Of a DNA stretch of 64,000 bases, positions 1 through 64,000 are shown in pieces. The notes under the pieces are model-generated. The model was not told the DNA's origin, made no database searches, and was given only the letters and a program-made list of their open reading frames with translations. The number at the start of each line of letters is the position of its first letter. Within the stretch, counting starts at the first letter, position 1. Origin of the DNA: Nostoc commune NIES-4072 (GTDB lineage: Bacteria; Cyanobacteriota; Cyanobacteriia; Cyanobacteriales; Nostocaceae); assembly GCF_003113895.1 (NCBI RefSeq), contig NZ_BDUD01000002.1:620001-684000 (forward strand), written 5' to 3'. The position numbers were made by a program, and so were the translations under genes.

Positions 1-396
1 CAAGTTACATATTGACAAGCGATAAATTCAAAGTTAGACTTGTAATTACAAGAGAGGAAACGAGCGCTAGCCTCTTTTGCAAAATAAAGAAGCGCTCACC
101 ACAGAACCTTGACAGTTAAATCCAGAGTGACCGCTTGAGAAGTAACCGAGGCACTGGCATCACCAGAGAAGGCGAGAGGTACACAGCCGGGAAATGGATT
201 TGGCATTAATAAAAAATTACCAAGCGGGACGACGGGCTGTGAGTTGGAGCGGTATCCGTCGCCTGATTAGAAATCTCCTGTCTGGTAAGCTCCTAGCCAC
301 TGGGAGGAGCATTACAAGCGAGGTTGCCTATTGTGTGCGTACAGAAACAGCGATCGCTCTCAAAACAAGTACATAGACGCGATCGCTTTTCTGCAT
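1..396. other. Left edge, no confident gene
   Basis: I see no convincing gene here. A 60-codon plus-strand frame at 194-376 has no recognisable family and ends in a HIP1-rich tail, so I left it out. The stretch may be the remains of plasmid sequence that begins outside the window. Confidence 0.4.
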
Positions 397-642
397 TCAG
401 CTTTGGTATCGGGATTTTAACCTAACTACTGGTTTGGGGTTTTGTTCAGCAGCGGTCGGCTGTTGTGCGAGATATTCAATAAGTTCAGCCCCAGTTAGCT
501 TTTTTACCTGCGTGTGAGAACGAATTGGCTGAGAAGTAGCATTTAAGCTGCAACAGTCATCGCTAGTTTTTCTGTAGACGTAACCAATACTCATACCAGT
601 AATACGGAAATAATCGCCTGCTTGAAGCTCTTTGAATGTCAT
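397..642 (-). CDS. Small conserved-looking protein, 81 aa
   Basis: I recognise the opening (FKELQAGDYFRITG) as typical of short proteins common in Nostocales genomes and plasmids, but know of no function. The chain has a compact N-terminal half with GDYFRI and SIGYVYRKT segments and a Lys/Pro-rich tail (KPVVRLKSR). It has no signal peptide or membrane segment. I chose the ATG at 642 rather than the GTG two codons upstream. It stands alone on the minus strand, so context says little. Confidence 0.5.
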   Translation of the reverse strand: MTFKELQAGDYFRITGMSIGYVYRKTSDDCCSLNATSQPIRSHTQVKKLTGAELIEYLAQQPTAAEQNPKPVVRLKSRYQS

Positions 643-721
643 AAACACGACTTCAACTACTGAACTAAATACACATTACTTTACACAGTGATTTCTGGCA
701 ATCAGCATTGATTACTAAAGA

Positions 722-906
722 AGAATTCAGGAGTCAGGAGCCAGGAGTCAGAATGAACACAATCATGTGTAGGTATGGATGAATAATGGTCTAGAGCAAG
801 TGAATTTATTCGTGGATAAATAAAAAAGCTTTAGCTTCTTTATTGAAACCCCTGCTCTTCTTCATGGAAATATTCTGAATTCTGAATTCTGACTTCTGAC
901 TCCTTC
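722..906. repeat. Dispersed inverted repeat (GGAGTCAGGAG / CTGACTCC type)
   Basis: The left arm at 722-752 carries GAATTCAGGAGTCAGGAG and the right arm at 871-906 carries TTCTGAATTCTGAC...TGACTCCTT. The arms are imperfect inverted copies separated by about 120 bp of AT-rich DNA. This is a familiar kind of intergenic hairpin repeat in Nostocales. A shorter relative (GGATTCAGAAG ... CTTCTGA) follows at about 16560-16600. No gene is supported between 643 and 1109. Confidence 0.6.
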
Positions 907-1109
907 TTACAAAATCCGAATAAAGACACAGGTTACTAATTTAGTAACGCTGATTCGTGATAGTACAAAGCGCGATCGCTCTACCCAGCAACCGGTTGCA
1001 CAGAGGATTGAATCTTCTCTACAGCCGAGCGCTGTTTAAGGTAAGGCTTTGCCAAGTATTTGTGAAAACGTTGTGCAGCAGCACAACGGCACACGAAAGG
1101 ATTTCAATT

Positions 1110-1238
1110 ATGAAAAATACAACTTTGACTGCCTCAATTGAACAATTGTTGTCCAAGCCTTTTGACGAGTTAACTGCCCAGGAGTGGGAGCAGTTACGCA
1201 AGTACAAACCCCGCAAACGCACTGCAACAGCGGCGTAA
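1110..1238 (+). CDS. 42-aa protein matching the tail of the 18.6-kb plasmid protein
   Basis: The start is ATG at 1110, with GAAAGG about 10 bases upstream; longer readings of this frame begin without a ribosome site. Its segment LLSKPFDELTAQEWEQLRKY closely parallels the C-terminus of the protein at 18581-19450 (LLDRPFEMLTNEEWGQLREY). It therefore looks like a free-standing copy of a C-terminal module, or the surviving end of a longer gene. Function unknown. A HIP1 hairpin follows 16 bases after the stop. Confidence 0.5.
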   Translation: MKNTTLTASIEQLLSKPFDELTAQEWEQLRKYKPRKRTATAA

Positions 1239-1253
1239 TTCCCATGTAAATCA

Positions 1254-1294
1254 AAAGGCGATCGCTTCCCCTGGAAAAGTTAGCGATCGCCTTT
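1254..1294 (+). terminator. HIP1-pair hairpin terminator
   Basis: AAAGGCGATCGCT (1254-1266) and AGCGATCGCCTTT (1282-1294) form a perfect 13-bp stem with a 15-base loop, ending in TTT, just after the 42-aa ORF. Each arm holds a HIP1 octamer. It looks like an intrinsic terminator, though the U-tract is short. Confidence 0.6.
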
Positions 1295-1323
1295 CATCTA
1301 AAATCAATCGATTCCTTAAAATT

Positions 1324-1803
1324 ATGACACATAGCATCACAAAAACCCAAGACCCCCTCACGAGCCGCGATCGCACTATCATTGCACACATCATCAATCA
1401 GTCGGATTATCCGCACAAATGCCAGAGCGAGCATGTGATTACCATCTGGATAAATGATGATGTGGTGTGGGTGAAGATGACCCACGGTTACGCGCGGTTC
1501 AACAAAATTCAGTTCAAAGCGGCAGTTGCCCACTTCAAGCAAGTCCTCGAAACTCCACGGGAGCGCAACGATCGCTTATCTCAAGAATTGGAAACAGCTT
1601 GTAAGAAATTCAAGCTCTGGCACGGTCAAATTGACTGGTTGTCATTTGGCTGCAAACTCTTTCAAGACAAGGAATTGATGGGGGTCGTCGGGTACAACGA
1701 GCGAGGCTGGTACTGCCGACGTAGGCAGTATGGGCCAAGTCAACAAGTTCTTACTATTGATGATGCGATTACTTTGCTGGGAGTAAAGGTAGCAGCGGCG
1801 TAA
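1324..1803 (+). CDS. Hypothetical plasmid protein, 159 aa
   Basis: No family recognised. The C-terminal third (VVGYNERGWYCRR ... IDDAITLLG) has the same layout as the region near the end of the protein at 18581-19450 (EVGCTDLGWWFTR ... SAMDAVWWL): a glycine-aromatic hairpin followed by an acidic helix. The two are probably related cyanobacterial plasmid proteins of unknown role. It is soluble with no signal peptide. It lies in a row of short plus-strand genes (1110, 1324, 1871, 1985, 2212) with similar codon use. Confidence 0.55.
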   Translation: MTHSITKTQDPLTSRDRTIIAHIINQSDYPHKCQSEHVITIWINDDVVWVKMTHGYARFNKIQFKAAVAHFKQVLETPRERNDRLSQELETACKKFKLWHGQIDWLSFGCKLFQDKELMGVVGYNERGWYCRRRQYGPSQQVLTIDDAITLLGVKVAAA

Positions 1804-1870
1804 CAATGCAAAGGCGTGGCTATTGATAAGCTGCGCCATTGTTTTGTGAAAACTGACAAAGGGATTAATT

Positions 1871-1964
1871 ATGACCACTGCAACAGTTGAAGAACTCGCT
1901 GCGTAGACAAATTGCACAAGAGTATCTGGAAAATGTAAATTCCAGGGATATGGTTAAATGTTGA
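1871..1964 (+). pseudogene. Broken short ORF
   Basis: The ATG at 1871 gives MTTATVEELAA and then TAG. Skipping four bases around the TAG restores a frame reading QIAQEYLENVNSRDMVKC to a stop at 1964. A small gene of about 29 codons seems to have suffered a short insertion. No function is known. Confidence 0.35.
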
Positions 1965-1984
1965 TTATTTAGGGAGATTGCGGC

Positions 1985-2113
1985 ATGAAAGTAGAAATAG
2001 TGAGACAAGAGAATAACAATTTAGGCGTTCCCGAACAACGCCAAGAAGTGGGCAACAGCGAAAGTGATATTAATGAAGCGATCGATGCACGCCAAACAAC
2101 TAAACCAAGATAA
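1985..2113 (+). CDS. Hypothetical 42-aa protein
   Basis: The ATG at 1985 is preceded by AGGGAG (1970-1975). The product is very polar and rich in Asn, Gln and Glu (VRQENNNLGVPEQRQEV), with no recognisable domain. It sits between the broken ORF at 1871 and the DUF1874-like gene, on the same strand. It may be a genuine small plasmid gene or chance coding; the ribosome site is the main support. Confidence 0.35.
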   Translation: MKVEIVRQENNNLGVPEQRQEVGNSESDINEAIDARQTTKPR

Positions 2114-2211
2114 CCCTGGTTTGGTGCATCAGGTAATCATCACTAAGGCGTGATGTGCTTACGCACTCAAGATATTTCGCACTTTGATTATTGAATTCAT
2201 AGCAGAAAATC

Positions 2212-2559
2212 ATGTCTAATAAAGTATATTTCGGCTTTGCTGTTGCTGATAGTATGTTTCCGGCTGAGGCTACGATTAAAAAACAGCCTTTTGATGCAAC
2301 TGCAAATAAGAAAGAAATTGAGTCAGCAGCATCTTGTTGCAACGGAACGCATAAAGCAACTGTTGAAGCAGCTAATTCTAGATTTGGGTTGAACATCCAA
2401 ATCCCTGCTAAGCCTCCGAGTATTTCTCTTGGTGTAGGCGATTCTATTATTGTGATGGGTGTGAGGAATCTTCCACGTTTAGAGGATAATCGCCACTACA
2501 CCGATGAAGAAATCAACAGTGCATCTTTTGTGTTTAGCAAGTACACGATAGTTGAATAA
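2212..2559 (+). CDS. DUF1874 / STIV-B116-like protein, possible ring-nuclease fold
   Basis: A 115-aa protein whose second half follows the STIV B116 (DUF1874) pattern. A His-containing turn (GTHKAT, where the family has GHEAT or GHEST) is followed by a helix, then IQIPAKPP, a GVGDSIIVMGV strand, and a charged segment (RLEDNRHYTDEEI) where the family has RLPEG. Known family members include viral AcrIII-1 enzymes that cleave cyclic tetra-adenylate and blunt type III CRISPR defence; other members have no known role. The aligned His survives, but the Arg/Glu pair is less clear. Assignment to the family is moderate; activity is inference. It is the last intact gene before the Tn3 element. Confidence 0.5.
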   Translation: MSNKVYFGFAVADSMFPAEATIKKQPFDATANKKEIESAASCCNGTHKATVEAANSRFGLNIQIPAKPPSISLGVGDSIIVMGVRNLPRLEDNRHYTDEEINSASFVFSKYTIVE

Positions 2560-2629
2560 TTAAAGTGCGATCGCTTGTTTAATCAGGGCGATCGCGGTCA
2601 ATAATTTATTAAGACGGTGGAGAATTTAC

Positions 2630-2713
2630 ATGACCAAAAAAGTTATTGAGATGTACGGGGAAGAAATAGAAGTCCTCTCAGTACATCAAGGGGTAAAAGT
2701 AGCGAAGAGCTAA
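2630..2713 (+). pseudogene. Short ORF cut by the Tn3-element end
   Basis: The ATG at 2630 opens MTKKVIEMYGEEIEVLS. After 20 codons the frame enters the GGGG end of the Tn3-type terminal repeat at 2690 and stops at 2713 inside the transposon. The last seven residues are therefore transposon-encoded. It is probably the front of a small gene truncated by insertion. Confidence 0.4.
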
Positions 2714-2768
2714 TTTGCCGCCACGTGACGGCTGAAAATCTTACCCAGACTAGGTTTCAGACAAAAAA

Positions 2769-4613
2769 TCAAGCATTAGCAGCATCAATTTGTAATCGCT
2801 CGTTCATATCCAGTCGAAAAGTGCCGTAAGGGTTAACATGTAACCAAATCAACGGTGATAATGCGCGGAAATCTTCTTTTCTCATCTGCTTCATCCAAGT
2901 GGCTTCTGCCAAAACCCTTTGAATCATTAGGGTATTGATGTAAACAAGGCTGATTTGCAGCAGGTGCAGGCACAAAACCGATAATTCTTGTTCATCCAGG
3001 CGGTTAGTAGCAATTTCACTGTTTTTGCCGTAAAAAATAAAACCATTAGCACTATTCCAGTTTTCCACCACATTCAGCCCTTCATTAATCTCACGCCGTA
3101 ATGCTTCAGAGTTGAGGTAGTGACAGAGAAAGATAGTTTTAACCGCTCTACCTAGCTCAGAAAGTGCTTTTTGTGTCGGATGTTGAGGAGAAGAACGGCT
3201 AAAACGTTTCAAAATCGTGTCTGCTTCCGCCGTTCCTAAACGTAAAGCAGTAGTATATTTAATCATCTGGTCATACTGTTGGCGAATCAGTTCCCAATCA
3301 ATCGCTTTAGTCAGTACAAGTTGTAAATTAGGAAAATCTTGTTTTTGTCCAGCACTGGGTAGATATAACTTTTGGGAGCCGATGCGCTTGATCCGAGGCA
3401 TCAACTCAAAGCCCAGTAAACGGCAGAAGCCAAAGGCAATTTCATTTTGACCGTGGGTGTCTACATAGTTTTTCTTTACCTTCATATCAGTGCAATGACG
3501 TAAGAGACCCTCAATCATTGCTGCCACCTCCGAAGAAGAACAGGTCTTAAGTTGAGAGTAGATGCAGGCAGATTTTTTCTCAACGTGCCAATAGATCATC
3601 ACTCCCCGACCTCCATAACGGATGTGCCATTCTGTCATCAAATTTTGATCCCACGAGCCAAACTTTTTGGAATCACTAGCACACGCTGTCGTACCTTCTC
3701 CCCAAATTGCTACCTTACGAACATTGAAAGTAGCATTTACAACTTCTGCGATAGCATTACGCAAGTGTTCTCGGTGAATGTAGTGCTTTTTGACATAACG
3801 CAGATCATACTCTAAGTCACTGTTAATTCCTCCGCACATACGCTTAAGTCCAGTATTACTACCCAATCCATACAAACACAACAACAATCGTCGTTGTAGG
3901 GTTTCTCGGTCTAGGTTAGAACGCACACCCGTATTCTTGAAATGATTAGTAAAACCAATCCGCAGGTCAGCTTCTTTCAACATATCCAGCAAACTGGTCA
4001 GGGGCCAGCGCCTTTCTATCTCACGTTTAAGTTGCAAGATATTGAGTGGTTCTGGCTGTGCTTCCAGAGGAGAGACGCTAATCCAACCATTTTTCTTCTT
4101 TTGAATCTTGACTTTAGTATTGCTTGGCATTGCTCTATCCAGCATTGTTAAACCCTGGGTCATTTCCTGCTGGAGTTGGCTGATAAAAGTGAGAGCATCT
4201 AATGGTTGCCCTAAAGCCAAGTAGTAGGTTTCTCGATGTACTTCAAAGTCTTGGGGCAAGTCTTCTTCTGGGTTACAGTAGCGTTTAGCCCCAACTACCC
4301 AAATTTCCTTCGAGCGCAGCTTATCTCGCAGTGCCTGTAGCACGCATATTTCATAATTGGCTCGATTTACCCGTTCCTGCCCATCCTTGTCCTCTTCTAA
4401 AATCAGGCGGCGTTGCTCCTTGGAGAGAACACCATTGATGAACAATTCCTCACCGATTGCATAGTATCGCTGATTGCTGTGTTGGTATCTTTTAAGCAAT
4501 GACAAAGCAGAAATTACTGGGCGGTGCATATCATTATTAGAGCGAAACTCTAGTGTGGATAGCAGTTGAGGAACCATGCGCCGATAGTGATGCAGATATG
4601 ATGAACGCATCAC
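2769..4613 (-). pseudogene. tnpA: Tn3-family transposase, N-terminus missing
   Basis: This 614-codon frame covers the C-terminal part of a Tn3 transposase, which normally runs close to 1000 residues. The catalytic region is easy to follow: [10 protein letters not shown] with the first Asp, then [20 protein letters not shown], the [20 protein letters not shown] block with the second Asp, and the [16 protein letters not shown] motif with the Glu. What is lost is the N-terminal third that binds the terminal repeats. The loss point is next to the IS982 remnant (4664-5154), so an insertion followed by deletion is likely. The gene ends about 30 bases inside the left terminal repeat. Confidence 0.85.
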
Positions 4614-4663
4614 TGTGTAAACTTTTTCCTCATATGTAGGACTGTTAGATTTATATTCTTTGA

Positions 4664-5154
4664 CTACCGCTCATTAATAATCAAATGAAGCTTAAACCCA
4701 AAGTGCCAGCCCACAGAATTTTTGCCCCATTTCACTAATCCTTTAAACACAAGAGTGAGAATGTGCCCTACAGTTATGACAAACATTAATTGGTATGGAA
4801 TCAATAAAGCTAATCCCAGTAATTTCTCAATAACGTGTATGTAAAAAGCAACATAACAGCCATTTTGCACCAGGGCATCAGTTCCACAAACCGAGTGTAG
4901 CTGACTAAATTGGGAAATGCTTCATGCCAACTTGTAAGCACATGCAGCGTGCAAAATTCCTTGAAAGTCTTATATCCACTGCCATGAAATGCGATGACTA
5001 TTGTCATCACTTCCGATAGATGCATCCTGGATTTACTGCGACGTTCTCCTGTTGTCGATGGCAGTTGTGGTACTTGCTGCCATAGATTTTCCCATTGCTT
5101 ACAGAAATCATCTACGTCGCAGAAAATTTGCGCTCTGGTCGAGGCGAGATACAA
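4664..5154 (-). pseudogene. IS982-family transposase remnant
   Basis: Two overlapping minus-strand frames (4810-5154 and 4664-4870) together cover the first half of an IS982 transposase. They can be read against the intact one at 54315-55202: the CDVDDFC start, MHLSEVMTIVIAFHGSGY, LVSYTRFVELM, then after a frameshift FKGLVKWGKNSVGWHFGFKL. The DDE-bearing second half is missing. It lies within the Tn3 element exactly where the Tn3 transposase loses its N-terminus. Confidence 0.8.
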
Positions 5155-5594
5155 TCGTAGACTAAGCCCTGACTCTCATTTTTGTTAGATATTCTTAGTC
5201 TCGGCATTTTTTTGTGCCTTTTTTGCTGATTCTCAATCAATCGTAGCGATCGCCTTCGGTGGGTGCTTCGCGCCATCGCTTGGTCTTTCCCAGTTGAGCA
5301 AATTCATATATCACAAGCTTTTTGGCTTTTTCTAATCGTCGAACTCACGTTAAATTAGCTTTTTTTCTGAAATGCCTTCGAGATATGCTTTTCAGCCATT
5401 GCGTGGCGGCAAATTCTCTCTTCGCTACTTTTACCCCTAATTGATACTAAGCCCTAAAGACTTATTGCAGATATATTTGGAAATAATTGTCAAATAACTT
5501 GCTACCAATCTTTTTGAGATATCTCATCAAGATGATTTAACGTGTAATTACGTATATTAATTGCAAATAAAATTACTCCATACACAAATGTAAG

Positions 5595-5632
5595 TTTTAG
5601 CGATGGCTACGCCCGCCGCAGGCATCGCACCT
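5595..5632. repeat. Small dispersed repeat in a HIP1 context
   Basis: AGCGATGGCTACGCCCGCCG followed by CAGGCATCGCA belongs to the same small-repeat family that interrupts the CyRepA1 gene at 9833-9853 (GGCGTAGCCCGCCGCAGGC). Here it is intergenic. A related one (TTCGGTGGGTGCTTCGCGCC beside GCGATCGCC) is at about 5246-5279. Confidence 0.6.
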
Positions 5633-5643
5633 TTTTTGTCTGA

Positions 5644-5666
5644 CCTCACAAAATCGCGTTGCTCCC
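5644..5666. repeat. Partial end of the 149-bp MITE
   Basis: CCTCACAAAATCGCGTTGCTCCC is identical to the right end of the MITE at 15549-15697 and to the inverted left end of the one at 31291-31439. Only this terminal piece remains here. The KilA-N reading frame begins immediately to its right. Confidence 0.75.
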
Positions 5667-5696
5667 CATTTTTGGCACGAATCAGAAATTAACCAA

Positions 5697-6458
5697 ATGC
5701 CCCAAGATGGGGAAATAGGTAAATATGTTGTACCCAAGGGCTACGTGAATGCAAGTCAAATGTGCAAAGCTAACGGGAAATTCTTAGCTGATTACACGAA
5801 GCTCAAGTCTACAAAGCAGTATTTGCAAGCACTTTCTAACGATATGAAGATCCTCATATCGTTATTGGTGATAGATATCCAGGGATACGGAAGTGAGCAA
5901 AGCACTTGGATTCATCCAGAAATCGCCATTGATTTAGCTCGGTGGGTTTCTGTTGAATTCCGCATCTGGGCCAACAGAACTTTAATGAAAGTGATGCTCT
6001 CAACCCAAGTAGAGCAAGTATTACAGCAGGAACCACCACATACATTAGCTCCATCGCACGAAGCCGCACAGTTAGCAATGATGTTGGGGGAATTTGCTGG
6101 ACTAGACAAATCCCTCACTGCCCAGTTAGCAGTTAATGCCGCCACCAAAGTTAACCCCGCACTTAAGCCAGCAGCAGATGAACTAAAAACTGCGATCGCA
6201 GTTACAAATGTTTCTGAAGATGCATTTCTCAACCCAACACAAATCGGTGAGGTAGTGGGAATGTCTGCACGGGCTGTTAACCACTGCTTACTAAATTCGG
6301 GACTGCAATACAGAACTGATGATAAGAAAATTCCCTATCGTCCTACTGAATCAGGCAAGCAATGGGGTCGCATGGTTCCCGCAGTCGCCAAATCTTCAAA
6401 TCAAACTGTTTTTCAACTGCGGTGGTTGCCCGAAATAGTAAAAGTCATCTCTCAATAA
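5697..6458 (+). CDS. KilA-N domain protein, N-terminally trimmed
   Basis: A KilA-N DNA-binding domain fills roughly residues 10-105: GYVNASQMCKANGK, then TKQYLQALS, and the family's signature IHPEIAIDLARWVSVEFRIW. KilA-N proteins are phage and plasmid regulators of the antirepressor type. The C-terminal 100 residues (LNPTQIGEVVGMSARAVNHCLL) look like a second helix-turn-helix of the kind that ends phage antirepressors. The open frame runs upstream of the ATG through HFWHESEINQ, the usual family opening, into the MITE end with no start codon. The original start was probably lost to the MITE, and the internal ATG is the only one left. It heads the AlkB/CyRepA1 block, as a BRO-type gene does in the right-hand block. 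Confidence 0.75.
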   Translation: MPQDGEIGKYVVPKGYVNASQMCKANGKFLADYTKLKSTKQYLQALSNDMKILISLLVIDIQGYGSEQSTWIHPEIAIDLARWVSVEFRIWANRTLMKVMLSTQVEQVLQQEPPHTLAPSHEAAQLAMMLGEFAGLDKSLTAQLAVNAATKVNPALKPAADELKTAIAVTNVSEDAFLNPTQIGEVVGMSARAVNHCLLNSGLQYRTDDKKIPYRPTESGKQWGRMVPAVAKSSNQTVFQLRWLPEIVKVISQ

Positions 6459-6483
6459 TTCCCTACCTAACTCAACAACAATT

Positions 6484-6762
6484 ATGAACACTCTACGAAA
6501 AACCTTGGCAGAAAAATACGGTCTAGTTGCTGATATTATGCACGACGATTATTTTTTTGTTCAACTACCAGAAAACGAAGATCATTCACTCAAGTTTTTA
6601 GAGAGCAATTTACCAGAGTGTATTCGGGTTGAACTTTCAGAATGTTTCGCTGGTAGTGTGATTGCGGCTTGGGAAGTCCCTTTATTTTTACTCCCCCAAG
6701 TTTTACAGCAAGCCCATGATTTTGTCATTGAGTATTGGGAGCAAGTATCTCAAGAAACGTGA
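6484..6762 (+). CDS. Hypothetical 92-aa protein
   Basis: Starts with ATG 23 bases after the KilA-N stop and reads on the same strand, so it is likely cotranscribed. It is acidic, with a short helical start (LRKTLAEKYGLVADIM), a strand (YFFVQLP) and an amphipathic C-terminal helix (LLPQVLQQAHDFVIEYW). I do not recognise the family. The right-hand block has no counterpart between its BRO-type gene and AlkB, so it is particular to this copy. Confidence 0.55.
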   Translation: MNTLRKTLAEKYGLVADIMHDDYFFVQLPENEDHSLKFLESNLPECIRVELSECFAGSVIAAWEVPLFLLPQVLQQAHDFVIEYWEQVSQET

Positions 6763-6830
6763 AGTATTCTCCAGCAACTAAAACTAAGAACAACTGCTTC
6801 AGTACACATTTTTCATTGCAGAAAACTACC

Positions 6831-7430
6831 ATGCAACAACTCAATTTATTTGCTGAATCAACCCCAGTTTTACCCATCACTTATTATCCCGATTTCTTAA
6901 GCCAGGAACTTGCCAATGAACTCTACCAACACTGCTTAAAACTGGAGTGGCAGCAGAATCAAATCAGGATCGCGGGTAAAACAATGCCCGTCCCTCGCCT
7001 GGAATGCCTGTACGGTGACAAAGGCTGTGACTATCTTTACTCGAACAGCGTATTTTTGAAACCCCTGACTTGGACAGATAATCTGGCTAACTTGCGGGAC
7101 AGAATCACTACGTTAACTGGCTACAAGTTCCGTATCGTCATCGGTAATCAGTATCGCAGTGGACAGGACAGCATCGGCTGGCACTCTGACAACGAGGAAT
7201 CGATGGGATATCAGCCAGCGATCGCATCAGTAAGCCTGGGGTCATGTCGCAAGTTTCAAATCAAACCGAGAAATGGCAGACCAACGGATTTCTGGCTGGA
7301 ACACGGCAGCTTACTTGTGATGCACCCAGGCTGTCAATCAACTCATCTGCATCAGGTTCCAAAAACCAACAAAGTTGTTAGCACACGAATCAATCTCACA
7401 TTCAGACCGCACACAGGCGGGAACAGATAA
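6831..7430 (+). CDS. AlkB-like 2-oxoglutarate/Fe(II) dioxygenase (left copy)
   Basis: 199 aa, starting at the ATG that gives MQQLNLF, the same start as the right-hand paralogue. All the AlkB landmarks are present: the iron-binding H118-x-D120 (GWHSDNE), the distal His174 (HLHQVPKT), and the 2-oxoglutarate-binding Arg186 and Arg192 (TRINLTFR). LECLYGDKGCDYLYS fits the nucleotide-recognition lid of the ALKBH2/3 type. Such enzymes remove alkyl groups from bases in DNA or RNA by oxidation. It lies directly before CyRepA1, an arrangement repeated at 61111-61710, so it may protect or repair plasmid DNA; that role is inference. The paralogues are nearly identical in protein sequence. Confidence 0.85.
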   Translation: MQQLNLFAESTPVLPITYYPDFLSQELANELYQHCLKLEWQQNQIRIAGKTMPVPRLECLYGDKGCDYLYSNSVFLKPLTWTDNLANLRDRITTLTGYKFRIVIGNQYRSGQDSIGWHSDNEESMGYQPAIASVSLGSCRKFQIKPRNGRPTDFWLEHGSLLVMHPGCQSTHLHQVPKTNKVVSTRINLTFRPHTGGNR

Positions 7431-7440
7431 CGCTGTAGCT

Positions 7441-7513
7441 GGCTATTGAGGATTTCATAGCCAGCATCGCAAAAAGTTTGAACTGGCGGCACAGACCCAA
7501 GTGCCGCTTCCTG
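7441..7513 (+). promoter_or_regulatory. Two hairpins in the leader of the left CyRepA1
   Basis: GCTGGCTAT ... ATAGCCAGC (about 7438-7465) and GCGGCAC ... GTGCCGC (about 7483-7505) are perfect inverted repeats between AlkB and the CyRepA1 start. They could form a terminator or a leader structure controlling Rep synthesis. The right-hand copy has a different leader, so this is not a conserved element. Confidence 0.4.
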
Positions 7514-8140
7514 AACCATGCGTCAAAAAATAGAGGAAATATGCGTATAATCGAGTCTGATTCTCAAGTAAAACATTTACAAGAATGGCTCAACAGTGGA
7601 GTTGACGAAGAAATCACTGCCCTGAATGTACGTTCGCTCTACGGCACAACACCCCACGAATATCTCCTCTACAGTCCCAAAATCTCCCGTCGCAACGATG
7701 GACGATTACGCGATCGCGATTTGAAAAAATACCAACACATCGAACTAGGCGGCTGGTGGTGCAGTGGTGTTGACCCCCTCAACGACTATGTACTGATGAT
7801 GTGGGGCTGCTTTAAACCCGACCATCCCCGAAGAGATCGCCAGAAAATTCACAAATTCATCAAGTATGAACACCCATATAGAGAAGAGACACGCGCTTTC
7901 TTCCTCTTAGTGCCAAATCGCATTTGGGTGAAAGTCTCTAATCGTAGCGGCATCCCCATCACCGAAGAAGATTTACAGCATCCTGGTGGTTTCTGGCACT
8001 GGGTTTGGCGGCACAACGTACCAGTGACAATCGTGGAAGGTGTCAAAAAAGCGGGGGCGTTATTGACTGCGGGTTATGCAGCGATCGCTATCCCCGGTGT
8101 CAACGCTGGATACCGCACCCCCCAAGATGAGTACGGTACT

Positions 8141-8167
8141 GCCACTTGTGTTGAGCGTAGTCGAAAC
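8141..8167. repeat. 24-nt in-frame dispersed repeat in CyRepA1
   Basis: Compared with the intact paralogue, this copy carries a net 24 extra bases containing GTTGAGCGTAGTCGAAAC. They add codons for a TCVERSRN-like stretch without breaking the frame. The inverse of the same motif (GTTTCGACTACGCTCAAC) occurs at about 31472-31489, confirming it as a dispersed repeat. Confidence 0.75.
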
Positions 8168-9832
8168 ATTGGTAAGCCATCCCTCATCCCCGACTTGAAA
8201 CATTTTGCAACACAGGGGAGACAGGTTAACATTTGCTTTGACCAGGACAATAAACCCGAAACTGTACAGCGAGTCAGAACCGCTATCAGTCGCATGGGAC
8301 GGCTGCTGGTAAATGAAGGTTGTTCGCTGCGAGTGATTGATTTACCGTTAGGGGCTTCTAAAGGGGTTGATGATTTTATCGTTGCTCATGGTCAGTCGGC
8401 ATTTGACGCACTCTACAACACCGCCGTTGCACTGGAGTTATGGGAAATCAAGCTGTTTACTCTGCTGACTTATCCGCCTGCGATCGCTCTCAACCAAAGA
8501 TTCTTGGATCACTTGCTTGTACCAGAGGGTGAAAAACTGATTATCCTCAAGGCTCCCAAAGGTAGTGGTAAAACCCAATGGCTGTCTACTGAGGTGGCCA
8601 AAGCCCATGACCTTGGACGCAGGGTGTTAATCATCACCCATCGGATTCAACTTGGTGAGGCATTATGCGATCGCTTCGGTGTTAACTATGTGACTGAAGT
8701 CCGCACTTCGGGAACAGGTACATTATTAGGATACGGGGTGTGTGTAGACTCCCTGCATCAAGAGAGCCAGGCGCGATTCAATCCCAATGACTGGTCAAAT
8801 GATGTCATTATTATTGATGAATGTGACCAAGTTTTCTGGCATTTACTTAACTCTGGTACGGAGGTTGCTAAACGTCGGGTATCGGTTCTAAAAAACCTGA
8901 AACAACTAGTACAAAATGTTCTCGGTAGCGAACACGGCAAGATTTACCTATCAAGTGCTGATGTTTCCGATACTGATGTCAAATACGTTCTTTCTCTTGC
9001 TGGAGAATATCGGGTTAATCCATTCGTTATCGTCAACAACTATCGCCACGTTGCCGGAAACTGTTACAACTATTCTGGCAGTAACCCGAAGAATCTCATC
9101 GCCGCACTGGACAAAGCGATAGCCAAAGGAGGGCATCATCTATTGTGTTGCTCTGCTCAAAAGGCAAAGTCCAAATGGGGAACCCAGGCACTTGAGGAAC
9201 GTTTTCGTCGCAAATTCCCACATCTGCGAATCCTCAGAATTGACAGCGAATCTGTTGCAGACCCCTCTCATGCTGCTATGGGGTGTATTTCTCACCTGAA
9301 CGAAATTCTGACCGAGTATGATTTAGTTATCGCCTCACCCAGTCTTGAAACTGGGGTATCCATCGACATTGAAGGACACTTTGATGGTGTATGGGGGATT
9401 TTTCAGGGTGTGCAGCCGGTTAACTCCGTGCGGCAGATGTTGGCAAGGGTTAGGGAAACTGTTGACCGTCACATTTGGGTTAGAGAGTGGGGGATGTCGG
9501 TTGTGGGCAATGGTTCCACAACGATAGGAGGATTGCTCAGAAGTCAACACGTCGCAACACAAGCGAACATTGCGCTGTTGTCGGCGGCGGATAATGCGGA
9601 TTTGAGCTATATTGATCAGAATTTTCAGCCCGAATCCCTACAGACTTGGGGTAAGCGTGGTTCTGTTATTAACGTCGAGATGCGGCGCTATCGGGAATCG
9701 GTGCTTGCGGGTTTGGTCGAAGATGGTTACACCATTATCGATGCCTCGGATGCATCGGATGATGAGACTGGCGCAGTAATCGAGTCGGTTAAGGCGGCAT
9801 CTGTTGAATTGTATGCTGCGGAGTGTGAAGCG

Positions 9833-9853
9833 TAGGCGTAGCCCGCCGCAGGC
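9833..9853. repeat. 21-nt dispersed repeat with in-frame TAG, in a HIP1 site
   Basis: The flanks GAAGCG and ATCGCT rejoin to GAAGCGATCGCT, a HIP1 site, when the 21 bases are removed. The reading frame then matches the intact paralogue (CEAIADAP...). The insert supplies two in-frame TAG codons and truncates the protein. Confidence 0.85.
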
Positions 9854-10497
9854 ATCGCTAATTCTGCAACCATTTCTGATGCCGAACTCAAGAAGCTCCT
9901 TGACACAAGGGCGAAAACTAAAACCGAACGATACCAGCAGCGCAAGGCGGAATTGTCCCGCCGCTACGAAATTGACGTAACCCCTGATTTAGTCGAGAAA
10001 GATGACGACGGCTGGTATCCTCAACTGCGGATGCACTACTATTTGACGCTGGGGCGAGAGTTTCTGACCACCCGTGATGCGAAACGGGCTAAGGCACAAG
10101 CCGAAGCTGGGAATAATGCTATCTGGAAGCCGGATTTTAACAAGGGGCAGCTATTGACTGCCGTCTTATTATTGGAGAGACTGAACTTGTTGCAGTTGCT
10201 TACCTCTGGGGAACGGTTACGCTCTTCTGACGAGGCGATGCAGGAGTTGAAGAAGGCGGCGATGAAGAATCGGTATCTCATCAAAACTTGTTTAAACGTC
10301 ACCATTTCGGAAAAATTTACTCCCATAACGATCGCACAGAAGTTACTTGCCAAAATTGATTTGAAGTTGAATTATGTTGGTCGATTGGGCAAGCGTGAAA
10401 ATCGGGAGTGCGTTTACCAATTCGTTGCCCCTGATGATGAGCGTGATTCGATTTTCGGGCAGTGGCTCAATCGGGATGAAGTGTTTCTTAGTGAGTT

Positions 10498-10630
10498 GGT
10501 GTCAGTCAGTAATAATATAAGTACTACCACACCAGTAACTGACACAACATCACTTTCCATATCCCACAATACTGAATTGGTGTCAGGCACTAATAATATA
10601 GTCTTTGCAACACCACTCAGTGACACAGCA
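10498..10630. repeat. Iteron-like repeats inside CyRepA1
   Basis: GGTGTCAGTCAGTAATAATA at 10498 recurs as GGTGTCAGGCACTAATAATA at 10579, 81 bases apart. Each is followed by a near-inverse CAGTAACTGACAC or CTCAGTGACAC. The repeats encode a low-complexity Ser/Asn/Thr linker. The intact paralogue carries the same kind of unit at about 57842-57992. They may be Rep binding sites or merely a protein repeat. Confidence 0.5.
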
Positions 10631-10950
10631 CCACATACCCCAGAAAATATTGCGATTCTTAGATGGAAGGGGCTAAAGCTGAAATTGCAGCAAGGTTTGG
10701 ACAGCGCTGGTCAGTTCTACCAACAGCTAGTCTCCACAATCGGCTCGGCTATTGGCGTTGCTGATGGGGAGCCTTACTGGAACGGATATCTGGGGCAGTG
10801 GCAAGTTTGGGTAAACTTTGGAAGCGGGTGTAAGTCGGTGGTGTGCGATTGGTTGGCGGCGGTGTAGGTTAAAGTAGTTCACTGTTATCCATCACAGAGC
10901 AATCGCAAAACTTTTCAGTCTACTGACAGTAGTCTTACCCCAATCGGGCT

Positions 10951-12102
10951 TTAGAAACTAGGAGTTAAATTTATTAATAATTTCAGCCATTCTATCCAGT
11001 AGTGTGTCGTGGAATCGCCAAGGGTGATGGTTATTTCGTTACTGCCGACATGAAGATAGGAAGTAATTTCAAAGCGATCAACAGTATAATTATCACTTCG
11101 GGGGTCATGGTTAGCAGCTATACACTTGTTATTAACCTCAATATTCACTGGTGAATACCCTTTTCTACCTCCCATTCCAGAAGAGAGATGGCTAAGGTAA
11201 AGTATTGCAAAATTAGCTGGCTCTTTTAATTCAAAATTAGCTCGGATACAACTGCGATTTGAATACAGCAAACGGAGCTTACCATCGAAGGCTTCGGAAT
11301 CATCATTATTAATTGTTACCACTGACAACCCATCTGTAGCGTTTCTCATTCCCCCTGAAAACTCACAACTTAACTGATAATTAGTTGCATCTTGGTCGGC
11401 CAGCTTTTGTTGGTACTCTTGCTGAATGCGTTGGCGATCGCGTTCGGCTGCTTCATCTGCATCTCTTTGCTCGTCAATTAGTTTTTGCTCCATCTGTTGG
11501 AGGTTTACTCGTACAAGAGCGTTAATATCTTGCATTCGTACAATTGCAGATATATTAAAAGCAGGTTTACCAGCTATGAGAGACAGAGTGTTCAGATAAC
11601 TGGAAGCTTTTCCACAAATACCTATTGCCACGTATTCATCAGGTACATACACTTCTACCTTTTCAGCAGAGCCAAATGTCTTAACGTAAGATGGCAGTTG
11701 AGGTATCAATGGTTCGCTGATAAGTTCTTCATTAGTAACCTGCCCATTCAACCACCTGCGCCAAATCAGGCTGAGGGAATTGATAGCTCCGTGTCCGTAG
11801 TAATTCACAGTTTGAAAGCGTAGACCAACTAGCACATACCCGAATTGGATGAAAATATCTCCACCGCCTCCATCGCCTCCCTGCTGTTTGCCAATATAAA
11901 GTTCGGATCTAATAGAGCGATCTGCCTCAAGAGCTTGAAAAATTGGCGTTACTCCATCAATAATGTCACCCTTGCGGATTTGCATTCCAGTTATCACGCA
12001 AGTATGAGAAATTTGTTCAAAATATTTTCCTGAAGCACCTTGAGGATTTGGTATTTCCATGCATATTAAATTTTCATCAGACGATTCGTACTGCATTTTC
12101 AA
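10951..12102 (-). CDS. Jacalin-like domain plus C-terminal jelly-roll protein, 383 aa
   Basis: The N-terminal 120 residues contain GMQIRKGDIIDGVTPIF, a glycine-rich loop (QQGGDGGGGDIF) and GYVLVGLRFQTVNYYGHGAI. This is the pattern of a jacalin-type beta-prism lectin fold. A charged coiled coil follows at about 200-235 (QQMEQKLIDEQRDADEAAERDRQRIQ broken by Gln-rich turns). The C-terminal 150 residues (NFAILYLSHLSSG, NIEVNNKCI, ITITLGDS, YWIEWLKLLI) resemble a carbohydrate-binding jelly roll. There is no signal peptide, so it is probably cytosolic. Such parts suggest glycan recognition, but no enzyme domain is visible. It is convergent with the CyRepA1 pseudogene. Confidence 0.5.
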   Translation of the reverse strand: MKMQYESSDENLICMEIPNPQGASGKYFEQISHTCVITGMQIRKGDIIDGVTPIFQALEADRSIRSELYIGKQQGGDGGGGDIFIQFGYVLVGLRFQTVNYYGHGAINSLSLIWRRWLNGQVTNEELISEPLIPQLPSYVKTFGSAEKVEVYVPDEYVAIGICGKASSYLNTLSLIAGKPAFNISAIVRMQDINALVRVNLQQMEQKLIDEQRDADEAAERDRQRIQQEYQQKLADQDATNYQLSCEFSGGMRNATDGLSVVTINNDDSEAFDGKLRLLYSNRSCIRANFELKEPANFAILYLSHLSSGMGGRKGYSPVNIEVNNKCIAANHDPRSDNYTVDRFEITSYLHVGSNEITITLGDSTTHYWIEWLKLLINLTPSF

Positions 12103-12314
12103 TCCTTAAGCATATAGTTTTCTTCTTAAAGATAAATTATTCTATTAACCAAAGTAAAAATCTAGAATACTATCTGATGCGGCATAAAAATACTCAAGAA
12201 ATTAAGTATTACTGCGGAAACCTATTGCCATTTGGTTAACTATAATTGTCATGGTATAACTCAGCACCCTGTCCTCAACTTTTAAAGACTTTTACTTAAG
12301 TTCAAAAAAATAAC

Positions 12315-12710
12315 ATGAAAAACAATATCGATTGGGAAAACAGGATACTTCCTGAAGATTTTCGAGTGTATGTAGGTGAGACAGGTGTTATCAATCATTC
12401 CGTTCCTGGCTACCAAGAGAAGATTTTACCTACAGTAAATCGTTATCAAGGTAAGGATGGAGGTTACATTGCAATTTACTCCCATAATTCTGTTAGTGGG
12501 GTTTACAGCGTTGGAGGAGGCATTTACGTCATCGGACAAATTCGTTTAAAAGGAAAATACATTGGCAGAATTTTCCACCCTGCGGGCTACGAAGGACAAG
12601 AGATAAGTGCAGCAGAGGAGTTTAAGCAAGTGGCAGACGAAACATTCGAGTCTTGTCAGGGGGATTGTTGGGCAGGAGGGGATACAGGAGGCTGGTTTGG
12701 TATCCCCTAG
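12315..12710 (+). CDS. Hypothetical 131-aa protein
   Basis: Not recognised. It is glycine- and tyrosine-rich with alternating strands (GGYIAIYSHNSVSGVYSVGGGIYVIGQI) and a C-terminal Cys pair (ESCQGDCWAGGDTGGWFG). It has no signal peptide. It is transcribed away from the jacalin-like gene across a 212-base AT-rich spacer and converges on the WD40 gene. The base composition is lower in GC than the CyRepA1 block. Could be a small adaptor or toxin-like protein, but nothing visible proves either. Confidence 0.5.
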   Translation: MKNNIDWENRILPEDFRVYVGETGVINHSVPGYQEKILPTVNRYQGKDGGYIAIYSHNSVSGVYSVGGGIYVIGQIRLKGKYIGRIFHPAGYEGQEISAAEEFKQVADETFESCQGDCWAGGDTGGWFGIP

Positions 12711-12803
12711 AGTAATTGTTGTTGAAAAATTTCCTTTTACGAGAAGCCTTATACCTTAATTGATATTTTGGCAACATAACCACAAGACCAACCACACCAA
12801 GCA

Positions 12804-15548
12804 CTAAATCCACTTCTGGGAATCGTATTTCAGATTGGGGAAATTTTCTAGACAGAGAAGTTGGCGATCGCTCTCACTAACATTAGGATTATTCGTCAAG
12901 TAATCTGAAATCCATTCGCATCCATAATCAATTAGTTGATCTAGCCCTAACTCTAGCTTCAAATCCCACAGAATGACTGTCTTGTCATTGCTTCCTGAGG
13001 CAAGGGTTTGACCGTCAGTACTAAAATCTAGTGCATTAATCTGATCATTATGTCCGTGTAAAGTTTTTTTCAAATTGCCGTCTAGATTCCAGAGTTTGAC
13101 CGTCTTATCATTACTGGCTGTGGCAATCATATCATCATTTGGGCTAAAACGAACGGCAGTTACTTGGTCTGTATGTGCAAAAATCTTGGTCGGAGTAACA
13201 GTTATGCTGTTCGTATTGTTCAAAATGTTATCTATTTGCCATAGCTTGACGGTTTTATCAGCACTCCCTGTTGCTAATAACTTACCATCTGGACTGAAAC
13301 AAACTACAAGAACTAGATTATCATGCTGATTAAAGTTTCTTAGCAATTTGAAGTTGTCTTCTTCCTTTCTCCAGAGTTCAACACTTCCATCTCCTTTACC
13401 CAAAGCAAACATCTGACCATCTGGGCTAAAACAAACAGCCAATACTTGATAATCATATTCTCGAATAATTCTGCACGACATACTTTCAGAATCACAAAGT
13501 TCTAGATATCCTTTCCCCTCTGGACTGCCGCTCCCAAGTAAAATGGTTTGGTTGTCAGAACTAAAACTCACTCCAAAAACTGTTGGCAGATGACTTTCGC
13601 CTGTATGGTTGCCTAAATTATGCGCGTGAAAATCTTGCTTATCTTTATCATCATCTAATTTCCAAACTTTAACTTCTCTATCTCCAGCAGCCGTTACAAA
13701 CATTCTGCCATTGGGGCTAAAATCTAATGCGGTAATAGTTCCATTATGTCCTTTTTCCCAATTTCTTAATAACCTCCCGTCTTGACTCCAAAGTATTAAT
13801 TGCCCCTGCCCACTTGTCGTGGCAATCATTGGTTGCTTAGGGTTAAACCTTACGGCATAAACTGAGCCAGTATGATGGTCGTCTAAGCCTTTGAGCTTAC
13901 TGCCATTTGGTCTCCAAAGCCTCACAGTTCCCTCGTCACTGGCTGAAGCAAGTATCTGACCATCGGAATTGAAACAAACTGCACCCACTTTATCCCTATG
14001 CCCATTAAGGGTTGTCAGTAAGATGCCATCGTTTGTCTTCCAAATTTTGACTGTTGTATCCGTACTCACTGAGGCTAGTGTCTCCCCATCAGGGCTGAAA
14101 CTGACCCCCCAAATCGCATCTCTATGGGCTTCTATGGTTCTGAGTAAATCACCATTTTGATCCCAGAGTCTAATTTCTCCATTACGACTTCCTGTAGCAA
14201 ACTTGTCGCCATTCGGACTAAAATCTATGGCGTTCAGTGAACCTGCCCCTGTTTGTTTCTGTTGTATTGTCGTTCCGTCTGTTTTCCAGAGGTATAACTC
14301 GCCAAACCAACCTCCAGAGGCAATAAACTGTCCATTGGGGCTAAAAGCAAATGTCATTAAGTTATCACGTTCGTCCTTTTGGAGAATTACCTGTTTCCCT
14401 TCTAGGTTCATAAGTCTGATAGCGTTTGCTTTTGGTTCTTGTTGAGATTGCGATGTTCTATATACAAAGTGAGCAATCATCTGACCATCAGAACTCGATT
14501 TTACTGGAGAGAAACCTGGTGGTATTCTCTCTACCAAAGTACCATCTGACTGCCAAAATCTAATTATCCTTTGGCTATCCCGCATCAGAATGAGTTGTTG
14601 GTCGGTAGTAAATTCTAATTTTACAAATCGTCCCTGGCTATCCAGCAAAAGAATCGCTCTATTGGAAGTAAAACTCAATTCTGAAACCATGCTTAATGGT
14701 ATGTCCTTGTCCTCCAAACGATTAAATTCTTTGACTTTGGAAAGGATTTGCCGCAAGACTACCTCAGTGCGAAGACGGATGTCTTCTTGTATCCACTGCG
14801 ATTCTGAATTTCTCAGTTGTTGGAGTATTCTGGCTGCTTTCAAAATATGTATCAATGCCCCAAGTTGATCGTCTTGAAAACGAGCTTCAGATAAGGCAGT
14901 TAAGGCACTAATTTGACCTTCCAGTGCTTCGTCTCGTTGCTGTTCGTTTTCTGCCAGTCTCTTCCGCTTCTCCTCAATACTCTTGTTGATAAAATCTGTT
15001 TCTACTTTGTTTAACCAGTTCTGCTCAAAGTTAATAACTGATCTTAACCGCGAAAGGCGACTCTCTTCTTCTGTCCAAAGATTTCCTTGATCTTTGTTCC
15101 AATCATTAGCAGCAGGTGTTAAACGTCCTTGTAAGTCTAAGTTTTCCTTGTCCTTTCCTTTCCACTCTCTTAATTGAACCCATCCCAGTACCAAAGCATC
15201 ATGGGCTGGTTCCACATAAGGTTCCCCTTCAGAATTAGAACCTTCAACGATTAAACGGGCTTGAGAAAAGCGTTCGATGACTGTTTTTACGCGATTATTT
15301 TCGTCCTGAGAAGAGTAAACCAATTCAGACTTTAAAACCTGTCGCCGTGCTAACTCCCCACCCTGCAATGAAATCATCCGCAACATTACCTGTCGCACTG
15401 TGTTTTCATAGGCGGGGTTTTCTTTAACTAACTGATCGTATTCCTGGTTAGCACGCTTGGTTATAGAACCAACCACTCTTCCCAACTTTTCGTAATCTGT
15501 TTTTGTTAAGGCGCGGTTATCTCTGGTGCGATCGCCTAAATACTTCAA
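12804..15548 (-). CDS. WD40 repeat protein, truncated nSTAND-type NTPase
   Basis: The 914-codon frame opens, from a TTG against the MITE edge, inside what looks like the C-terminal part of a STAND NTPase module: YENTVRQVMLRMISLQ, then IERFSQARLIV, then the hallmark EPAHDALVLGWVQLREW. A helical linker follows (about 150-270), then a long array of WD40 repeats to the end (for example ATGSADKTVKLWQ and ATASNDKTVKLWNLDG). The family's usual N-terminal effector and P-loop NTPase are absent. Upstream codons within the MITE run into a stop. Intact relatives are signalling or defence proteins; this one can at most be a WD40 scaffold and may be dead. The gene body itself is uninterrupted. Confidence 0.8.
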   Translation of the reverse strand: MKYLGDRTRDNRALTKTDYEKLGRVVGSITKRANQEYDQLVKENPAYENTVRQVMLRMISLQGGELARRQVLKSELVYSSQDENNRVKTVIERFSQARLIVEGSNSEGEPYVEPAHDALVLGWVQLREWKGKDKENLDLQGRLTPAANDWNKDQGNLWTEEESRLSRLRSVINFEQNWLNKVETDFINKSIEEKRKRLAENEQQRDEALEGQISALTALSEARFQDDQLGALIHILKAARILQQLRNSESQWIQEDIRLRTEVVLRQILSKVKEFNRLEDKDIPLSMVSELSFTSNRAILLLDSQGRFVKLEFTTDQQLILMRDSQRIIRFWQSDGTLVERIPPGFSPVKSSSDGQMIAHFVYRTSQSQQEPKANAIRLMNLEGKQVILQKDERDNLMTFAFSPNGQFIASGGWFGELYLWKTDGTTIQQKQTGAGSLNAIDFSPNGDKFATGSRNGEIRLWDQNGDLLRTIEAHRDAIWGVSFSPDGETLASVSTDTTVKIWKTNDGILLTTLNGHRDKVGAVCFNSDGQILASASDEGTVRLWRPNGSKLKGLDDHHTGSVYAVRFNPKQPMIATTSGQGQLILWSQDGRLLRNWEKGHNGTITALDFSPNGRMFVTAAGDREVKVWKLDDDKDKQDFHAHNLGNHTGESHLPTVFGVSFSSDNQTILLGSGSPEGKGYLELCDSESMSCRIIREYDYQVLAVCFSPDGQMFALGKGDGSVELWRKEEDNFKLLRNFNQHDNLVLVVCFSPDGKLLATGSADKTVKLWQIDNILNNTNSITVTPTKIFAHTDQVTAVRFSPNDDMIATASNDKTVKLWNLDGNLKKTLHGHNDQINALDFSTDGQTLASGSNDKTVILWDLKLELGLDQLIDYGCEWISDYLTNNPNVSESDRQLLCLENFPNLKYDSQKWI

Positions 15549-15697
15549 GGGAGCAACGCGAAAAAGTGAGATCGGGGTTTAGTTCTCAATTACACCCCTA
15601 TATTCTCAACAAAATCTGGTTTTTTAGTTGCGATCGCATCCTGAAACAAGCTATATACGTCCCAGATTTTAGCACCTCACAAAATCGCGTTGCTCCC
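15549..15697. mobile_element. 149-bp MITE at a two-gene breakpoint
   Basis: Ends are GGGAGCAACGCGA (15549-15561) and its exact inverse TCGCGTTGCTCCC (15685-15697). The body is the reverse complement of the copy at 31291-31439 and has the same length. Unlike that copy it has no target duplication (ATACTTCAA against ATTTGGTTC). It separates a WD40 gene without its 5' end from a DUF1392 gene without its 3' end. Recombination between MITE copies is the simplest explanation. Confidence 0.85.
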
Positions 15698-15912
15698 ATT
15701 TGGTTCTGTGTAGCGTGGAGGATTTCTTTTCCACAATCAATTGAATAAATCCAACATTCGTGTTTCCATTGCATTCCACAGCAATAGCCAAATGTTCTCG
15801 TGGTTCTGAGGTATACTCTCTCCAGTAAATTGACCTCAACAGGTGGAATTGTTCCACGCCAAGGTGGAGAAAGATACCAACTTGTTTGAAGTGCGTTAAT
15901 GTTGTCAATCAT
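15698..15912 (-). pseudogene. DUF1392 protein, C-terminus cut off by MITE
   Basis: The 71 codons here match the first half of the intact DUF1392 protein at 62652-63110 (TSWYLSPPW, VNLLERVYLRTTRTFGYCCG, KHECWIYSIDC) and break at HATQNQ, where the MITE begins. The frame reads on into the MITE to 15598. The start overlaps the stop of the upstream HTH gene (ATGA), the same coupling seen on the right between the cytosine methylase and DUF1392. The family's function is unknown; it is largely a cyanobacterial family. Confidence 0.8.
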
Positions 15913-16307
15913 GCAAGTTTCCCCACTAAATACTCGATAGCGTCTTTATCAATGGCAGCAATGCGGTTCTTAATACGTTCCGGTGGGTTTTGAAGAAATC
16001 GTTTTAAATCTTTGCTTTTAATTTGGTGATATCTGCCAGAGCGTCGAGTTGTGCGTATCCATCCTTTTTTTACCCAAGTCCAAACAGTAGCGGAATTAAG
16101 GTGTAAAACTCTGGCAATTTCGCAGCAGTTGTAGTTATCAAGAATTGGACGTGCGGAGTATCCTAAAAAGCGCAGTTTGTTTTGAATAGCTGATGTTGAG
16201 CGTGTGTATCCTCTTCTTTTTAGCCGATACGCTATTTGTTTGACAGTGTAAAGACAAGCCATTTCCTCAACGATTGCTATTTCTTCGTCAGTCCATTTGG
16301 GATTCAT
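15909..16307 (-). CDS. Two-part helix-turn-helix protein, 132 aa
   Basis: The N-terminal half (WTDEEIAIVEEMACLYTVKQIAYRL broken by KRRGYTRS) looks like a Myb/SANT-style or Trp-rich HTH. The middle (CEIARVLHLNSATVWTWVKKGWI) is a MerR/excisionase-like winged HTH. A basic C-terminal tail follows. It is probably a DNA-binding plasmid or phage-type regulator. Its stop overlaps the DUF1392 start by four bases, so translation is likely coupled. It belongs to the minus-strand run 19450 to 15698. Confidence 0.65.
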   Translation of the reverse strand: MNPKWTDEEIAIVEEMACLYTVKQIAYRLKRRGYTRSTSAIQNKLRFLGYSARPILDNYNCCEIARVLHLNSATVWTWVKKGWIRTTRRSGRYHQIKSKDLKRFLQNPPERIKNRIAAIDKDAIEYLVGKLA

Positions 16308-16323
16308 TTATTACCTCCAATGT

Positions 16324-16533
16324 TTAGGCAGATTTAGGAGAAGAATTTTCTTGAACAATCCGAGCGCTAATAGATTCAAAATCCACTTGAAAAATGTTCA
16401 TCTCAGTCTGCATTCCCCCAGTGTTGTAGCGGTCTACTATGTGCTGTTTAATTGCGGATTGATTCAGCCCATCAGGGATATCAATGTGCGCTTCACTGAT
16501 GATTTTTTCGACTACTGTGACAATGATTCTCAT
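16324..16533 (-). CDS. Hypothetical 69-aa protein
   Basis: A short protein opening MRIIVTVVEKIISEAHIDIP, a strand pair followed by a helix (QSAIKQHIVDRYNTG), then a Ser-rich end. No known family. It is 16 bases upstream of the HTH gene and on the same strand, so it is probably part of the operon. The purine-rich AGGAATT before the ATG supports the start. Confidence 0.5.
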   Translation of the reverse strand: MRIIVTVVEKIISEAHIDIPDGLNQSAIKQHIVDRYNTGGMQTEMNIFQVDFESISARIVQENSSPKSA

Positions 16534-16599
16534 GGTTTAATTCCTATTTGATTAATTGAGGATTCAGAAGTAAAATTATTCTGAATCCTGACTTCTGAT

Positions 16600-17430
16600 T
16601 TACACTGCTCCAGTCTTTGCTGTTTGCAACTCTTGCATCCATGCACTGATTGCCGCTAACTCGTCCGCACCGCTAGCAACAGCATCAATCACTTCCTTTT
16701 GATAAGAAGATTCCGCATGATTGGGATATTCACACTTATCTGATGCCCAAGCTAAACACATTGTTTTTATCAGAGAATCTATCTTGCTGATATCTAGCTG
16801 ACTGGGATTAATAGCATTTTGAAATTGCAACCACTCTTTGACTAAATCAAGGGGATAATCAAGCAAAGTCCGAATCTGTTTTACTCGTAAATCAAGTGTG
16901 TGTACTGATTGAGGGACTACGCTAAGTTTTGGTGTGGATGGAGTAGTTGATGAAACACCACCTAAACGGGTTTGAATATCATGAATGATGGTTGCCCAGT
17001 CTGCATCTTTATCCCACTCTCTACGAATACGTACACGCGTTACTGCATCATAAAGCCGACAAAATACTACGTTCTCTTCCCCAGCAGTCACAGCAAGAAT
17101 TAGGGGTTTCTCAAAATCTTGAACAATTGATGCAGCTAAGAGGAATGTTTTAGAGAAGTTAGTTTCAATACCAGTTCTGACAATATAAACCTCATCTGAT
17201 CTCACAACGATGTCTAACTTAATGTTGTCCTTGCCTTTAAACTCTTTCGTTGTTAATCTCAGTTCTGATATGTAACCAGTCAATCCTTTTTCTAGAACAG
17301 GAATCGTTTTATCCTTATCGATGTTGTAGTGATACCAGAGATAGGATTCACCACTTAACTCAGCGTTTTTCACGTAGAGATAAATCGGTTCGGGAGGGTT
17401 GCATAAACCTAGTTTGATTTCAGCAGTCAT
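16600..17430 (-). CDS. Hypothetical plasmid protein, 276 aa
   Basis: Not recognised with confidence. The first 140 residues are strand-rich (PIYLYVKNAELSG, GYISELRLT, IKLDIVVRS, VYIVRTGIETNFSKTFL), possibly an OB or similar beta fold. A Ser/Thr/Pro linker follows (GVSSTTPSTPKLSVV), then a helical C-terminus (VKEWLQFQNAINP, IDAVASGADELAAISAWMQEL). That arrangement would suit a nucleic-acid-binding protein with a protein-interaction tail, but this is a guess. GAGGTG before the ATG supports the start. A short hairpin repeat lies just downstream (16560-16600). Confidence 0.5.
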   Translation of the reverse strand: MTAEIKLGLCNPPEPIYLYVKNAELSGESYLWYHYNIDKDKTIPVLEKGLTGYISELRLTTKEFKGKDNIKLDIVVRSDEVYIVRTGIETNFSKTFLLAASIVQDFEKPLILAVTAGEENVVFCRLYDAVTRVRIRREWDKDADWATIIHDIQTRLGGVSSTTPSTPKLSVVPQSVHTLDLRVKQIRTLLDYPLDLVKEWLQFQNAINPSQLDISKIDSLIKTMCLAWASDKCEYPNHAESSYQKEVIDAVASGADELAAISAWMQELQTAKTGAV

Positions 17431-17555
17431 GTTTCACCTCGGCTAAGTTTCATTGATTGTTGTCCTATGTGCAATAATGGGAATTCTGTAGCGTGAGAAA
17501 AACTTCCGTGCGTTCATCTGAAGTAATGGCATTCCTTTAGGTAAACGCTTTTGTA

Positions 17556-17945
17556 CTAATTAGAAAGCTCTCGATTCCGGTCTAACTCCCATTGCAGATA
17601 AGTGAGCGCAGTTTGAGCATCAGCAATGTTTAAATCAGGTTGATATCCCTCGTCTAACAGTTGTTTGTAGTCTGGATGCGTAGCAATAAGGGATATCAGA
17701 GTTTGAGCTTGTTCAACTAATTGATGGAGGTTGGGGTTAGACATCTCAATGCCTAGCCGTGAACATAAATCCTCTGCCTTTACACCTATTGTTCCTGGTT
17801 CAATCTCGGTTTCTAACTCTTCAAGCAGAGATTGGAAAATAGGATGTTCATCGTTGATTTCAATCTCAACCAAATCTGCACTCTTTGTAACGACAGTTGC
17901 CCAATCGGGTAAAGTTTGTGCAATGGTCTTCGCGTAAAGTTTCAT
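17556..17945 (-). CDS. Hypothetical 129-aa protein
   Basis: The start was placed at the ATG giving MKLYAKTIAQ because AGAGGA lies just upstream; the longer frame lacks a site. The protein is acidic and mostly helical, with ELVEQAQTLISLIATHPD-like helices in the second half and a strand pair at the front (ADLVEIEIND). The upstream neighbour's stop is 26 bases away. I cannot assign a function; it is part of the small-gene operon. Confidence 0.5.
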   Translation of the reverse strand: MKLYAKTIAQTLPDWATVVTKSADLVEIEINDEHPIFQSLLEELETEIEPGTIGVKAEDLCSRLGIEMSNPNLHQLVEQAQTLISLIATHPDYKQLLDEGYQPDLNIADAQTALTYLQWELDRNRELSN

Positions 17946-17970
17946 GATTTTATCCTCTGGGATTAATAAC

Positions 17971-18174
17971 CTAAAAATCCTCGGCAATCTCCAACAAAAA
18001 ACCGCGTCCCGTGTTCTGCACTTGCACCAGTTCTTTATCCAGCAATGTTTGAATTACTGAATCGGAAAATTGGAATTGCAGACGATGCAGAGGAACACAA
18101 CCGCCACAAAGCTGAATCAAACGCAGCAAATGGTTGGCTCTACGGTCAAAATCGTTGTTTGCTTCCTTAGCCAT
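17971..18174 (-). CDS. Small winged-helix-like protein, 67 aa
   Basis: Begins MAKEANNDFDRRANHLL; I used this ATG rather than one three codons upstream. The sequence CGGCVPLHRLQFQFSDSVIQ, then LLDKELVQVQNTGRGFLLEI, reads as helix-turn-helix followed by a beta wing, in keeping with a tiny winged-helix regulator. It overlaps the stop of the 108-aa gene upstream by eight bases, so translation is coupled. Confidence 0.55.
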   Translation of the reverse strand: MAKEANNDFDRRANHLLRLIQLCGGCVPLHRLQFQFSDSVIQTLLDKELVQVQNTGRGFLLEIAEDF

Positions 18175-18493
18175 TGGTTGCACCCTCAGTTAATACGGTT
18201 AACTGTCGGTTGAGAATGCTTATTTGCTGTTGATAAAAGTCAATTTCAGCAGTGATTTTGTTGAACAATTCTTCTGGTGTAAGCGGTTGGATTTGATTTT
18301 CCTGAAAGTGGAACAATTCATCAGAGTTTCTATGAGGCATCAGCGCATAACGCCAACCACCACCGAATTGTTCAGCTAGTTCTGTACCATTTGGGTAGTA
18401 ATAAAGTCCCAAGATGATGCCGTGTTTAGTTCGCTGTTCCATAGCAAAGCGGGGATATTCCCAGTGTTGGGGGATTGAGATTGTGGGTTGCAT
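18167..18493 (-). CDS. Hypothetical 108-aa protein with C-terminal coiled coil
   Basis: The first 60 residues are rich in aromatics (HWEYPRFAMEQRTKHGIILGLYYY, FGGGWRYALMPHR) and look like a small beta domain. The C-terminal 45 form a probable coiled coil (PEELFNKITAEIDFYQQQI, LNRQLTVLTEG). I have seen this kind of GWRYALMP protein in Nostocales plasmids without a function. It overlaps the winged-helix gene downstream. Confidence 0.55.
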   Translation of the reverse strand: MQPTISIPQHWEYPRFAMEQRTKHGIILGLYYYPNGTELAEQFGGGWRYALMPHRNSDELFHFQENQIQPLTPEELFNKITAEIDFYQQQISILNRQLTVLTEGATNG

Positions 18494-18526
18494 GGGTTTA
18501 ATGGCGATTGTTGAGAATGTGGTGGG

Positions 18527-18565
18527 AGGCGATCGCTGTTGGTCGTGTCTATCGAGCGATCGCCT
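18527..18565 (-). terminator. HIP1-pair hairpin between plasmid genes
   Basis: AGGCGATCGCT (18527-18537) and AGCGATCGCCT (18555-18565) form an 11-bp stem. It stands between the 289-aa gene and the 108-aa gene, where read-through may be reduced. No U-tract follows on the minus strand, so it may instead be an mRNA-stabilising stem. Confidence 0.4.
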
Positions 18566-18580
18566 TCATGTGTGTGAGAA

Positions 18581-19450
18581 TTACGCCGCTACTAGTTCCA
18601 AAGCTGGCTCATACTCCCTCAACTGCCCCCATTCTTCATTCGTGAGCATTTCAAACGGTCGGTCTAGCAATTCTTCACAGCCAGCCGCTTCTGCATGGGG
18701 TACGCTTTCCACCATCGACAGCCACCACACCGCATCCATTGCCGAATCACAGGGTATGCGCTGCTGGGTTTCGTCTGCTGCGCGTGTGAACCACCAGCCG
18801 AGGTCAGTGCATCCTACTTCGCCTAATTTCTGGTCATTTTGGTAAATACCGTCGTCAAGGATTTCAAACCCGTACTTCTCGCATTCGTTGAAAATCTGCG
18901 CCATGACTTCGTTACCAGTGGTGCTTTTAAGCTCTTGAGCAGAAGAGATTTCTTGTACAAATTCCTTCCCCTCTGCACCTCTGCCCCCCTGCCTAAGAGC
19001 TTCTTCCTGCACTGACAGTGTGCCATCTTTGTAGTGGATGGAGATGTAGCGATGACAGCGCATTACGGTATTGGTACGAAATACTTCTTTCTCGTTAACC
19101 ATGACTACCCAGCGTTGCGTTAAGTGATCGTCGTCATGGGTAATGCTTGCTATCAGTTGATTACCAGCGTAATATTCGTGATGGTCAAACGAGATTTCGA
19201 CTATTGTGAGGAGTTCGGGAGCTACAACTTGGGCTTGGGTTGCGATGTAGTTGTCGAGTTCAGCTTGGGCAAGGGCTTGGTTGTCAACTTTCTGAAGCTG
19301 GGTGGATTGGTGGGTGATGATTGCGTTTACCCAGGTTTCAGTCGCTCTTTTGTCAAGAGTGGGTGTAACGCTTAATTCGGCAGCGATTCTTTTGAGGCGG
19401 GGGAGGGTATAGCGGGAGAGGGCTTGCTGTGTGTATTTGGGATGTGTCAT
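18581..19450 (-). CDS. Hypothetical plasmid protein with modular tail, 289 aa
   Basis: The start is placed at MTHPKYTQQALSRYTLPRL, which is SAP-like or Rho-N-like: LPRLKRIAAELSVTPTLDKRA. A beta region follows (VEISFDHHEYYAGNQLIASI), then GCTDLGWWFTRAA and the C-terminal module LLDRPFEMLTNEEWGQLREY also found as the 42-aa ORF at 1110. Around 18967-18993 the DNA is a CCTCTGCACCTCTGCCC-type repeat, encoding GGRGAEG in frame; it looks like a repeat insertion tolerated by the protein. First gene of the minus-strand operon. Its upstream region faces the XRE operator array. Confidence 0.55.
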   Translation of the reverse strand: MTHPKYTQQALSRYTLPRLKRIAAELSVTPTLDKRATETWVNAIITHQSTQLQKVDNQALAQAELDNYIATQAQVVAPELLTIVEISFDHHEYYAGNQLIASITHDDDHLTQRWVVMVNEKEVFRTNTVMRCHRYISIHYKDGTLSVQEEALRQGGRGAEGKEFVQEISSAQELKSTTGNEVMAQIFNECEKYGFEILDDGIYQNDQKLGEVGCTDLGWWFTRAADETQQRIPCDSAMDAVWWLSMVESVPHAEAAGCEELLDRPFEMLTNEEWGQLREYEPALELVAA

Positions 19451-19545
19451 GATTGAAATCTCCATAATTAATTGGAACAAAAGGCGATCGCGGAAGTTTC
19501 TCAGGCTCAGTCGGTCGTCTTTTGTTTTTGTTTTTTTTCTTTTAT

Positions 19546-19701
19546 ACTACTTATGGTAGCGCTACTGTAAGTAGTTAGCAATAGTCTAAAGCCAACTTTT
19601 GTATTACGATTGGTAATGCTACTCTTAGTAATTATTTAGATTACTTATGGATACACACACTGTAGATAACCAACTGAAAGTAGTGCTACTTTAGGGAGTA
19701 A
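19546..19701 (+). promoter_or_regulatory. Three operator-like repeats before the XRE gene
   Basis: GTAGCGCTACTGTAAGTAGT (19556-), GTAATGCTACTCTTAGTAAT (19613-) and GTAGTGCTACTTTAGGGAGT (19680-) share the pattern GTARYGCTACT with a GTA half-site after it. Around the first, ACTACTTA and TAAGTAGT flank the palindrome GTAGCGCTAC, making a 30-base near-palindrome (19546-19575). The third contains the ribosome-binding AGGGAG of the XRE gene. It is likely the regulator's own operator set, and it also faces the divergent minus-strand operon. Confidence 0.65.
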
Positions 19702-19711
19702 GAATTAGGAA

Positions 19712-20062
19712 ATGCCTGTGCTTGTAAAACTGAAAAAGACAAGAGAAGCTAAAGGCTTGTCTCAAAATGAGCTAGCGAGGAAAACTGGTTACAGTCTGCA
19801 AAATATTCAAAAAATTGAACAAGGAAGAGCTGCCTCAATTACATTTGATGCCTTGGGGAGATTTTGCGAAGTACTTGAATGTCAGCCTGGAGATATTTTG
19901 GAATGGCGGCCAAACAATATTGATGACAAAACTGGGCACTCATCAAATGATGAGGTGTTAAAAACTGCTTCAGAGGAAGTAGAAGGAAAAAGTGAGTCGC
20001 CAAAATCAACAAAACGTCAACCACACATGATTGTCATTGATGCCAACAGAGGTGCGGCATGA
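19712..20062 (+). CDS. XRE-family transcriptional regulator, 116 aa
   Basis: Residues about 5-65 are a Cro/CI-type helix-turn-helix: LKKTREAKGLSQNELARKTG, then YSLQNIQKIEQGRA, then FDALGRFCEVLECQPGDILEW, which is complete and typical. The remaining 50 residues are polar and end in HMIVIDANRGAA. It sits below three operator-like repeats, the last overlapping its ribosome site, so repression of its own promoter is likely. Its TGA overlaps the next ATG (ATGA). Confidence 0.85.
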   Translation: MPVLVKLKKTREAKGLSQNELARKTGYSLQNIQKIEQGRAASITFDALGRFCEVLECQPGDILEWRPNNIDDKTGHSSNDEVLKTASEEVEGKSESPKSTKRQPHMIVIDANRGAA

Positions 20063-20139
20063 AACAAAAATTGTACAATAGCCAACGCCAGAATGATTAT
20101 GAGACGGCTTTGTTGCTATTGAAAAGAAAAACGGTATGA
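20059..20139 (+). CDS. 26-aa coupled ORF between XRE and the next gene
   Basis: The ATG lies in the XRE stop (ATGA at 20059) and its own stop lies in the next start (ATGA at 20136). The peptide is basic (MKQKLYNSQRQNDYETALLL then LKRKTV). Double four-base overlap is strong evidence of translation, at least as a coupling device. It may have no function beyond passing ribosomes on. Confidence 0.5.
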   Translation: MKQKLYNSQRQNDYETALLLLKRKTV

Positions 20140-20627
20140 CTGAAGCTAGCGTTTCTAATCAGGATAAAATACCTAACAAAAAGCCAGAATCGTCCGATAA
20201 AACTATTGATTACGACTGGCGCGATCCCTCAAAACCTCGTAATTCTGAAGATGATGTAATTGTGGATGGTTGGCGGCGACGTGCTGATGGAACTTTTGAG
20301 AAAGTTGAAAATACAGAGGCTGCATCTATGACATCGTTTATATGTGACCAAATTATAGATTTTGAAGCGAAGAATGCTTATGAAGCCCAAGATATTGAAA
20401 GGCTCATAGAGCAAGTAAAAACTTTGGTGGCAGAGTCAAAAGATAGCAAAGTTGTAATTTTACTGAGAAATGCTCATTATTTGACTACCAGAGCATTTGT
20501 GATTCTTTATAACTATATTCAAGAACCTTTCTCGACAAATGCAGTTTTTGTGTTGGTTTCTACCGATAAATCCCGAATATTCCCTCCTTTACTTGATTTA
20601 GTAGAGCATCGGCAACAAGTAGCTTAA
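20136..20627 (+). CDS. 163-aa protein with AAA-like C-terminal half
   Basis: The first 70 residues are polar and probably disordered (SNQDKIPNKKPESSDKTIDY). The rest contains IERLIEQVKTLVAESKDSKV, then VVILLRNAHYLTTRAFVILYNYIQEPF, then AVFVLVSTDKSRIFPPLLDL. This reads like the Walker-B-to-sensor-1 part of a clamp-loader or AAA protein, with RNAHYL where DEAH or DEAD would stand and no Walker A. So it is at best a non-ATPase relative. It is in the XRE operon and 22 bases before the ParB-like gene. Confidence 0.5.
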   Translation: MTEASVSNQDKIPNKKPESSDKTIDYDWRDPSKPRNSEDDVIVDGWRRRADGTFEKVENTEAASMTSFICDQIIDFEAKNAYEAQDIERLIEQVKTLVAESKDSKVVILLRNAHYLTTRAFVILYNYIQEPFSTNAVFVLVSTDKSRIFPPLLDLVEHRQQVA

Positions 20628-20649
20628 ATATCAACCTAGAGGTGGGTTT

Positions 20650-21606
20650 ATGGACAAATCAACCCGTAAGAGCAAAAAATCCACCTCTGCCGCATCTACC
20701 GATTCAACTTCACCAGCTAACTCTGCAAACAAGGATATTTCCCAGCAAGAAAACCCAGCCTTAGCAACAATCACCGTTACTGCTGTCGAAATTCCAGAGT
20801 TGACAGAGGAGGAACAAAGCGATCGCCTGCACTTGGAAAGAAAAGTGGAGAAAGCGGTTTTTGAGGCGGGAAAGGCGCTTATGGAATTGAGGGATAGAAG
20901 GCTGTATCGTTCCACCCACAGCACTTTTGAGGAGTATTGCAAAGACAGGTTTGGATTTGAGCGCCGTCATCCTTACAGATTAATCGAAGCTTCGGCTGTG
21001 TTTGATAACCTGATAAAAATGTGTCCAAATTGGACGCAAAATGAAGATGATCCTGATACAGTCCACTCCGGGCAGCGACAAATCTTGCCGACAGCAGAGG
21101 GGCAAGTTCGACCCATGACAAAGCTTCAACCCCAGGAACAGCAGGAAGCATGGCTAAGAGCAGTAGAAGTTGCTGGCGGGAAAGTGCCGACTGGTAGAAT
21201 CGTTAAAGATGTGGTGCAAAGGATTATGGAGCGAACCCAAGTACCCAATACCTACCAAATCGGTGAAGTGTGCCAAATCATTACCAAAGACAACCCCGAA
21301 CTCAGGGGCAAGGGTGGCTGCTGGGGTATCGTTAACCATGTGGGCGAATTCAGTTGCACTGTCAAAACCTGGGATGGGGAATATACGGTTGGATTGCAGC
21401 ACCTCAAATCTTACAATTACCTGCCTGCCGAGTGTCAGCAGATGCAGGTGATTTGCGATCGCATCAGTCGAGTGTATTCCGATTCACTTGAGGAGACAGT
21501 CAAAAGTCTGTTGCAGTTATTGGGGAGGGTAAATCGGCCTTATCTTACTGCTGTGGAAGAAAAGCTGTTGAAGCTTCTGGAGTTGGAGTATGGGAGGATA
21601 CCCTAA
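20650..21606 (+). CDS. ParB-like / plasmid maintenance protein, 318 aa
   Basis: After a Ser/Thr/Lys-rich disordered start (TRKSKKSTSAASTDSTS) comes a helical block, FEAGKALMELRDRRLYRST, then FEEYCKDRFGFERRHPYRLIEASAVFDNL. I recall this block from cyanobacterial plasmid proteins resembling the HTH region of ParB/Spo0J-type DNA binders. The C-terminal half has an SH3-like strand region (GEVCQIITKDNPELRGKGG, then WGIVNHVGEFSCTVKTWDGEY). Likely a partition or copy-control protein, but no ParB nuclease motif is visible. A fragment of a second copy survives at 49334-49487. Last gene of the XRE operon. Confidence 0.55.
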   Translation: MDKSTRKSKKSTSAASTDSTSPANSANKDISQQENPALATITVTAVEIPELTEEEQSDRLHLERKVEKAVFEAGKALMELRDRRLYRSTHSTFEEYCKDRFGFERRHPYRLIEASAVFDNLIKMCPNWTQNEDDPDTVHSGQRQILPTAEGQVRPMTKLQPQEQQEAWLRAVEVAGGKVPTGRIVKDVVQRIMERTQVPNTYQIGEVCQIITKDNPELRGKGGCWGIVNHVGEFSCTVKTWDGEYTVGLQHLKSYNYLPAECQQMQVICDRISRVYSDSLEETVKSLLQLLGRVNRPYLTAVEEKLLKLLELEYGRIP

Positions 21607-21894
21607 ACAATTTTGGCAATTTGGCATCTAATGTCTTTGGGTTGCAGTTTCAATGGATATATCACCATAACGGGACAGTCAAGAAGTTGTATGAGGGATA
21701 GGGCAAAACTTTCCGCTTCTAGTGTACCGTGCTATGCCAGTTGTCAAAGGAGTGCTGTAGAACGCTCTACAAAATTGATACAGCGCTCAACAGAGTTCAG
21801 TTAAGGCTCTACAACTGGCTAGAAATGAACAAAACCAAATAGAGTTTCAGAAGATGAAAAATGTAGATAGCTAGATTGCTGTATAGTTTGAGTT
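21607..21894. other. Intergenic gap before the hybrid kinase
   Basis: No gene supported. It contains a cluster of CAGCGCTCAACAGAGTTCAG and GAACGCTCTACAAAATTGAT-like imperfect repeats (about 21760-21800) and an AT-rich stretch just before the kinase start, where its promoter probably lies. Confidence 0.4.
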
Positions 21895-24800
21895 ATGCCA
21901 GATTATACTCTCAAGAGTTGCTCTATGATCACTCTGCCTGGTATTGCTGTCCAAAACAAAATATACGAAAGTTCCAATTCTCTAGTGTACCGGGGCATCA
22001 GAGACGATGGAGTAGCGCTCATCGTAAAAATGCTAAAGCTTGATTATCCTTCATCTCAAGAACTAACCCGCTACAGACAGGAATATAAAATTACCCGTTC
22101 CCTGAATCTGGAAGGAGTTGTCAAGGCATACAGCCAGCAGGACTATCAACGCACTCTGGTGATTATCTTAGAAGATTTTGGCGGAGAGTCCCTAGAGCAA
22201 TGGATGCACAAGCGTCCAGATATTTTCTGCCCCATGCCTTTATCCCAATTTTTAAGTATAGCGATCGATATTTGCGATATTCTAGGCAAAATCCATGCAG
22301 CTAGTGTTATTCATAAAGATATCAACCCTGGAAACATAGTCTTTAATCTGGATACTGGCGTTGTCAAAATTATTGACTTTGGAATTGCCACCCAATTTAA
22401 CCGCACGAATCCGTCTTTCAAAAGTCCTCATGTTTTAGAAGGGACACTCGCCTACTTATCTCCAGAGCAAACCGGGCGGATGAACCGTTTACTCGATTAC
22501 CGCACCGATTTTTACTCCCTTGGCGTGACATTTTACGAACTGTTCACTGGACAACTACCATTTCCCATCACAGACGTGCTGGAGCTAGTCCATTGTCATA
22601 TTGCCAAACATCCTATTCCGCCGAATGAAATAAATACAACGATTCCCAAGCCAGTTTCAGATATCATTCTCAAACTGATGGCGAAAAATGCTGAAAATCG
22701 CTATCAAAGTGCCTGGGGCATCAAAGCGGATTTAGAAATCTGTGTTCAACAATTAGAAGAAATCGGTCAAATCTCTAGCATTCAACTTGGGCTTCAAGAC
22801 GTTTCTGAGCAATTTCAAATTCCTCAAAAACTGTATGGACGGGACAAGGAAGTTGCAATGTTACTGGCAGCGTTTGATCGTGTAGCGTGTCCAGAGTCAA
22901 ATCGCGTTGTTTCTTTACCAAACAATTCAGAAACAACTTCACAAAGCGAACAAAGAGGCAAACCAAAATTCCAAGTCGAAATGATGTTGGTATCTGGCTA
23001 TGCTGGCATTGGTAAATCTGCGTTAGTGCAAGAAATCTATAAACCAATTACCCAAAAACGCGGCTATTTTATCTCTGGTAAATTCGATCAATTTGGCCGC
23101 AATATTCCCTACAGCGCGATCACAGATGCTCTGCAAAAATTGGTGCAGCAATTGCTGGGTGAACCAGACGAACAAGTGCAACAGTGGCGTTCACTCTTAC
23201 TTACAGCTTTAGGAAACAACGCACAAATCATCATTGATATCATCCCCGAAGTTGAATTAATTATCGGTAAGCAATCGCCTGTACCATCCGTTGGAGCAAC
23301 TGAAGCTCAAAATCGCTTTCATCGAATCTTTGGGCAGTTTGTGCGGGTGTTTTGTTCAGAATCACATCCCCTGGCGATTTTCTTAGATGATTTGCAGTGG
23401 ATAGACTCAGCAACACTGAAGTTAATCGAGTTGATGTTGCTTGATGAGCAAACCAAATCACTATTTTTGATTGGAGCCTATCGAGATAATGAAGTAAATC
23501 CAACGCATCCATTAGCATTAATGCTAGAAAGACTGCGAAAACAAGGGGCAGTGCTTCAGGAAATTATTCTAACACCATTAACTCTCTTGCCGTTGAGTCA
23601 GTTAATCGCCAAGACGCTACATCGGAATGCAGACATTGTTCGTCCCTTGACTGAATTAGTGTTGCGTAAAACTGAGGGCAATCCCTTCTTTGTCAGTGAA
23701 TTTTTGAGAATGCTGCATAGCGAAAATTTATTGACCTTTGATGCTGAAGACTTAAGCTGGCAGTGGAATATAGCTCAGATCCAAGCCCAAGATATCACTG
23801 ATAATGTTGTGGAGTTGATGCTTCACAAGTTGAAGAAACTGCCAGAAAACACACAGCAAATTCTCCGGTTAGCTGCTTGCGTCGGCGCTGAATTTAATTT
23901 AGATACTCTATCGATTGTTTGTGATCAACCACCTGAAACTGTTTTTCAAGATTTACAAACAGCCATACAAATTGGATTAATTCAACCACTATCTGAATTA
24001 GATGAAAACTTGTTAATTCAAGAGTATAAGTTCTTGCACGATCGCGTGCAGCAAGCAGCATATACCTTAATCGATGAGTCGCAAAAAAAAATTGTTCATC
24101 TCCAAATTGGTCGCAATCTCCTCGGAAAAACTTTGCCAGAGAGACTATCAGACCGATTGTTTGAAATTGTCGATCATCTTAATCATGGAATTGAGCAAGT
24201 CACAGATCAACTAGAACGCAATGAAATTGCTAGATTAAATTTAATTACAGGACAGAAAGCAAAAGCTGCGATCGCCTACAATATGGCTCGAAACTATTTA
24301 GCCGCAGGAAAAGTATGGCTAGCAGCATCTAGCTGGCAAACCAATTATGACTTAACCTTAGAGCTATGTATAGAGACAACAGAAGTCGCGTATTTATGTG
24401 GCGATTTTGAGCAGGTAGAACACTGGGTGGCGATCGTTCTACAATCAGGCAAGACTATTGTCGATATTGTAAAAGTTTACGAAGTCAAAATTCAAACTGA
24501 CATCGCGCAGAACCAGCTATTAAAAGCAATAAATACTGGATTGCAAGTGTTGCAGAAATTGGGGATCAGTTTTCCCGAAAAACTGAGCCAGTCAGATATT
24601 CAGCTTGAACTAAACATAATCATATCCCGCTTTGACAACGAGCCGATTCAGAACTTGATCCAATTGCCAGAAATGGCTCAACCAGAGAAGCTAGCAGCAA
24701 TGCGAATTCTCTCAAGGATAACCCTTGCTGCCTATCATGCAGCTCCCGATCTGGTGCTTCTACTTGTGTTTAAACAGGTCAACTTATCAATCCAGTATGG

Positions 24801-27800
24801 CAATACGTTTGTGTCTCCTTTTGCATACGCCAACTTTGGGTTAATTCTTTGTGGAATGGTCGGCAACATTGAGACTGGCTACGAGTTTGGGCAGCTTACA
24901 TTAAGGCTGTTAGCTCATCTGAAAATCCATTCACTTAAAGCTAGAACATTGTTCATGGTGACTAACTTCATCACCCACTGGAAAGAGCATATTAGAGAAA
25001 CATCGAAACCATTTTTGGAAGCTTATCAAAGTGGTCTGGAAACTGGAGATTTAGAGTTTGCTGCCTATTGCGCTTTCACTTACTGCCTCCAACTCTTTAT
25101 CGTTGGAAAAGAACTTGTAGAGGTTGAACACGAGATGGCAACATACTGTGAAGCAATCTATCAAATTAAACAGACAACATCACTCACTTGGACTCAAATA
25201 TTTCAGCAGTCTGTTTTAAATTTGATGGGATGCTCGGTCAATCCATCCCGTCTCGTTGGCGAATCCTACAACGAGGAAAATAGACTGCCACACCATGAAA
25301 TAGAAGATGCAGTTATACTCTTTTTGGTACATCTCAACAAACTTATTCTATGTTATGTATTTTCTGAGTATTTTCAGGCGTCTGAGAACGCAGCCATAGC
25401 GGAAAGTCATGTAATCCGCGTCAGTGCAACACCCCTCGTTCCTGTACACTACTTCTATAGCTCTCTAGCAAGACTCGCAATATTTCCTGGAAGCAGCGCT
25501 CAAGCGCAAGAGGAAATTCTCAAAAACGTTGCTGTTATCCAGGAGCAAATGAAGCAATGGGCAGTTTATGCGCCAATGAATTATTTGCATAAATATCATT
25601 TAGTGGAAGCAGAGATTGCACGAGTTTTGGGTCAGTTACTTGAGGCAGAAGAGTTCTACGAACAAGCAATTCAAGGAGCTAGAGACAATGAGTATTTGCA
25701 AGAAGAAGCATTAGCTTATGAATTAGCTGCTAAACATTATCTAGCAAGAGGTAGAGAAAAAATCGCCCAAACTTACATGAAGGAAGCACATTACTGCTAT
25801 GAACGATGGGGAGCATCTGCGAAAGTCAAAGATTTAGAAACTCGCTATCCCCAGCTATTTTCTCAATCGTCGGGCATGGCTGACGTGCCAATCCACAAAA
25901 CTTCTGTCACCACCTCTAATCACTCACCCATCGCTTTCGATTTAGCGGCGGTGATGAAAGCTTCCCTTGCGATTTCTAGTGAAATTGAACTGGATAAGTT
26001 ACTCAGTTCATTGATGAAGATATTAATCGAAAATGCTGGCGCACAAACAGGATTTTTGATTTTGGAAAATTCAGGGAAATGGGTGATTGAAGCGTCTAGT
26101 GAATTCAATGAGGGTGAGAATGTCTATGCTACACAAGTGCTGCAATCTATCCCAACTGCAAATCATTTACCTGAATCAATTATTAATTATGTGATTCGTA
26201 CTCATGAATGTGTCATTTTAAATGATGCTACTCGTGAAGGTAATTTTATTAACGATCAATATATTCAACACAATCAAACTCAATCAATCTTATGTTTACC
26301 TATGCTCAATCAAGGTAAGCTCGTGGGCGTGTTGTATCTAGAAAATAAACTAGCGGCTGGGGCTTTTACACCAGAGCGATTCTCCGTTCGCGCAAGCGTG
26401 CCGGAGGCATTAGGAGACGCTACGCGATCGCAAGTCTTAAATCTGCTATCCACCCAGGCAGCCATTGCGATCGAAAATGCCAAACTCTATGCAAAGCTCC
26501 GTGCGAGTGAAAGTAAGATGGCTCAGTTTCTAGAAGCGATTCCAATAGGAATTGGAATAATGGATGCGGTAGGTAGTCCTTACTACTTCAATCAAAAGGC
26601 AATTCAGCTACTGGGCAAAGGGATAGATCCTTCCATAACACTGGATCAAATCTCAGAGGTTTATCAAATTTATTTAGCAGGAACGGATCAAAAGTATCCA
26701 ACTGAGAAATTGCCAGGGATGCGGGCGTTGAGCGGCGAACATACTAGGATCGACGATTCAGAAATTCGCCGAAATAACGTAACCATTCCAGTTGAGGCAT
26801 GGGGAACTCCAGTATTTGATGAGCAAGGCAACGTGGCTTATTCGATTACAGCCGTTCAAGACATTACGGAGCGCAAACAAGCAGAACACCTCTTAGCCAA
26901 TTACAACCGCACTCTAGAGCAACAGGTAGCTCAAAGGACTGCGGCTTTACAAAAAAGCGAAGCCGCACTGCGCGATGTCTACGACGAGCTTCGCTTACGC
27001 GAACAAGAATTACGACTAATCACCGACGCTCTACCAGTTCTTATCAGCTACGTGGATGCAAATCAGCGCTATCGGTTTGTTAACCACACTTATGAGGTTT
27101 GGTTTAACCTTAGTCAAGATGAGATTTTGGGCAAATCTGTTCATGAACTCCTGGGTGAGACGGTTTATCAACGGGTTGAGCCGTTTATTAATCAAGTGTT
27201 TGAAGGGCAAACTGTAACCCTGGAAGCAGAAATTCCCTTTTCACTGGGTAAAAGGTGCATCAGTGCTACCTTGATCCCCGATTGCAATTGCCCAAGGGGC
27301 AGTGCCAAAGGCGATCGCAATGCTCAAGTGAAAGGCTTCTACAGTCTCATCACGGATGTTAGCGAACAGCGAAACGCTGCACTACGTGAACGCAAACGAG
27401 CCGAACACGCCTCCATTCTGGAAGAACGCAACCGCATGGCGCGAGAAATTCACGATACCCTGGCACAGTCCTTCACAGGCATTCTTGTTCAAGTAGGAGC
27501 TGCAACACAAGTGCTAGCGGATGATATAGAAGCGACACAGGCACACCTGGAAATAATTGATGAACTGGCACGAACCGGACTTGCTGAGGCGCGTCGATCG
27601 GTGTCAGCACTCCGTCCTCAGCTATTGGAGGATGGCAATTTACATAGTGCCCTTCATCGCCTTGTGACTCAAATGAGAGCCACTGCCGATACCGCTCTGA
27701 TCTACGAAATCAAAGGCACAGCCTATTCGTTGCCAGCTGAGGTTGAAAATAACTTACTACGGATTGGGCAGGAAGCATTAACCAACGCTATAAAATACGC

Positions 27801-28023
27801 TGATGCTGCGGAAATTCGTGTTGAGTTGGTATATGACAATGCCCAATGTATTCTGCGCGTTAAAGACGATGGACGGGGCTTTGGGGTTGCTACGATCCCA
27901 GTTGTTGGCGGATTTGGATTGCTGGGAATGAGCGAGAGGGCAGAACATCTTGGAGCGCAACTGAGTATTCAGAGCCAACCTGGGCAAGGAACAGAAATTG
28001 TTGTCATTGTCAATCGAGATTAA
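21895..28023 (+). CDS. Ser/Thr kinase - AAA ATPase - GAF/PAS - histidine kinase, 2042 aa
   Basis: A giant hybrid sensor common in Nostocales. Residues about 10-280 form a protein kinase (catalytic loop VIHKDINPGNIVF, IIDFGIA). About 300-650 form an AAA/STAND-like ATPase (Walker A GYAGIGKSAL, Walker B FLDDLQWID). A long helical TPR-like section follows to about 1330, then GAF (about 1360-1540), two PAS domains, and a NarX-type histidine kinase (H1853 in EIHDTLAQSF, N-box NAIKYADAAE, DDGRGFG). Two dispersed repeats add 16 and 9 residues in frame, in the GAF and the second PAS. It probably phosphorylates the response regulator 84 bases downstream. An ATG at 21925 is an alternative start. Confidence 0.9.
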   Translation: MPDYTLKSCSMITLPGIAVQNKIYESSNSLVYRGIRDDGVALIVKMLKLDYPSSQELTRYRQEYKITRSLNLEGVVKAYSQQDYQRTLVIILEDFGGESLEQWMHKRPDIFCPMPLSQFLSIAIDICDILGKIHAASVIHKDINPGNIVFNLDTGVVKIIDFGIATQFNRTNPSFKSPHVLEGTLAYLSPEQTGRMNRLLDYRTDFYSLGVTFYELFTGQLPFPITDVLELVHCHIAKHPIPPNEINTTIPKPVSDIILKLMAKNAENRYQSAWGIKADLEICVQQLEEIGQISSIQLGLQDVSEQFQIPQKLYGRDKEVAMLLAAFDRVACPESNRVVSLPNNSETTSQSEQRGKPKFQVEMMLVSGYAGIGKSALVQEIYKPITQKRGYFISGKFDQFGRNIPYSAITDALQKLVQQLLGEPDEQVQQWRSLLLTALGNNAQIIIDIIPEVELIIGKQSPVPSVGATEAQNRFHRIFGQFVRVFCSESHPLAIFLDDLQWIDSATLKLIELMLLDEQTKSLFLIGAYRDNEVNPTHPLALMLERLRKQGAVLQEIILTPLTLLPLSQLIAKTLHRNADIVRPLTELVLRKTEGNPFFVSEFLRMLHSENLLTFDAEDLSWQWNIAQIQAQDITDNVVELMLHKLKKLPENTQQILRLAACVGAEFNLDTLSIVCDQPPETVFQDLQTAIQIGLIQPLSELDENLLIQEYKFLHDRVQQAAYTLIDESQKKIVHLQIGRNLLGKTLPERLSDRLFEIVDHLNHGIEQVTDQLERNEIARLNLITGQKAKAAIAYNMARNYLAAGKVWLAASSWQTNYDLTLELCIETTEVAYLCGDFEQVEHWVAIVLQSGKTIVDIVKVYEVKIQTDIAQNQLLKAINTGLQVLQKLGISFPEKLSQSDIQLELNIIISRFDNEPIQNLIQLPEMAQPEKLAAMRILSRITLAAYHAAPDLVLLLVFKQVNLSIQYGNTFVSPFAYANFGLILCGMVGNIETGYEFGQLTLRLLAHLKIHSLKARTLFMVTNFITHWKEHIRETSKPFLEAYQSGLETGDLEFAAYCAFTYCLQLFIVGKELVEVEHEMATYCEAIYQIKQTTSLTWTQIFQQSVLNLMGCSVNPSRLVGESYNEENRLPHHEIEDAVILFLVHLNKLILCYVFSEYFQASENAAIAESHVIRVSATPLVPVHYFYSSLARLAIFPGSSAQAQEEILKNVAVIQEQMKQWAVYAPMNYLHKYHLVEAEIARVLGQLLEAEEFYEQAIQGARDNEYLQEEALAYELAAKHYLARGREKIAQTYMKEAHYCYERWGASAKVKDLETRYPQLFSQSSGMADVPIHKTSVTTSNHSPIAFDLAAVMKASLAISSEIELDKLLSSLMKILIENAGAQTGFLILENSGKWVIEASSEFNEGENVYATQVLQSIPTANHLPESIINYVIRTHECVILNDATREGNFINDQYIQHNQTQSILCLPMLNQGKLVGVLYLENKLAAGAFTPERFSVRASVPEALGDATRSQVLNLLSTQAAIAIENAKLYAKLRASESKMAQFLEAIPIGIGIMDAVGSPYYFNQKAIQLLGKGIDPSITLDQISEVYQIYLAGTDQKYPTEKLPGMRALSGEHTRIDDSEIRRNNVTIPVEAWGTPVFDEQGNVAYSITAVQDITERKQAEHLLANYNRTLEQQVAQRTAALQKSEAALRDVYDELRLREQELRLITDALPVLISYVDANQRYRFVNHTYEVWFNLSQDEILGKSVHELLGETVYQRVEPFINQVFEGQTVTLEAEIPFSLGKRCISATLIPDCNCPRGSAKGDRNAQVKGFYSLITDVSEQRNAALRERKRAEHASILEERNRMAREIHDTLAQSFTGILVQVGAATQVLADDIEATQAHLEIIDELARTGLAEARRSVSALRPQLLEDGNLHSALHRLVTQMRATADTALIYEIKGTAYSLPAEVENNLLRIGQEALTNAIKYADAAEIRVELVYDNAQCILRVKDDGRGFGVATIPVVGGFGLLGMSERAEHLGAQLSIQSQPGQGTEIVVIVNRD
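26379..26426. repeat. 48-nt dispersed repeat in the GAF domain, HIP1 site
   Basis: Removing the 48 bases rejoins GAGCG and ATCGCAAG as GAGCGATCGCAAG, a HIP1 site, and restores the usual TPERSQVLNLL of the family. The insert adds 16 residues (FSVRASVPEALGDATR) without a stop. It contains CGCAAGCGTGCCGGAGGC, familiar from other cyanobacterial dispersed repeats. Confidence 0.8.
27286..27312. repeat. 27-nt dispersed repeat in the second PAS domain, HIP1 site
   Basis: Removal gives GATTGCGATCGCAATGCT, again a HIP1 site, and reduces PDCNCPRGSAKGDRN to PDCDRN, the normal length of this loop. It is in frame, adding nine residues. Confidence 0.75.
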
Positions 28024-28107
28024 GAATTATTAAATAGGCAAGATCAGAAACGCAACGTGTAGTATTAGCTTAATTTCTCAGTTTGTACTTTCAATTTCTT
28101 CATAATT

Positions 28108-28737
28108 ATGAGCCAATCAACGAATATTCGGATTCTGATTGTTGATGATCATTCCATTGTCAGGCAAGGATTGGCAACCATCATTAACCGTGATCCAGAG
28201 ATGACAGTGATTGCTCAAGCAGAAGATGGACAACAAGCGATCGCTTTCTTTCGTGAATACCAACCAGATGTAACGCTGATGGATTTACGAATGCCCCAGA
28301 TGGCAGGAGTTGAAGCCATTACTGCTATTTGTGCTGAATTTAAAGCTGCTCGAATTGTTGTGCTGACAACCTACGATGGTGATGAAGATATTTATCGCGG
28401 ATTGCACGCAGGCGCTAAAGGATATTTGCTCAAAGATGCTAAACCCAACGAACTTCTGAGTGCCATTCGCACAATTCATCGCGGTCAGCAGTATATTCCA
28501 CCCGAAGTAGGGGCAAAACTGGTGCAGAGGATGAGCAATCCTGAACTGAGTGAGCGAGAACTAGATGTACTCCGTTTAATGGCGCAAGGAATGAGTAATT
28601 TAGAAATTAGCAGTACTTTGAGTATCGGTGAAAGCACCGTCAAATCTCACGTTAATCGAATTTTAAGTAAATTGGGAGTGAACGATCGCACTCAAGCCGT
28701 GATTATTGCTGTTAAACGAGGGATTGTCAATTTGTAA
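28108..28737 (+). CDS. NarL/LuxR-family response regulator, 209 aa
   Basis: A receiver domain (residues about 6-122) with the acidic pair DD near position 13, phospho-acceptor Asp59 (TLMDLRMP), Thr88 (VLTTYDG) and Lys110 (LLKDAKP). It is followed by a LuxR-type HTH (LSERELDVLRLMAQGMSNLEI, then STVKSHVNRILSKLGV). It lies directly downstream of the hybrid kinase and is surely its partner. Targets are unknown; the secreted Cys-tail gene and the oxidoreductase island that follow on the same strand are candidates. Length is normal for the family. Confidence 0.95.
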   Translation: MSQSTNIRILIVDDHSIVRQGLATIINRDPEMTVIAQAEDGQQAIAFFREYQPDVTLMDLRMPQMAGVEAITAICAEFKAARIVVLTTYDGDEDIYRGLHAGAKGYLLKDAKPNELLSAIRTIHRGQQYIPPEVGAKLVQRMSNPELSERELDVLRLMAQGMSNLEISSTLSIGESTVKSHVNRILSKLGVNDRTQAVIIAVKRGIVNL

Positions 28738-28979
28738 GGAAGTTGTACTAAAGTTCAAATTTAGATTCCAACTTTAGTTGGAGCCAACATTCCATTTATA
28801 TATGGACTGATTTATCAATCACTCTATTGAGTAAAAGTTTCAACTTTTAGGGGACGACAAGAACCGAGTTAGTTGCATATATTTATAGACAAAGCCTCCA
28901 AAGCTTCAACAAAAGTATGTAAACATTTAGTTGCTCACTGGCGGCGATTTAGAATTAGTAAAAAAGGCGGAATACAATT

Positions 28980-29258
28980 ATGGATGTTTGGAATTTGGCT
29001 AAAGGTTTAGGAGTCGTAATCGTTAGCGCAATAGCTTTCTCTGGAAACTCTGCTATTGCCAAAATCAATCAGGGTGTGACTCTAAATAATAATCTGAATG
29101 CACCTACCTTAAACACAGCGATTAAAAAGCACAATACATTAGGAGACGATGCCCTGAAAATTAATTACAGCATCAAACAAACTCAATCTCAAAATAGAAA
29201 TGCTGCTCTAGATAAGAAAAAAACTTTGCTAGCAGGCTGTTACCGTTCGTGTTTTTAA
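28980..29258 (+). CDS. Small secreted protein with CYRSCF tail, 92 aa
   Basis: Residues 1-27 are a clear signal peptide (WNLAKGLGVVIVSAIAFSG, cleavage after NSAIA). The mature part is Asn/Lys-rich and ends LLAGCYRSCF, with its only two cysteines in the last seven residues. A disulfide or thioether-modified C-terminus is possible. I do not recognise the family. It follows the response regulator by 240 bases and precedes a DsbA-like protein, with a 178-bp MITE inserted directly after its stop. Confidence 0.55.
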   Translation: MDVWNLAKGLGVVIVSAIAFSGNSAIAKINQGVTLNNNLNAPTLNTAIKKHNTLGDDALKINYSIKQTQSQNRNAALDKKKTLLAGCYRSCF

Positions 29259-29264
29259 GCCTTA

Positions 29265-29442
29265 GAGGATGTTTGAAAAGTATTTTTGGTAACTTCTGAG
29301 GCTTGGAAACCTAACCCCCTTACCTACAAGGGAATGAGAGTTTCAAAGCCTCTCGACCCTTGTCTAACGACAGGCTAACGCCAACGGGGAGAGGAATGGA
29401 AGCGGGGTTTCTGGTATACTTTACAATTTTTCAAACATCCTC
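29265..29442. mobile_element. 178-bp MITE with TTA target duplication
   Basis: Ends GAGGATGTTTGAAAA (29265-29279) and TTTTCAAACATCCTC (29428-29442) are perfect inverted repeats, flanked by TTA on both sides (29262-29264, 29443-29445). A three-base TNA duplication fits mobilisation by an IS5-type element. It has no coding capacity. It inserted just after the stop of the secreted Cys-tail gene. Confidence 0.8.
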
Positions 29443-29662
29443 TTAGCGTTTTTTATTTCACACAGATCCCAAAAAGTTAATAAGTAGGTGGGCATAAATA
29501 TATAAATATAGATGTGTATAGATGTGTTACATTTCGTTAACGCACCATCTAATTTTCTTCTGAATGACTTAGACCTTTCCAAAAACTAGATTTTAGCTCA
29601 GGTAGTACAAGGATTTCAGAAGAGATCACTGGCGATGAGCATTTTCTTCTTCGGAGGTCTCA

Positions 29663-30220
29663 GTGAGTTTTGAGAGTGATCGCAGTTTGTTATTCGTCCC
29701 ACCTTCAACACAAGATCACATAAAAGGTGTGCTGAATGCCACAGTAGTGCTTGTGATGTATGGGGACTATGAATGTTCTCAGAATGCGGACGTTTACAGG
29801 CTGATTAGAGTCATTGGGCGACAGCTTAGTGTTTCTTTGGGGGAGAATTATTTGTGCTTCATTTTCCGTCATTTTCCACAGATAGAGATTCATTCTCATG
29901 CTCAACGTGCGGCTGAAGCAGCTGAAGCGGCTGCTGTCCAAGGTCAATTTTGGACAATGCATGAAATGCTGTTCAGCTATCAACAAGAGTTGGGAAATGG
30001 CTATCTCGTGGAGTATGCCAATAATCTAGGACTTGATATTTCCAAATTTCTGCAAGATATATCTAAAAAAGTCTACGTCGATCGCATCAATGAAGATATT
30101 GAAAGTGGATTATACAGTGGAGTAACGGCTGCCCCAGCACTGTTTATTAATGGAATTCGGTATCTTGAACGCTGGACTGTTGAGCAGATAATGGCAGCTA
30201 TTGTTGCTGCAAATGATTAA
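29663..30220 (+). CDS. DsbA-like thioredoxin-fold protein lacking the CxxC pair
   Basis: 185 aa from a GTG with GGAGG upstream. It has the DsbA/NhaA-tail layout: a strand (TVVLVMYGDYEC), the inserted helical domain (AAEAAEAAAVQGQFWTMHEM), and the cis-Pro loop (GVTAAPALFING). Where family members have CPYC or CPFC this one has C38-S-Q-N, so only one active-site Cys remains. It cannot do ordinary disulfide exchange; it could be glutathione-transferase-like or a chaperone. There is no signal peptide, so it is probably cytosolic. Related proteins occur in Nostocales. Confidence 0.8.
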   Translation: MSFESDRSLLFVPPSTQDHIKGVLNATVVLVMYGDYECSQNADVYRLIRVIGRQLSVSLGENYLCFIFRHFPQIEIHSHAQRAAEAAEAAAVQGQFWTMHEMLFSYQQELGNGYLVEYANNLGLDISKFLQDISKKVYVDRINEDIESGLYSGVTAAPALFINGIRYLERWTVEQIMAAIVAAND

Positions 30221-30334
30221 GGTTTTTGATTCTTATCCCAACAAGTATTTCATCGGGGAGTATTTCATAATTTCTATACGGACAACAAGAATCAGAGATT
30301 TCAGCAATTTAGCAAGAATACAGAGGCGATCGCA

Positions 30335-31147
30335 ATGATAGTTTTTACATGGAAAAAAGTTCAAAAATTGTTGCTGTGGTTATTTGCATTAAGTGTTGTC
30401 GTTAGAATATCAATGCATCCAACACCAGCCACCTCCAAGGAATTACCTCAAGCGTCCAACTCTAAACCTGCGATCGTTCTCGTTCATGGGGCTTATGCTG
30501 ACGGTACATCATGGCAACACGTCATTCCATTGTTAGAGCAGGATGGCTACAGAGTGACTGCTGTGCAGATTCCGCTCACCTCACTTGCTGATGATGTGGC
30601 AACGACCAAGCGGGTGATTAATAATCAAAAAGGTTCTGTTGTATTAGTTGGACATTCCTATGGTGGAAATGTGATTACGGGTGCGGCGGCTGGCAATCCA
30701 CAGGTGAAAGCTCTGGTTTATGTTAATGCTTTCGCACCAGATGTCGGTGAAAAGACGAGTGATTTGAATAAAAGGTACGCACCACCTCCGATTAGTACGG
30801 CAATTGTATCTGATGCTGCAAACTTTCTCTATATTGATCGCGGGAAGTTTCACGAATTTTTTGCCCAAGACGTATCAAAAGCTGAAGCACGAGTGATGGC
30901 AGCAACCCAAAAGCCGATCGCCAGCGCAGCCTTTGAGCAATCAGTGACTGAAATTGCCTGGAAAACGATCCCTTCCTGGTTTCTGGTGACTCAAAGTGAT
31001 CGCGCCATCAACCCTGAACTTCAACGATTTATGGCTAAACGGATTAATGCTAAGACAACCGAAGTTAACTCCAGTCATGTTCCTTTTATCTCTCATCCAA
31101 AAGAAGTTACCAAAGTGATTGAAGCAGCTAGCACTGCTGTGAAGTAA
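30335..31147 (+). CDS. Secreted alpha/beta hydrolase, 270 aa
   Basis: An N-terminal hydrophobic segment (KLLLWLFALSVVVRISM) serves as signal peptide or anchor. The hydrolase core follows: oxyanion strand IVLVHGAYADG, nucleophile elbow GHSYGG (Ser), and the catalytic His in SSHVPFISHP. It resembles the salicylate-esterase/AB-hydrolase-6 type of small esterases. The substrate is unknown. It is the first enzyme of the catabolic island and has its own upstream HIP1-containing spacer. Confidence 0.85.
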   Translation: MIVFTWKKVQKLLLWLFALSVVVRISMHPTPATSKELPQASNSKPAIVLVHGAYADGTSWQHVIPLLEQDGYRVTAVQIPLTSLADDVATTKRVINNQKGSVVLVGHSYGGNVITGAAAGNPQVKALVYVNAFAPDVGEKTSDLNKRYAPPPISTAIVSDAANFLYIDRGKFHEFFAQDVSKAEARVMAATQKPIASAAFEQSVTEIAWKTIPSWFLVTQSDRAINPELQRFMAKRINAKTTEVNSSHVPFISHPKEVTKVIEAASTAVK

Positions 31148-31290
31148 TCCCAATTTTAAGAGAAGAAGTTTTTCGGTACATACAAATAGAACAGACCTAA
31201 TTATCCTACTAAAAGGGGTTTAAAACCCCATCCCCAAGACATACAGCTTGTGAGAGTGTTGGGGTCTAAATCCCCATCACAAAACGTAAT

Positions 31291-31439
31291 GGGAGCAACG
31301 CGATTTTGTGAGGTGCTAAAATCTGGGACGTATATAGCTTGTTTCAGGATGCGATCGCAACTAAAAAACCAGATTTTGTTGAGAATATAGGGGTGTAATT
31401 GAGAACTAAACCCCGATCTCACTTTTTCGCGTTGCTCCC
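31291..31439. mobile_element. 149-bp MITE, intact, 9-bp target duplication
   Basis: Starts GGGAGCAACGCGA and ends TCGCGTTGCTCCC; AAACGTAAT precedes it (31282-31290) and follows it (31440-31448). This is the reference copy for the family: same length as 15549-15697 and inverted relative to it. It sits in a repeat-rich spacer (31200-31548) with GGGGTTTAAAACCCC and GGGGTCTAAATCCCC hairpins to the left and CGAATTGCGAA repeats to the right. Confidence 0.9.
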
Positions 31440-31873
31440 AAACGTAATTGCGAATTGCGAACTTGTACTGAGTTTCGACTACGCTCAACTACCGCGTAGT
31501 CGAAGTATTGCGAATTGCGAATTGTTTAAGACTCTAGGAGATGCGATCGTGCCGACTCAAAATACAAGTATCACTGAAGTTGATGGCAGTCAACCCTTAC
31601 TGCATCAACATGGATATGAAATTCAGCAGTATGGGACTCTTCGTGATTTGCCAATTGTTCTCAGCCCCCAGTGCCCGCAGCCAAAGCTGTGTTTTAGTCA
31701 ATCAAATTTTGGCAGATACGATTATTCTCTATCACCTTTACAAGAAACATCACTGGTTGATGCGCGGACATACGTTTTATCAACTACATCTGTTGCTCGA
31801 CAAACACGCCAGCGAACAAATTGAGTTAATTGATGCACTGGGTGAACGGGTACAAACACTGGGAGGTGTGGCG

Positions 31874-31900
31874 TAGACGCTTTGCGGCTTGTCGTCAGAC
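31874..31900. repeat. 27-nt dispersed repeat with TAG in dps, HIP1 site
   Basis: GTGGCG and ATCGCTGAC rejoin to GTGGCGATCGCTGAC when the insert is removed, a HIP1 site. The insert opens with an in-frame TAG and contains TTTGCGGCTTGTCGTCAGAC, a typical small dispersed repeat. It enters at the same point of the octamer (GCG then ATCGC) as the one in CyRepA1 at 9833. Confidence 0.85.
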
Positions 31901-31940
31901 ATCGCTGACCCACGTCATGTGGCAGAAGTCACTAAGATTA

Positions 31941-32209
31941 ACCCGGATTTCTCACCACATCTCGATTAAGCCTGCGCTTGAGCAGAGGAGCAGGGGAGCA
32001 GGGGAGCAGAGGAGAGTTCAATGTGCCTTGTTCTTTCCCCTCTCCCGGATTTCTCACCACATCTCGATTAAGCCTGCGCTTGAGCAGAGGAGCAGGGGAG
32101 CAGGGGAGCAGAGGAGAGTTCAATGTGCCTTGTTCTTTCCCCTCTGCCCCTCTGCCCCTCTGCCCCTCTGCCCATCCTTCCCCTCAAGCTTGTGAGAAAT
32201 GCGGGATTA
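31941..32209. repeat. 269-nt repeat insertion with a 102-bp tandem duplication
   Basis: Flanked by GATTA (31936-31940 and 32205-32209). Imperfect inverted ends: CCCGGATTTCTCACC on the left and TGTGAGAAATGCGGG on the right. Inside are two exact-looking 102-bp units (31942-32043, 32044-32145) with GAGCAGGGGAGCAGGGGAGC purine runs, then a CCCCTCTGCCCCTCTGCC run that would pair with them. It interrupts dps between VTKI and KRPPNG. Confidence 0.8.
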
Positions 32210-32549
32210 AGCGTCCGCCCAATGGTGTTGAGGAAGTACCTGTGATGTTGTCGCGGTTACTGGAAGCCCACGAGTTAATCATTGGGGAATTGAGAGTGGC
32301 GATCGATAAAACAGCAGCGAATCAAGATAGTGGTACTAACGATTTGTTAGTGAGCCAAGTCCTGCGAACCAATGAGACGCAAGTTTGGTTTCTGGCAGAA
32401 CATTTGGTGGATACACCATTGGTACGCAGTTAAATTCAGCAGATCGGGCGTTGTAAATGAATAACTAACAGTATTTCAGCGATCGCTCTTTAAATCAGTT
32501 CATTCTTGACTCCATTTATCCATTGTAGATAACAGAGGAAAAGAACTTT

Positions 32550-34103
32550 ATGACTAATTATGACTACATTGTAATTGGTGCAGGTTCAGCAGGATGCGTT
32601 GTTGCCAATCGTCTGACAGAAGACAGCGACACAACTGTGTTACTACTTGAAGCGGGTAATCCCGATACGAAACCAGAAATTCACATCCCAGCGCAATGTC
32701 TCAGTCTACTAGGTTCTGAGGTGGACTGGAGCTATTTCTCTGAACCAGAACCCTACTTGAATAACCGCAAAATCTTTTGTCCTCGTGGCAAAGTCCTGGG
32801 CGGCAGCAGTTCGATTAATATCATGATTTATCTGCGGGGTAATTCTCACGATTATGACCACTGGCAGTCATTGGGCAATCCCGGTTGGTCGTACCTTGAT
32901 GTCTTGCCCTACTTCAAGAAATCAGAAAACTTCTCACGAGGCGCGTCTAAATTTCACGGGGTCGATGGAGAGTTGAGCGTCACCGATCTGATTGCGCCTG
33001 CTGTGGTATCCCAACGTTTTGTAGACGCAGCAGTGGAACTAGGATATGACCACAATTCCGATCCCAATGGAATGCAGCAGTTAGGAGCAGGACTCTATCA
33101 GTTGACGATCAAGGATGGTAAGCGCCACAGCGCGGCCGCTGCCTTCCTGTTACCCATTTTCCAGCGTCCCAATTTGACTGTAACCACAAAAGCGTTGGTA
33201 ACTCGCTTGTTGTTTGAGGGTACTCGCACTATTGGGGTAGAATACCTGCACGAGGACATGCTGCACCAGGTTAGGGTAAACTCCGAAGTGATTTTAAGTG
33301 CTGGCGCGTTCGATTCGCCCAAGCTGCTGATGCTTTCCGGTATTGGTGATGCAGAACACCTGCAAACTTTGGGAATTCCGGTAGTGGCTGATTTGCCGGG
33401 TGTCGGTCAAAACCTCCAAGACCATCCTGTCGTGTCCGTGGCACACGAGGCAACTCAGGATTTACACACGGCAAGCAGCAGTAGTGTCGCTGAAGCTGGC
33501 TTGTTTTTGCATACTCCGGGTAATCTGGATGCCGCGCCAGATTTACAGTTTCTCTTCGGCCCGGTTGTGTTGGCACCGCCTGGTTATGCCCACTCTGGTT
33601 TAGGATTTACAAGTTTCGTCTGTTTAACTCATCCTCAAAACATTGGTAGTGTCAGTTTGCGTTCCCCCGACCCCAAAGACACACCGATGATTCAAATGAA
33701 CTTTCTCCAAAGTGAAACTGATGTACAAAAGTTAGTTGTCGGGATTAAATTACTCCGTAACTTGTTCGGTGCAAGTGCTTTGGATGAGTTTCGCGGTAAG
33801 GAAATCGCTCCGGGTGCTGACAAGCAGAGTGATGCAGCACTCGAAGCTTACATTCGGGACACTTGCAGCACTGTGTGGCATCCGGTTGGCACTTGCAAAA
33901 TGGGCATTGACCCAATGGCAGTGGTCGATCCTGAGTTGCGAGTACATGGGGTTGAGGGATTGCGAGTTGTTGATGCCTCCATCATGCCAACAATCACCAC
34001 GGGAAATACGAACGCACCGACCATCATGATTGGTGAGAAAGCAGCAGATTTAATTAAAGCGGAGAGGTGCAAGCCTTCGGCGGTCAGCTCTTATCTGGCG
34101 TAA
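32550..34103 (+). CDS. GMC-family FAD oxidoreductase (copy 1), 517 aa
   Basis: Glucose-methanol-choline oxidoreductase. The N-terminal FAD site is G10-A-G-S-A-G, followed by VLLLEAGN, then the GMC signature RGKVLGGSSSINIMIYLRG and [15 protein letters not shown]. The C-terminal end has the catalytic His in [10 protein letters not shown] and the Asn partner in [15 protein letters not shown]. It oxidises an alcohol (choline-, aryl- or polyethylene-glycol-like) to an aldehyde, electron acceptor unknown. AGAGGAAAAG precedes the ATG. A close paralogue follows at 34312, pointing to tandem duplication. It is cytosolic with no signal peptide. Confidence 0.95.
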   Translation: MTNYDYIVIGAGSAGCVVANRLTEDSDTTVLLLEAGNPDTKPEIHIPAQCLSLLGSEVDWSYFSEPEPYLNNRKIFCPRGKVLGGSSSINIMIYLRGNSHDYDHWQSLGNPGWSYLDVLPYFKKSENFSRGASKFHGVDGELSVTDLIAPAVVSQRFVDAAVELGYDHNSDPNGMQQLGAGLYQLTIKDGKRHSAAAAFLLPIFQRPNLTVTTKALVTRLLFEGTRTIGVEYLHEDMLHQVRVNSEVILSAGAFDSPKLLMLSGIGDAEHLQTLGIPVVADLPGVGQNLQDHPVVSVAHEATQDLHTASSSSVAEAGLFLHTPGNLDAAPDLQFLFGPVVLAPPGYAHSGLGFTSFVCLTHPQNIGSVSLRSPDPKDTPMIQMNFLQSETDVQKLVVGIKLLRNLFGASALDEFRGKEIAPGADKQSDAALEAYIRDTCSTVWHPVGTCKMGIDPMAVVDPELRVHGVEGLRVVDASIMPTITTGNTNAPTIMIGEKAADLIKAERCKPSAVSSYLA

Positions 34104-34311
34104 CAATCCTCACCAAGAACCCGAACGGTCTGATTGTCCATATTGCAATTCATCATCGCCCCCTCAGTGCCGTACTCTGTTTCTCTATCGAGATACGTGA
34201 CCGTCTGAAGAGCAAGATCAAGCCGGACTATTTCTACGCAGGAAAGTAGGGCTACTTCTGTCCATCCCTAGTTCCATCAATTCGTTGCAGACAGCAAAGG
34301 AGAGTTTCGTG

Positions 34312-35886
34312 ATGCAATATGACTACATTGTAATTGGTGCAGGGTCAGCAGGCTGCGTAGTCGCCAATCGTCTCACAGAAGACCCAGAAATCACTGTACT
34401 GTTGCTCGAAGCGGGCAATCCAGCGACGAAACCGGAAATCCAAATCCCAGCAGAATGCGTCAATCTAATTGGCACTGAAGTGGACTGGGGCTATCTCTCC
34501 GAACCAGAACCGTATCTGAACAACCGCAAGATCCTTTGTTCCCGTGGCAAAGTCGTAGGGGGCAGCAGTTCGATTAATTTCATGCTCTATGTTCGAGGCA
34601 ATCCTCACGATTACGATCGCTGGCAGGAATTAGGAAATCCCGGTTGGAGTTACGAGGATGTCTTACCCTATTTTAAAAAATCCGAGCACCAGCAGCGCGG
34701 TGCTGATGCCTATCACAGTGTAGATGGAGCGTTAAGCGTGAGCGATCTGATTGCGCCTGCTCCAATTTCTCACCGATTTGTAGAGGCGTGTGTTGCAGCA
34801 GGCTATGACTATAATCCTGATTTCAACGCCAAGCAGCAGTCAGGAGCAGGATTTTATCAACACACTATCAAGGACGGTAAACGGCACAGTGCTGCGGCTG
34901 CTTTCCTTTTGCCCATTGTCGGGCGTTCTAATTTGACCCTTACAACTGGGGTGTTGGTGACTCGATTGTTGTTTGAGGGTACTCGCGCGGTTGGCGTAGA
35001 ATATCTGCATGAGGGAATGCTGCACCAAATTAGAGTCAATAAAGAAGTGATTTTAAGTGCGGGTGCATTCGATTCGCCTAAACTTTTAATGCTTTCCGGG
35101 ATTGGCAATGCCTCACAGTTACAGGCATTGGGGATTTCTGTCGTATTAGATTTGCAGGGAGTGGGTCAAAACCTGCAAGATCACATTCTGGTTCCTGTGG
35201 TCTATCAGTCAATTCAGGATCTACACTTTGCTAGCACGAGTAGTATCGGAGAAGCTGGACTGTACTTACATAGCGAAGGCAACTCAGAGATTGCACCTGA
35301 TTTACAGTTTTTCTTCGCTCCTGTCCAGTTCTTGCCGCTTGGCTATCCTGCTGCTGCTTTTGGGTTCACGGATGTTGTCTCTTTGACCCGTCTGCAAAAT
35401 CGTGGCAGTGTGAGTTTGCGCTCATCTGATCCGCAAGACACCCCCATGATTCAGATGAACTATCTGCAAAGTGAAGCCGATGTGCAAAAGTTAGTCGCTG
35501 CAACTAAACTAGCACGCCAATTGTTTCAGATGAATCATTTTGATGAGTTTCGTGGTGCAGAAATTGCTCCGGGTGCTGAGGTTCAGAGTGATGAAGCACT
35601 CGTTGCTTATATTCGCAACAATTGCAGCACAGTGTGGCATCCGGTTGGCACTTGCAAAATGGGCAATGACCACATGGCAGTGGTCGATCCTGAACTACGA
35701 GTACATGGAATTGAAGGGTTACGAGTTGTAGATGCCTCCATCATGCCCACCATCACGACCGGAAATACCAACGCACCCACCATCATGATTGGTGAGAAGG
35801 CAGCAGATTTAATTAAAGCAGGTCGCACAGCACGAACGGTTCTCAGCAAATCTAACGTCCAAAATCCGGCGTATTCATCTATTTAG
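34312..35886 (+). CDS. GMC-family FAD oxidoreductase (copy 2), 524 aa
   Basis: Start at ATG 34312 with AAAGGAGAG just upstream; the frame is open further back from a TTG. It has the same domain order and motifs as copy 1: [39 protein letters not shown] and [15 protein letters not shown]. The two are highly similar throughout and differ mainly in the substrate lid (residues about 290-350). The 180-base gap between them holds no gene. The pair may have diverged in substrate range. Confidence 0.95.
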
Positions 35887-35991
35887 AAACGAGCGATTGT
35901 CTTTGATTAATCTCAGATTATCATACCTGTTGAGCGTTTATCGGTGGATGTTAGGCAAACAGAACACTCGACCTTTGTAAAGGAATACACA

Positions 35992-36903
35992 ATGGCACTG
36001 ATTACAACACCATTTGGACGACATTCCACCGCCGCCGAGGTCGTAGAAGCAATTGATCTTTCCGGCAAGTGGGCGATCGTTACGGGAGCCGCATCGGGCA
36101 TCGGCTTAGAAACGGCGCGGGCACTGGCTCAAACTGGAGCGATCGTTACACTAGCTGTGCGTAATACCGATGCTGGAGCGCAAGTCGCGGCTGACATTAT
36201 GGCTACTACTGGGAACCGGAATATTCATGTTGCTTTGCTTGATTTAAGCGATCGCAACTCAATTGCCAAGTTCATTGCTGCCTGGCGTGAGCCGCTGCAC
36301 ATCCTCGTTAATAATGCAGGGGTAATGGCACTGCCCGAACAGCGCACACCCGAAGGCTGGGAGATGCAATTTGCCACTAACTATCTCGGACACTTTGCCC
36401 TAGCGCTCGGACTATACGACGCTCTCGCTGCCGAGGGTGCCGCCCGTATCGTATTGGTTAGCTCTAGCGGACACCTGATGTCGCCCATTGTGTTCGATGA
36501 TATTCACTTCATGTTCCGTCCTTACGAACCGTGGTTGGCGTATGGACAGTCCAAAACCGCAAGTATCCTATTTGCTGTGGGTGCTACTGCGCGCTGGTTC
36601 AAGGATGGTATTACCGCTAATGCCCTGATGCCTGGGGCGATCGCAACCAACCTCCAGCGTCATACGGGCGGTCTTAGAACCCCACCTGAGCGGCAGAAGA
36701 CAATAACGCAGGGTGCGGCAACTTCCGTTCTGTTGGCAACATCTCCGTTACTAAAGGGCGTTGGCGGACGCTATTTCGAGGACTGCAATGAAGCCACTCT
36801 CGTCACCAATGGGAACGGCTATCTGAGCGGAGTTGCCCCCTACGCCCTGAATCCAGACAATGCCGATCGGCTCTGGGATGAATCGTTGCGCCTGCTCGCT
36901 TGA
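35992..36903 (+). CDS. Short-chain dehydrogenase/reductase, 303 aa
   Basis: Start at the ATG with AAAGGAA seven bases upstream. It is a Rossmann-fold enzyme: NAD(P) motif VTGAASGIGLETARAL, NNAG (VNNAGVMALP), catalytic Ser in VLVSSSGHL and YxxxK in YGQSKTASI. The length and C-terminal extension fit the retinol-dehydrogenase/oxidoreductase-like group. The substrate is unknown; in context it may act on aldehydes or alcohols produced by the GMC enzymes. Confidence 0.92.
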   Translation: MALITTPFGRHSTAAEVVEAIDLSGKWAIVTGAASGIGLETARALAQTGAIVTLAVRNTDAGAQVAADIMATTGNRNIHVALLDLSDRNSIAKFIAAWREPLHILVNNAGVMALPEQRTPEGWEMQFATNYLGHFALALGLYDALAAEGAARIVLVSSSGHLMSPIVFDDIHFMFRPYEPWLAYGQSKTASILFAVGATARWFKDGITANALMPGAIATNLQRHTGGLRTPPERQKTITQGAATSVLLATSPLLKGVGGRYFEDCNEATLVTNGNGYLSGVAPYALNPDNADRLWDESLRLLA

Positions 36904-37001
36904 CCTGGCAGTAACAGTGAGCTTCACGCTGTTGATAAACGAATTGCCGGTCGTAAGCCTGCCAGCCTTTCGTCCATCACTTAAAAGGAAAACTCAAAAC
37001 T

Positions 37002-37517
37002 ATGAATTCACAAACAGCTCAAACCACCACTACTACTGACGAGTCGGCAATCCGTGCTTTCCATCGCCAGATGATTGATGCTTGGAATCGAGGTAGCGGC
37101 GAAGGCTTCGCTGCCCCATTCAGCGAAACTGCCGATTTCATCACGTTCGAGGGTACGCATCTCAAGGGTCGAAAAGAAATCGCTGCATTTCATCAGCAAG
37201 CGTTCGACACAGTTGTTAAAGGAACACGTTTGGAGGGTGAGGTGGATTTTGTCCGCTTCGTGAACTCGCAACTCGCGCTCATGCTCGTAGTTATCAGGGT
37301 AATACTGCCCGGACAAACTGAAACTTCACCGTCACGAGATTCGCTGCCACTATACGTCGTAACCAAAGGCGACGAAGGTTGGCAGATCGAAGGGTTGCTC
37401 AATACCCGGAAGTTAACGCTAGAACGTCAATTCTTTTTAGACGACTTTGACTTACTGAGCGTAGAGGCTCAACGTCAAGTGACCGACCTTGTTTCAAGTC
37501 TCAAGCAGCCTCATTAA
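37002..37517 (+). CDS. SnoaL-like / DUF4440 protein, 171 aa
   Basis: An NTF2-fold (cone-shaped) small protein of the SgcJ/EcaC type: IRAFHRQMIDAWNRGSGEGF, then FSETADFITFEGTHLKGRKE, then LMLVVIRVILPGQTE and WQIEGLLNTRKLT. Members act as small hydrolases or isomerases or as unknown stress proteins. An AAAGGAAAA ribosome site precedes the ATG. Neighbouring dehydrogenases suggest a helper role in the same catabolic island. Confidence 0.8.
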   Translation: MNSQTAQTTTTTDESAIRAFHRQMIDAWNRGSGEGFAAPFSETADFITFEGTHLKGRKEIAAFHQQAFDTVVKGTRLEGEVDFVRFVNSQLALMLVVIRVILPGQTETSPSRDSLPLYVVTKGDEGWQIEGLLNTRKLTLERQFFLDDFDLLSVEAQRQVTDLVSSLKQPH

Positions 37518-37674
37518 GCAGATCAATCAAAGGTGATGTAAGGAATGGCACGCTTGTTAAGATACAAAAGGCGATCGCCCTTACTCCCCAATATCGGCTG
37601 ACTATTCTTCCTGCTGACTCCACTCTCTATTAACAACTTACCGCTTTAAACCCAACAATCCAAGGATTAGCATA

Positions 37675-38424
37675 ATGAGAAAACTAGAAGGAAAAATCGC
37701 CCTTGTCACGGGTGGCAACAGTGGTATAGGTCTTGCCACAGCCAAACAGTTTGTTGCTGAAGGTGCCTATGTCTACATCACGGGTCGTCGCCAAGTCGAA
37801 CTGGATGCTGCTGTCGAAGCCATTGGTAAAAATGTTACGGCTGTGCAGAGCGATGTTTCTAACCTGGCAGACCTGGATCGTCTGTTTGCCACCATTAAGC
37901 AAGAACAAGAACACCTTGATATCATCTTCGCTAATGCTGGCGGTGGACAAATTGCCCCACTTGGAGCAATCACTGAGGAACACTTTGACAAAACATTCAA
38001 CGTAAACGTCAAAGGTTTGCTGTTCACCGTACAAAAGGCACTGCCACTGTTGCCAGAGGGCGCTTCTATTATCCTGAATGCTTCGATTACTTCTATAAAA
38101 GGTACGCCAGCTTTCAGTGTTTACAGCGCCACCAAAGCCGCCGTGAGATCATTTGCTCGGAATTGGATACTCGACCTCAGAGAACGCAAGATTCGGGTGA
38201 ATGCCATTAGCCCTGGTGTGGTTCCGACTCCTGGTTACGATCATTTAGGACTGAATGACCAGCAGTTGCAAGAATTCGTGGACAGCCAAGCTGTCACTAT
38301 TCCATTAGGGCGAGTCGGCACACCCGATGAGATTGCCAAAGCGGTTGTTTTTCTGGCTTCAGATGACAGTAGCTTTGTGAACGGCATTGAGTTGTTTGTT
38401 GATGGCGGTATGGCACAGATTTGA
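37675..38424 (+). CDS. Short-chain dehydrogenase/reductase, 249 aa
   Basis: A classical [34 protein letters not shown] with the catalytic Ser, [11 protein letters not shown] with YxxxK, and the usual end [17 protein letters not shown]. It is probably an NADP-dependent ketone or aldehyde reductase. A dead scrap of a relative is found at 42827-42880 (KELDGKIAVVTGASN). The MOSC gene starts 20 bases downstream, so the two are likely cotranscribed. Confidence 0.93.
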
Positions 38425-38443
38425 AGTCCAAAAGGAGTTAAAG

Positions 38444-39118
38444 ATGAAGCTTATCTCTGTTAATGTTGGCCTGCCGCGTGAAGTGACCTGGAAAGGAAAA
38501 GTCGTCCGCACTGGAATTTTCAAAGAGCCAGTTAATTCGAGAGTGATGGTGCGTGAACTCAATTTAGATGGCGATCGCCAAGCGGATCTCACCGTTCATG
38601 GCGGAGTTGACAAAGCAGTTTATGTCTATCCCTTTGAGCATTACGACTACTGGCGAGATGAATTGCCTGACACAGAGTTAACGCCAGGAATCTTTGGTGA
38701 AAATTTCACAGTTACAGGATTGAGAGAAGAAGAATTAAATATTGGCGTTAGCGAAGCGGCTCCTTTGGAGCATCGCTTTAAAATCGGCAGTGTGGAACTA
38801 ATGGTGACTCAACCGCGCTTACCCTGCTACAAACTAGGGATTCGCTTTGGGCGATCGGATATGGTAAAACGATTTCTCGCCAGTCGTCGCACCGGATTTT
38901 ACTTTCGGGTTTTGCAAGAGGGCGAAGTGGTCGCTGGAGACACTTTAGAGTTGATGAGTCGAGATACCAACAATATTACTGTTGCTGATATCACTCAGCT
39001 TTATGTGCGTGACCAAAACAATCCAGAGTTACTGCATCGTGCTGCTCAACTTGAAGCCTTACCCGAAAGCTGGCGGGACTACTTTCAGGAGCAAATTCGT
39101 CGTCAGGATGTGAGATAG
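38444..39118 (+). CDS. MOSC-domain protein (YiiM type), 224 aa
   Basis: Start at ATG with AAAGGAG upstream. The YiiM-type MOSC domain is clear: ISVNVGLPREVTWKGK, DLTVHGGVDKAVYVYP, FGENFTVTGL, then MVTQPRLPCYKLGIRF with the family's conserved Cys. MOSC proteins bind a molybdenum cofactor, or move sulfur or reduce N-hydroxylated compounds. A 24-base dispersed repeat (38748-38771) turns IGDRFKIG into IGVSEAAPLEHRFKIG in frame. It lies near the start of the MOSC core, so activity may be affected but need not be lost. Confidence 0.88.
   Translation: MKLISVNVGLPREVTWKGKVVRTGIFKEPVNSRVMVRELNLDGDRQADLTVHGGVDKAVYVYPFEHYDYWRDELPDTELTPGIFGENFTVTGLREEELNIGVSEAAPLEHRFKIGSVELMVTQPRLPCYKLGIRFGRSDMVKRFLASRRTGFYFRVLQEGEVVAGDTLELMSRDTNNITVADITQLYVRDQNNPELLHRAAQLEALPESWRDYFQEQIRRQDVR
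38748..38771. repeat. 24-nt dispersed repeat in the MOSC gene, HIP1 site
   Basis: ATTGGCG and ATCGCTTT rejoin to ATTGGCGATCGCTTT, a HIP1 site, if the 24 bases are removed. The insert TTAGCGAAGCGGCTCCTTTG followed by GAGC has no stop in the gene's frame. It enters at the same point (GCG / ATCGC) as in dps and CyRepA1. Confidence 0.85.
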
Positions 39119-39175
39119 ATCGACCTGTCGTAAAACGCCATCATGTCACTTTTATCACTTATAAGGAGTAATCCT

Positions 39176-40045
39176 ATGACGACATATCGCACAGTTTCCA
39201 TCGATGGTTTAGATATCTTCTACCGTGAAGCGGGTTCCCGTGATAATCCAACGATTTTGCTATTGCACGGATTCCCAACGTCATCTCACATGTTCCGTAA
39301 TCTCATACCAGCACTTGCTGATAAATTCCATCTCGTTGCACCTGATTATCCTGGCTACGGCAACAGTTCGATGCCAACTATAAATGAGTTTGATTACACG
39401 TTTGATCGCTTGGCACAGATTGTGGAAAAATTCATTTCTGCGATCGCTCTCAAAAAGTATAGCCTTTATGTGATGGATTATGGTGCGCCGATTGGCTATC
39501 GGATTGCCGCTAAATATCCAGAGCGCGTGCAATCTCTGATTGTTCAAAATGGCAATGCTTACGAGGAAGGTCTACGCGAATTCTGGGAGCCGATTAAGGC
39601 ATACTGGCAAGAGCGATCGCCTGAAAATGCTGAAAAGCTCAAATATCTTGTCAGCTTAGAAGCGACGAAGTGGCAATATACCAATGGTGTTCGCAATTTA
39701 GAAGCGATCAGCCCCGATACCTGGACTATCGATCAACATTTCCTTGATCGCCCCGGAAACGGTGAGATTCAACTGGCACTGCTGTATAGCTATGGTACGA
39801 ATCCACCACTTTATCCCCAATGGCAGGAGTATTTCCGCCAGCATCAACCACCGACGCTAATTGTTTGGGGCAAGAACGACTACATCTTTCCTGCTGACGG
39901 TGCTTATCCCTACCAGCGTGACTTGAAAGACGTTGAGTTCCATCTACTCGATACTGGACATTTTGCCCTGGAAGAGGATGGGGATGCGATCGCAGACCAT
40001 ATTGCTCAATTTCTCGCCTCACGACTGCAACCCGTCTCTGTCTAA
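39176..40045 (+). CDS. Haloalkane dehalogenase-like alpha/beta hydrolase (copy 1), 289 aa
   Basis: ATG at 39176 with AAGGAG upstream. It has [16 protein letters not shown] as oxyanion segment and nucleophile elbow [11 protein letters not shown], with Asp where esterases have Ser. This places it with epoxide hydrolases and haloalkane dehalogenases. The acid lies in [11 protein letters not shown] and the His in [12 protein letters not shown]. The product may be a hydrolase for an epoxide, halide or similar. It is followed by a paralogue 52 bases on. No signal peptide is seen. Confidence 0.88.
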
Positions 40046-40097
40046 TTAAGTGTAAAAGTTGCTGGGCGATCGCTCAAAATGTCTAAGGAGTAATGGC

Positions 40098-40985
40098 ATG
40101 ACCACATTTGGCACAGTTTCGATCAATGGTTTAGATATCTTTTACCGAGAAGCTGGTTCCCGCAGTAATCCGACAATTCTGCTGTTGCACGGCTTTCCAA
40201 CCTCCTCTCACATGTTTCGCAACTTGATATCTGCCTTAGCCGATCGCTTCCATCTTGTTGCCCCTGATTATCCAGGTTTTGGCTATAGTTCCATGCCCAC
40301 GGTGGACGAGTTTGATTACACCTTCGATCATCTTACCGAAGTAATGGCAGGCTTTATCGCTGCGATCGGATTAAACCGCTATAGTCTTTACCTGATGGAT
40401 TATGGCGCTCCGATTGGCTATCGCCTGGCAACGCAGCATCCTGAGCAGATTGAGACGCTGATTGTGCAAAATGGCAATGCCTACGAGGAGGGACTCGGTG
40501 ATTTCTGGGAGCCTATGCGCGCTTTTTGGCAGAATAAGACACCTGAAAATGGCGATCGCGTGCGACAGGCTTTGACAAGCAAGGGCACAAAATGGTATTA
40601 TACCACTGGAGTTAGGAATCTAGAAAACCTCAATCCCGATACTTGGACTCTGGATCAAGCACTCCTCGATCGCCCTGGCAATATAGATATTCAATTGGCA
40701 TTAAAATACGACTACCAGTCCAATGTGCGGTTATATCCACAATGGCAAGCTTACTTGCGCCAATATCAACCACCGACGCTAATTGTATGGGGCAAAAATG
40801 ACCAGGGATTTTTAGTCGAGGGAGCTTATGCCTACAAACGCGACTTAAAAAACCTGGAGCTTCATTTGTTTGATACAGGGCACTTTGCTCTGGAAGAAGA
40901 TGGGGACGCGATCGCTGACCATATTCACCGTTTTCTGACGACTCACGTTGTAGAGAACACCAAGCTAACCACCAGTAACAAATAG
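40098..40985 (+). CDS. Haloalkane dehalogenase-like alpha/beta hydrolase (copy 2), 295 aa
   Basis: A tandem paralogue of the preceding gene, starting at [20 protein letters not shown]. It keeps the catalytic layout [25 protein letters not shown] (Asp nucleophile), VWGKNDQGFL and [12 protein letters not shown]. It diverges from copy 1 in the cap (residues about 140-220). The two presumably arose by tandem duplication, as the GMC pair did. Both are cytosolic; the substrate is unknown. Confidence 0.88.
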   Translation: MTTFGTVSINGLDIFYREAGSRSNPTILLLHGFPTSSHMFRNLISALADRFHLVAPDYPGFGYSSMPTVDEFDYTFDHLTEVMAGFIAAIGLNRYSLYLMDYGAPIGYRLATQHPEQIETLIVQNGNAYEEGLGDFWEPMRAFWQNKTPENGDRVRQALTSKGTKWYYTTGVRNLENLNPDTWTLDQALLDRPGNIDIQLALKYDYQSNVRLYPQWQAYLRQYQPPTLIVWGKNDQGFLVEGAYAYKRDLKNLELHLFDTGHFALEEDGDAIADHIHRFLTTHVVENTKLTTSNK

Positions 40986-41121
40986 TTTTGGCTCTTAAAC
41001 GATGTCAATAAAAAGTGATTGTTATTACTACAATTACTACTGATCAAGCAACAGTGTTAAATCAATTAACTTAACAGTGCCATCTCAACAGATTGTTTAT
41101 AAGTTATTAAAGGAGAATGTC

Positions 41122-42117
41122 ATGGTTGCTCAAGCAAACTCGCAAACAGCAAAAATTTTGGAAGTTGCCGATGATCCACGTCTTTCCAAAGGAACGAAGG
41201 AATTTTTGAAATTGCTAAATTCAGGGGGTGTGGCGCTGGAGAAACTCACTCCAATCGAAGCACGTCAAGTTCTTGCGGATGCACAAGCTTCTGTTTCAGT
41301 AGACCTTTCAGGCATTGAGGAGTCCCAAAAGACGATTACTGCTGATGGTTATTCAATTACCCTCAATATTGTACGACCTGAAGGTGTCAAAGGCACATTA
41401 CCTGTTTTCATCTTTATTCATGGTGGTGGTTGGGTGCTGGGTGATTACCCAACACACAAGCGCATGGTTCGCGATCTGGTTGTGCTTTCAGGGTTTGCAG
41501 GTGTCTTTGTCAACTACACTCGCACGCCAGATGCTCAGTACCCACAGGCAATCAATGAGATTTATGCTGCGACCAAATGGGTTGCCGAGCATGGTGAAGA
41601 GATTGGGGTGGATGGCAAGAATTTGGCAGTCGTTGGCAACAGTGTCGGCGGTAACATGACAACTGTCACTGCTTTGAAGGCAAAAGAAAAAGGAGGGCCA
41701 CACATCAAGCTGCAAATCCTGATGTGGCCCATTGTAGATGCTGATTTTGAAACGAATTCTTATCACCAATTTGGCGATCAGCGTTTTCTGACAGTACCAA
41801 CGATGAAGTGGATGTATGATATGTACATCGCTGACCCAGAAAAGCGCAAAGACATCCATGCTTCTCCCCTACAGGCGACGCTTGAGCAACTCAAAGGCTT
41901 GCCTCCGGCGTTAATTGTGGTTGCAGAGAGCGATATCTTGCATGACGAGGGCACAGCCTATGGACGCAAGCTCGATGAAGCTGGTGTCGAGGTGACAACA
42001 GTGCAATACAACGGTATGATTCATGACTTCGGACTGCTCAATGGTTTAGCCGAACTGCCAGAAGTCCGCTCTCTATTTGTTCAAGCTGCTGCCCAATTGA
42101 AGAAATATCTGCAATAG
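41122..42117 (+). CDS. HSL-family esterase/lipase, 331 aa
   Basis: Start at ATG 41122 with AAAGGAGAA upstream. It belongs to the hormone-sensitive lipase group: HGGGWVLGDYPTH oxyanion motif, the nucleophile in VGNSVGGNM (GxSxG), the acid in VVAESDILHDEG and the His in NGMIHDFGLL. The first 60 residues form the variable N-terminal cap, helical here (ILEVADDPRLSKGTKEFLKL). No signal peptide. It probably cleaves short-chain esters in the cytoplasm as part of the island. Confidence 0.92.
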   Translation: MVAQANSQTAKILEVADDPRLSKGTKEFLKLLNSGGVALEKLTPIEARQVLADAQASVSVDLSGIEESQKTITADGYSITLNIVRPEGVKGTLPVFIFIHGGGWVLGDYPTHKRMVRDLVVLSGFAGVFVNYTRTPDAQYPQAINEIYAATKWVAEHGEEIGVDGKNLAVVGNSVGGNMTTVTALKAKEKGGPHIKLQILMWPIVDADFETNSYHQFGDQRFLTVPTMKWMYDMYIADPEKRKDIHASPLQATLEQLKGLPPALIVVAESDILHDEGTAYGRKLDEAGVEVTTVQYNGMIHDFGLLNGLAELPEVRSLFVQAAAQLKKYLQ

Positions 42118-42431
42118 GATGCGATCAATGTTTTTGGGGAAAGGAAAAGACGCTCTTCCATCGCTTTGCTGCTTACCGAGTTAGCGTAGGGGAAAAGGGT
42201 AAAGCAGAATAATGCACACGCTTGTTAAGACACAGCCCTTGCCGTGACTGGAACAAGCGTCCAGGCTAGGAACTAATTCTGAGAGCCTCCGCCTCCAAAG
42301 GGTTGATGAGAGGCAGAGCCTCTCGAAATACATTCCCAGCCTACAGGCTGGGAACGAGGTGAAACAAGACTTTCGGCTTATCTTAGTGCCATTTGATCGT
42401 AATACAAACTACTCTCAGGTAATTACCTGCT
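42118..42431. repeat. Dispersed hairpin repeats, no gene
   Basis: GAGGCAGAGCCTC (42310-42322) and TTCCCAGCC ... GGCTGGGAA (42333-42354) are the hairpins of a well-known type of Nostocales intergenic repeat ending in GGGAACGAGG. The 5' part holds HIP1-poor, low-information sequence. No coding frame is supported. Confidence 0.6.
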
Positions 42432-42836
42432 ATGAACAGCCACACACCGAGCGCTAGGGACATTATCGGATCATCACCGTTGATTGCGATCGAAAACGAA
42501 GCACTACCCAAGCTGATTGTCGATCCACCGCTTCCCGAACCGCTAGCACAGGGTCGCGTTTTTATCCAGTACCGGACGGAGAATTTGCGTGTGTTGCCAG
42601 TGTTCGGCAAAGGTGCCCTCGAAGTATCGCCGCGCATCGGTCATATCCACATCACCGTTGACGATTTGCCGTGGCACTTTGTAGATGCCAGTGGGGAAAC
42701 GATCATCCTGGTCGGACTGGAACCTGGCGTACACAAGGTGCTGATTGAACTAGCTGACCCCACACACAAAGTAATCACTAGCGAAACTGTGGAGTTCACG
42801 CTGCCCGATCTTAAGAAATCATCATCAAAGAACTAG
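42432..42836 (+). CDS. DUF6130-like protein, 134 aa
   Basis: The chain reads PKLIVDPPLPEPLAQGRVFIQYRTENLR, then SPRIGHIHITVDDLPWHFVDASG, then ILVGLEPGVHKVLIELADPTHKVIT. This is an all-beta domain with a conserved GHIHI/DDxPWH metal-like cluster, which I recall as the DUF6130 family of proteins usually exported in bacteria. Here the N-terminus lacks a clear signal peptide (MNSHTPSARDIIGSS), so it may be a trimmed or cytosolic version. Function unknown. Its stop overlaps the SDR scrap that follows. Confidence 0.7.
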   Translation: MNSHTPSARDIIGSSPLIAIENEALPKLIVDPPLPEPLAQGRVFIQYRTENLRVLPVFGKGALEVSPRIGHIHITVDDLPWHFVDASGETIILVGLEPGVHKVLIELADPTHKVITSETVEFTLPDLKKSSSKN

Positions 42837-42880
42837 ACGGAAAAATCGCAGTTGTGACGGGGGCATCTAACTGCTTTTGA
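42827..42880 (+). pseudogene. Scrap of a short-chain dehydrogenase start
   Basis: Reads KELDGKIAVVTGASNCF and then TGA. This is the first strand and glycine motif of an SDR like that at 37675 ([16 protein letters not shown]), with everything after the motif deleted. It overlaps the end of the DUF6130-like gene. It shows the island once held at least a third SDR. Confidence 0.75.
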
Positions 42881-43042
42881 GGTAATTCAGCCGCCACGCA
42901 CTTACAGCCGAATTCAGAATCCAAAAGTAAAACAGGGTTTATACCTGGCTTTGGGACTTAGTTTGTATCTTTACCAAATTGAAATATGCTGTAATTTTAA
43001 TCCAATCATGCTGAAGTGATCGCCATTTTACACTCTTATACT

Positions 43043-43522
43043 ATGACCAACGCCGAAAATCCTCGACTACCCCTGCCGCCTTTTGATAATGAATCCGCCA
43101 TCCAAAAAGTCAGAATCGGAGAGGATGCTTGGAACACACGTAACCCCGAACTAATAGCACTTGCTTACACATCGGATAGCCTTTGGCGCAACCGCTCAGA
43201 ATTTTTATCTGGTCGTGAGGCGATTGTTCAGTTTTTGACCCGTAAGTGGCTTAAAGAATTAGACTACCGTCTAATCAAAGAGCTTTGGGCTTTTCAAGAC
43301 AACCGAATTGCTGTCCGATTTGCTTACGAATGGCATGATGATTCCGGCAACTGGTTCCGTTCTTACGGTAATGAGAATTGGGAGTTTGACGAACATGGAT
43401 TCATGCGATGGCGTATTGCCAGCATCAACGACCTGCCAATTCACCAAAGCGATCGCAAATATCACTGGATACTAGGTCGTCGTCCTGACGATCATCCCGG
43501 ATTGTCCGACCTCAATTTTTGA
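43043..43522 (+). CDS. DUF1348 / NTF2-like protein, 159 aa
   Basis: ATG at 43043 gives [20 protein letters not shown], the usual opening of DUF1348, then [59 protein letters not shown] and [10 protein letters not shown]. The fold is an NTF2-like cone with a hydrophobic pocket; function unknown but often next to oxidoreductases. A fragment of a second DUF1348 gene lies at 52784-52948. It is upstream of an isochorismatase fragment. Confidence 0.85.
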
Positions 43523-43578
43523 GAAGCCGAACCAACGACAATATTACCTAGTTTTTATCCTGCAATCAGTCCACTGCT

Positions 43579-43860
43579 ATGAATGCAAACAACGGCATTA
43601 TCAACCAGAATTCAGTGCCCGTAACCATTGATCGCTTTGCAGCCATCCTTCAAGCAATCGGAATGTTGGCGAATCTTTGTGTTGAAGCTCACCTACGCGA
43701 ATTGCTCGAACAGGGATTTGAGGTTCTTGTCGTTAAGGATGCAACAGCAGATCCTCGGCATCCGAAATTGGGCGACGGCTACAAAGCAGCACTGATCAAT
43801 TTTGGGTATATAGCTAATGTAGTTCTTTCTACAGATGAAGTTGTAGCAGCAATGCAGTAG
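43579..43860 (+). pseudogene. Isochorismatase-like C-terminal fragment
   Basis: Residues about 27-55 (GMLANLCVEAHLRELLEQGF then EVLVVKDATA) are the last third of a cysteine-hydrolase/isochorismatase fold, including the Cys nucleophile. The N-terminal part with the catalytic Asp and Lys is missing. It is replaced by a 26-residue lead of unrelated sequence. The C-terminus is also slightly unusual. It may be translated but should be inactive. Confidence 0.7.
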
Positions 43861-43888
43861 TGTCAAACTCACCAATTTTACAAAACTT

Positions 43889-44254
43889 ATGAAAACATCC
43901 GCGTTACTCTTGGCTCTGTCAATCAGTATCTTAGCTAATTTTTCCTTAAGAGCTTCTGCTGATTCTACTGCTGGCCTCATCCTGAGTACAAAATGCCAGG
44001 GTCGGTACAACATCAATATTTGGCAGAATTATAATTCCGGTGAACTACTCTATCGCGCGACCAGTCCTAACGGTAATTTAAGTTTGGGCAAAGGAACTAG
44101 CAAAGCGACAGAAGGTGTTCGAGTCTATAAGTTTCGGAGTGGAATTTATGAATATTGGGTGTGGGATGGCACGTTGGATAACCCGCAGTCTGGAACTTTA
44201 GAGGTGTATAAAAACAATCGGATCTTGATGAGGCAAGCTTGTAGAAAAAGTTGA
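43889..44254 (+). CDS. Secreted hypothetical protein, 121 aa
   Basis: Signal peptide at 1-24 (KTSALLLALSISILANFSL, cleavage after SASA-like RASA). The mature domain is an all-beta fold with two conserved-looking Cys (STKCQGRYNINIW near the start and MRQACRKS at the end) that could form a disulfide. The pattern LLYRATSPNGNLSLGKGT, then YKFRSGIYEYWVWDGT is typical of small secreted cyanobacterial proteins with no known function. It is periplasmic or extracellular. Confidence 0.65.
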   Translation: MKTSALLLALSISILANFSLRASADSTAGLILSTKCQGRYNINIWQNYNSGELLYRATSPNGNLSLGKGTSKATEGVRVYKFRSGIYEYWVWDGTLDNPQSGTLEVYKNNRILMRQACRKS

Positions 44255-44396
44255 ATCCTAAGCACGGGTGTTAGCACTTTTTGTCAACCCAGCTAGGGCA
44301 AATACGTTATCGCTAAAACCCTCTTAGTCAACCAGTTTTTTCTGAAATTCATAACACCTTCTAGGAATCTTATTCACCCCATCAAACTCAAAAGAT

Positions 44397-45791
44397 ATGG
44401 AAGTGGACACTCAACACTATGACGACATTATTATCGGCAACGGCAAAGCGGGTAAAACACTTGCACCAGCGCTGGTTGCTGACGGACGTAAAACCGCTCT
44501 GGTTGAACGCAGCTTAAACATGATTGGTGGCGGGTGCATTAATATTGCCTGCATTCCTACTAAAACTATGGTGGCGAGTGCCAATGTAGCAAACATAGTG
44601 CGAAACAGTGCCGCTTATGGGGTTAAAACCAATACACCCACCGTTAATTTAGCAGAGGTGATTCAACGAAAACGATCGGTTGTGCAAGGGATGCGTGAAA
44701 TGAACTTGCACAATCTAGAAACGGCTCTCGATAACAACTTGATCGTTGGCGAAGCAAGGTTTGTTGCTCCCAAAAAGATCGCAGTAACGACGACTCTTGG
44801 GAACAATCGCTTACTTACCGCCGAACGGTTATTTATTAATACAGGCACACGACCGTTAATTCCATCCATTCCCGGACTCACAGAAGTTGAGTTTTTAACG
44901 AGTGAGTCGATTATGGAGCTAGAACACCTACCTGAACACCTAATCGTTCTCGGTAGTGGCTATATTGGTTTAGAGTTTGCCCAGATGTTTCGGCGCTTTG
45001 GCTCTTTTGTTACTGTTATTGGGCAAAGTGAGCAAATCCTGTCACAGCAAGATCCAGATATTGCGATCGCACTTCAAGCACTGTTAGAAAAAGATGGTAT
45101 TGAATTCTTATTAAAGGCGAAGGTATTAAGAGTTGATCGTACTGGTAATGAAACCATCCTGCAAATCCAAGTTGGCGATCGCTCCCTCAGCCTCCAGGGG
45201 TCGCATTTGCTCATCGCCGTTGGCCGTGCGCCCAATACTGAGAGCTTAAATTTACCTGCTGCTGGTGTGGCAACCGATACACGCGGATTTATTCAAGTTA
45301 ACGATCGCCTGGAGACGAACGTACCCGGAATTTGGGCGTTAGGCGATATCAATGGCGGCCCACAATACACCCATATATCGCTCGACGATTATCGCATTAT
45401 CAAAGCTAATTTAATTGATGGAGGCGATCGCAGTACAGGCGATCGTCTCGTTCCATCCTGTTTGTTCATCGATCCAGAACTGGCTCATGTGGGTTTGACT
45501 GAAACTGAAGCACAGCAACAAGGATATGCTATCCGCGTGGCGAAGGTGGATGCATCAGCCGTTCCTAGAGCAAGAACACTCGGTCAAACCGATGGACTTC
45601 TGAAGGCAATCGTGGATGCAGATACAGGTCGTATTTTAGGGTGTTCCCTGTTGTGTCATGAAGCAGGTGAAGTGATTTCAACAGTGCAGATGGTGATGCA
45701 AGCTCAGATGCCATACACCATTCTGCGCGATGGTATTTTGACTCATCCCACGATGACCGAAGGATTAAATATATTGTTTTCCAAGTTGTAA
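44397..45791 (+). CDS. Mercuric-reductase-like flavoprotein disulfide reductase, 464 aa
   Basis: A class I pyridine nucleotide-disulfide oxidoreductase: FAD site IIIGNGKAGKTLA, redox pair in GGGCINIACIPTK (C-x4-C, with Ala replacing the usual Gly before the second Cys), NAD(P) site VLGSGYIGLEFAQMF, GDINGGPQYTH and the C-terminal THPTMTEGLN with the base His. It is closer to mercuric or unknown reductases than to lipoamide dehydrogenase or glutathione reductase. There is no N-terminal heavy-metal domain and no mer genes nearby, so the substrate is open. Confidence 0.85.
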   Translation: MEVDTQHYDDIIIGNGKAGKTLAPALVADGRKTALVERSLNMIGGGCINIACIPTKTMVASANVANIVRNSAAYGVKTNTPTVNLAEVIQRKRSVVQGMREMNLHNLETALDNNLIVGEARFVAPKKIAVTTTLGNNRLLTAERLFINTGTRPLIPSIPGLTEVEFLTSESIMELEHLPEHLIVLGSGYIGLEFAQMFRRFGSFVTVIGQSEQILSQQDPDIAIALQALLEKDGIEFLLKAKVLRVDRTGNETILQIQVGDRSLSLQGSHLLIAVGRAPNTESLNLPAAGVATDTRGFIQVNDRLETNVPGIWALGDINGGPQYTHISLDDYRIIKANLIDGGDRSTGDRLVPSCLFIDPELAHVGLTETEAQQQGYAIRVAKVDASAVPRARTLGQTDGLLKAIVDADTGRILGCSLLCHEAGEVISTVQMVMQAQMPYTILRDGILTHPTMTEGLNILFSKL

Positions 45792-45865
45792 GCATACAGC
45801 AATTGCAGACCCAAGGACTTACCAAATAAACTACATTTCACTCTTGAAGATCAAGTAGATATAGC

Positions 45866-46816
45866 ATGATTAGTAAAACATCTAAAGTCGGTATTATTGG
45901 TGCAGGTAATGTAGGTGCAGACGTTGCAAATGCTTTAGTTTTACTCGGTAGATGTGTAAGGGTTGTCCTTTTTGACCGAACCTTATCAAAAGCTGAAGGA
46001 CAAGTATGGGACATTGAAGACAGCATTCCCCTACTTAAGGAGATGGAAATCATACCATCAAATCAGTATGAAGATTTAGCTGATTCAGATATCATTATTG
46101 TGACTGTTGGGGTGAAGCCGAAACTTGGACAGACCCGATTAGATACATTGAGCGACAATGCAGAGATCATCCGTTTGACGATCAAAGAATTGGATCGAGT
46201 TGCACCGAATTCAATCGTAATCATTGTTAGCAATCCAGTGGATGTACTGACGCGGATTGCAATCGCTACTTCCACCAGAGCAGAAAACCTAATTTTCGGT
46301 TCGGGAACCGTTCTTGATACTGCTAGACTGAGATATCAACTTGGAAAGCAACTGAATGTTGCAAAACAAGACATTCATGCTTATGTGATTGGAGAGCATG
46401 GAGACAGTCAATTTGTCGTTTGGTCTAGTGCATTTATTGGGGGAATTCTATTAACTGAATTTCCCCTACCACAAGGAGCAACGCTAGAACAAATTCAGCA
46501 AGAGTACGCACAGTTAACTCGTAAACGAGGCCATAACATTTTTGAACGCAAAGGAAATACAAGCTATGGTATATCAACAGTAGTTTGTCAGTTAGTTGAT
46601 ACCATCCTGCGAGATGAAAAGCAGATATTTCCAGTATCGGCTAGAGCAGATGCTAACTATGGAGTTGGCAATGAAGTTGTTCTTGGACTTCCATGTATCA
46701 TTGGCTCAAAAGGTATTGACCGCCAACTGCTGTTATCAAGAAATGCTCATGAACAACGCTTATTAGAAGAATCAGCCAACAAACTTAATCTTGCCTATAA
46801 TTTTTTGCATAATTAA
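45866..46816 (+). CDS. L-lactate/malate dehydrogenase family protein, 316 aa
   Basis: LDH/MDH fold: VGIIGAGNVGADVANAL (NAD site), DIIIVTVGVKPKLGQTRLDT (substrate loop), VIIVSNPVDVLTRIA, catalytic His in VIGEHGDSQF, and SYGISTVVCQLVDTIL. At the specificity position (Gln in lactate, Arg in malate dehydrogenases) this protein has Pro85 (PKLGQTR), so neither substrate is certain. The Arg that binds the carboxylate (R91) is kept. It is probably a 2-hydroxyacid dehydrogenase of unsettled substrate. Start ATG follows a short AT-rich spacer after the flavoprotein gene. Confidence 0.85.
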   Translation: MISKTSKVGIIGAGNVGADVANALVLLGRCVRVVLFDRTLSKAEGQVWDIEDSIPLLKEMEIIPSNQYEDLADSDIIIVTVGVKPKLGQTRLDTLSDNAEIIRLTIKELDRVAPNSIVIIVSNPVDVLTRIAIATSTRAENLIFGSGTVLDTARLRYQLGKQLNVAKQDIHAYVIGEHGDSQFVVWSSAFIGGILLTEFPLPQGATLEQIQQEYAQLTRKRGHNIFERKGNTSYGISTVVCQLVDTILRDEKQIFPVSARADANYGVGNEVVLGLPCIIGSKGIDRQLLLSRNAHEQRLLEESANKLNLAYNFLHN

Positions 46817-46934
46817 AATCAATTGGGTGCGGCTATGGTTGAAAATCCAATATCTTGAACAATACCTTTGCGATCAAGTAGAACAAGGCAATACATGAGT
46901 TAAATATCAGTAAAGACTACTCAGGAAATAAATA

Positions 46935-48661
46935 GGGGTTGCTGAAAAAAAAGAAAAGGTTACAGTCTCTAGATTATCAGACCAAAGAAAGATATTCAGG
47001 TGCAAGAGTTGAGGGTAAAATAACCCAAAATCCTTGCATCACCGTGACTAGCAGGACTAAAGTGTGTCATTAGTAACCATGTACCGAAAGCAGGAGCAAA
47101 CTACAATCCCACCAGAAAACTTTGAACTTCCGTTTGAAGGAAAATTATCAGAAGATAATCGTTGGGTAATTATGGCTGATTTAATACCGTGGGCGGAATT
47201 TGAAGAGGAATATTCTTCATTTTTTTCGGCAGAGATGGGAGCGCCAGCAAAATCATTTCGGGTGGCATTAGGCGCATTAATAATCAAAGAAAAACTAGGA
47301 ATAAGCGACAGAGAAACAGTAGAACAAATTAAAGAAAACCCTTATCTACAGTACTTCATAGGAATATCATCTTATATTAATGAAGCTCCATTTGATCCAT
47401 CTATGCTAGTCCATTTTCGTGAAAGAATTAGTGCAGACTTAGTAAACAAAGTAAATCAAGAAACTGTTAAAAGGATGCTAGAGACAACATCTTCGACTTT
47501 AGCAACTGAATCAACTGAATCAACTGAATCAACTCAAAAAAAAATAGAAGAATTAGAAAAAGAAGATAACACGCCGAAAAATCGGGGAAAATTAATATTA
47601 GATGCGACTTGTGCGCCAGCAGACATCAGCTATCCAACAGATTTCGAGCTATTAAATCAAGCAAGAAAACAGACAGAACGAATAATAGACCTTCTTTATG
47701 AACAGATAAAAGGTACATTAGAGAAAAAACCAAGGACTTATCGGGAAATAGCGAGAAAAAACTACTTAGAAGTCGCTAAAAAACGTCGTGTATCCCAAAA
47801 AGATAGGAAAAAAGCGATTAAAAAGCAGCTTCAATATATCAAAAGAAACTTATCTCATATTGACCAGCTAATCAGATCGGGAGCAACTCTAGAAAAACTA
47901 AGTACTAAACAATATAAAATGTTGCTTGTAGTTGTAGAAGTTTATCGTCAACAACTATGGTTGTATGAAAATAAAAAACAGAGTATTGATGACCGAATCG
48001 TTAGTTTAAGCCAACCACATATCCGCCCAATTGTCCGTGGAAAAGCTGGGAAAGCCGTGGAATTTGGGGCAAAATTATCAGCTAGTTATTTTGATGGGTA
48101 TGTATTTTTAGACCATATTAGTTGGGATAATTTTAATGAATCAGGAGACTTAAAATCACAAGTAGAAGCATATAAAAACTATACTGGCTATTATCCAGAA
48201 TCGGTTCATGTAGATAAAATTTATCGCACAAGAGAGAATAGAGCTTGGTGCAAAGGAAGAGGTATTATCATGAGTGGTCCTCCTTTGGGAAGACCACCAG
48301 CCAATGTTAGTAAAGAAAAAAAGAAACAAGATTTAGAATCTGAGAGAATTCGTAATTGTATTGAAGGAAAATTTGGGCAAGCTAAAAGAAGGTTTAGCCT
48401 CAATCGAGTGATGGCGAAACTTTCCCACACTTCTGAAACTGCAATTGCTATTACTTTTCTAGTGATGAATCTTTCTACTCACCTGTCGCGGGTGTTTTAT
48501 GCTTTTTTATGTCTATTTTTGAAAACTGCACCTTTTTTGCAGTTCCGTATAACTGAAAATTATGATTTTATTAGTTATAAACAAGAAAAGCTTATCTTTG
48601 ATTTTGCTTGAATAACTAGTCAACCCTTAAGATTGCTTTTTCATACTTTTTCAGCAACCCC
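46935..48661. mobile_element. Insertion sequence of the IS5-like/DUF772 kind
   Basis: GGGGTTGCTGAAAAA (46935-46949) and TTTTTCAGCAACCCC (48647-48661) are perfect 15-bp inverted ends. TA lies on both sides (46933-46934 and 48662-48663), the expected short duplication. The element is 1727 bp and carries one intact transposase. It is the only complete IS of this type in the window. Confidence 0.85.
47079..48611 (+). CDS. IS5/IS1182-like DDE transposase, 510 aa
   Basis: ATG giving MYRKQEQTTIPPENFELPF, although a GTG five codons upstream is in frame. N-terminal DUF772 (residues about 10-140: ALIIKEKLGISDRETVEQI, then YLQYFIGI, SMLVHFRER) binds the ends. LILDATCAPADISYPTDFEL carries the first catalytic Asp, YPESVHVDKIYRTREN the second, and RNCIEGKFGQAKRRFSL the Glu. 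The gap between D1 and D2 is long, with a basic coiled insert and a repeated TESTEST stretch (about residue 145). The element looks able to move. Confidence 0.88.
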   Translation: MYRKQEQTTIPPENFELPFEGKLSEDNRWVIMADLIPWAEFEEEYSSFFSAEMGAPAKSFRVALGALIIKEKLGISDRETVEQIKENPYLQYFIGISSYINEAPFDPSMLVHFRERISADLVNKVNQETVKRMLETTSSTLATESTESTESTQKKIEELEKEDNTPKNRGKLILDATCAPADISYPTDFELLNQARKQTERIIDLLYEQIKGTLEKKPRTYREIARKNYLEVAKKRRVSQKDRKKAIKKQLQYIKRNLSHIDQLIRSGATLEKLSTKQYKMLLVVVEVYRQQLWLYENKKQSIDDRIVSLSQPHIRPIVRGKAGKAVEFGAKLSASYFDGYVFLDHISWDNFNESGDLKSQVEAYKNYTGYYPESVHVDKIYRTRENRAWCKGRGIIMSGPPLGRPPANVSKEKKKQDLESERIRNCIEGKFGQAKRRFSLNRVMAKLSHTSETAIAITFLVMNLSTHLSRVFYAFLCLFLKTAPFLQFRITENYDFISYKQEKLIFDFA

Positions 48662-48766
48662 TAAATAGCTTTAGTTTCACTATTTGATAGATTTAAACTT
48701 AACATCCAGTGCTTGTTGAAAAAAATAGCGACTAAAAATGGCTAAGTATACTTAAGGAACCTTGTA

Positions 48767-49048
48767 ATGATTAAGTTTTTAGTACGTTTACTGTTTGCTA
48801 CATTATCTTTAACTGTATTTTTGAACTTGTTCACTTCTATTGCCCTTGCACAAAAAACTTATGAACCAACAACTGAATCCCTATCAAAGCATGAAGTTCC
48901 AGACTGGTTCAAGGATGCAAAACTTGGAATTTTCATTCTTAGATACAGGTTATTTTATAACTCTGGGGTTGATTCGATGAACTCTTTCTGGAAGCAATGT
49001 ATCCAGAATTTCCAAATTCAGCTAACTAAAAAAAAAGGGAGTTATTGA
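48767..49048 (+). pseudogene. N-terminal remnant of a GH29 alpha-L-fucosidase
   Basis: Signal peptide (FLVRLLFATLSLTVFLNLF, cleavage after ALA), then the GH29 opening YEPTTESLSKHEVPDWFKDA and KLGIFI. The usual HWG(V/L)YSVPA and all catalytic residues are replaced by unrelated codons (LRYRLFYNSGVD). The gene broke after about 60 residues. It is adjacent to the IS at 46935-48661 and runs into an IS4 remnant, in the most degraded stretch of the window. Confidence 0.75.
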
Positions 49049-49330
49049 GGTTGCAAGCGTTGGAATTTTGGTAACGCACGACGAATAGCTCGTAATGTAC
49101 CAGTGAAACTCAGGCGTAATGGTGCAACACAATTACTATTTGCAGCTTGGAAAATTAATGATCTGACAGCCCAATGTGCGAGTAACCAGCCATAATTTCC
49201 TGCACAGTTTCCCGTGGTTGTTGAGAACGAACAGGAGTTTTTCTGGCTAAAGATGTACCTTGAGTTCCACAACTCAATTTACAAGCGCTGATCAAGAAAG
49301 AGGTGGAATGATGCCTAAAACACCCTCTAG
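49042..49330 (-). pseudogene. IS4-family transposase C-terminal remnant
   Basis: Minus-strand frames read TPVRSQQPRETVQEI and, after a shift, YGWLLAHWAVRSLIFQAA, then APLRLSFTGTLRAIRRALPKFQ. That is the C-terminal end of an IS4-type transposase, from the Glu region on. No element ends are visible. The frame is broken and the catalytic core is gone. Confidence 0.75.
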
Positions 49331-49333
49331 ACG

Positions 49334-49487
49334 CCACCTCTGCCGCATCTACCGATTCAACTTCAGCAGCTAGCTCTGCAAATAAGAATATTTCTCAGTA
49401 AAAAGACCCATGTTCAGCAACGATTACGGTTACGGGTGTTGAAGTTCCAGAGTTGACAGAAAAACAGCGCGATTCGCTTGAATTTTT
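49334..49487 (+). pseudogene. Fragment of the ParB-like plasmid gene
   Basis: TSAASTDSTS, then SSANKNISQ followed by TAA, then SATITVTGVEVPELTE. This matches residues about 12-65 of the ParB-like protein at 20650-21606, with near-identical DNA in its first 50 bases. Only the N-terminal tail region survives. It marks plasmid-gene sequence now placed far from the XRE operon. Confidence 0.8.
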
Positions 49488-49494
49488 CACCCCG

Positions 49495-49540
49495 TAAGAG
49501 CGATGCCTTGTGATCAGAATTACACCTAACCTATTGACAA
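49495..49540. repeat. 46-bp direct repeat, left of the terpene cassette
   Basis: Contains GCGATGCCTTGTGATCAGAA then TTACACC, matching 51923-51968 in 42 of 46 positions. It ends five bases before the terpene cyclase ATG. The core TGTGATCAGAATTACA resembles CRP-type TGTGA-N6-TCACA and NtcA-type GT-N10-AC sites. It may be a recombination scar, a regulatory site, or both. Confidence 0.7.
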
Positions 49541-49544
49541 ATCT

Positions 49545-51137
49545 ATGGAAACTTTTAAAAAATTCTCTAATCCTATAGTTAGCTCTTCTGTTTTGCAACC
49601 TTTAATACTGGGTGAGCCAGAACTACGTGGTCAAGTTATAGACTGCCAGAAGAAACTTACACGCTATCTAAAAGACCAAGTGAAAACAGACGGATCTGTT
49701 AGAGATGTTTGCAAGAGCCGTGTGCTTGAATCCTCATTGATGCTCCACTTGCTTACTATCCAAGAAATATATCCAAATTGTCAGTATCAACTCACTCACT
49801 ACTTAACTACTCAACTTGATAAAGAGCATAATAACAAGTTCCACAAGGCTCTAATTATTGGAGCATTGCGTAAAAGTATGCCTGAAGATGCACAAGTTGG
49901 TGAAGATTATATGACAGGCTTTCAGCATTTTACGGCAAGCCGTAAGCGCGTGCTGTTCAGTGCAATCCTAGCAGAACTAGGGGTAATGCCGTATGACAAC
50001 CAGTATCAGATAGAACACTTCTTTTATCAAGGTTATCAAAGTTGGGTTGCAGGTGAAATATGCGCTCTCAAAGTTCTATACGCTTTTGGTTTAAACTACC
50101 GAAAGTGGATAAACCTTGATGACGTAGAATTTCTACTGGCAACGCAGAACAATAACTCGATTTGGGAAAAACACGTTTTAGCCAATATTATCATCTTATT
50201 GGCACTTCAAAAGTTTCCAGAACACCATCATGTAGTGTTGAAGGGAATTAACAATTTGCTAAGTTGTCAAAACTCAGATGGCGGTTTCCCTTTTATTGCT
50301 AGTTTTGAGATTTTCTGTACAGCAACTGCTGGAGTAGCCTTAACAGATAGTGGAGCTGACATTGAGACTCTATTACAAATGGCTGAGTACATAGTGAGAC
50401 AACAGCAATCAGATGGCGGATGGTCATATGCAGAGGGTACAAGTCAGAGTGACGTAGATGATACTTCTTTCTGTGTAGAGTTTTTACAGGCAGTTGAGGT
50501 TGACAAATACAAAGAATACATTTCAAAAGGTGAGGCATACCTTCTCGCTATTCAGAATGAAGATGGTGGATTTCCTACCTTTGTGCGTGGTAATTCCTCT
50601 GAAATTACCATGACAGCAGCAGCTCTTAACGCGTTGGCCCCTCGCTGTACTGAGTATACAAACGTCTTCGAGTTAGGACTGCGCTACATCACTGACCAAC
50701 AAAAGTTCGACGGTTCTTTTGAAAGGAGCTGGAGTCTGAGCGAAGCACAGGCGATTTTTCGTTCAGTGTTAGCAATGCGTACCTGTAAAGTTGTTCGGTC
50801 AGCGCAGCTTTTAGAAAGTATTTATACAGCAGAAGCGAAAGCATTAGACTACCTGCGTAAATCTCAAAACAGCGATGGCGGTTGGGGTCATAAATTAGGT
50901 GACACAAGCGATGTTATCAGTACCTCATATACCCTAATTGCCCTAAGCAGCCTTGGTGATGCCGAAACATTAAGGCGAGGTACACATTACCTGATGCTAC
51001 AGCAGGATGAAGAAGGGAAATTCGTCTCTATACCAGATCAAGTAGCTCCCCGACCCATACCTTATGATGTGCCTATTCTCACTAGCATCTTCGCGTTACT
51101 CGCTCTTAAATACACTGCTGCCGTTATCAGGGAATAA
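49545..51137 (+). CDS. Class II terpene cyclase-like protein, 530 aa
   Basis: A squalene/diterpene cyclase-type alpha-barrel protein. The proton-donor motif is DVDD (residues 303-306, SQSDVDDTSF), as in class II cyclases that protonate a double bond of GGPP, FPP or squalene. At least four QW repeats follow the usual pattern: QNSDGGF (about 242), QQSDGGWSY (about 287), QNEDGGF (about 343) and QNSDGGWGH (about 450). I see no DDxxD class I motif. The length fits a two-domain class II cyclase that would leave the diphosphate on. A HAD phosphatase starts right after the stop. No ribosome site is obvious. Bacterial cyclases of this kind are few in cyanobacteria. Confidence 0.8.
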   Translation: METFKKFSNPIVSSSVLQPLILGEPELRGQVIDCQKKLTRYLKDQVKTDGSVRDVCKSRVLESSLMLHLLTIQEIYPNCQYQLTHYLTTQLDKEHNNKFHKALIIGALRKSMPEDAQVGEDYMTGFQHFTASRKRVLFSAILAELGVMPYDNQYQIEHFFYQGYQSWVAGEICALKVLYAFGLNYRKWINLDDVEFLLATQNNNSIWEKHVLANIIILLALQKFPEHHHVVLKGINNLLSCQNSDGGFPFIASFEIFCTATAGVALTDSGADIETLLQMAEYIVRQQQSDGGWSYAEGTSQSDVDDTSFCVEFLQAVEVDKYKEYISKGEAYLLAIQNEDGGFPTFVRGNSSEITMTAAALNALAPRCTEYTNVFELGLRYITDQQKFDGSFERSWSLSEAQAIFRSVLAMRTCKVVRSAQLLESIYTAEAKALDYLRKSQNSDGGWGHKLGDTSDVISTSYTLIALSSLGDAETLRRGTHYLMLQQDEEGKFVSIPDQVAPRPIPYDVPILTSIFALLALKYTAAVIRE

Positions 51138-51138
51138 T

Positions 51139-51858
51139 ATGCAAAGGAACGATATGAAAGTTGCTGCCTTAGATATTGACGGAACTCTCTACCCCGGTGC
51201 TTTAGGGCTTCAGTTACTACAAGCATTGACAGCAAATGGTATTAGTGACAAATCAAAGATCGAGGATATTTTTAAAGTAGTTGAAAAATATCGTCTTAAT
51301 GAAATTGACTTCCAGATCATGGCAACTACTGCTTATAATCTCTTTGCAGAGGCGATTGCAGGGATATCACAAACTGTAATGCAGCGTATTGCTAGGCAAG
51401 TATGGCAGCAAGAACGAACCAAACTATTCCCTTTCGTTCCGAAACTCATCGACATTCTCAACAGCCAGGGATATTCCCTTGTATTAATTTCAGGTAGCCC
51501 GGATGAAATCGTGTGTTGCCTAGCTGAGGAGTTTGGGATTTCAAAATACCAAGGCTCAATTTTCGCCACTCACCAAGGTAAGTACACTGGAAAAGTAAAT
51601 CTCTTGTCAGGATCTCTTGGCAAGAAGTATTCTATTTTTCTACAGATGGTTAAGGATTGGAGTGTAAATCTGGAGGAATCCCTTGCCATAGGTGATTCAA
51701 TAACTGATACGGCGCTCCTTGAGATCGTTGGAAAACCTGTAGTGTTTGAACCTCATCCATCATTAATGTTGATTGCACAAGAGAAAGATTGGCTTGTTAC
51801 CAACCGGAATAATATTGTCAAACATATCATGGAGTTAGGAAACCCATTTTTGACTTAA
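51139..51858 (+). CDS. HAD-family (SerB-like) phosphatase, 239 aa
   Basis: The ATG follows the cyclase stop by one base. It is an HAD-IB-type phosphatase: motif I LDIDGTLYPG (Asp12 nucleophile, Asp14 acid), motif II LISGSPDEIV, motif III Lys in SGSLGKKYSI, motif IV AIGDSITDTALL. Some cyclase-phosphatase proteins fuse such a domain to a class II terpene cyclase to remove the diphosphate and release an alcohol. Here the two functions are separate, adjacent genes. Alternatively it is an unrelated phosphoserine-phosphatase-like enzyme, but the spacing suggests cotranslation. Helical cap segments lie at residues about 30-95. Confidence 0.85.
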   Translation: MQRNDMKVAALDIDGTLYPGALGLQLLQALTANGISDKSKIEDIFKVVEKYRLNEIDFQIMATTAYNLFAEAIAGISQTVMQRIARQVWQQERTKLFPFVPKLIDILNSQGYSLVLISGSPDEIVCCLAEEFGISKYQGSIFATHQGKYTGKVNLLSGSLGKKYSIFLQMVKDWSVNLEESLAIGDSITDTALLEIVGKPVVFEPHPSLMLIAQEKDWLVTNRNNIVKHIMELGNPFLT

Positions 51859-51922
51859 ACAATAAATCGTGGGTTTTGATAAATCCAACGATGTGATTAA
51901 TGGTCAAGGGGGTAACGTCCCA

Positions 51923-51968
51923 TAAGGGCGATGCCTTGTGATCAGAATTACACCCAGCCTATTGATAA
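51923..51968. repeat. 46-bp direct repeat, right of the terpene cassette
   Basis: The second copy of the repeat at 49495-49540, in the same orientation and 64 bases after the HAD stop. Together they bracket exactly the cyclase and phosphatase genes. The spacer 51859-52133 holds no other gene. Confidence 0.7.
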
Positions 51969-52133
51969 TAAACCTCGTCTACGTTGAAAACCGTAGTTTT
52001 TCCTCATTTTCTTCAAGATAATTTTTAAATCTTACCCTAGCTCGGATTATGCCACTTTGTTTCCAACCTGATTGCTGATTAGGCAAGTCCTCTTGTCAAT
52101 AGCCTTTGAGACACGCTAACCCTATGTTTGCAC

Positions 52134-52781
52134 TCAAGCGCGGTAAGTCCTGTAAATTTTCTTTGGCTTCCTTGAGAAGAATGCAATTTTGTTGCTGCTG
52201 AGTGCTATACCCAACATGCCTTCAAGGAGGGTTGCCAAAACAGTTGTCGGTTCAGGAACCGCAGATGCTTTAATCTGATTCGGACTCGAATCGAGTAATT
52301 GACTATAGTCTGCTGTAATATTTTGGTAAAGATAAGAGGTCGCTCCCGGAGAGATGAAGATACGACCCGGAGCCTCAACATTGCTGAGAAAAACATCACC
52401 TATGCCACTACCTGTGCCAACATCAATTGCCCCAAATAAATTGCCTGTAGTCGTGTCAAAGTTAAACTCGAAAAACTGATTGCTTGATACACCATTAACA
52501 ACTTCGTTTTTAGTTGCAATCAACTCCTGTGATGGATTGAAAAAAGAAACATTGAGTGACTGCAAGGCTTTTGTGGCTCCCGCACCACTTTCGGAAATTA
52601 TGGCTGGGGTAGTGGTTTGATCGTAACTAAACTCAAAAGAAGCCGAATAACCAGCATCACCCTTCCAGTTAAATGTTAAATCAGTAGCTTGAGCCAGATT
52701 AGTAGAAGCAATGATAGAAGTCGCACAGAGTGCTAAACTAAGCGCTATCTGCGCTGTCTTGAGGGTGAAAAAGCTTTTCAT
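52134..52781 (-). CDS. PEP-CTERM secreted protein, 215 aa
   Basis: Signal peptide at 1-32 (TAQIALSLALCATSIIASTN, cleavage after AQA). The mature domain is beta-rich and Asn/Ser-rich (LTFNWKGDAGYSASFEFSY), resembling the family of secreted proteins with PEP-CTERM tails. At residue about 175 comes the VPEPTTVLATLLEGMLGIAL segment and then a basic end (SRKPKKIYRTYR), the exosortase sorting signal. Exported and then cleaved and possibly anchored. It is the only exosortase substrate here; the enzyme must be encoded elsewhere. Confidence 0.85.
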   Translation of the reverse strand: MKSFFTLKTAQIALSLALCATSIIASTNLAQATDLTFNWKGDAGYSASFEFSYDQTTTPAIISESGAGATKALQSLNVSFFNPSQELIATKNEVVNGVSSNQFFEFNFDTTTGNLFGAIDVGTGSGIGDVFLSNVEAPGRIFISPGATSYLYQNITADYSQLLDSSPNQIKASAVPEPTTVLATLLEGMLGIALSSNKIAFFSRKPKKIYRTYRA

Positions 52782-52783
52782 TA

Positions 52784-52948
52784 TTAATTAAATAGCCTTG
52801 TATTGACAAGTGACTGCAAGTGAGTGCGATCGCGTGCCACTGCGGCAACTCGTTCCAAATCACGGATATTCCAACCATCTTCTACTGCTTGCACTTTGAT
52901 GAGAGCAGCAGAAGATGTTTTGGCTGGTAGGGGTGGTTTAGTTTCCAT
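52784..52948 (-). pseudogene. Front fragment of a DUF1348-type gene
   Basis: METKPPLPAKTSSAALIKV, then QAVEDGWNIRDLERVAAV parallels the opening of the DUF1348 protein at 43043 ([20 protein letters not shown]). After about 40 residues the frame drifts and stops at 52784, two bases before the PEP-CTERM start. The remaining domain is absent. Confidence 0.6.
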
Positions 52949-53039
52949 AGGTACTAGTTACAACTGAGTAAACCGGAACTAAATTTCTACTAACACCATA
53001 TTTGCTTTTTGATTTTTCTAAAATCTGCCTGAAGATAGA

Positions 53040-53129
53040 TGAGCTGATGCGGTGCAAATTCAACCTCAATCCTTTTTAGATCAAAACAGTTAAAGTTTTC
53101 ACCGCTAAAGATTGTGCCGCATCAACTCA
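53040..53129. repeat. 90-bp inverted-repeat element
   Basis: TGAGCTGATGCGGTGCA (53040-) and TTGTGCCGCATCAACTCA (53112-53129) are inverted copies with three mismatches. The rest of 52949-53311 is AT-rich with no gene supported. It may be a small MITE or a bidirectional terminator. Confidence 0.5.
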
Positions 53130-53311
53130 GAATCTGATCTAAGGGAGGGAGCAATGCGAAAATTGTCTACGACGCTTGGAGTGAGCAGTATTGCATGACG
53201 TTCTTGCTCCTCTTGAGGCAATATTTCCCTTTATTTTCTTCACCGCAGAAGCTAACATCATTTTCACATTCACACTCAACCACTAACAGTAGTTACAACA
53301 GTTTTATATCA

Positions 53312-53978
53312 TTAAGTTTCACAAAGAATGATATTTAAGTCACTACGGACATTCTCCAATGGCTTTGACCACAAGGAATTCCATTCAATACCAAAAAGGG
53401 GCAGCGACTGTTTTCCCATTAGCCATCCCTTAGTTATTGCATCCATATATTTTGTCGAAACCTCAATATCGTAAATAGCGGCTTTGACAAGATTTTTAGC
53501 CAATAATGCTAACCAGAAACGCGAAAAGTGTAGTTGGGCAACATAAAAAGCTTCTATCTAATTGAATTTCTCCAAGAATGTTTGTATCGCATCCAGTAAT
53601 AATATGCCAAATGTCGTGTGTTTCTGTGATATGCACTCCGAGAAATTGGTAATCATTCTCTACTTGCCCAGAGTGTAAAGGTTGCAAATTGTTTTTGAGC
53701 AGATGTTCAGCATAGCTATATCCAAGTGTATTGAGAGGTAAGCGATAAAGTTTTTGGAGATCAATATCACCTAATCTTGAGCGTCTTTGAAATGCTTGTT
53801 TTCCTTGTGGGGTGCTATGAAGAAGTTCTATTATTTTTTGTAAGCTATGCGAATCAGCAACAGTATTTGCGAGGTTGCCAATACTCTCAAAGTCACCATC
53901 GGGCGCTCTGACTATATTTATAATGCTCTCAAGTGCGCTATCGTGCCATTCTGACTCAAGTTGGGCTACAGAATCCAT
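53312..53978 (-). pseudogene. Coq4-like protein gene, frameshifted
   Basis: The first frame (53496-53978) covers the Coq4 core: LLHSTPQGKQAFQRRSRLGD, LYRLPLNTLGYSYAEHLL and the metal-binding HDIWHIITG. A one-base shift near 53500 moves the rest into a second frame (53312-53503): AKNLVKAAIYDIEVSTKYMD, then WLMGKQSLPLFGIEWNSLW. Both parts match what Coq4-like proteins of cyanobacteria look like. Coq4 acts in ubiquinone synthesis in other organisms, but cyanobacteria lack ubiquinone, so the cyanobacterial members have another, unknown role. A programmed shift is possible but unproven. Confidence 0.75.
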
Positions 53979-54155
53979 CTTTAAAAACCTCCCTTAACAC
54001 TTTGTCTTTTAGTTTGACATGGTATAAGAGTTTTAGTTGGTCAGAATCTGCTCTGGGTTTTTTCTCGTCCCAAATCAACACAGGTAGTCCAATTGAGATC
54101 CAGCTTGCTCCCGTAACTTCTATGTGAACGCACGAAAGTGGATTTACCCTTGCTC

Positions 54156-55433
54156 ACCTGAGTTCGATATAACAAAAACGCTTAAAAATGAGTCGTAGTC
54201 AATGTTCTCTCAATTAGTAATTCTTATTGACAATTAATAGTCAAAATAAGCTAATCCAAAAACTGCTATTTGGGAAAATTTAAGTTAAATAATTTACTTC
54301 AATAAAAAGAGTAATTAAACTAACAAAGCAGGTAAATTTTCGGCTTCATTTTTATCTAGCTTTAAAGAGGGCTTTTTCTGTTGAAAAGTATAAGCAATTA
54401 AACCTGCAAGGAGATTAACCATAAAATTCTTAACACTTCTATGGCGAGAATGAACAATTTGAGAGATATTTTTTAACTGGTCATTAACAGTTTCAATTAA
54501 CGACCTTTTACGTAACATCAGTTTTTCCCATAACTCAAGCAACTTATTATTCATATTTTTCTTAAAGGGAGTAATTAGCTTGATATTATTTGACCAAAGT
54601 TCTGACCATAATTTTTTAGAAATATACCCTTTGTCTCCAAAAAGATTAACCCATAAATTTTGAGTTAAGGTCGGAACTGGTACTCGGTCATCTGTATTTC
54701 CAGGAGTTACTTGAAAAGCTAGTAATTCCCCTTGATCATTAATGATTAAATGGAGCTTAAAACCAAAATACCAAGCGACAGAACTCTTTCCCCAACCTGA
54801 TAAGCCTCTAAAAACCTTATTTCTTTTCGCCCTCTTTGGATGACAAATTGGAATAGATGTACTGTCAATAAAACTGATGCCGCTAATATTTCCTTTGCGA
54901 GAATTTAAGTATAACATTAAAGGCATTAGAGCCTGATGTATTAATTCAACAAATCTGTTATAACTTACCAAGCACGGAAATTCTTTTTGAAAATGTTTTA
55001 GCAGATTCTCTTGATAATAACTCTTGAAATTTCGATAATTAGAATGATGAAAATAAATTATTATTGTCATGATTTCACTTAAACAAAGTTGACTCTTTCT
55101 TTCTCTTTTTTGCTTTTGAGAGGCAATAACTTTAGACTTAAAATTCTCTTCAAAAATTACACAAAAATCATCTATTTCACAAAACAACTTTTCTAATTCC
55201 ATTATCTATTCCTCTCTCTGAAATAATTACTTTATTCTCAGAGCTTTGGGACGATATTGATGATTATTGGTAATATTACTTAGTGTTTTGTTACAAAATT
55301 TATTTATTGAAGTTGTTAACTAGCAATTATTTATCAATAGCTTAAAATTATTGACACTCACTCAAACATAAAAAAATCCTCTAACTCTTATGAGCAGCTA
55401 TTTATAGCTTATTTTCTTACATCGAACTCAGGT
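54156..55433. mobile_element. IS982-family insertion sequence, complete
   Basis: Ends ACCTGAGTTCGATATAA (54156-54172) and the inverse TTACATCGAACTCAGGT (55417-55433), one mismatch. TTGCTC lies on both sides (54150-54155 and 55434-55439), a 6-bp duplication. It contains one intact transposase on the minus strand. It probably inserted recently, in a non-coding spacer. Confidence 0.88.
54315..55202 (-). CDS. IS982-family transposase, 295 aa
   Basis: A full-length IS982 transposase. The N-terminal HTH-like region (LCLSEIMTIIIYFHHSNYRNF) is followed by the DDE core: SFIDSTSIPICHPKRAKRN with D1, LFGDKGYISKKLWSEL with D2 and RSLIETVNDQLKNISQIVH with E. The usual GLSGWGKSSVAWYFGFKLHL is present. No frameshift or stop is seen. 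It is a clear reference for the dead relative at 4664-5154. Confidence 0.9.
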   Translation of the reverse strand: MELEKLFCEIDDFCVIFEENFKSKVIASQKQKRERKSQLCLSEIMTIIIYFHHSNYRNFKSYYQENLLKHFQKEFPCLVSYNRFVELIHQALMPLMLYLNSRKGNISGISFIDSTSIPICHPKRAKRNKVFRGLSGWGKSSVAWYFGFKLHLIINDQGELLAFQVTPGNTDDRVPVPTLTQNLWVNLFGDKGYISKKLWSELWSNNIKLITPFKKNMNNKLLELWEKLMLRKRSLIETVNDQLKNISQIVHSRHRSVKNFMVNLLAGLIAYTFQQKKPSLKLDKNEAENLPALLV

Positions 55434-55597
55434 TTGCTCCTGAAGGTGGAGTTCGGATGATGATTAAAAAACGAATTACACAGATTGTAAGGACATAAGA
55501 GCGATTCTAAAAAGTTTGAAAGTCATTCTGGATAAAAGTTAGTTTTTTTTGCTTGGGAGGAACTGAACTTTTAGCGTGAGCAATCTGTGCCGAAAAA

Positions 55598-55834
55598 TCA
55601 CGCCATCCATTCAGTCCACTGGGGCGCATCTGACACCAATTGAGCAAACTTTTGAGGGTCAACATCCTCAAACTCCAGGATCGCGCCCAACCACTCATCA
55701 CTCGTCATGCTATTGAGTAATTATTTCACCGCATCAACACCGTATTCAACCCGTTCAATCGCCAGTCGAGCATAATATTTAACCCGCTCCCACCAAGAAT
55801 CACTGAGTTCTGTATCTGTGTCCAAACCCCCCAA
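55598..55834 (-). pseudogene. Small gene with a premature stop
   Basis: TTG start: DTDTELSDSWWERVKYYARL, then AIERVEYGVDAVK and TAA (55721-55723). In the same frame it continues LLNSMTSDEWLGAILEFEDV, then DPQKFAQLVSDAPQWTEWMA to a stop at 55598. One nonsense change (probably GAA to TAA) accounts for the break. The ATG at 55708 could restart the second half. No function known; the Trp-rich helical sequence resembles uncharacterised Nostocales proteins. It precedes the methylase gene on the opposite strand. Confidence 0.55.
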
Positions 55835-55903
55835 TTATTACTTCCATTTTCATGTTTTGGGGGTGTGGTAGACTTATTTAAATATTTATTTGCTCTCTTC
55901 AAA

Positions 55904-56812
55904 ATGGCTAGTCTTCCACATCCAATTCAGTATCAAGGTAGTAAGAGAAACCTTGCTGCAAATATTCTCGGGTTTGTGCCTGGTAGAGTAGGACGGCTGG
56001 TAGAACCATTTGCAGGAACCGCAGCAATCAGTATTGCTGCCTCTTTTAAAGGTATTACTCAAGAATTTTGGATCAATGATTTGAATAAACCTCTAGTTAA
56101 ACTACTGGAGTTAATTATAGAGAAACCAAGTGAGATAGCAGATCAATATACAAAGATATGGAATGACCAGCATGAGGATTCCATATCTCACTATTTGCAA
56201 GTTAGAGAAGAGTTCAATAGAACGAATGAGCCAAAACTGTTTTTGTATTTACTAGCTAGATGTGTAAAAGGTGCTGTTCGATATAACTCTAATGGACTCT
56301 TCAATCAAAGTCCTGATAAAAGACGAAAGGGAACTCAACCTGAAAAGATGAGAAAAAATATAGAGGGAGTTTCCAAGCTTTTAAAGGGAAAATGTAAATT
56401 TACATACTTGGACTATAGAGATGTTTTAGCTGAAGTTCAAGGTCATGACTTTGTTTACATAGATCCACCTTATCAAGGTGTATCAGGGGACAGGGATTCA
56501 AGATATGTTTCTAGGATCGATTTTAATGATTTTGTTTTGGCTCTTGAAGAATTGAATCGAAGAGCAATAGCATTTGCAGTTAGTTATGATGGCAAACGAG
56601 GTAATAAAATATTTGGCAATAATCTACCTGAAGAATTAGGACTTAAGAGAATTGAGATTGAGGTTGGGCGCTCCTCTCAATCAACATTATTAGGAAGAGA
56701 AGAAGTGACTGTGGAATCTTTATACTTGTCACCCAGTTTACTTAAAGAACCTGTTTTAAATATGGGCAGCTATATTTGCAGAGTACCCAAACAGCAAGAT
56801 ATTTGGGAATAA
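55904..56812 (+). CDS. D12-class (Dam-like) adenine DNA methylase, 302 aa
   Basis: Starts at ATG giving MASLPHPIQYQGSKRNLAAN, the family's usual front. The AdoMet motif is VEPFAGTAAISIAA (motif I) and the catalytic motif IV is DPPY (VYIDPPYQG), in the alpha order of the Dam/D12 class. INDLNKPLVKLLELI fits motif II. It modifies N6 of adenine. Its TAA is followed one base later by the HNH nuclease start, so the two form a type II restriction-modification pair. The recognition site is unknown from sequence alone. Confidence 0.9.
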   Translation: MASLPHPIQYQGSKRNLAANILGFVPGRVGRLVEPFAGTAAISIAASFKGITQEFWINDLNKPLVKLLELIIEKPSEIADQYTKIWNDQHEDSISHYLQVREEFNRTNEPKLFLYLLARCVKGAVRYNSNGLFNQSPDKRRKGTQPEKMRKNIEGVSKLLKGKCKFTYLDYRDVLAEVQGHDFVYIDPPYQGVSGDRDSRYVSRIDFNDFVLALEELNRRAIAFAVSYDGKRGNKIFGNNLPEELGLKRIEIEVGRSSQSTLLGREEVTVESLYLSPSLLKEPVLNMGSYICRVPKQQDIWE

Positions 56813-56813
56813 T

Positions 56814-57551
56814 ATGGATAGCCCTCAAAATCTACCTGATGATTTTATAAAGCTTTGTCAATCAGTGACTGCTAAAAGACCAAAAGCTGTAATTGACCAT
56901 ATTCTGCAATATGGCTTTATAAGTACAGAAGAGTTAAAGGAAAGATACGGATATAATCATCCTCCGAGAGCAGCACGAGATGTTCGAGAACATGGAATTC
57001 CTCTAGAAACCTTTCGCGTAACGGGTAGCGATGGGAGAAAAATAGCAGCTTACAAATTTGGAAATTTTGACAAGGCAAGGTTTTCTAGGTTATCTGGTAG
57101 AACAGGCTTATCGAAGCAGATAAAAAACGAGTTAATTACGAGATATGGTTGTAAGTGCTTTATTTATCTAGAAGAGGTTGATGAGCGCGAACTACAGATT
57201 GATCATCGTGTTCCCTTTGAAGTTGATGGAGAACCAGGGTTAAAGTCTGATAACTTCATGTTACTTTGTGGCTCTGCTAATCGAGCTAAATCTTGGTCAT
57301 GCGAGCATTGTCAAAATTGGGGCAGCATAAAGGATAAGTCTATTTGCTTGTCATGTTATTGGGCATATCCAGAAAGCTACACACATATTGCGATGCGACA
57401 AGTCAGAAGGATAGACCTCATCTGGCAAGGAGAAAATGTTGAGATTTACGAAAGATTAAAACAGCAAGCTATTAGTTTGAACAAAGAAATCCCTGAATTG
57501 ATCAAGGAAATCATTGAACGAGAAATTAAACGAAACAGTGACAAGCTTTAG
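56814..57551 (+). CDS. HNH restriction endonuclease, 245 aa
   Basis: Residues 1-85 are winged-helix-like (GFISTEELKERYGYNHPPRA). The HNH site is DERELQIDHRVPFEVDGEP, then NFMLLCGSANRAKSWSCEHC, followed by a Cys-rich zinc site (CEHC ... CLSCYW). It is the type II nuclease partner of the adenine methylase immediately upstream. The C-terminal part is helical (IYERLKQQAISLNKEIPELI). It resembles the DpnII-like or McrA-like HNH enzymes that recognise short palindromes, but the specificity cannot be read. The end converges with CyRepA1. Confidence 0.85.
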   Translation: MDSPQNLPDDFIKLCQSVTAKRPKAVIDHILQYGFISTEELKERYGYNHPPRAARDVREHGIPLETFRVTGSDGRKIAAYKFGNFDKARFSRLSGRTGLSKQIKNELITRYGCKCFIYLEEVDERELQIDHRVPFEVDGEPGLKSDNFMLLCGSANRAKSWSCEHCQNWGSIKDKSICLSCYWAYPESYTHIAMRQVRRIDLIWQGENVEIYERLKQQAISLNKEIPELIKEIIEREIKRNSDKL

Positions 57552-57583
57552 CTTAGTTGGAGCTAACCGTATAATTGAAAATG

Positions 57584-60500
57584 TTACACCCCCACCAACC
57601 AATCACAGACCACAGACCTACACTCGTCTGCAAACTTAACCCAAAGGAGCCACTGCCCCAGATAGCCATTCCAGTAAGGCTCACTATCAGCCACCCCAAC
57701 AGCCGACCCGATTGTGGAGACTAGCTGTTGGTAGAACTGACCAGCGCTGTCCAAACCTTGCTGCAATTTCAGCTTTAGCCCCTTCCATCCTTGGTTTACA
57801 TGACTTTCAACCTCATTTAATGAAAGGGGGTTTGATTGGGATGTGTCAGTTACTTGTGTTGGGAACTCTATATTATTGGTGACTGACACGACTTCAGTAT
57901 TTTTGGGTATTAACTGTGAGGTGGTGTCAATGACAGGTGTCGATAAAACTATATTGTTGTTGACTGACACCGATTCCGTTGAAAACAATTCATCTCGATT
58001 TAACCACTGCATGAAGATAAGATCACGCTCGTCATCAGGGGCAACAAACTGGTAAACACACTCCCGGTTGTCTCGTGAACCAAGGCGACCGACGTAATCG
58101 AGCTTCAAATCAATTTTGTCAAGTAGTTTCTGTGCGATCGCTATCGGTGTGTGTTTTTCAGAAATCGAAACATTCAGGTAATTTTTGATAACCTGCCGAT
58201 GCTTTACGGCCAGTGCTTTAAACGAGAGCATCTTCTCGTCGCTGCCACGTAACTGAACGTCTGGTGTAAGAAACTGCAACAGATTCAGATTTTCTAACAG
58301 TAAGACTGCTGGGAGTAACTGCCCCTTGTTAAAATCTGGCTTCCAAATCGAATTTTCCCCCAATTCTAATTGTGATTTCGCTCTTTTTGCATCACGCTTT
58401 GTTAGAAACTCTCGTCCCAGCGTCAAATAATAGTGCATCCGCAGTTGGGGATACCAGCCGTCATCATCTTTTGAGACAAGCTCAGGCGTAACTTCAATTT
58501 CGTAGCGGCGAGACAATTCCGCCTTACGCTGCTGATGTCTTTCGGTTTTCGTTTTCGCCCTTGTGTCTTGCAACTTCTTGAGTTCGGCATCAGAGATGGT
58601 TGGAGCATCAGCAATCGCTTCACACTCAGCAGTATACAATTGTTCACTTGCGGCAATAACCGAGTCGATTACTGCTTTGCTCTCATTATCCGATGCATCG
58701 TCAGCATCAATAACGGTGTACCCATCCTCAACTAACCCCGCAAGCACAGATTCTCGATAGCGCCGCATCTCTACATTGATTACAGAGCCACGTTTCCCCC
58801 AGGTTTGCAAAGATTCGGGCTGAAAATTCTGGTCAATATAGCTCAAATCCGCATTATCCGCCGCCGACAACAGCGCAATGTTCGCTTGTGTTGCGACGTG
58901 TTGACTTCTGAGCAATCCTCCAATGGTAGTGGAGCCATTGCCCACAACGCCCATACCCCATTCTCTAACCCAAATGTGACGGTCAACAGTTTCCCTAACC
59001 CTTGCCAACATCTGCCGCACGGAGTTAACCGGCTGCACTCCCTGAAAAATCCCCCAAACACCATCAAAATGTCCTTCAATGTCGATGGATACCCCAGTTT
59101 CTAAACTTGGGGAGGCGATAACCAAATCGTATTCGGTGAGAATTTCATTTAGATGAGCGATACACCCCATAGCTGGATGTGATGGGTCAGCAACAGATTC
59201 ACTGTCAATTCTGAGGATTCGCAGATGTGGGAATTTGCGACGAAAACGTTCCTCAAGTGCCTGGGTTCCCCATTTGGACTTAGCCTTTTGAGCAGAACAG
59301 CATAGTAAATGATGCCCACCTTTGGCAATGGCTTTGTCCAATGCAGCGATGAGATTCTTCGGGTTACTGCCAGAATAGTTGTAACAATTGCCAGCTATGT
59401 GCCGATAATTATTGACGATGACGAATGGGTTAACACGATATTCTCCAGCGAGTGATAAAACATACTTCACATCAGTATCTGACACATCGGCAGAAGATAG
59501 GTAAATCTTGCCGTGTTCGCTACCGAGAACATTTTGTACCAGTTGTTTCAGGTTTTTTAGAACCGATACCCGACGTTTAGCAACCTCCGTACCAGAGTTA
59601 AGTAAATGCCAGAAAACTTGGTCACATTCATCAATAATAATCACATCATTCGCCCAGTCATTGGGGTTGAATCGCGCCTGACTTTCTTGATGCAGTGAAT
59701 CAACACACACTCCGTATCCTAGTAATGTGCCTGTCTCCGAAGTGTGGACTTCAGTAACATAGTTAACACCAAACCGATTACACAATGCCTCACCTAGCTG
59801 GATACGATGGGTGATAATTAATACCCTGCGTCCCAGATCATGCGCCTTCGCCACCTCAGTAGACAGCCATTGGGTTTTACCAGTACCTTTGGGAGCCTTG
59901 AGAATAATCAGTTTTTCACCCTCTGGTACAAGCAAGTGATCCAAGAATCTTTGGTTGAGAGCGATTGAAGGGGGATAAGTCAGCAGAGTAAACAGCTTAA
60001 TCTCCCACAACTCCAGTGCAACGGCAGTGTTGTAAAGTGCATCAAAAGCTTCTCGACCTTTGGCAACGATAAAATCATCAACCCCTTTAGAAGCCCCTAA
60101 CGGTAAATCAATAACTCGCAAGGAACAACCCTCATTTACCAGCAGCCGTCCCATACGACTTATAGCGGTTCTGACTCGCTGGACTGTCTCTGGTTTGTTA
60201 TCCTGGTCAAAGCAAATGTTAACCTGTCTGCCCTGTGTTGCGAAATGTTTCAAGTCGGGGATGAGGGATGGCTTACCAATGCTAGTACCGTACTCATCAG
60301 TAGGTGTGCGGTATCCAGCGTTAACCCCAGGAATTGCGATCGCAGCATAGCCGGCTGTCAATAATGCCCCCGCTTTTTTGACACCTTCGACAATTGTCAC
60401 TGGGACATTATGCCGCCAAACCCAGTGCCAGAAACCGCCAGGGTGCTGCAAATCTTCTTCAGTGATGGGGATGCCGCTACGATTAGAGACTTTCACCCAG

Positions 60501-60883
60501 ATGCGATTCGGGACTAGGAGGAAGAAAGCGCGTGTCTCTTCTCTGAATGGGTGTTCGTATTTGATGAATTTGTGGATCTTTTGGCGGTCACGTCTGGGAT
60601 GGTCGGGTTTGAAGCAGCCCCACATCATCAGTACATAGTCGTTGAGGGGGTCAACGCCATTGCACCACCAGCCGCCAATTTCAATGTGCTGGTATTTCTT
60701 CAAGTCCCTGTCTCGTAATCGTCCATCGTTGCGACGGGAGATTTTGGGACTGTAGAGGAGATATTCGTAGGGTGTTGTGCCGTAGAGCGAACGTACATTC
60801 AGGGCAATTATTTCTTCATCAACCCCACTGCCCCGCCATTCTTGTAAGTGTAGAGCTTGAGAATCAGATTCGATTATACGCAT
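57584..60883 (-). CDS. CyRepA1-type plasmid replication protein, intact, 1099 aa
   Basis: Start chosen at ATG 60883 (GGAGGAAAT precedes it), as in the left copy. It has a Toprim/DUF3854 region (VEGVKKAG about 165-172, then CFDQD about 224-228), a helicase with Walker A APKGTGKTQW (330-339), Walker B IIIDECD (415-421) and the C-terminal ASPSLETGVSID region. A linker and a C-terminal DNA-binding-like tail (FMQWLNRDELF to YWNGYLGQW) follow. Fused primase-helicase proteins of this kind are the replication initiators of many cyanobacterial plasmids. It is the only functional-looking initiator here and so likely drives the replicon. AlkB is upstream on the same strand. Confidence 0.88.
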   Translation of the reverse strand: MRIIESDSQALHLQEWRGSGVDEEIIALNVRSLYGTTPYEYLLYSPKISRRNDGRLRDRDLKKYQHIEIGGWWCNGVDPLNDYVLMMWGCFKPDHPRRDRQKIHKFIKYEHPFREETRAFFLLVPNRIWVKVSNRSGIPITEEDLQHPGGFWHWVWRHNVPVTIVEGVKKAGALLTAGYAAIAIPGVNAGYRTPTDEYGTSIGKPSLIPDLKHFATQGRQVNICFDQDNKPETVQRVRTAISRMGRLLVNEGCSLRVIDLPLGASKGVDDFIVAKGREAFDALYNTAVALELWEIKLFTLLTYPPSIALNQRFLDHLLVPEGEKLIILKAPKGTGKTQWLSTEVAKAHDLGRRVLIITHRIQLGEALCNRFGVNYVTEVHTSETGTLLGYGVCVDSLHQESQARFNPNDWANDVIIIDECDQVFWHLLNSGTEVAKRRVSVLKNLKQLVQNVLGSEHGKIYLSSADVSDTDVKYVLSLAGEYRVNPFVIVNNYRHIAGNCYNYSGSNPKNLIAALDKAIAKGGHHLLCCSAQKAKSKWGTQALEERFRRKFPHLRILRIDSESVADPSHPAMGCIAHLNEILTEYDLVIASPSLETGVSIDIEGHFDGVWGIFQGVQPVNSVRQMLARVRETVDRHIWVREWGMGVVGNGSTTIGGLLRSQHVATQANIALLSAADNADLSYIDQNFQPESLQTWGKRGSVINVEMRRYRESVLAGLVEDGYTVIDADDASDNESKAVIDSVIAASEQLYTAECEAIADAPTISDAELKKLQDTRAKTKTERHQQRKAELSRRYEIEVTPELVSKDDDGWYPQLRMHYYLTLGREFLTKRDAKRAKSQLELGENSIWKPDFNKGQLLPAVLLLENLNLLQFLTPDVQLRGSDEKMLSFKALAVKHRQVIKNYLNVSISEKHTPIAIAQKLLDKIDLKLDYVGRLGSRDNRECVYQFVAPDDERDLIFMQWLNRDELFSTESVSVNNNIVLSTPVIDTTSQLIPKNTEVVSVTNNIEFPTQVTDTSQSNPLSLNEVESHVNQGWKGLKLKLQQGLDSAGQFYQQLVSTIGSAVGVADSEPYWNGYLGQWLLWVKFADECRSVVCDWLVGV
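57842..57992. repeat. Iteron-like repeats inside intact CyRepA1
   Basis: TGTGTCAGTTACTTG, GGTGACTGACACGAC, GTGTCAATGACAGGTGTC and GTTGACTGACACCGA alternate with ATATTATTG/ATATTGTTG. They are inverted GTGTCAGT-type motifs equivalent to those at 10498-10630 in the left copy. They encode the same Ser/Asn/Thr linker. Confidence 0.45.
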
Positions 60884-60898
60884 ATTTCCTCCAATATT

Positions 60899-61045
60899 TT
60901 GAAGCAATGCAAAGCTTGGGGTATTGAGTCATACCGCCTTTTAGATTGATTACGTAGACACAGGTCAAAGAAGCGTGGTTTTAAGGGAAGCAATCAACAG
61001 GACTTGTATTGGTAGTTGTTTTTTCGTCCTGTTGACTGCTTTTTA
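60899..61045 (+). ncRNA. Candidate antisense RNA over the CyRepA1 leader
   Basis: On the plus strand, TTGAAG (60899-60904) and TATTGA (60922-60927) are exactly 17 bases apart. An inverted repeat AGCAATCAACAGGAC / GTCCTGTTGACTGCT (60989-61003, 61026-61040) is followed by TTTTT. A transcript of about 110 bases ending there would be antisense to the leader of the minus-strand Rep gene, as in copy-control systems. The -10 box is poor (TATTGA). The stem might equally be a terminator for the AlkB gene read on the other strand. Confidence 0.3.
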
Positions 61046-61110
61046 ACCGGGAGAAGTAGTACACATGAACTAAGAAACTGTCATTTTACATGATCTGAGT
61101 CAAGTCAGAA

Positions 61111-61710
61111 TCATCTCCCACCCCCGGTATGTGGCCGGAAAGTCAGATTAATCCGAGTGCCGACTACTTTGTTGGTCTTTGGAACTTGATGCAGATGAGT
61201 AGACTGACAGCCAGGGTGCATCACAAGTAAACTGCCGTGTTCCAGCCAGAAGTCAGTAGGTTTGCCATTCCTCGGTTTGATTTGAAACTTGCGACATGAC
61301 CCCAGGCTGACTGATGCAATCGCTGGCTGATATCCCATCGATGGTTCATTGTCGGAATGCCAGCCGATTGAGTCTTGTCCACTGCGGTACTGATTGCCGA
61401 TGACGATGCGGAACTTATAACCAGTTAGCGCAGTGATTGAGTCGCGCATTCCTTGCAGAGCCTCTGTCCAACATAGTGGTTTCAAAAACACGCTATTGGA
61501 GTAAAGATAGTCACAGCCTTTGTCACCGTACAGGCATTCCAGGCGAGGGACGGGCATTGTTTTACCTGCCATACTTATTTGATTCTGCTGCCACTCCAGT
61601 TTTAAACAGTGTTGATAGAGCGAGTTGGCAAGTTCCTGACTTAAGAAATCGGGGTAATAACTGACTGGTAACACTGGGGTTGATTCAGCAAATAAATTGA
61701 GTTGTTGCAT
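61111..61710 (-). CDS. AlkB-like 2-oxoglutarate/Fe(II) dioxygenase (right copy), 199 aa
   Basis: The paralogue of the gene at 6831-7430, and almost identical to it. ATG giving MQQLNLFAES, with GGAGA upstream. Iron ligands are His and Asp of GWHSDNEPS and the His of HLHQVPK; 2-oxoglutarate is held by TRINLTFR. It differs by a handful of residues (for example QISMAGK for QIRIAGK, CWTEALQGMRDS for TWTDNLANLRDR). It precedes CyRepA1 by about 230 bases and follows the BRO-type gene, the same order as on the left. Confidence 0.88.
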   Translation of the reverse strand: MQQLNLFAESTPVLPVSYYPDFLSQELANSLYQHCLKLEWQQNQISMAGKTMPVPRLECLYGDKGCDYLYSNSVFLKPLCWTEALQGMRDSITALTGYKFRIVIGNQYRSGQDSIGWHSDNEPSMGYQPAIASVSLGSCRKFQIKPRNGKPTDFWLEHGSLLVMHPGCQSTHLHQVPKTNKVVGTRINLTFRPHTGGGR

Positions 61711-61755
61711 AGTACTTTTCTCCAATTAAAGAAAGTATTCTGAAGACAATTGCTG

Positions 61756-62487
61756 TTAATTTTGACCAGTAGAGAAAACCTCAATCAACACGCTTTCTGG
61801 ATACAAACCAACTTTTCCAAAACGTGGGTCATGAATGCGTTCTATTTCTATTCCTTGTTTTCGGCACAATGCACTTGCCTTTCTACCTTTAGTACCCGCT
61901 TCTTTTACAGATATTTCTAAACCTTGAAGATTAGCGAAACCAACAACACTATATTTATGGCCGCATGGAGTGTTTACTCTGTCTTGCTCAACTTCAATCG
62001 CTTTTAGTCGGTGCAAAATTTCAGTTTGTTGCTGTTGTTGTTGGAGTAAATGCTGTTCTTGCTCTGCTAGTTGTTGTGCTAAAGCAGCAAGTAACTGTAT
62101 TTGTGTCATAGCTTTTAACTGGGTTTGGGTTTCAGCCTCTCGCGTTTTCACAACAAAATAACTTTGCGCTGCTGCTATCTCTGGTTTTCGTGGATCACCA
62201 TTCATCGCAGTTAAATAGCAACCATAGCGACTGAGTTTGAAATCGTCTCTAGGTCTACCTCCGGTACTTTTTGCGGTCAGACGCAAAAAGTGTTTTTCGC
62301 TCTCTTGCTCTATGTTTGAACAAGCTGCGATCGCTCTAGAGATGGCATCCTCAAATTGTCGCCATTGCTGATATCCCAATATGGGCATCAATTCACGAGC
62401 TAACCAATATTCATTGCCATCTGTATCAACCTGCTTGATTTGGTCAAATGGGCTGGGCTGATTTTCACGCTTTATAATTGCATCCAT
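61756..62487 (-). CDS. BRO-N / DinD-like antirepressor protein, 243 aa
   Basis: ATG at 62487 (MDAIIKRENQPSPFDQIKQV); an open stretch upstream is probably untranslated. The BRO-N-like domain (about 10-130) has GNEYWLARELMPILGYQQWR and AISRAIAACSNI, similar to the front of DinD and of phage antirepressors. A Gln-rich coiled coil follows (QQLAEQEQHLLQQQQQQ), then a C-terminal domain (HKYSVVGFANLQGLEISVKE, then LCRKQGIEIERIHDPRFG) like those ending KilA/Ant proteins. It probably regulates plasmid or phage genes. It occupies the place that KilA-N has in the left block. Confidence 0.75.
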   Translation of the reverse strand: MDAIIKRENQPSPFDQIKQVDTDGNEYWLARELMPILGYQQWRQFEDAISRAIAACSNIEQESEKHFLRLTAKSTGGRPRDDFKLSRYGCYLTAMNGDPRKPEIAAAQSYFVVKTREAETQTQLKAMTQIQLLAALAQQLAEQEQHLLQQQQQQTEILHRLKAIEVEQDRVNTPCGHKYSVVGFANLQGLEISVKEAGTKGRKASALCRKQGIEIERIHDPRFGKVGLYPESVLIEVFSTGQN

Positions 62488-62651
62488 ACTTCCTCTGAGT
62501 TTTTGATATGTTATGTGAACCGGCTTCGCTATTTGCCTTTTACTGTGGGTGGATCTGAATCTCTTGTTTGATCTGTTCGATGATTTCGGCGATTTCAATT
62601 TGTGACATAACTTTGATTGGGTGATAATTTTTGTTGTGTGATTAGAGAGAA

Positions 62652-63110
62652 TTAGACCTTTACCCGCACCAAACTTTTCTCACCAACTAGTGAGAAGCGA
62701 TTCCATACAATCGGCGATTGGGTTAACGTTGGCGACACCAATTCAACAAGGTAGAACCAGGAATTATTTACCAGTGCAATCCCCAAAATCAGCCGTTGTT
62801 TTGTTCCTTTATCGTGAGAACAGAGGATTACTCTTTCGCCCAAAACGAAAGCAGGTTTTTGCAAGTTGAGGGCTTCTAATTCTCCAGTCCCGATGATTTG
62901 GTTTTGTGTGGCGTGAAGGATTTCATTACGGCAATCAATTGAATAAATCCAACATTCATGTTTCCACTGAATACCGCAGCAGTAACCAAATGTTCTTGTG
63001 GTTCTCAGGTATACTCTCTCTAGTAAATTGACCTCAACAGGTGGAATTGTTTGTCTCCAAGGAGGAGAAAGATACCAACTTGTTTCAAGGATATTAATTA
63101 ACTCAATCAT
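62652..63110 (-). CDS. DUF1392 protein, 152 aa
   Basis: A complete DUF1392 protein, the same family as the truncated one at 15698-15912: TSWYLSPPWRQTIPPVEVNL, YLRTTRTFGYCCGIQWKHEC, then QKPAFVLGERVILCSHDKGT and VNNSWFYLVELVSPTLTQSP. It is cyanobacterial, soluble and beta-rich, perhaps an SH3-like fold. The function is unknown. Its ATG overlaps the stop of the cytosine methylase (ATGA), so translation is coupled. Confidence 0.85.
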   Translation of the reverse strand: MIELINILETSWYLSPPWRQTIPPVEVNLLERVYLRTTRTFGYCCGIQWKHECWIYSIDCRNEILHATQNQIIGTGELEALNLQKPAFVLGERVILCSHDKGTKQRLILGIALVNNSWFYLVELVSPTLTQSPIVWNRFSLVGEKSLVRVKV

Positions 63111-64000
63111 GGGTTTTTCTCTTGTTGGGATAAAATTGTTTTAAGTCGTTCAAAAATTAATGCAGCGCATTGAGGCACAATCGCATTTCCTAAAGCTTTG
63201 ATTTGCTCTGCGTGTTGTCTTCTGAGGCTTTGGTATTCTGCATAGAGTTGGCAATATTCTTTTTGGCTATCTGCCGGAAGCGCTGCAATTTCATTACGAC
63301 TGAGCCGATTGAAACTGGGGACTGTGGCAGAGGTGAGCCAAGAATCAAGTCCTGGGTGGGTAAGGAGACATTTGTCCAGCCCTGTGGTACGCCGATCATC
63401 GCCTCTATTAGATGCGGATTCAGCGATACCTGCGGCACGCCCAAGGGCGAACGCTGTGTATTCAACCCTTCGACTGCCAAGAGGGTAAACTGAGTTGGTA
63501 AGTCTGTGTTTCTGGGAGTCGCCATCATCACCGCCGCCGACAGATGCAATGTTTGTCCCGCTTTGTGTGTACTGACTCCAGGATGTTCCCCGTCTTGGGC
63601 TTTGGGAGTGGGCAATAATCCAAACTCTTTCTCGCTTGTGGACAGCTCCCACCGATGCTGCTGAAAACACTCCCCACTGGACATCGAACCCCATCTCGGC
63701 AAACTGCCACAGTACGGCACGGAAAAATTCACTTCCCTCAGCAGTAAGCAATCCGGGTACGTTTTCCACAATCGCCCAGTCTGGTCGAACACAGCGAAGG
63801 ACTCTAAAGAACTCTCCAAACAAGTTGCGTTCATCAAGTGATGCTTTTTGTTTCCCCGCAAGGCTAAATGGAGGGCAGGGGAGTCCGGCGATGATGCCGT
63901 CAACTTCTCTAACTCCGATTCCTGCCAAAGACTTAACTGTAATATCATGGATGTCTGGGATAATTGGAATTTGTGGGAAGCGTAGATTTAGAACTTGTTG
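63107..64000 (-). CDS. DNA cytosine-5 methylase, partial (5' end outside window)
   Basis: The frame is open to the right edge of the window with no start codon required (FPQIPIIPDIHDITVKSLAG), so the true start lies beyond 64000. The motifs are those of C5-methylases: motif IV GLPCPPFSLAG with the catalytic Cys, motif VI VENVPGLL, motif VIII HKRERVWIIA and motif X IKALGNAIVPQCA. The target-recognition part is between motif VIII and X. The end of the gene overlaps DUF1392. No nuclease is seen next to it in the window, so it may be an orphan. Confidence 0.88.
   Translation of the reverse strand, partial: QQVLNLRFPQIPIIPDIHDITVKSLAGIGVREVDGIIAGLPCPPFSLAGKQKASLDERNLFGEFFRVLRCVRPDWAIVENVPGLLTAEGSEFFRAVLWQFAEMGFDVQWGVFSAASVGAVHKRERVWIIAHSQSPRRGTSWSQYTQSGTNIASVGGGDDGDSQKHRLTNSVYPLGSRRVEYTAFALGRAAGIAESASNRGDDRRTTGLDKCLLTHPGLDSWLTSATVPSFNRLSRNEIAALPADSQKEYCQLYAEYQSLRRQHAEQIKALGNAIVPQCAALIFERLKTILSQQEKNP

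Follow-up and report, generated by a model that had tools for sequence, protein, structure and literature searches.

Several of the systems closest to the gene pair described here concern drimane-type terpenes. The first is the enzyme with PDB code 7xq4, which we take to be SsDMS, the drimenyl-diphosphate synthase of Streptomyces showdoensis, a β-γ didomain protein; the PDB record itself gives a domain name only, the entry names for 7xq4, 7xr7 and 8zg1 being 'SQHop_cyclase_C domain-containing protein' and similar. Fused bacterial drimenol synthases of the AsDMS type combine an N-terminal HAD domain with a class II β domain. In the astellolide system of Aspergillus oryzae, to which AstC belongs, separate HAD phosphatases, AstI and AstK, dephosphorylate drimanyl diphosphate.

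The pair of Nostoc commune NIES-4072 genes analysed here, a class II terpene cyclase followed by an HAD-IB phosphatase, shares features with each of these. The cyclase is like SsDMS (7xq4/7xr7/8zg1) in its DVDD motif, in its length and in its 38% identity over 489 residues, but in Nostoc an HAD-IB gene accompanies that of the cyclase. The two activities expected of the pair are those of the AsDMS type, but in Nostoc they reside in separate ORFs and the cyclase is a full-length member of the 7xq4 family; no chain named AsDMS was present among the PDB matches of our searches. The separate HAD gene is reminiscent of AstC/AstI/AstK, a system which differs in being fungal and part of a larger cluster.

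The cyclase and phosphatase genes

The genes lie within a 64,000-nucleotide stretch (the window), itself part of the 806,781-base contig C2; the 8.2-Mb genome comprises 11 contigs, of which C1 is of 7.15 Mb. The cyclase gene (49545–51137, plus strand) encodes 530 amino acids. A motif scan revealed a single DxDD motif, DVDD at residues 303–306 (50451–50462, plus strand), four QW-type motifs and no class I motif of either the DDxx(D/E) or NSE type, in agreement with the first-pass annotation, which had described just such a protein. The DVDD motif of class II cyclases has a role in protonation, and its first and third residues here, D303 and D305, are invariant across a 12-sequence cyclase alignment. 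Pfam matches are to SQHop_cyclase_C (1e-19) and SQHop_cyclase_N (1.3e-15). The nearest solved relatives found with phmmer in the PDB are 7xq4 (1.3e-92), 8zg1 (2.5e-92), 7xr7, 8zg0, 7xqz and 8zg5, the E-values extending to 4.4e-91, and the identity with 7xq4 is 38.4% over 489 residues. This homology extends over the full length and far exceeds that to the remaining class II cyclases of the PDB. A profile built from 12 relatives scored 7xq4 at 533 bits, squalene-hopene cyclase 1gsz at 105 bits, ent-copalyl-diphosphate synthase 5bp8 at 24.6 bits and MstE at 23.7 bits, so that by sequence the cyclase groups with 7xq4 and not with the 5bp8 or MstE type. Judged in this way, it belongs to the 7xq4 family, apart from those diterpene and meroterpenoid cyclases. 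An AlphaFold model of the cyclase made from three sequences (mean pLDDT 36.9) was too poor to show an α-barrel, and Foldseek returned 319 matches to it up to an E-value of 10, none of them at or below 0.001.

The cyclase stop codon, TAA at 51135–51137, is followed one base later by an ATG at 51139 opening the HAD frame, which ends at 51858 (plus strand). The encoded protein matches Pfam PF12710 (5.8e-14) and the NCBIfam HAD-IB model TIGR01490 (102.5 bits, cut-off 98.3), with scores far below cut-off for the NCBIfam models of SerB and histidinol-phosphatase. The motifs expected of such a phosphatase are present: DIDGT (motif I), Ser118 (motif II) and GDSITD (motif IV), with Lys162/163 assigned by eye. 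The profile searches thus confirm both the class II cyclase and the HAD-IB identities first proposed. HAD-IB enzymes act mostly on monophosphate substrates. As for the cyclase, the AlphaFold model (five sequences, mean pLDDT 39.9) was too poor to use.

Comparison of the Nostoc copies of the pair (see below) bears on where HAD translation starts. A second ATG at 51154 is preceded by AAGGAA, part of a possible ribosome-binding site AAAGGAA (51143–51149, plus strand), and AAGGAA is conserved in all five copies (the window, L005, L006, L007 and L008). In contrast, the AGGG before the ATG at 51139 is missing in two of the five (L006 and L008). This pattern suggests that the start may be 51154, which we consider the more likely of the two on sequence grounds. 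The placing of the HAD gene just one base after the cyclase in the first-pass annotation therefore holds for the ATG at 51139, but the gap becomes 16 bases if translation starts at 51154.

Setting, distribution and movement of the pair

Contig C2 is probably a plasmid of its Nostoc host, since window positions 5667–10867 align to Nostoc plasmid stretches annotated with the CyRepA1 plasmid replication protein. The gene pair is framed by 50-nt direct repeats, both on the plus strand, of which the left (49491–49540) stops 4 nt short of the cyclase ATG and the right (51919–51968) is 90% identical to it. The span of 49495–51968 originally assigned to the cassette coincides almost exactly with the stretch that they delimit; the repeats themselves go unmentioned in the first-pass annotation. 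The 27-nt core of the repeat, with up to three mismatches allowed, is found twice in the window, compared to a mean of 0.00 in 100 shuffles, and these are the only two copies in the whole 8.2-Mb genome. When up to two mismatches are allowed, the core occurs in three of 53 genomes of the genus, all of them carriers of the cassette. Both repeats contain TGTGA-N6-TTACA, a CRP-like sequence one base off the consensus, and both lack an NtcA-type box (GTA-N8-TAC). An Rfam search of the window for an RNA element at the repeats gave no match. A scan of 48600–52200 yielded eight promoter-like sites against 8.0 expected and five terminator-like sites against 2.8 expected, and points neither way.

Between the repeats there is no ORF of at least 80 amino acids other than the cyclase and the HAD and, among ORFs of that size, no recombinase or transposase. 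We also considered whether the pair belongs to a bigger terpene cluster and rejected this reading: a Pfam search of 25 other window proteins found no prenyl synthase, P450 or class I synthase among them. To the left lies a stretch with GMC oxidoreductase, SDR and hydrolase genes, partly common to plasmid p057_G of Nostoc C057. That plasmid matches much of the left neighbourhood as far as the L-lactate dehydrogenase gene and then continues with TehA, where the window has an insertion sequence and the cassette. Since p057_G carries part of the stretch, with TehA in place of the insertion sequence and the cassette, we do not count the GMC oxidoreductase, SDR and hydrolase genes in the unit.

Several other features of the neighbourhood may be recorded. 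An IS5-family element (46933–48663; transposase 47064–48611) with perfect 17-nt inverted repeats adjoins the L-lactate dehydrogenase gene. At 48767–49048 is the remnant of an α-L-fucosidase gene (Pfam 4.9e-8), retaining the first 57 or so residues and, further on, another short piece. Nostoc FACHB-973 has a copy of this fucosidase of 490 amino acids (L005, 5905–7377). To the right of the cassette, positions 52134–52781 encode a conserved, secreted-looking protein of 215 amino acids with a PEP-CTERM-like end (by eye) and no Pfam or NCBIfam match. The same protein is also right of the cassette in one of the two JL33 copies (L008, 1322–1969). Further along are a gene for a Coq4-like protein (53496–53978, Pfam 1.4e-20), here on a likely cyanobacterial plasmid, and an IS982-family element (54156–55433; transposase 54315–55202) with 22-nt inverted repeats that are 91% complementary. 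Ubiquinone synthesis is not known from cyanobacteria.

Within the genus, the cyclase is found in four of 53 genomes (E 1e-20), namely the window's own, G398, G413 and G417, and the HAD, not being general in the genus, is found in the same four (E 1e-8). The other carriers are Nostoc strains FACHB-973 (L005), NMS7 (L006) and JL33, which has two copies (L007 and L008), each on a contig whose end cuts into the cyclase. If the genes were independent, this co-occurrence would have a chance probability of 3.4e-6 but, since the pair evidently moves together, the figure measures linkage and not repeated selection. The cyclase-HAD junction is identical in layout, with the genes adjacent, in all five copies found. 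The two-gene unit of class II cyclase and HAD-IB on a likely cyanobacterial plasmid, first noted from the window alone, has thus been met again in three related genomes, and the refuting condition named with it, a lack of adjacency elsewhere, is not borne out.

The surroundings of the copies vary. FACHB-973 has its left surroundings in common with the window. In NMS7, the pair follows a stretch matching ParA plasmid genes, the flanks differ from those of the window, and similarity to the window is confined to the pair and the left repeat, which is present as one diverged copy; a right repeat was not found there. In JL33, similarity to the window stops inside the right repeat of L007, beyond which the flank differs, and in L008 the right flank is that of the window plus an insertion. 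The pair behaves like a mobile gene cassette in that the same unit occurs in different surroundings (the flanks of L006 and the right flank of L007).

On one alternative explanation, the two genes are decaying or silent cargo on a mobile segment, yielding no current product in the host. The insertion sequences and broken fucosidase gene nearby are in keeping with such a fate, as is the rarity of the pair in the genus (4/53). However, each of the complete cyclase copies (three) and of the HAD copies (five) has an open frame, and dN/dS values are well under 1: 0.17–0.32 for the cyclase (three Nostoc pairs) and 0–0.23 for the HAD (ten Nostoc pairs). Both genes are under purifying selection, and we regard the silent-cargo explanation as very improbable.

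At higher ranks, the cyclase occurs in two of 388 genomes of the order (E 1e-30) and in one of a sample of 386 from the phylum, the latter being the window's own. At E 1e-8, three of the 388 have the HAD. Besides the genome of the window itself (3e-157), these are two with weak matches (7e-15 and 1e-10), neither of which is among the genomes matching the cyclase. No viral relatives were found. A further cyanobacterium, G198, of another family, carries a class II cyclase, an FPP-synthase-like gene and a P450 gene in one run (L013, 577–4589), and is alone among 27 genomes of its family in having the cyclase. Its cyclase groups with those of Nostoc (support 98/96) in a tree that is unrooted, with long branches and with the placement of G198 flagged as unsure. 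The neighbouring prenyl synthase scores 268.6 bits as an FPP synthase, just missing the cut-off of 275, versus 211 bits as the GGPP synthase CrtE. No HAD was found among ORFs of at least 90 amino acids on the 5.1-kb G198 contig, nor is G198 among the order-level HAD matches.

Partners of the cyclase in Streptomyces plasmids

A search of 72,556 plasmid records with the cyclase matched 39, none of them cyanobacterial, of which 16 had cyclase coverage of at least 80%. Eleven of these 16 loci were examined, all from Streptomyces (H3, H5, H8, H9 and H11 were left out). Four have an adjacent HAD of another subfamily, one has a fusion, one has a Nudix gene and five have no HAD or Nudix partner in view, counts which rest on part of the ORFs, the Streptomyces plasmid gene tables being incomplete or empty.

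In the four with an HAD, from strains NBC_01650 (L016), NBC_01362 (L017), NBC_00012 (L022) and NBC_01592 (L023), the HAD gene and the end of the cyclase gene share a 4-nt overlap. These HADs are nearly identical to one another, and the only one searched, that of L016, is an HAD-IA/HAD_2 protein; as close relatives, the four loci count as one event. They resemble the Nostoc pair in having a same-family class II cyclase with an HAD immediately downstream, on plasmids. L016 differs in that its HAD is HAD-IA/HAD_2 rather than HAD-IB and its cyclase has DTDT. In Streptomyces clavuligerus (L019), a Nudix gene (5472–5969) directly precedes a class II cyclase 51% identical to 7xq4, and upstream of both lies a P450 gene. 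Of the five loci without such a partner in view, two have other genes downstream, a class I terpene synthase in the first and a P450 in the second; neither an HAD nor a Nudix gene was seen next to the cyclase in L020, L024 or L025, the neighbour in L025 falling outside the Pfam search. With these five loci and G198 lacking either type of partner, a dedicated phosphohydrolase appears common in the cyclase family, and not obligatory, as far as the partly annotated stretches go. Such pairs, together with the fused drimenol synthases described above, also make the novelty originally claimed for the two-gene unit too strong, four of the 11 loci having a same-family cyclase with a separate HAD of another subfamily.

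The fusion, protein P0001 from a plasmid of Streptomyces sp. NBC_01445 (L021), is of 741 amino acids with an N-terminal HAD and a C-terminal cyclase, each homologous to its Nostoc counterpart (phmmer 7e-33 from the HAD and 1e-86 from the cyclase). As a query against the plasmids it matched 22 records, only its own with coverage of at least 80%. Fusion of homologous modules provides independent evidence for HAD and cyclase acting in one pathway, and is our best pointer to function. Its cyclase has DTDT where that of Nostoc has DVDD and the Streptomyces HAD homologues have GN, not GD, in motif IV, so that P0001 may not carry out exactly the same chemistry.

The distribution of HAD homologues bears on a different explanation, in which the HAD acts first or elsewhere, converting a linear prenyl phosphate to farnesol or geranylgeraniol, or hydrolysing an unrelated phosphomonoester, with the cyclase diphosphate passing to another enzyme. 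The three best plasmid matches of the Nostoc HAD, all from Streptomyces, are L032, L033 and the fusion; no homologue was found beside the cyclases of L015–L020 and L022–L025 (E 0.01, ORFs of at least 120 amino acids). In a tree of 11 sequences, the Nostoc HAD falls with those of the fusion, L033 and L032, apart from the six others (local support 0.978). The L033 homologue, on a plasmid of Streptomyces NBC_00690 (5393–6729), overlaps idi and has no cyclase among its annotated neighbours, and the three neighbouring ORFs searched in L032 match an MFS transporter, an acetoacetate-decarboxylase and a methyltransferase, with no terpene genes, both contexts being suggestive of HAD action elsewhere. 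The existence of the fusion, the co-occurrence and adjacency of the cyclase and HAD genes, and the lack of a third gene of at least 80 amino acids between the repeats all argue the other way, making this explanation improbable for the Nostoc pair.

Proposed reactions, substrate and significance

We consider it probable that the pair is a two-enzyme terpene-alcohol unit on a small mobile cassette, in which the cyclase converts FPP to a drimane-type diphosphate and the HAD yields the alcohol. The family assignment, motifs, selection, co-occurrence, adjacency, fusion of homologues and varied surroundings, all computed, favour such cyclisation followed by dephosphorylation, a plausible interpretation that is strengthened with respect to the initial proposal. 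From these, we infer FPP as the substrate, the action of the HAD on the cyclised product, and the nature of that product. The middle Asp of DVDD would protonate a linear prenyl diphosphate at its terminal alkene, the diphosphate being retained through cyclisation so that the product is bicyclic. With FPP as the substrate, this product would most likely be drimenyl diphosphate or a relative of the drimane type. Dephosphorylation, in one step or two, would then fall to the HAD with its nucleophilic Asp (D12, in DIDGT) and Mg2+, setting free a drimenol-type alcohol. Several points weigh against this reading: the failure to find an HAD on the G198 contig (ORFs of at least 90 amino acids) and an HAD or Nudix partner in five of the 11 Streptomyces loci, the absence of cyanobacteria from the 39 plasmid matches, the usual action of HAD-IB enzymes on monophosphates, and the altered motifs of the fusion.

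The same two steps might instead start from GGPP, giving a labdane, copalyl or halimane-type diphosphate from which the HAD would free a diterpene alcohol. The cassette itself contains no FPP synthase, or indeed any prenyl synthase. In the host genome a pair of polyprenyl synthase genes and a single SHC-type gene are located on C1, away from the cassette, and one of the two synthases has, by eye, a Met-type pattern before the first Asp-rich motif, as is typical of GGPP synthases. At 38% identity, moreover, chain-length preference can differ. Against these points may be set the very weak likeness of the cyclase to ent-copalyl-diphosphate synthase 5bp8 (24.6 versus 533 bits), the FPP-synthase-like gene beside the G198 cyclase and the SHC-type gene, which implies a flux of FPP to squalene. 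Thus membership of the 7xq4 family and the G198 neighbour would favour FPP, and the GGPP-type look of one host synthase would favour GGPP; neither is decisive, and we hold the GGPP alternative to be unlikely.

The novelty of the Nostoc pair is moderate, the kind of pathway being known and occurring here in a split form, with an HAD-IB phosphatase, on a mobile, probably plasmid-borne cassette. More tentatively, and with greater doubt than confidence, we suggest that cyclases of the 7xq4 family have repeatedly and independently recruited a phosphohydrolase (HAD-IB, split or fused, HAD-IA or Nudix), and that the Nostoc pair may be a minimal, self-contained two-gene terpenol module spreading between cyanobacterial plasmids on its own repeats and making a new drimane- or labdane-type alcohol.

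If the preferred reading is correct, a drimenol-type pathway would be placed in cyanobacteria, in a two-gene, separately tunable form of an activity best known from fused enzymes. The split, fused and partner-swapped relatives would then offer material for testing direct hand-over of the cyclised diphosphate, and terpene pathways that escape searches aimed at large clusters might be sought in short repeat-flanked plasmid cassettes.
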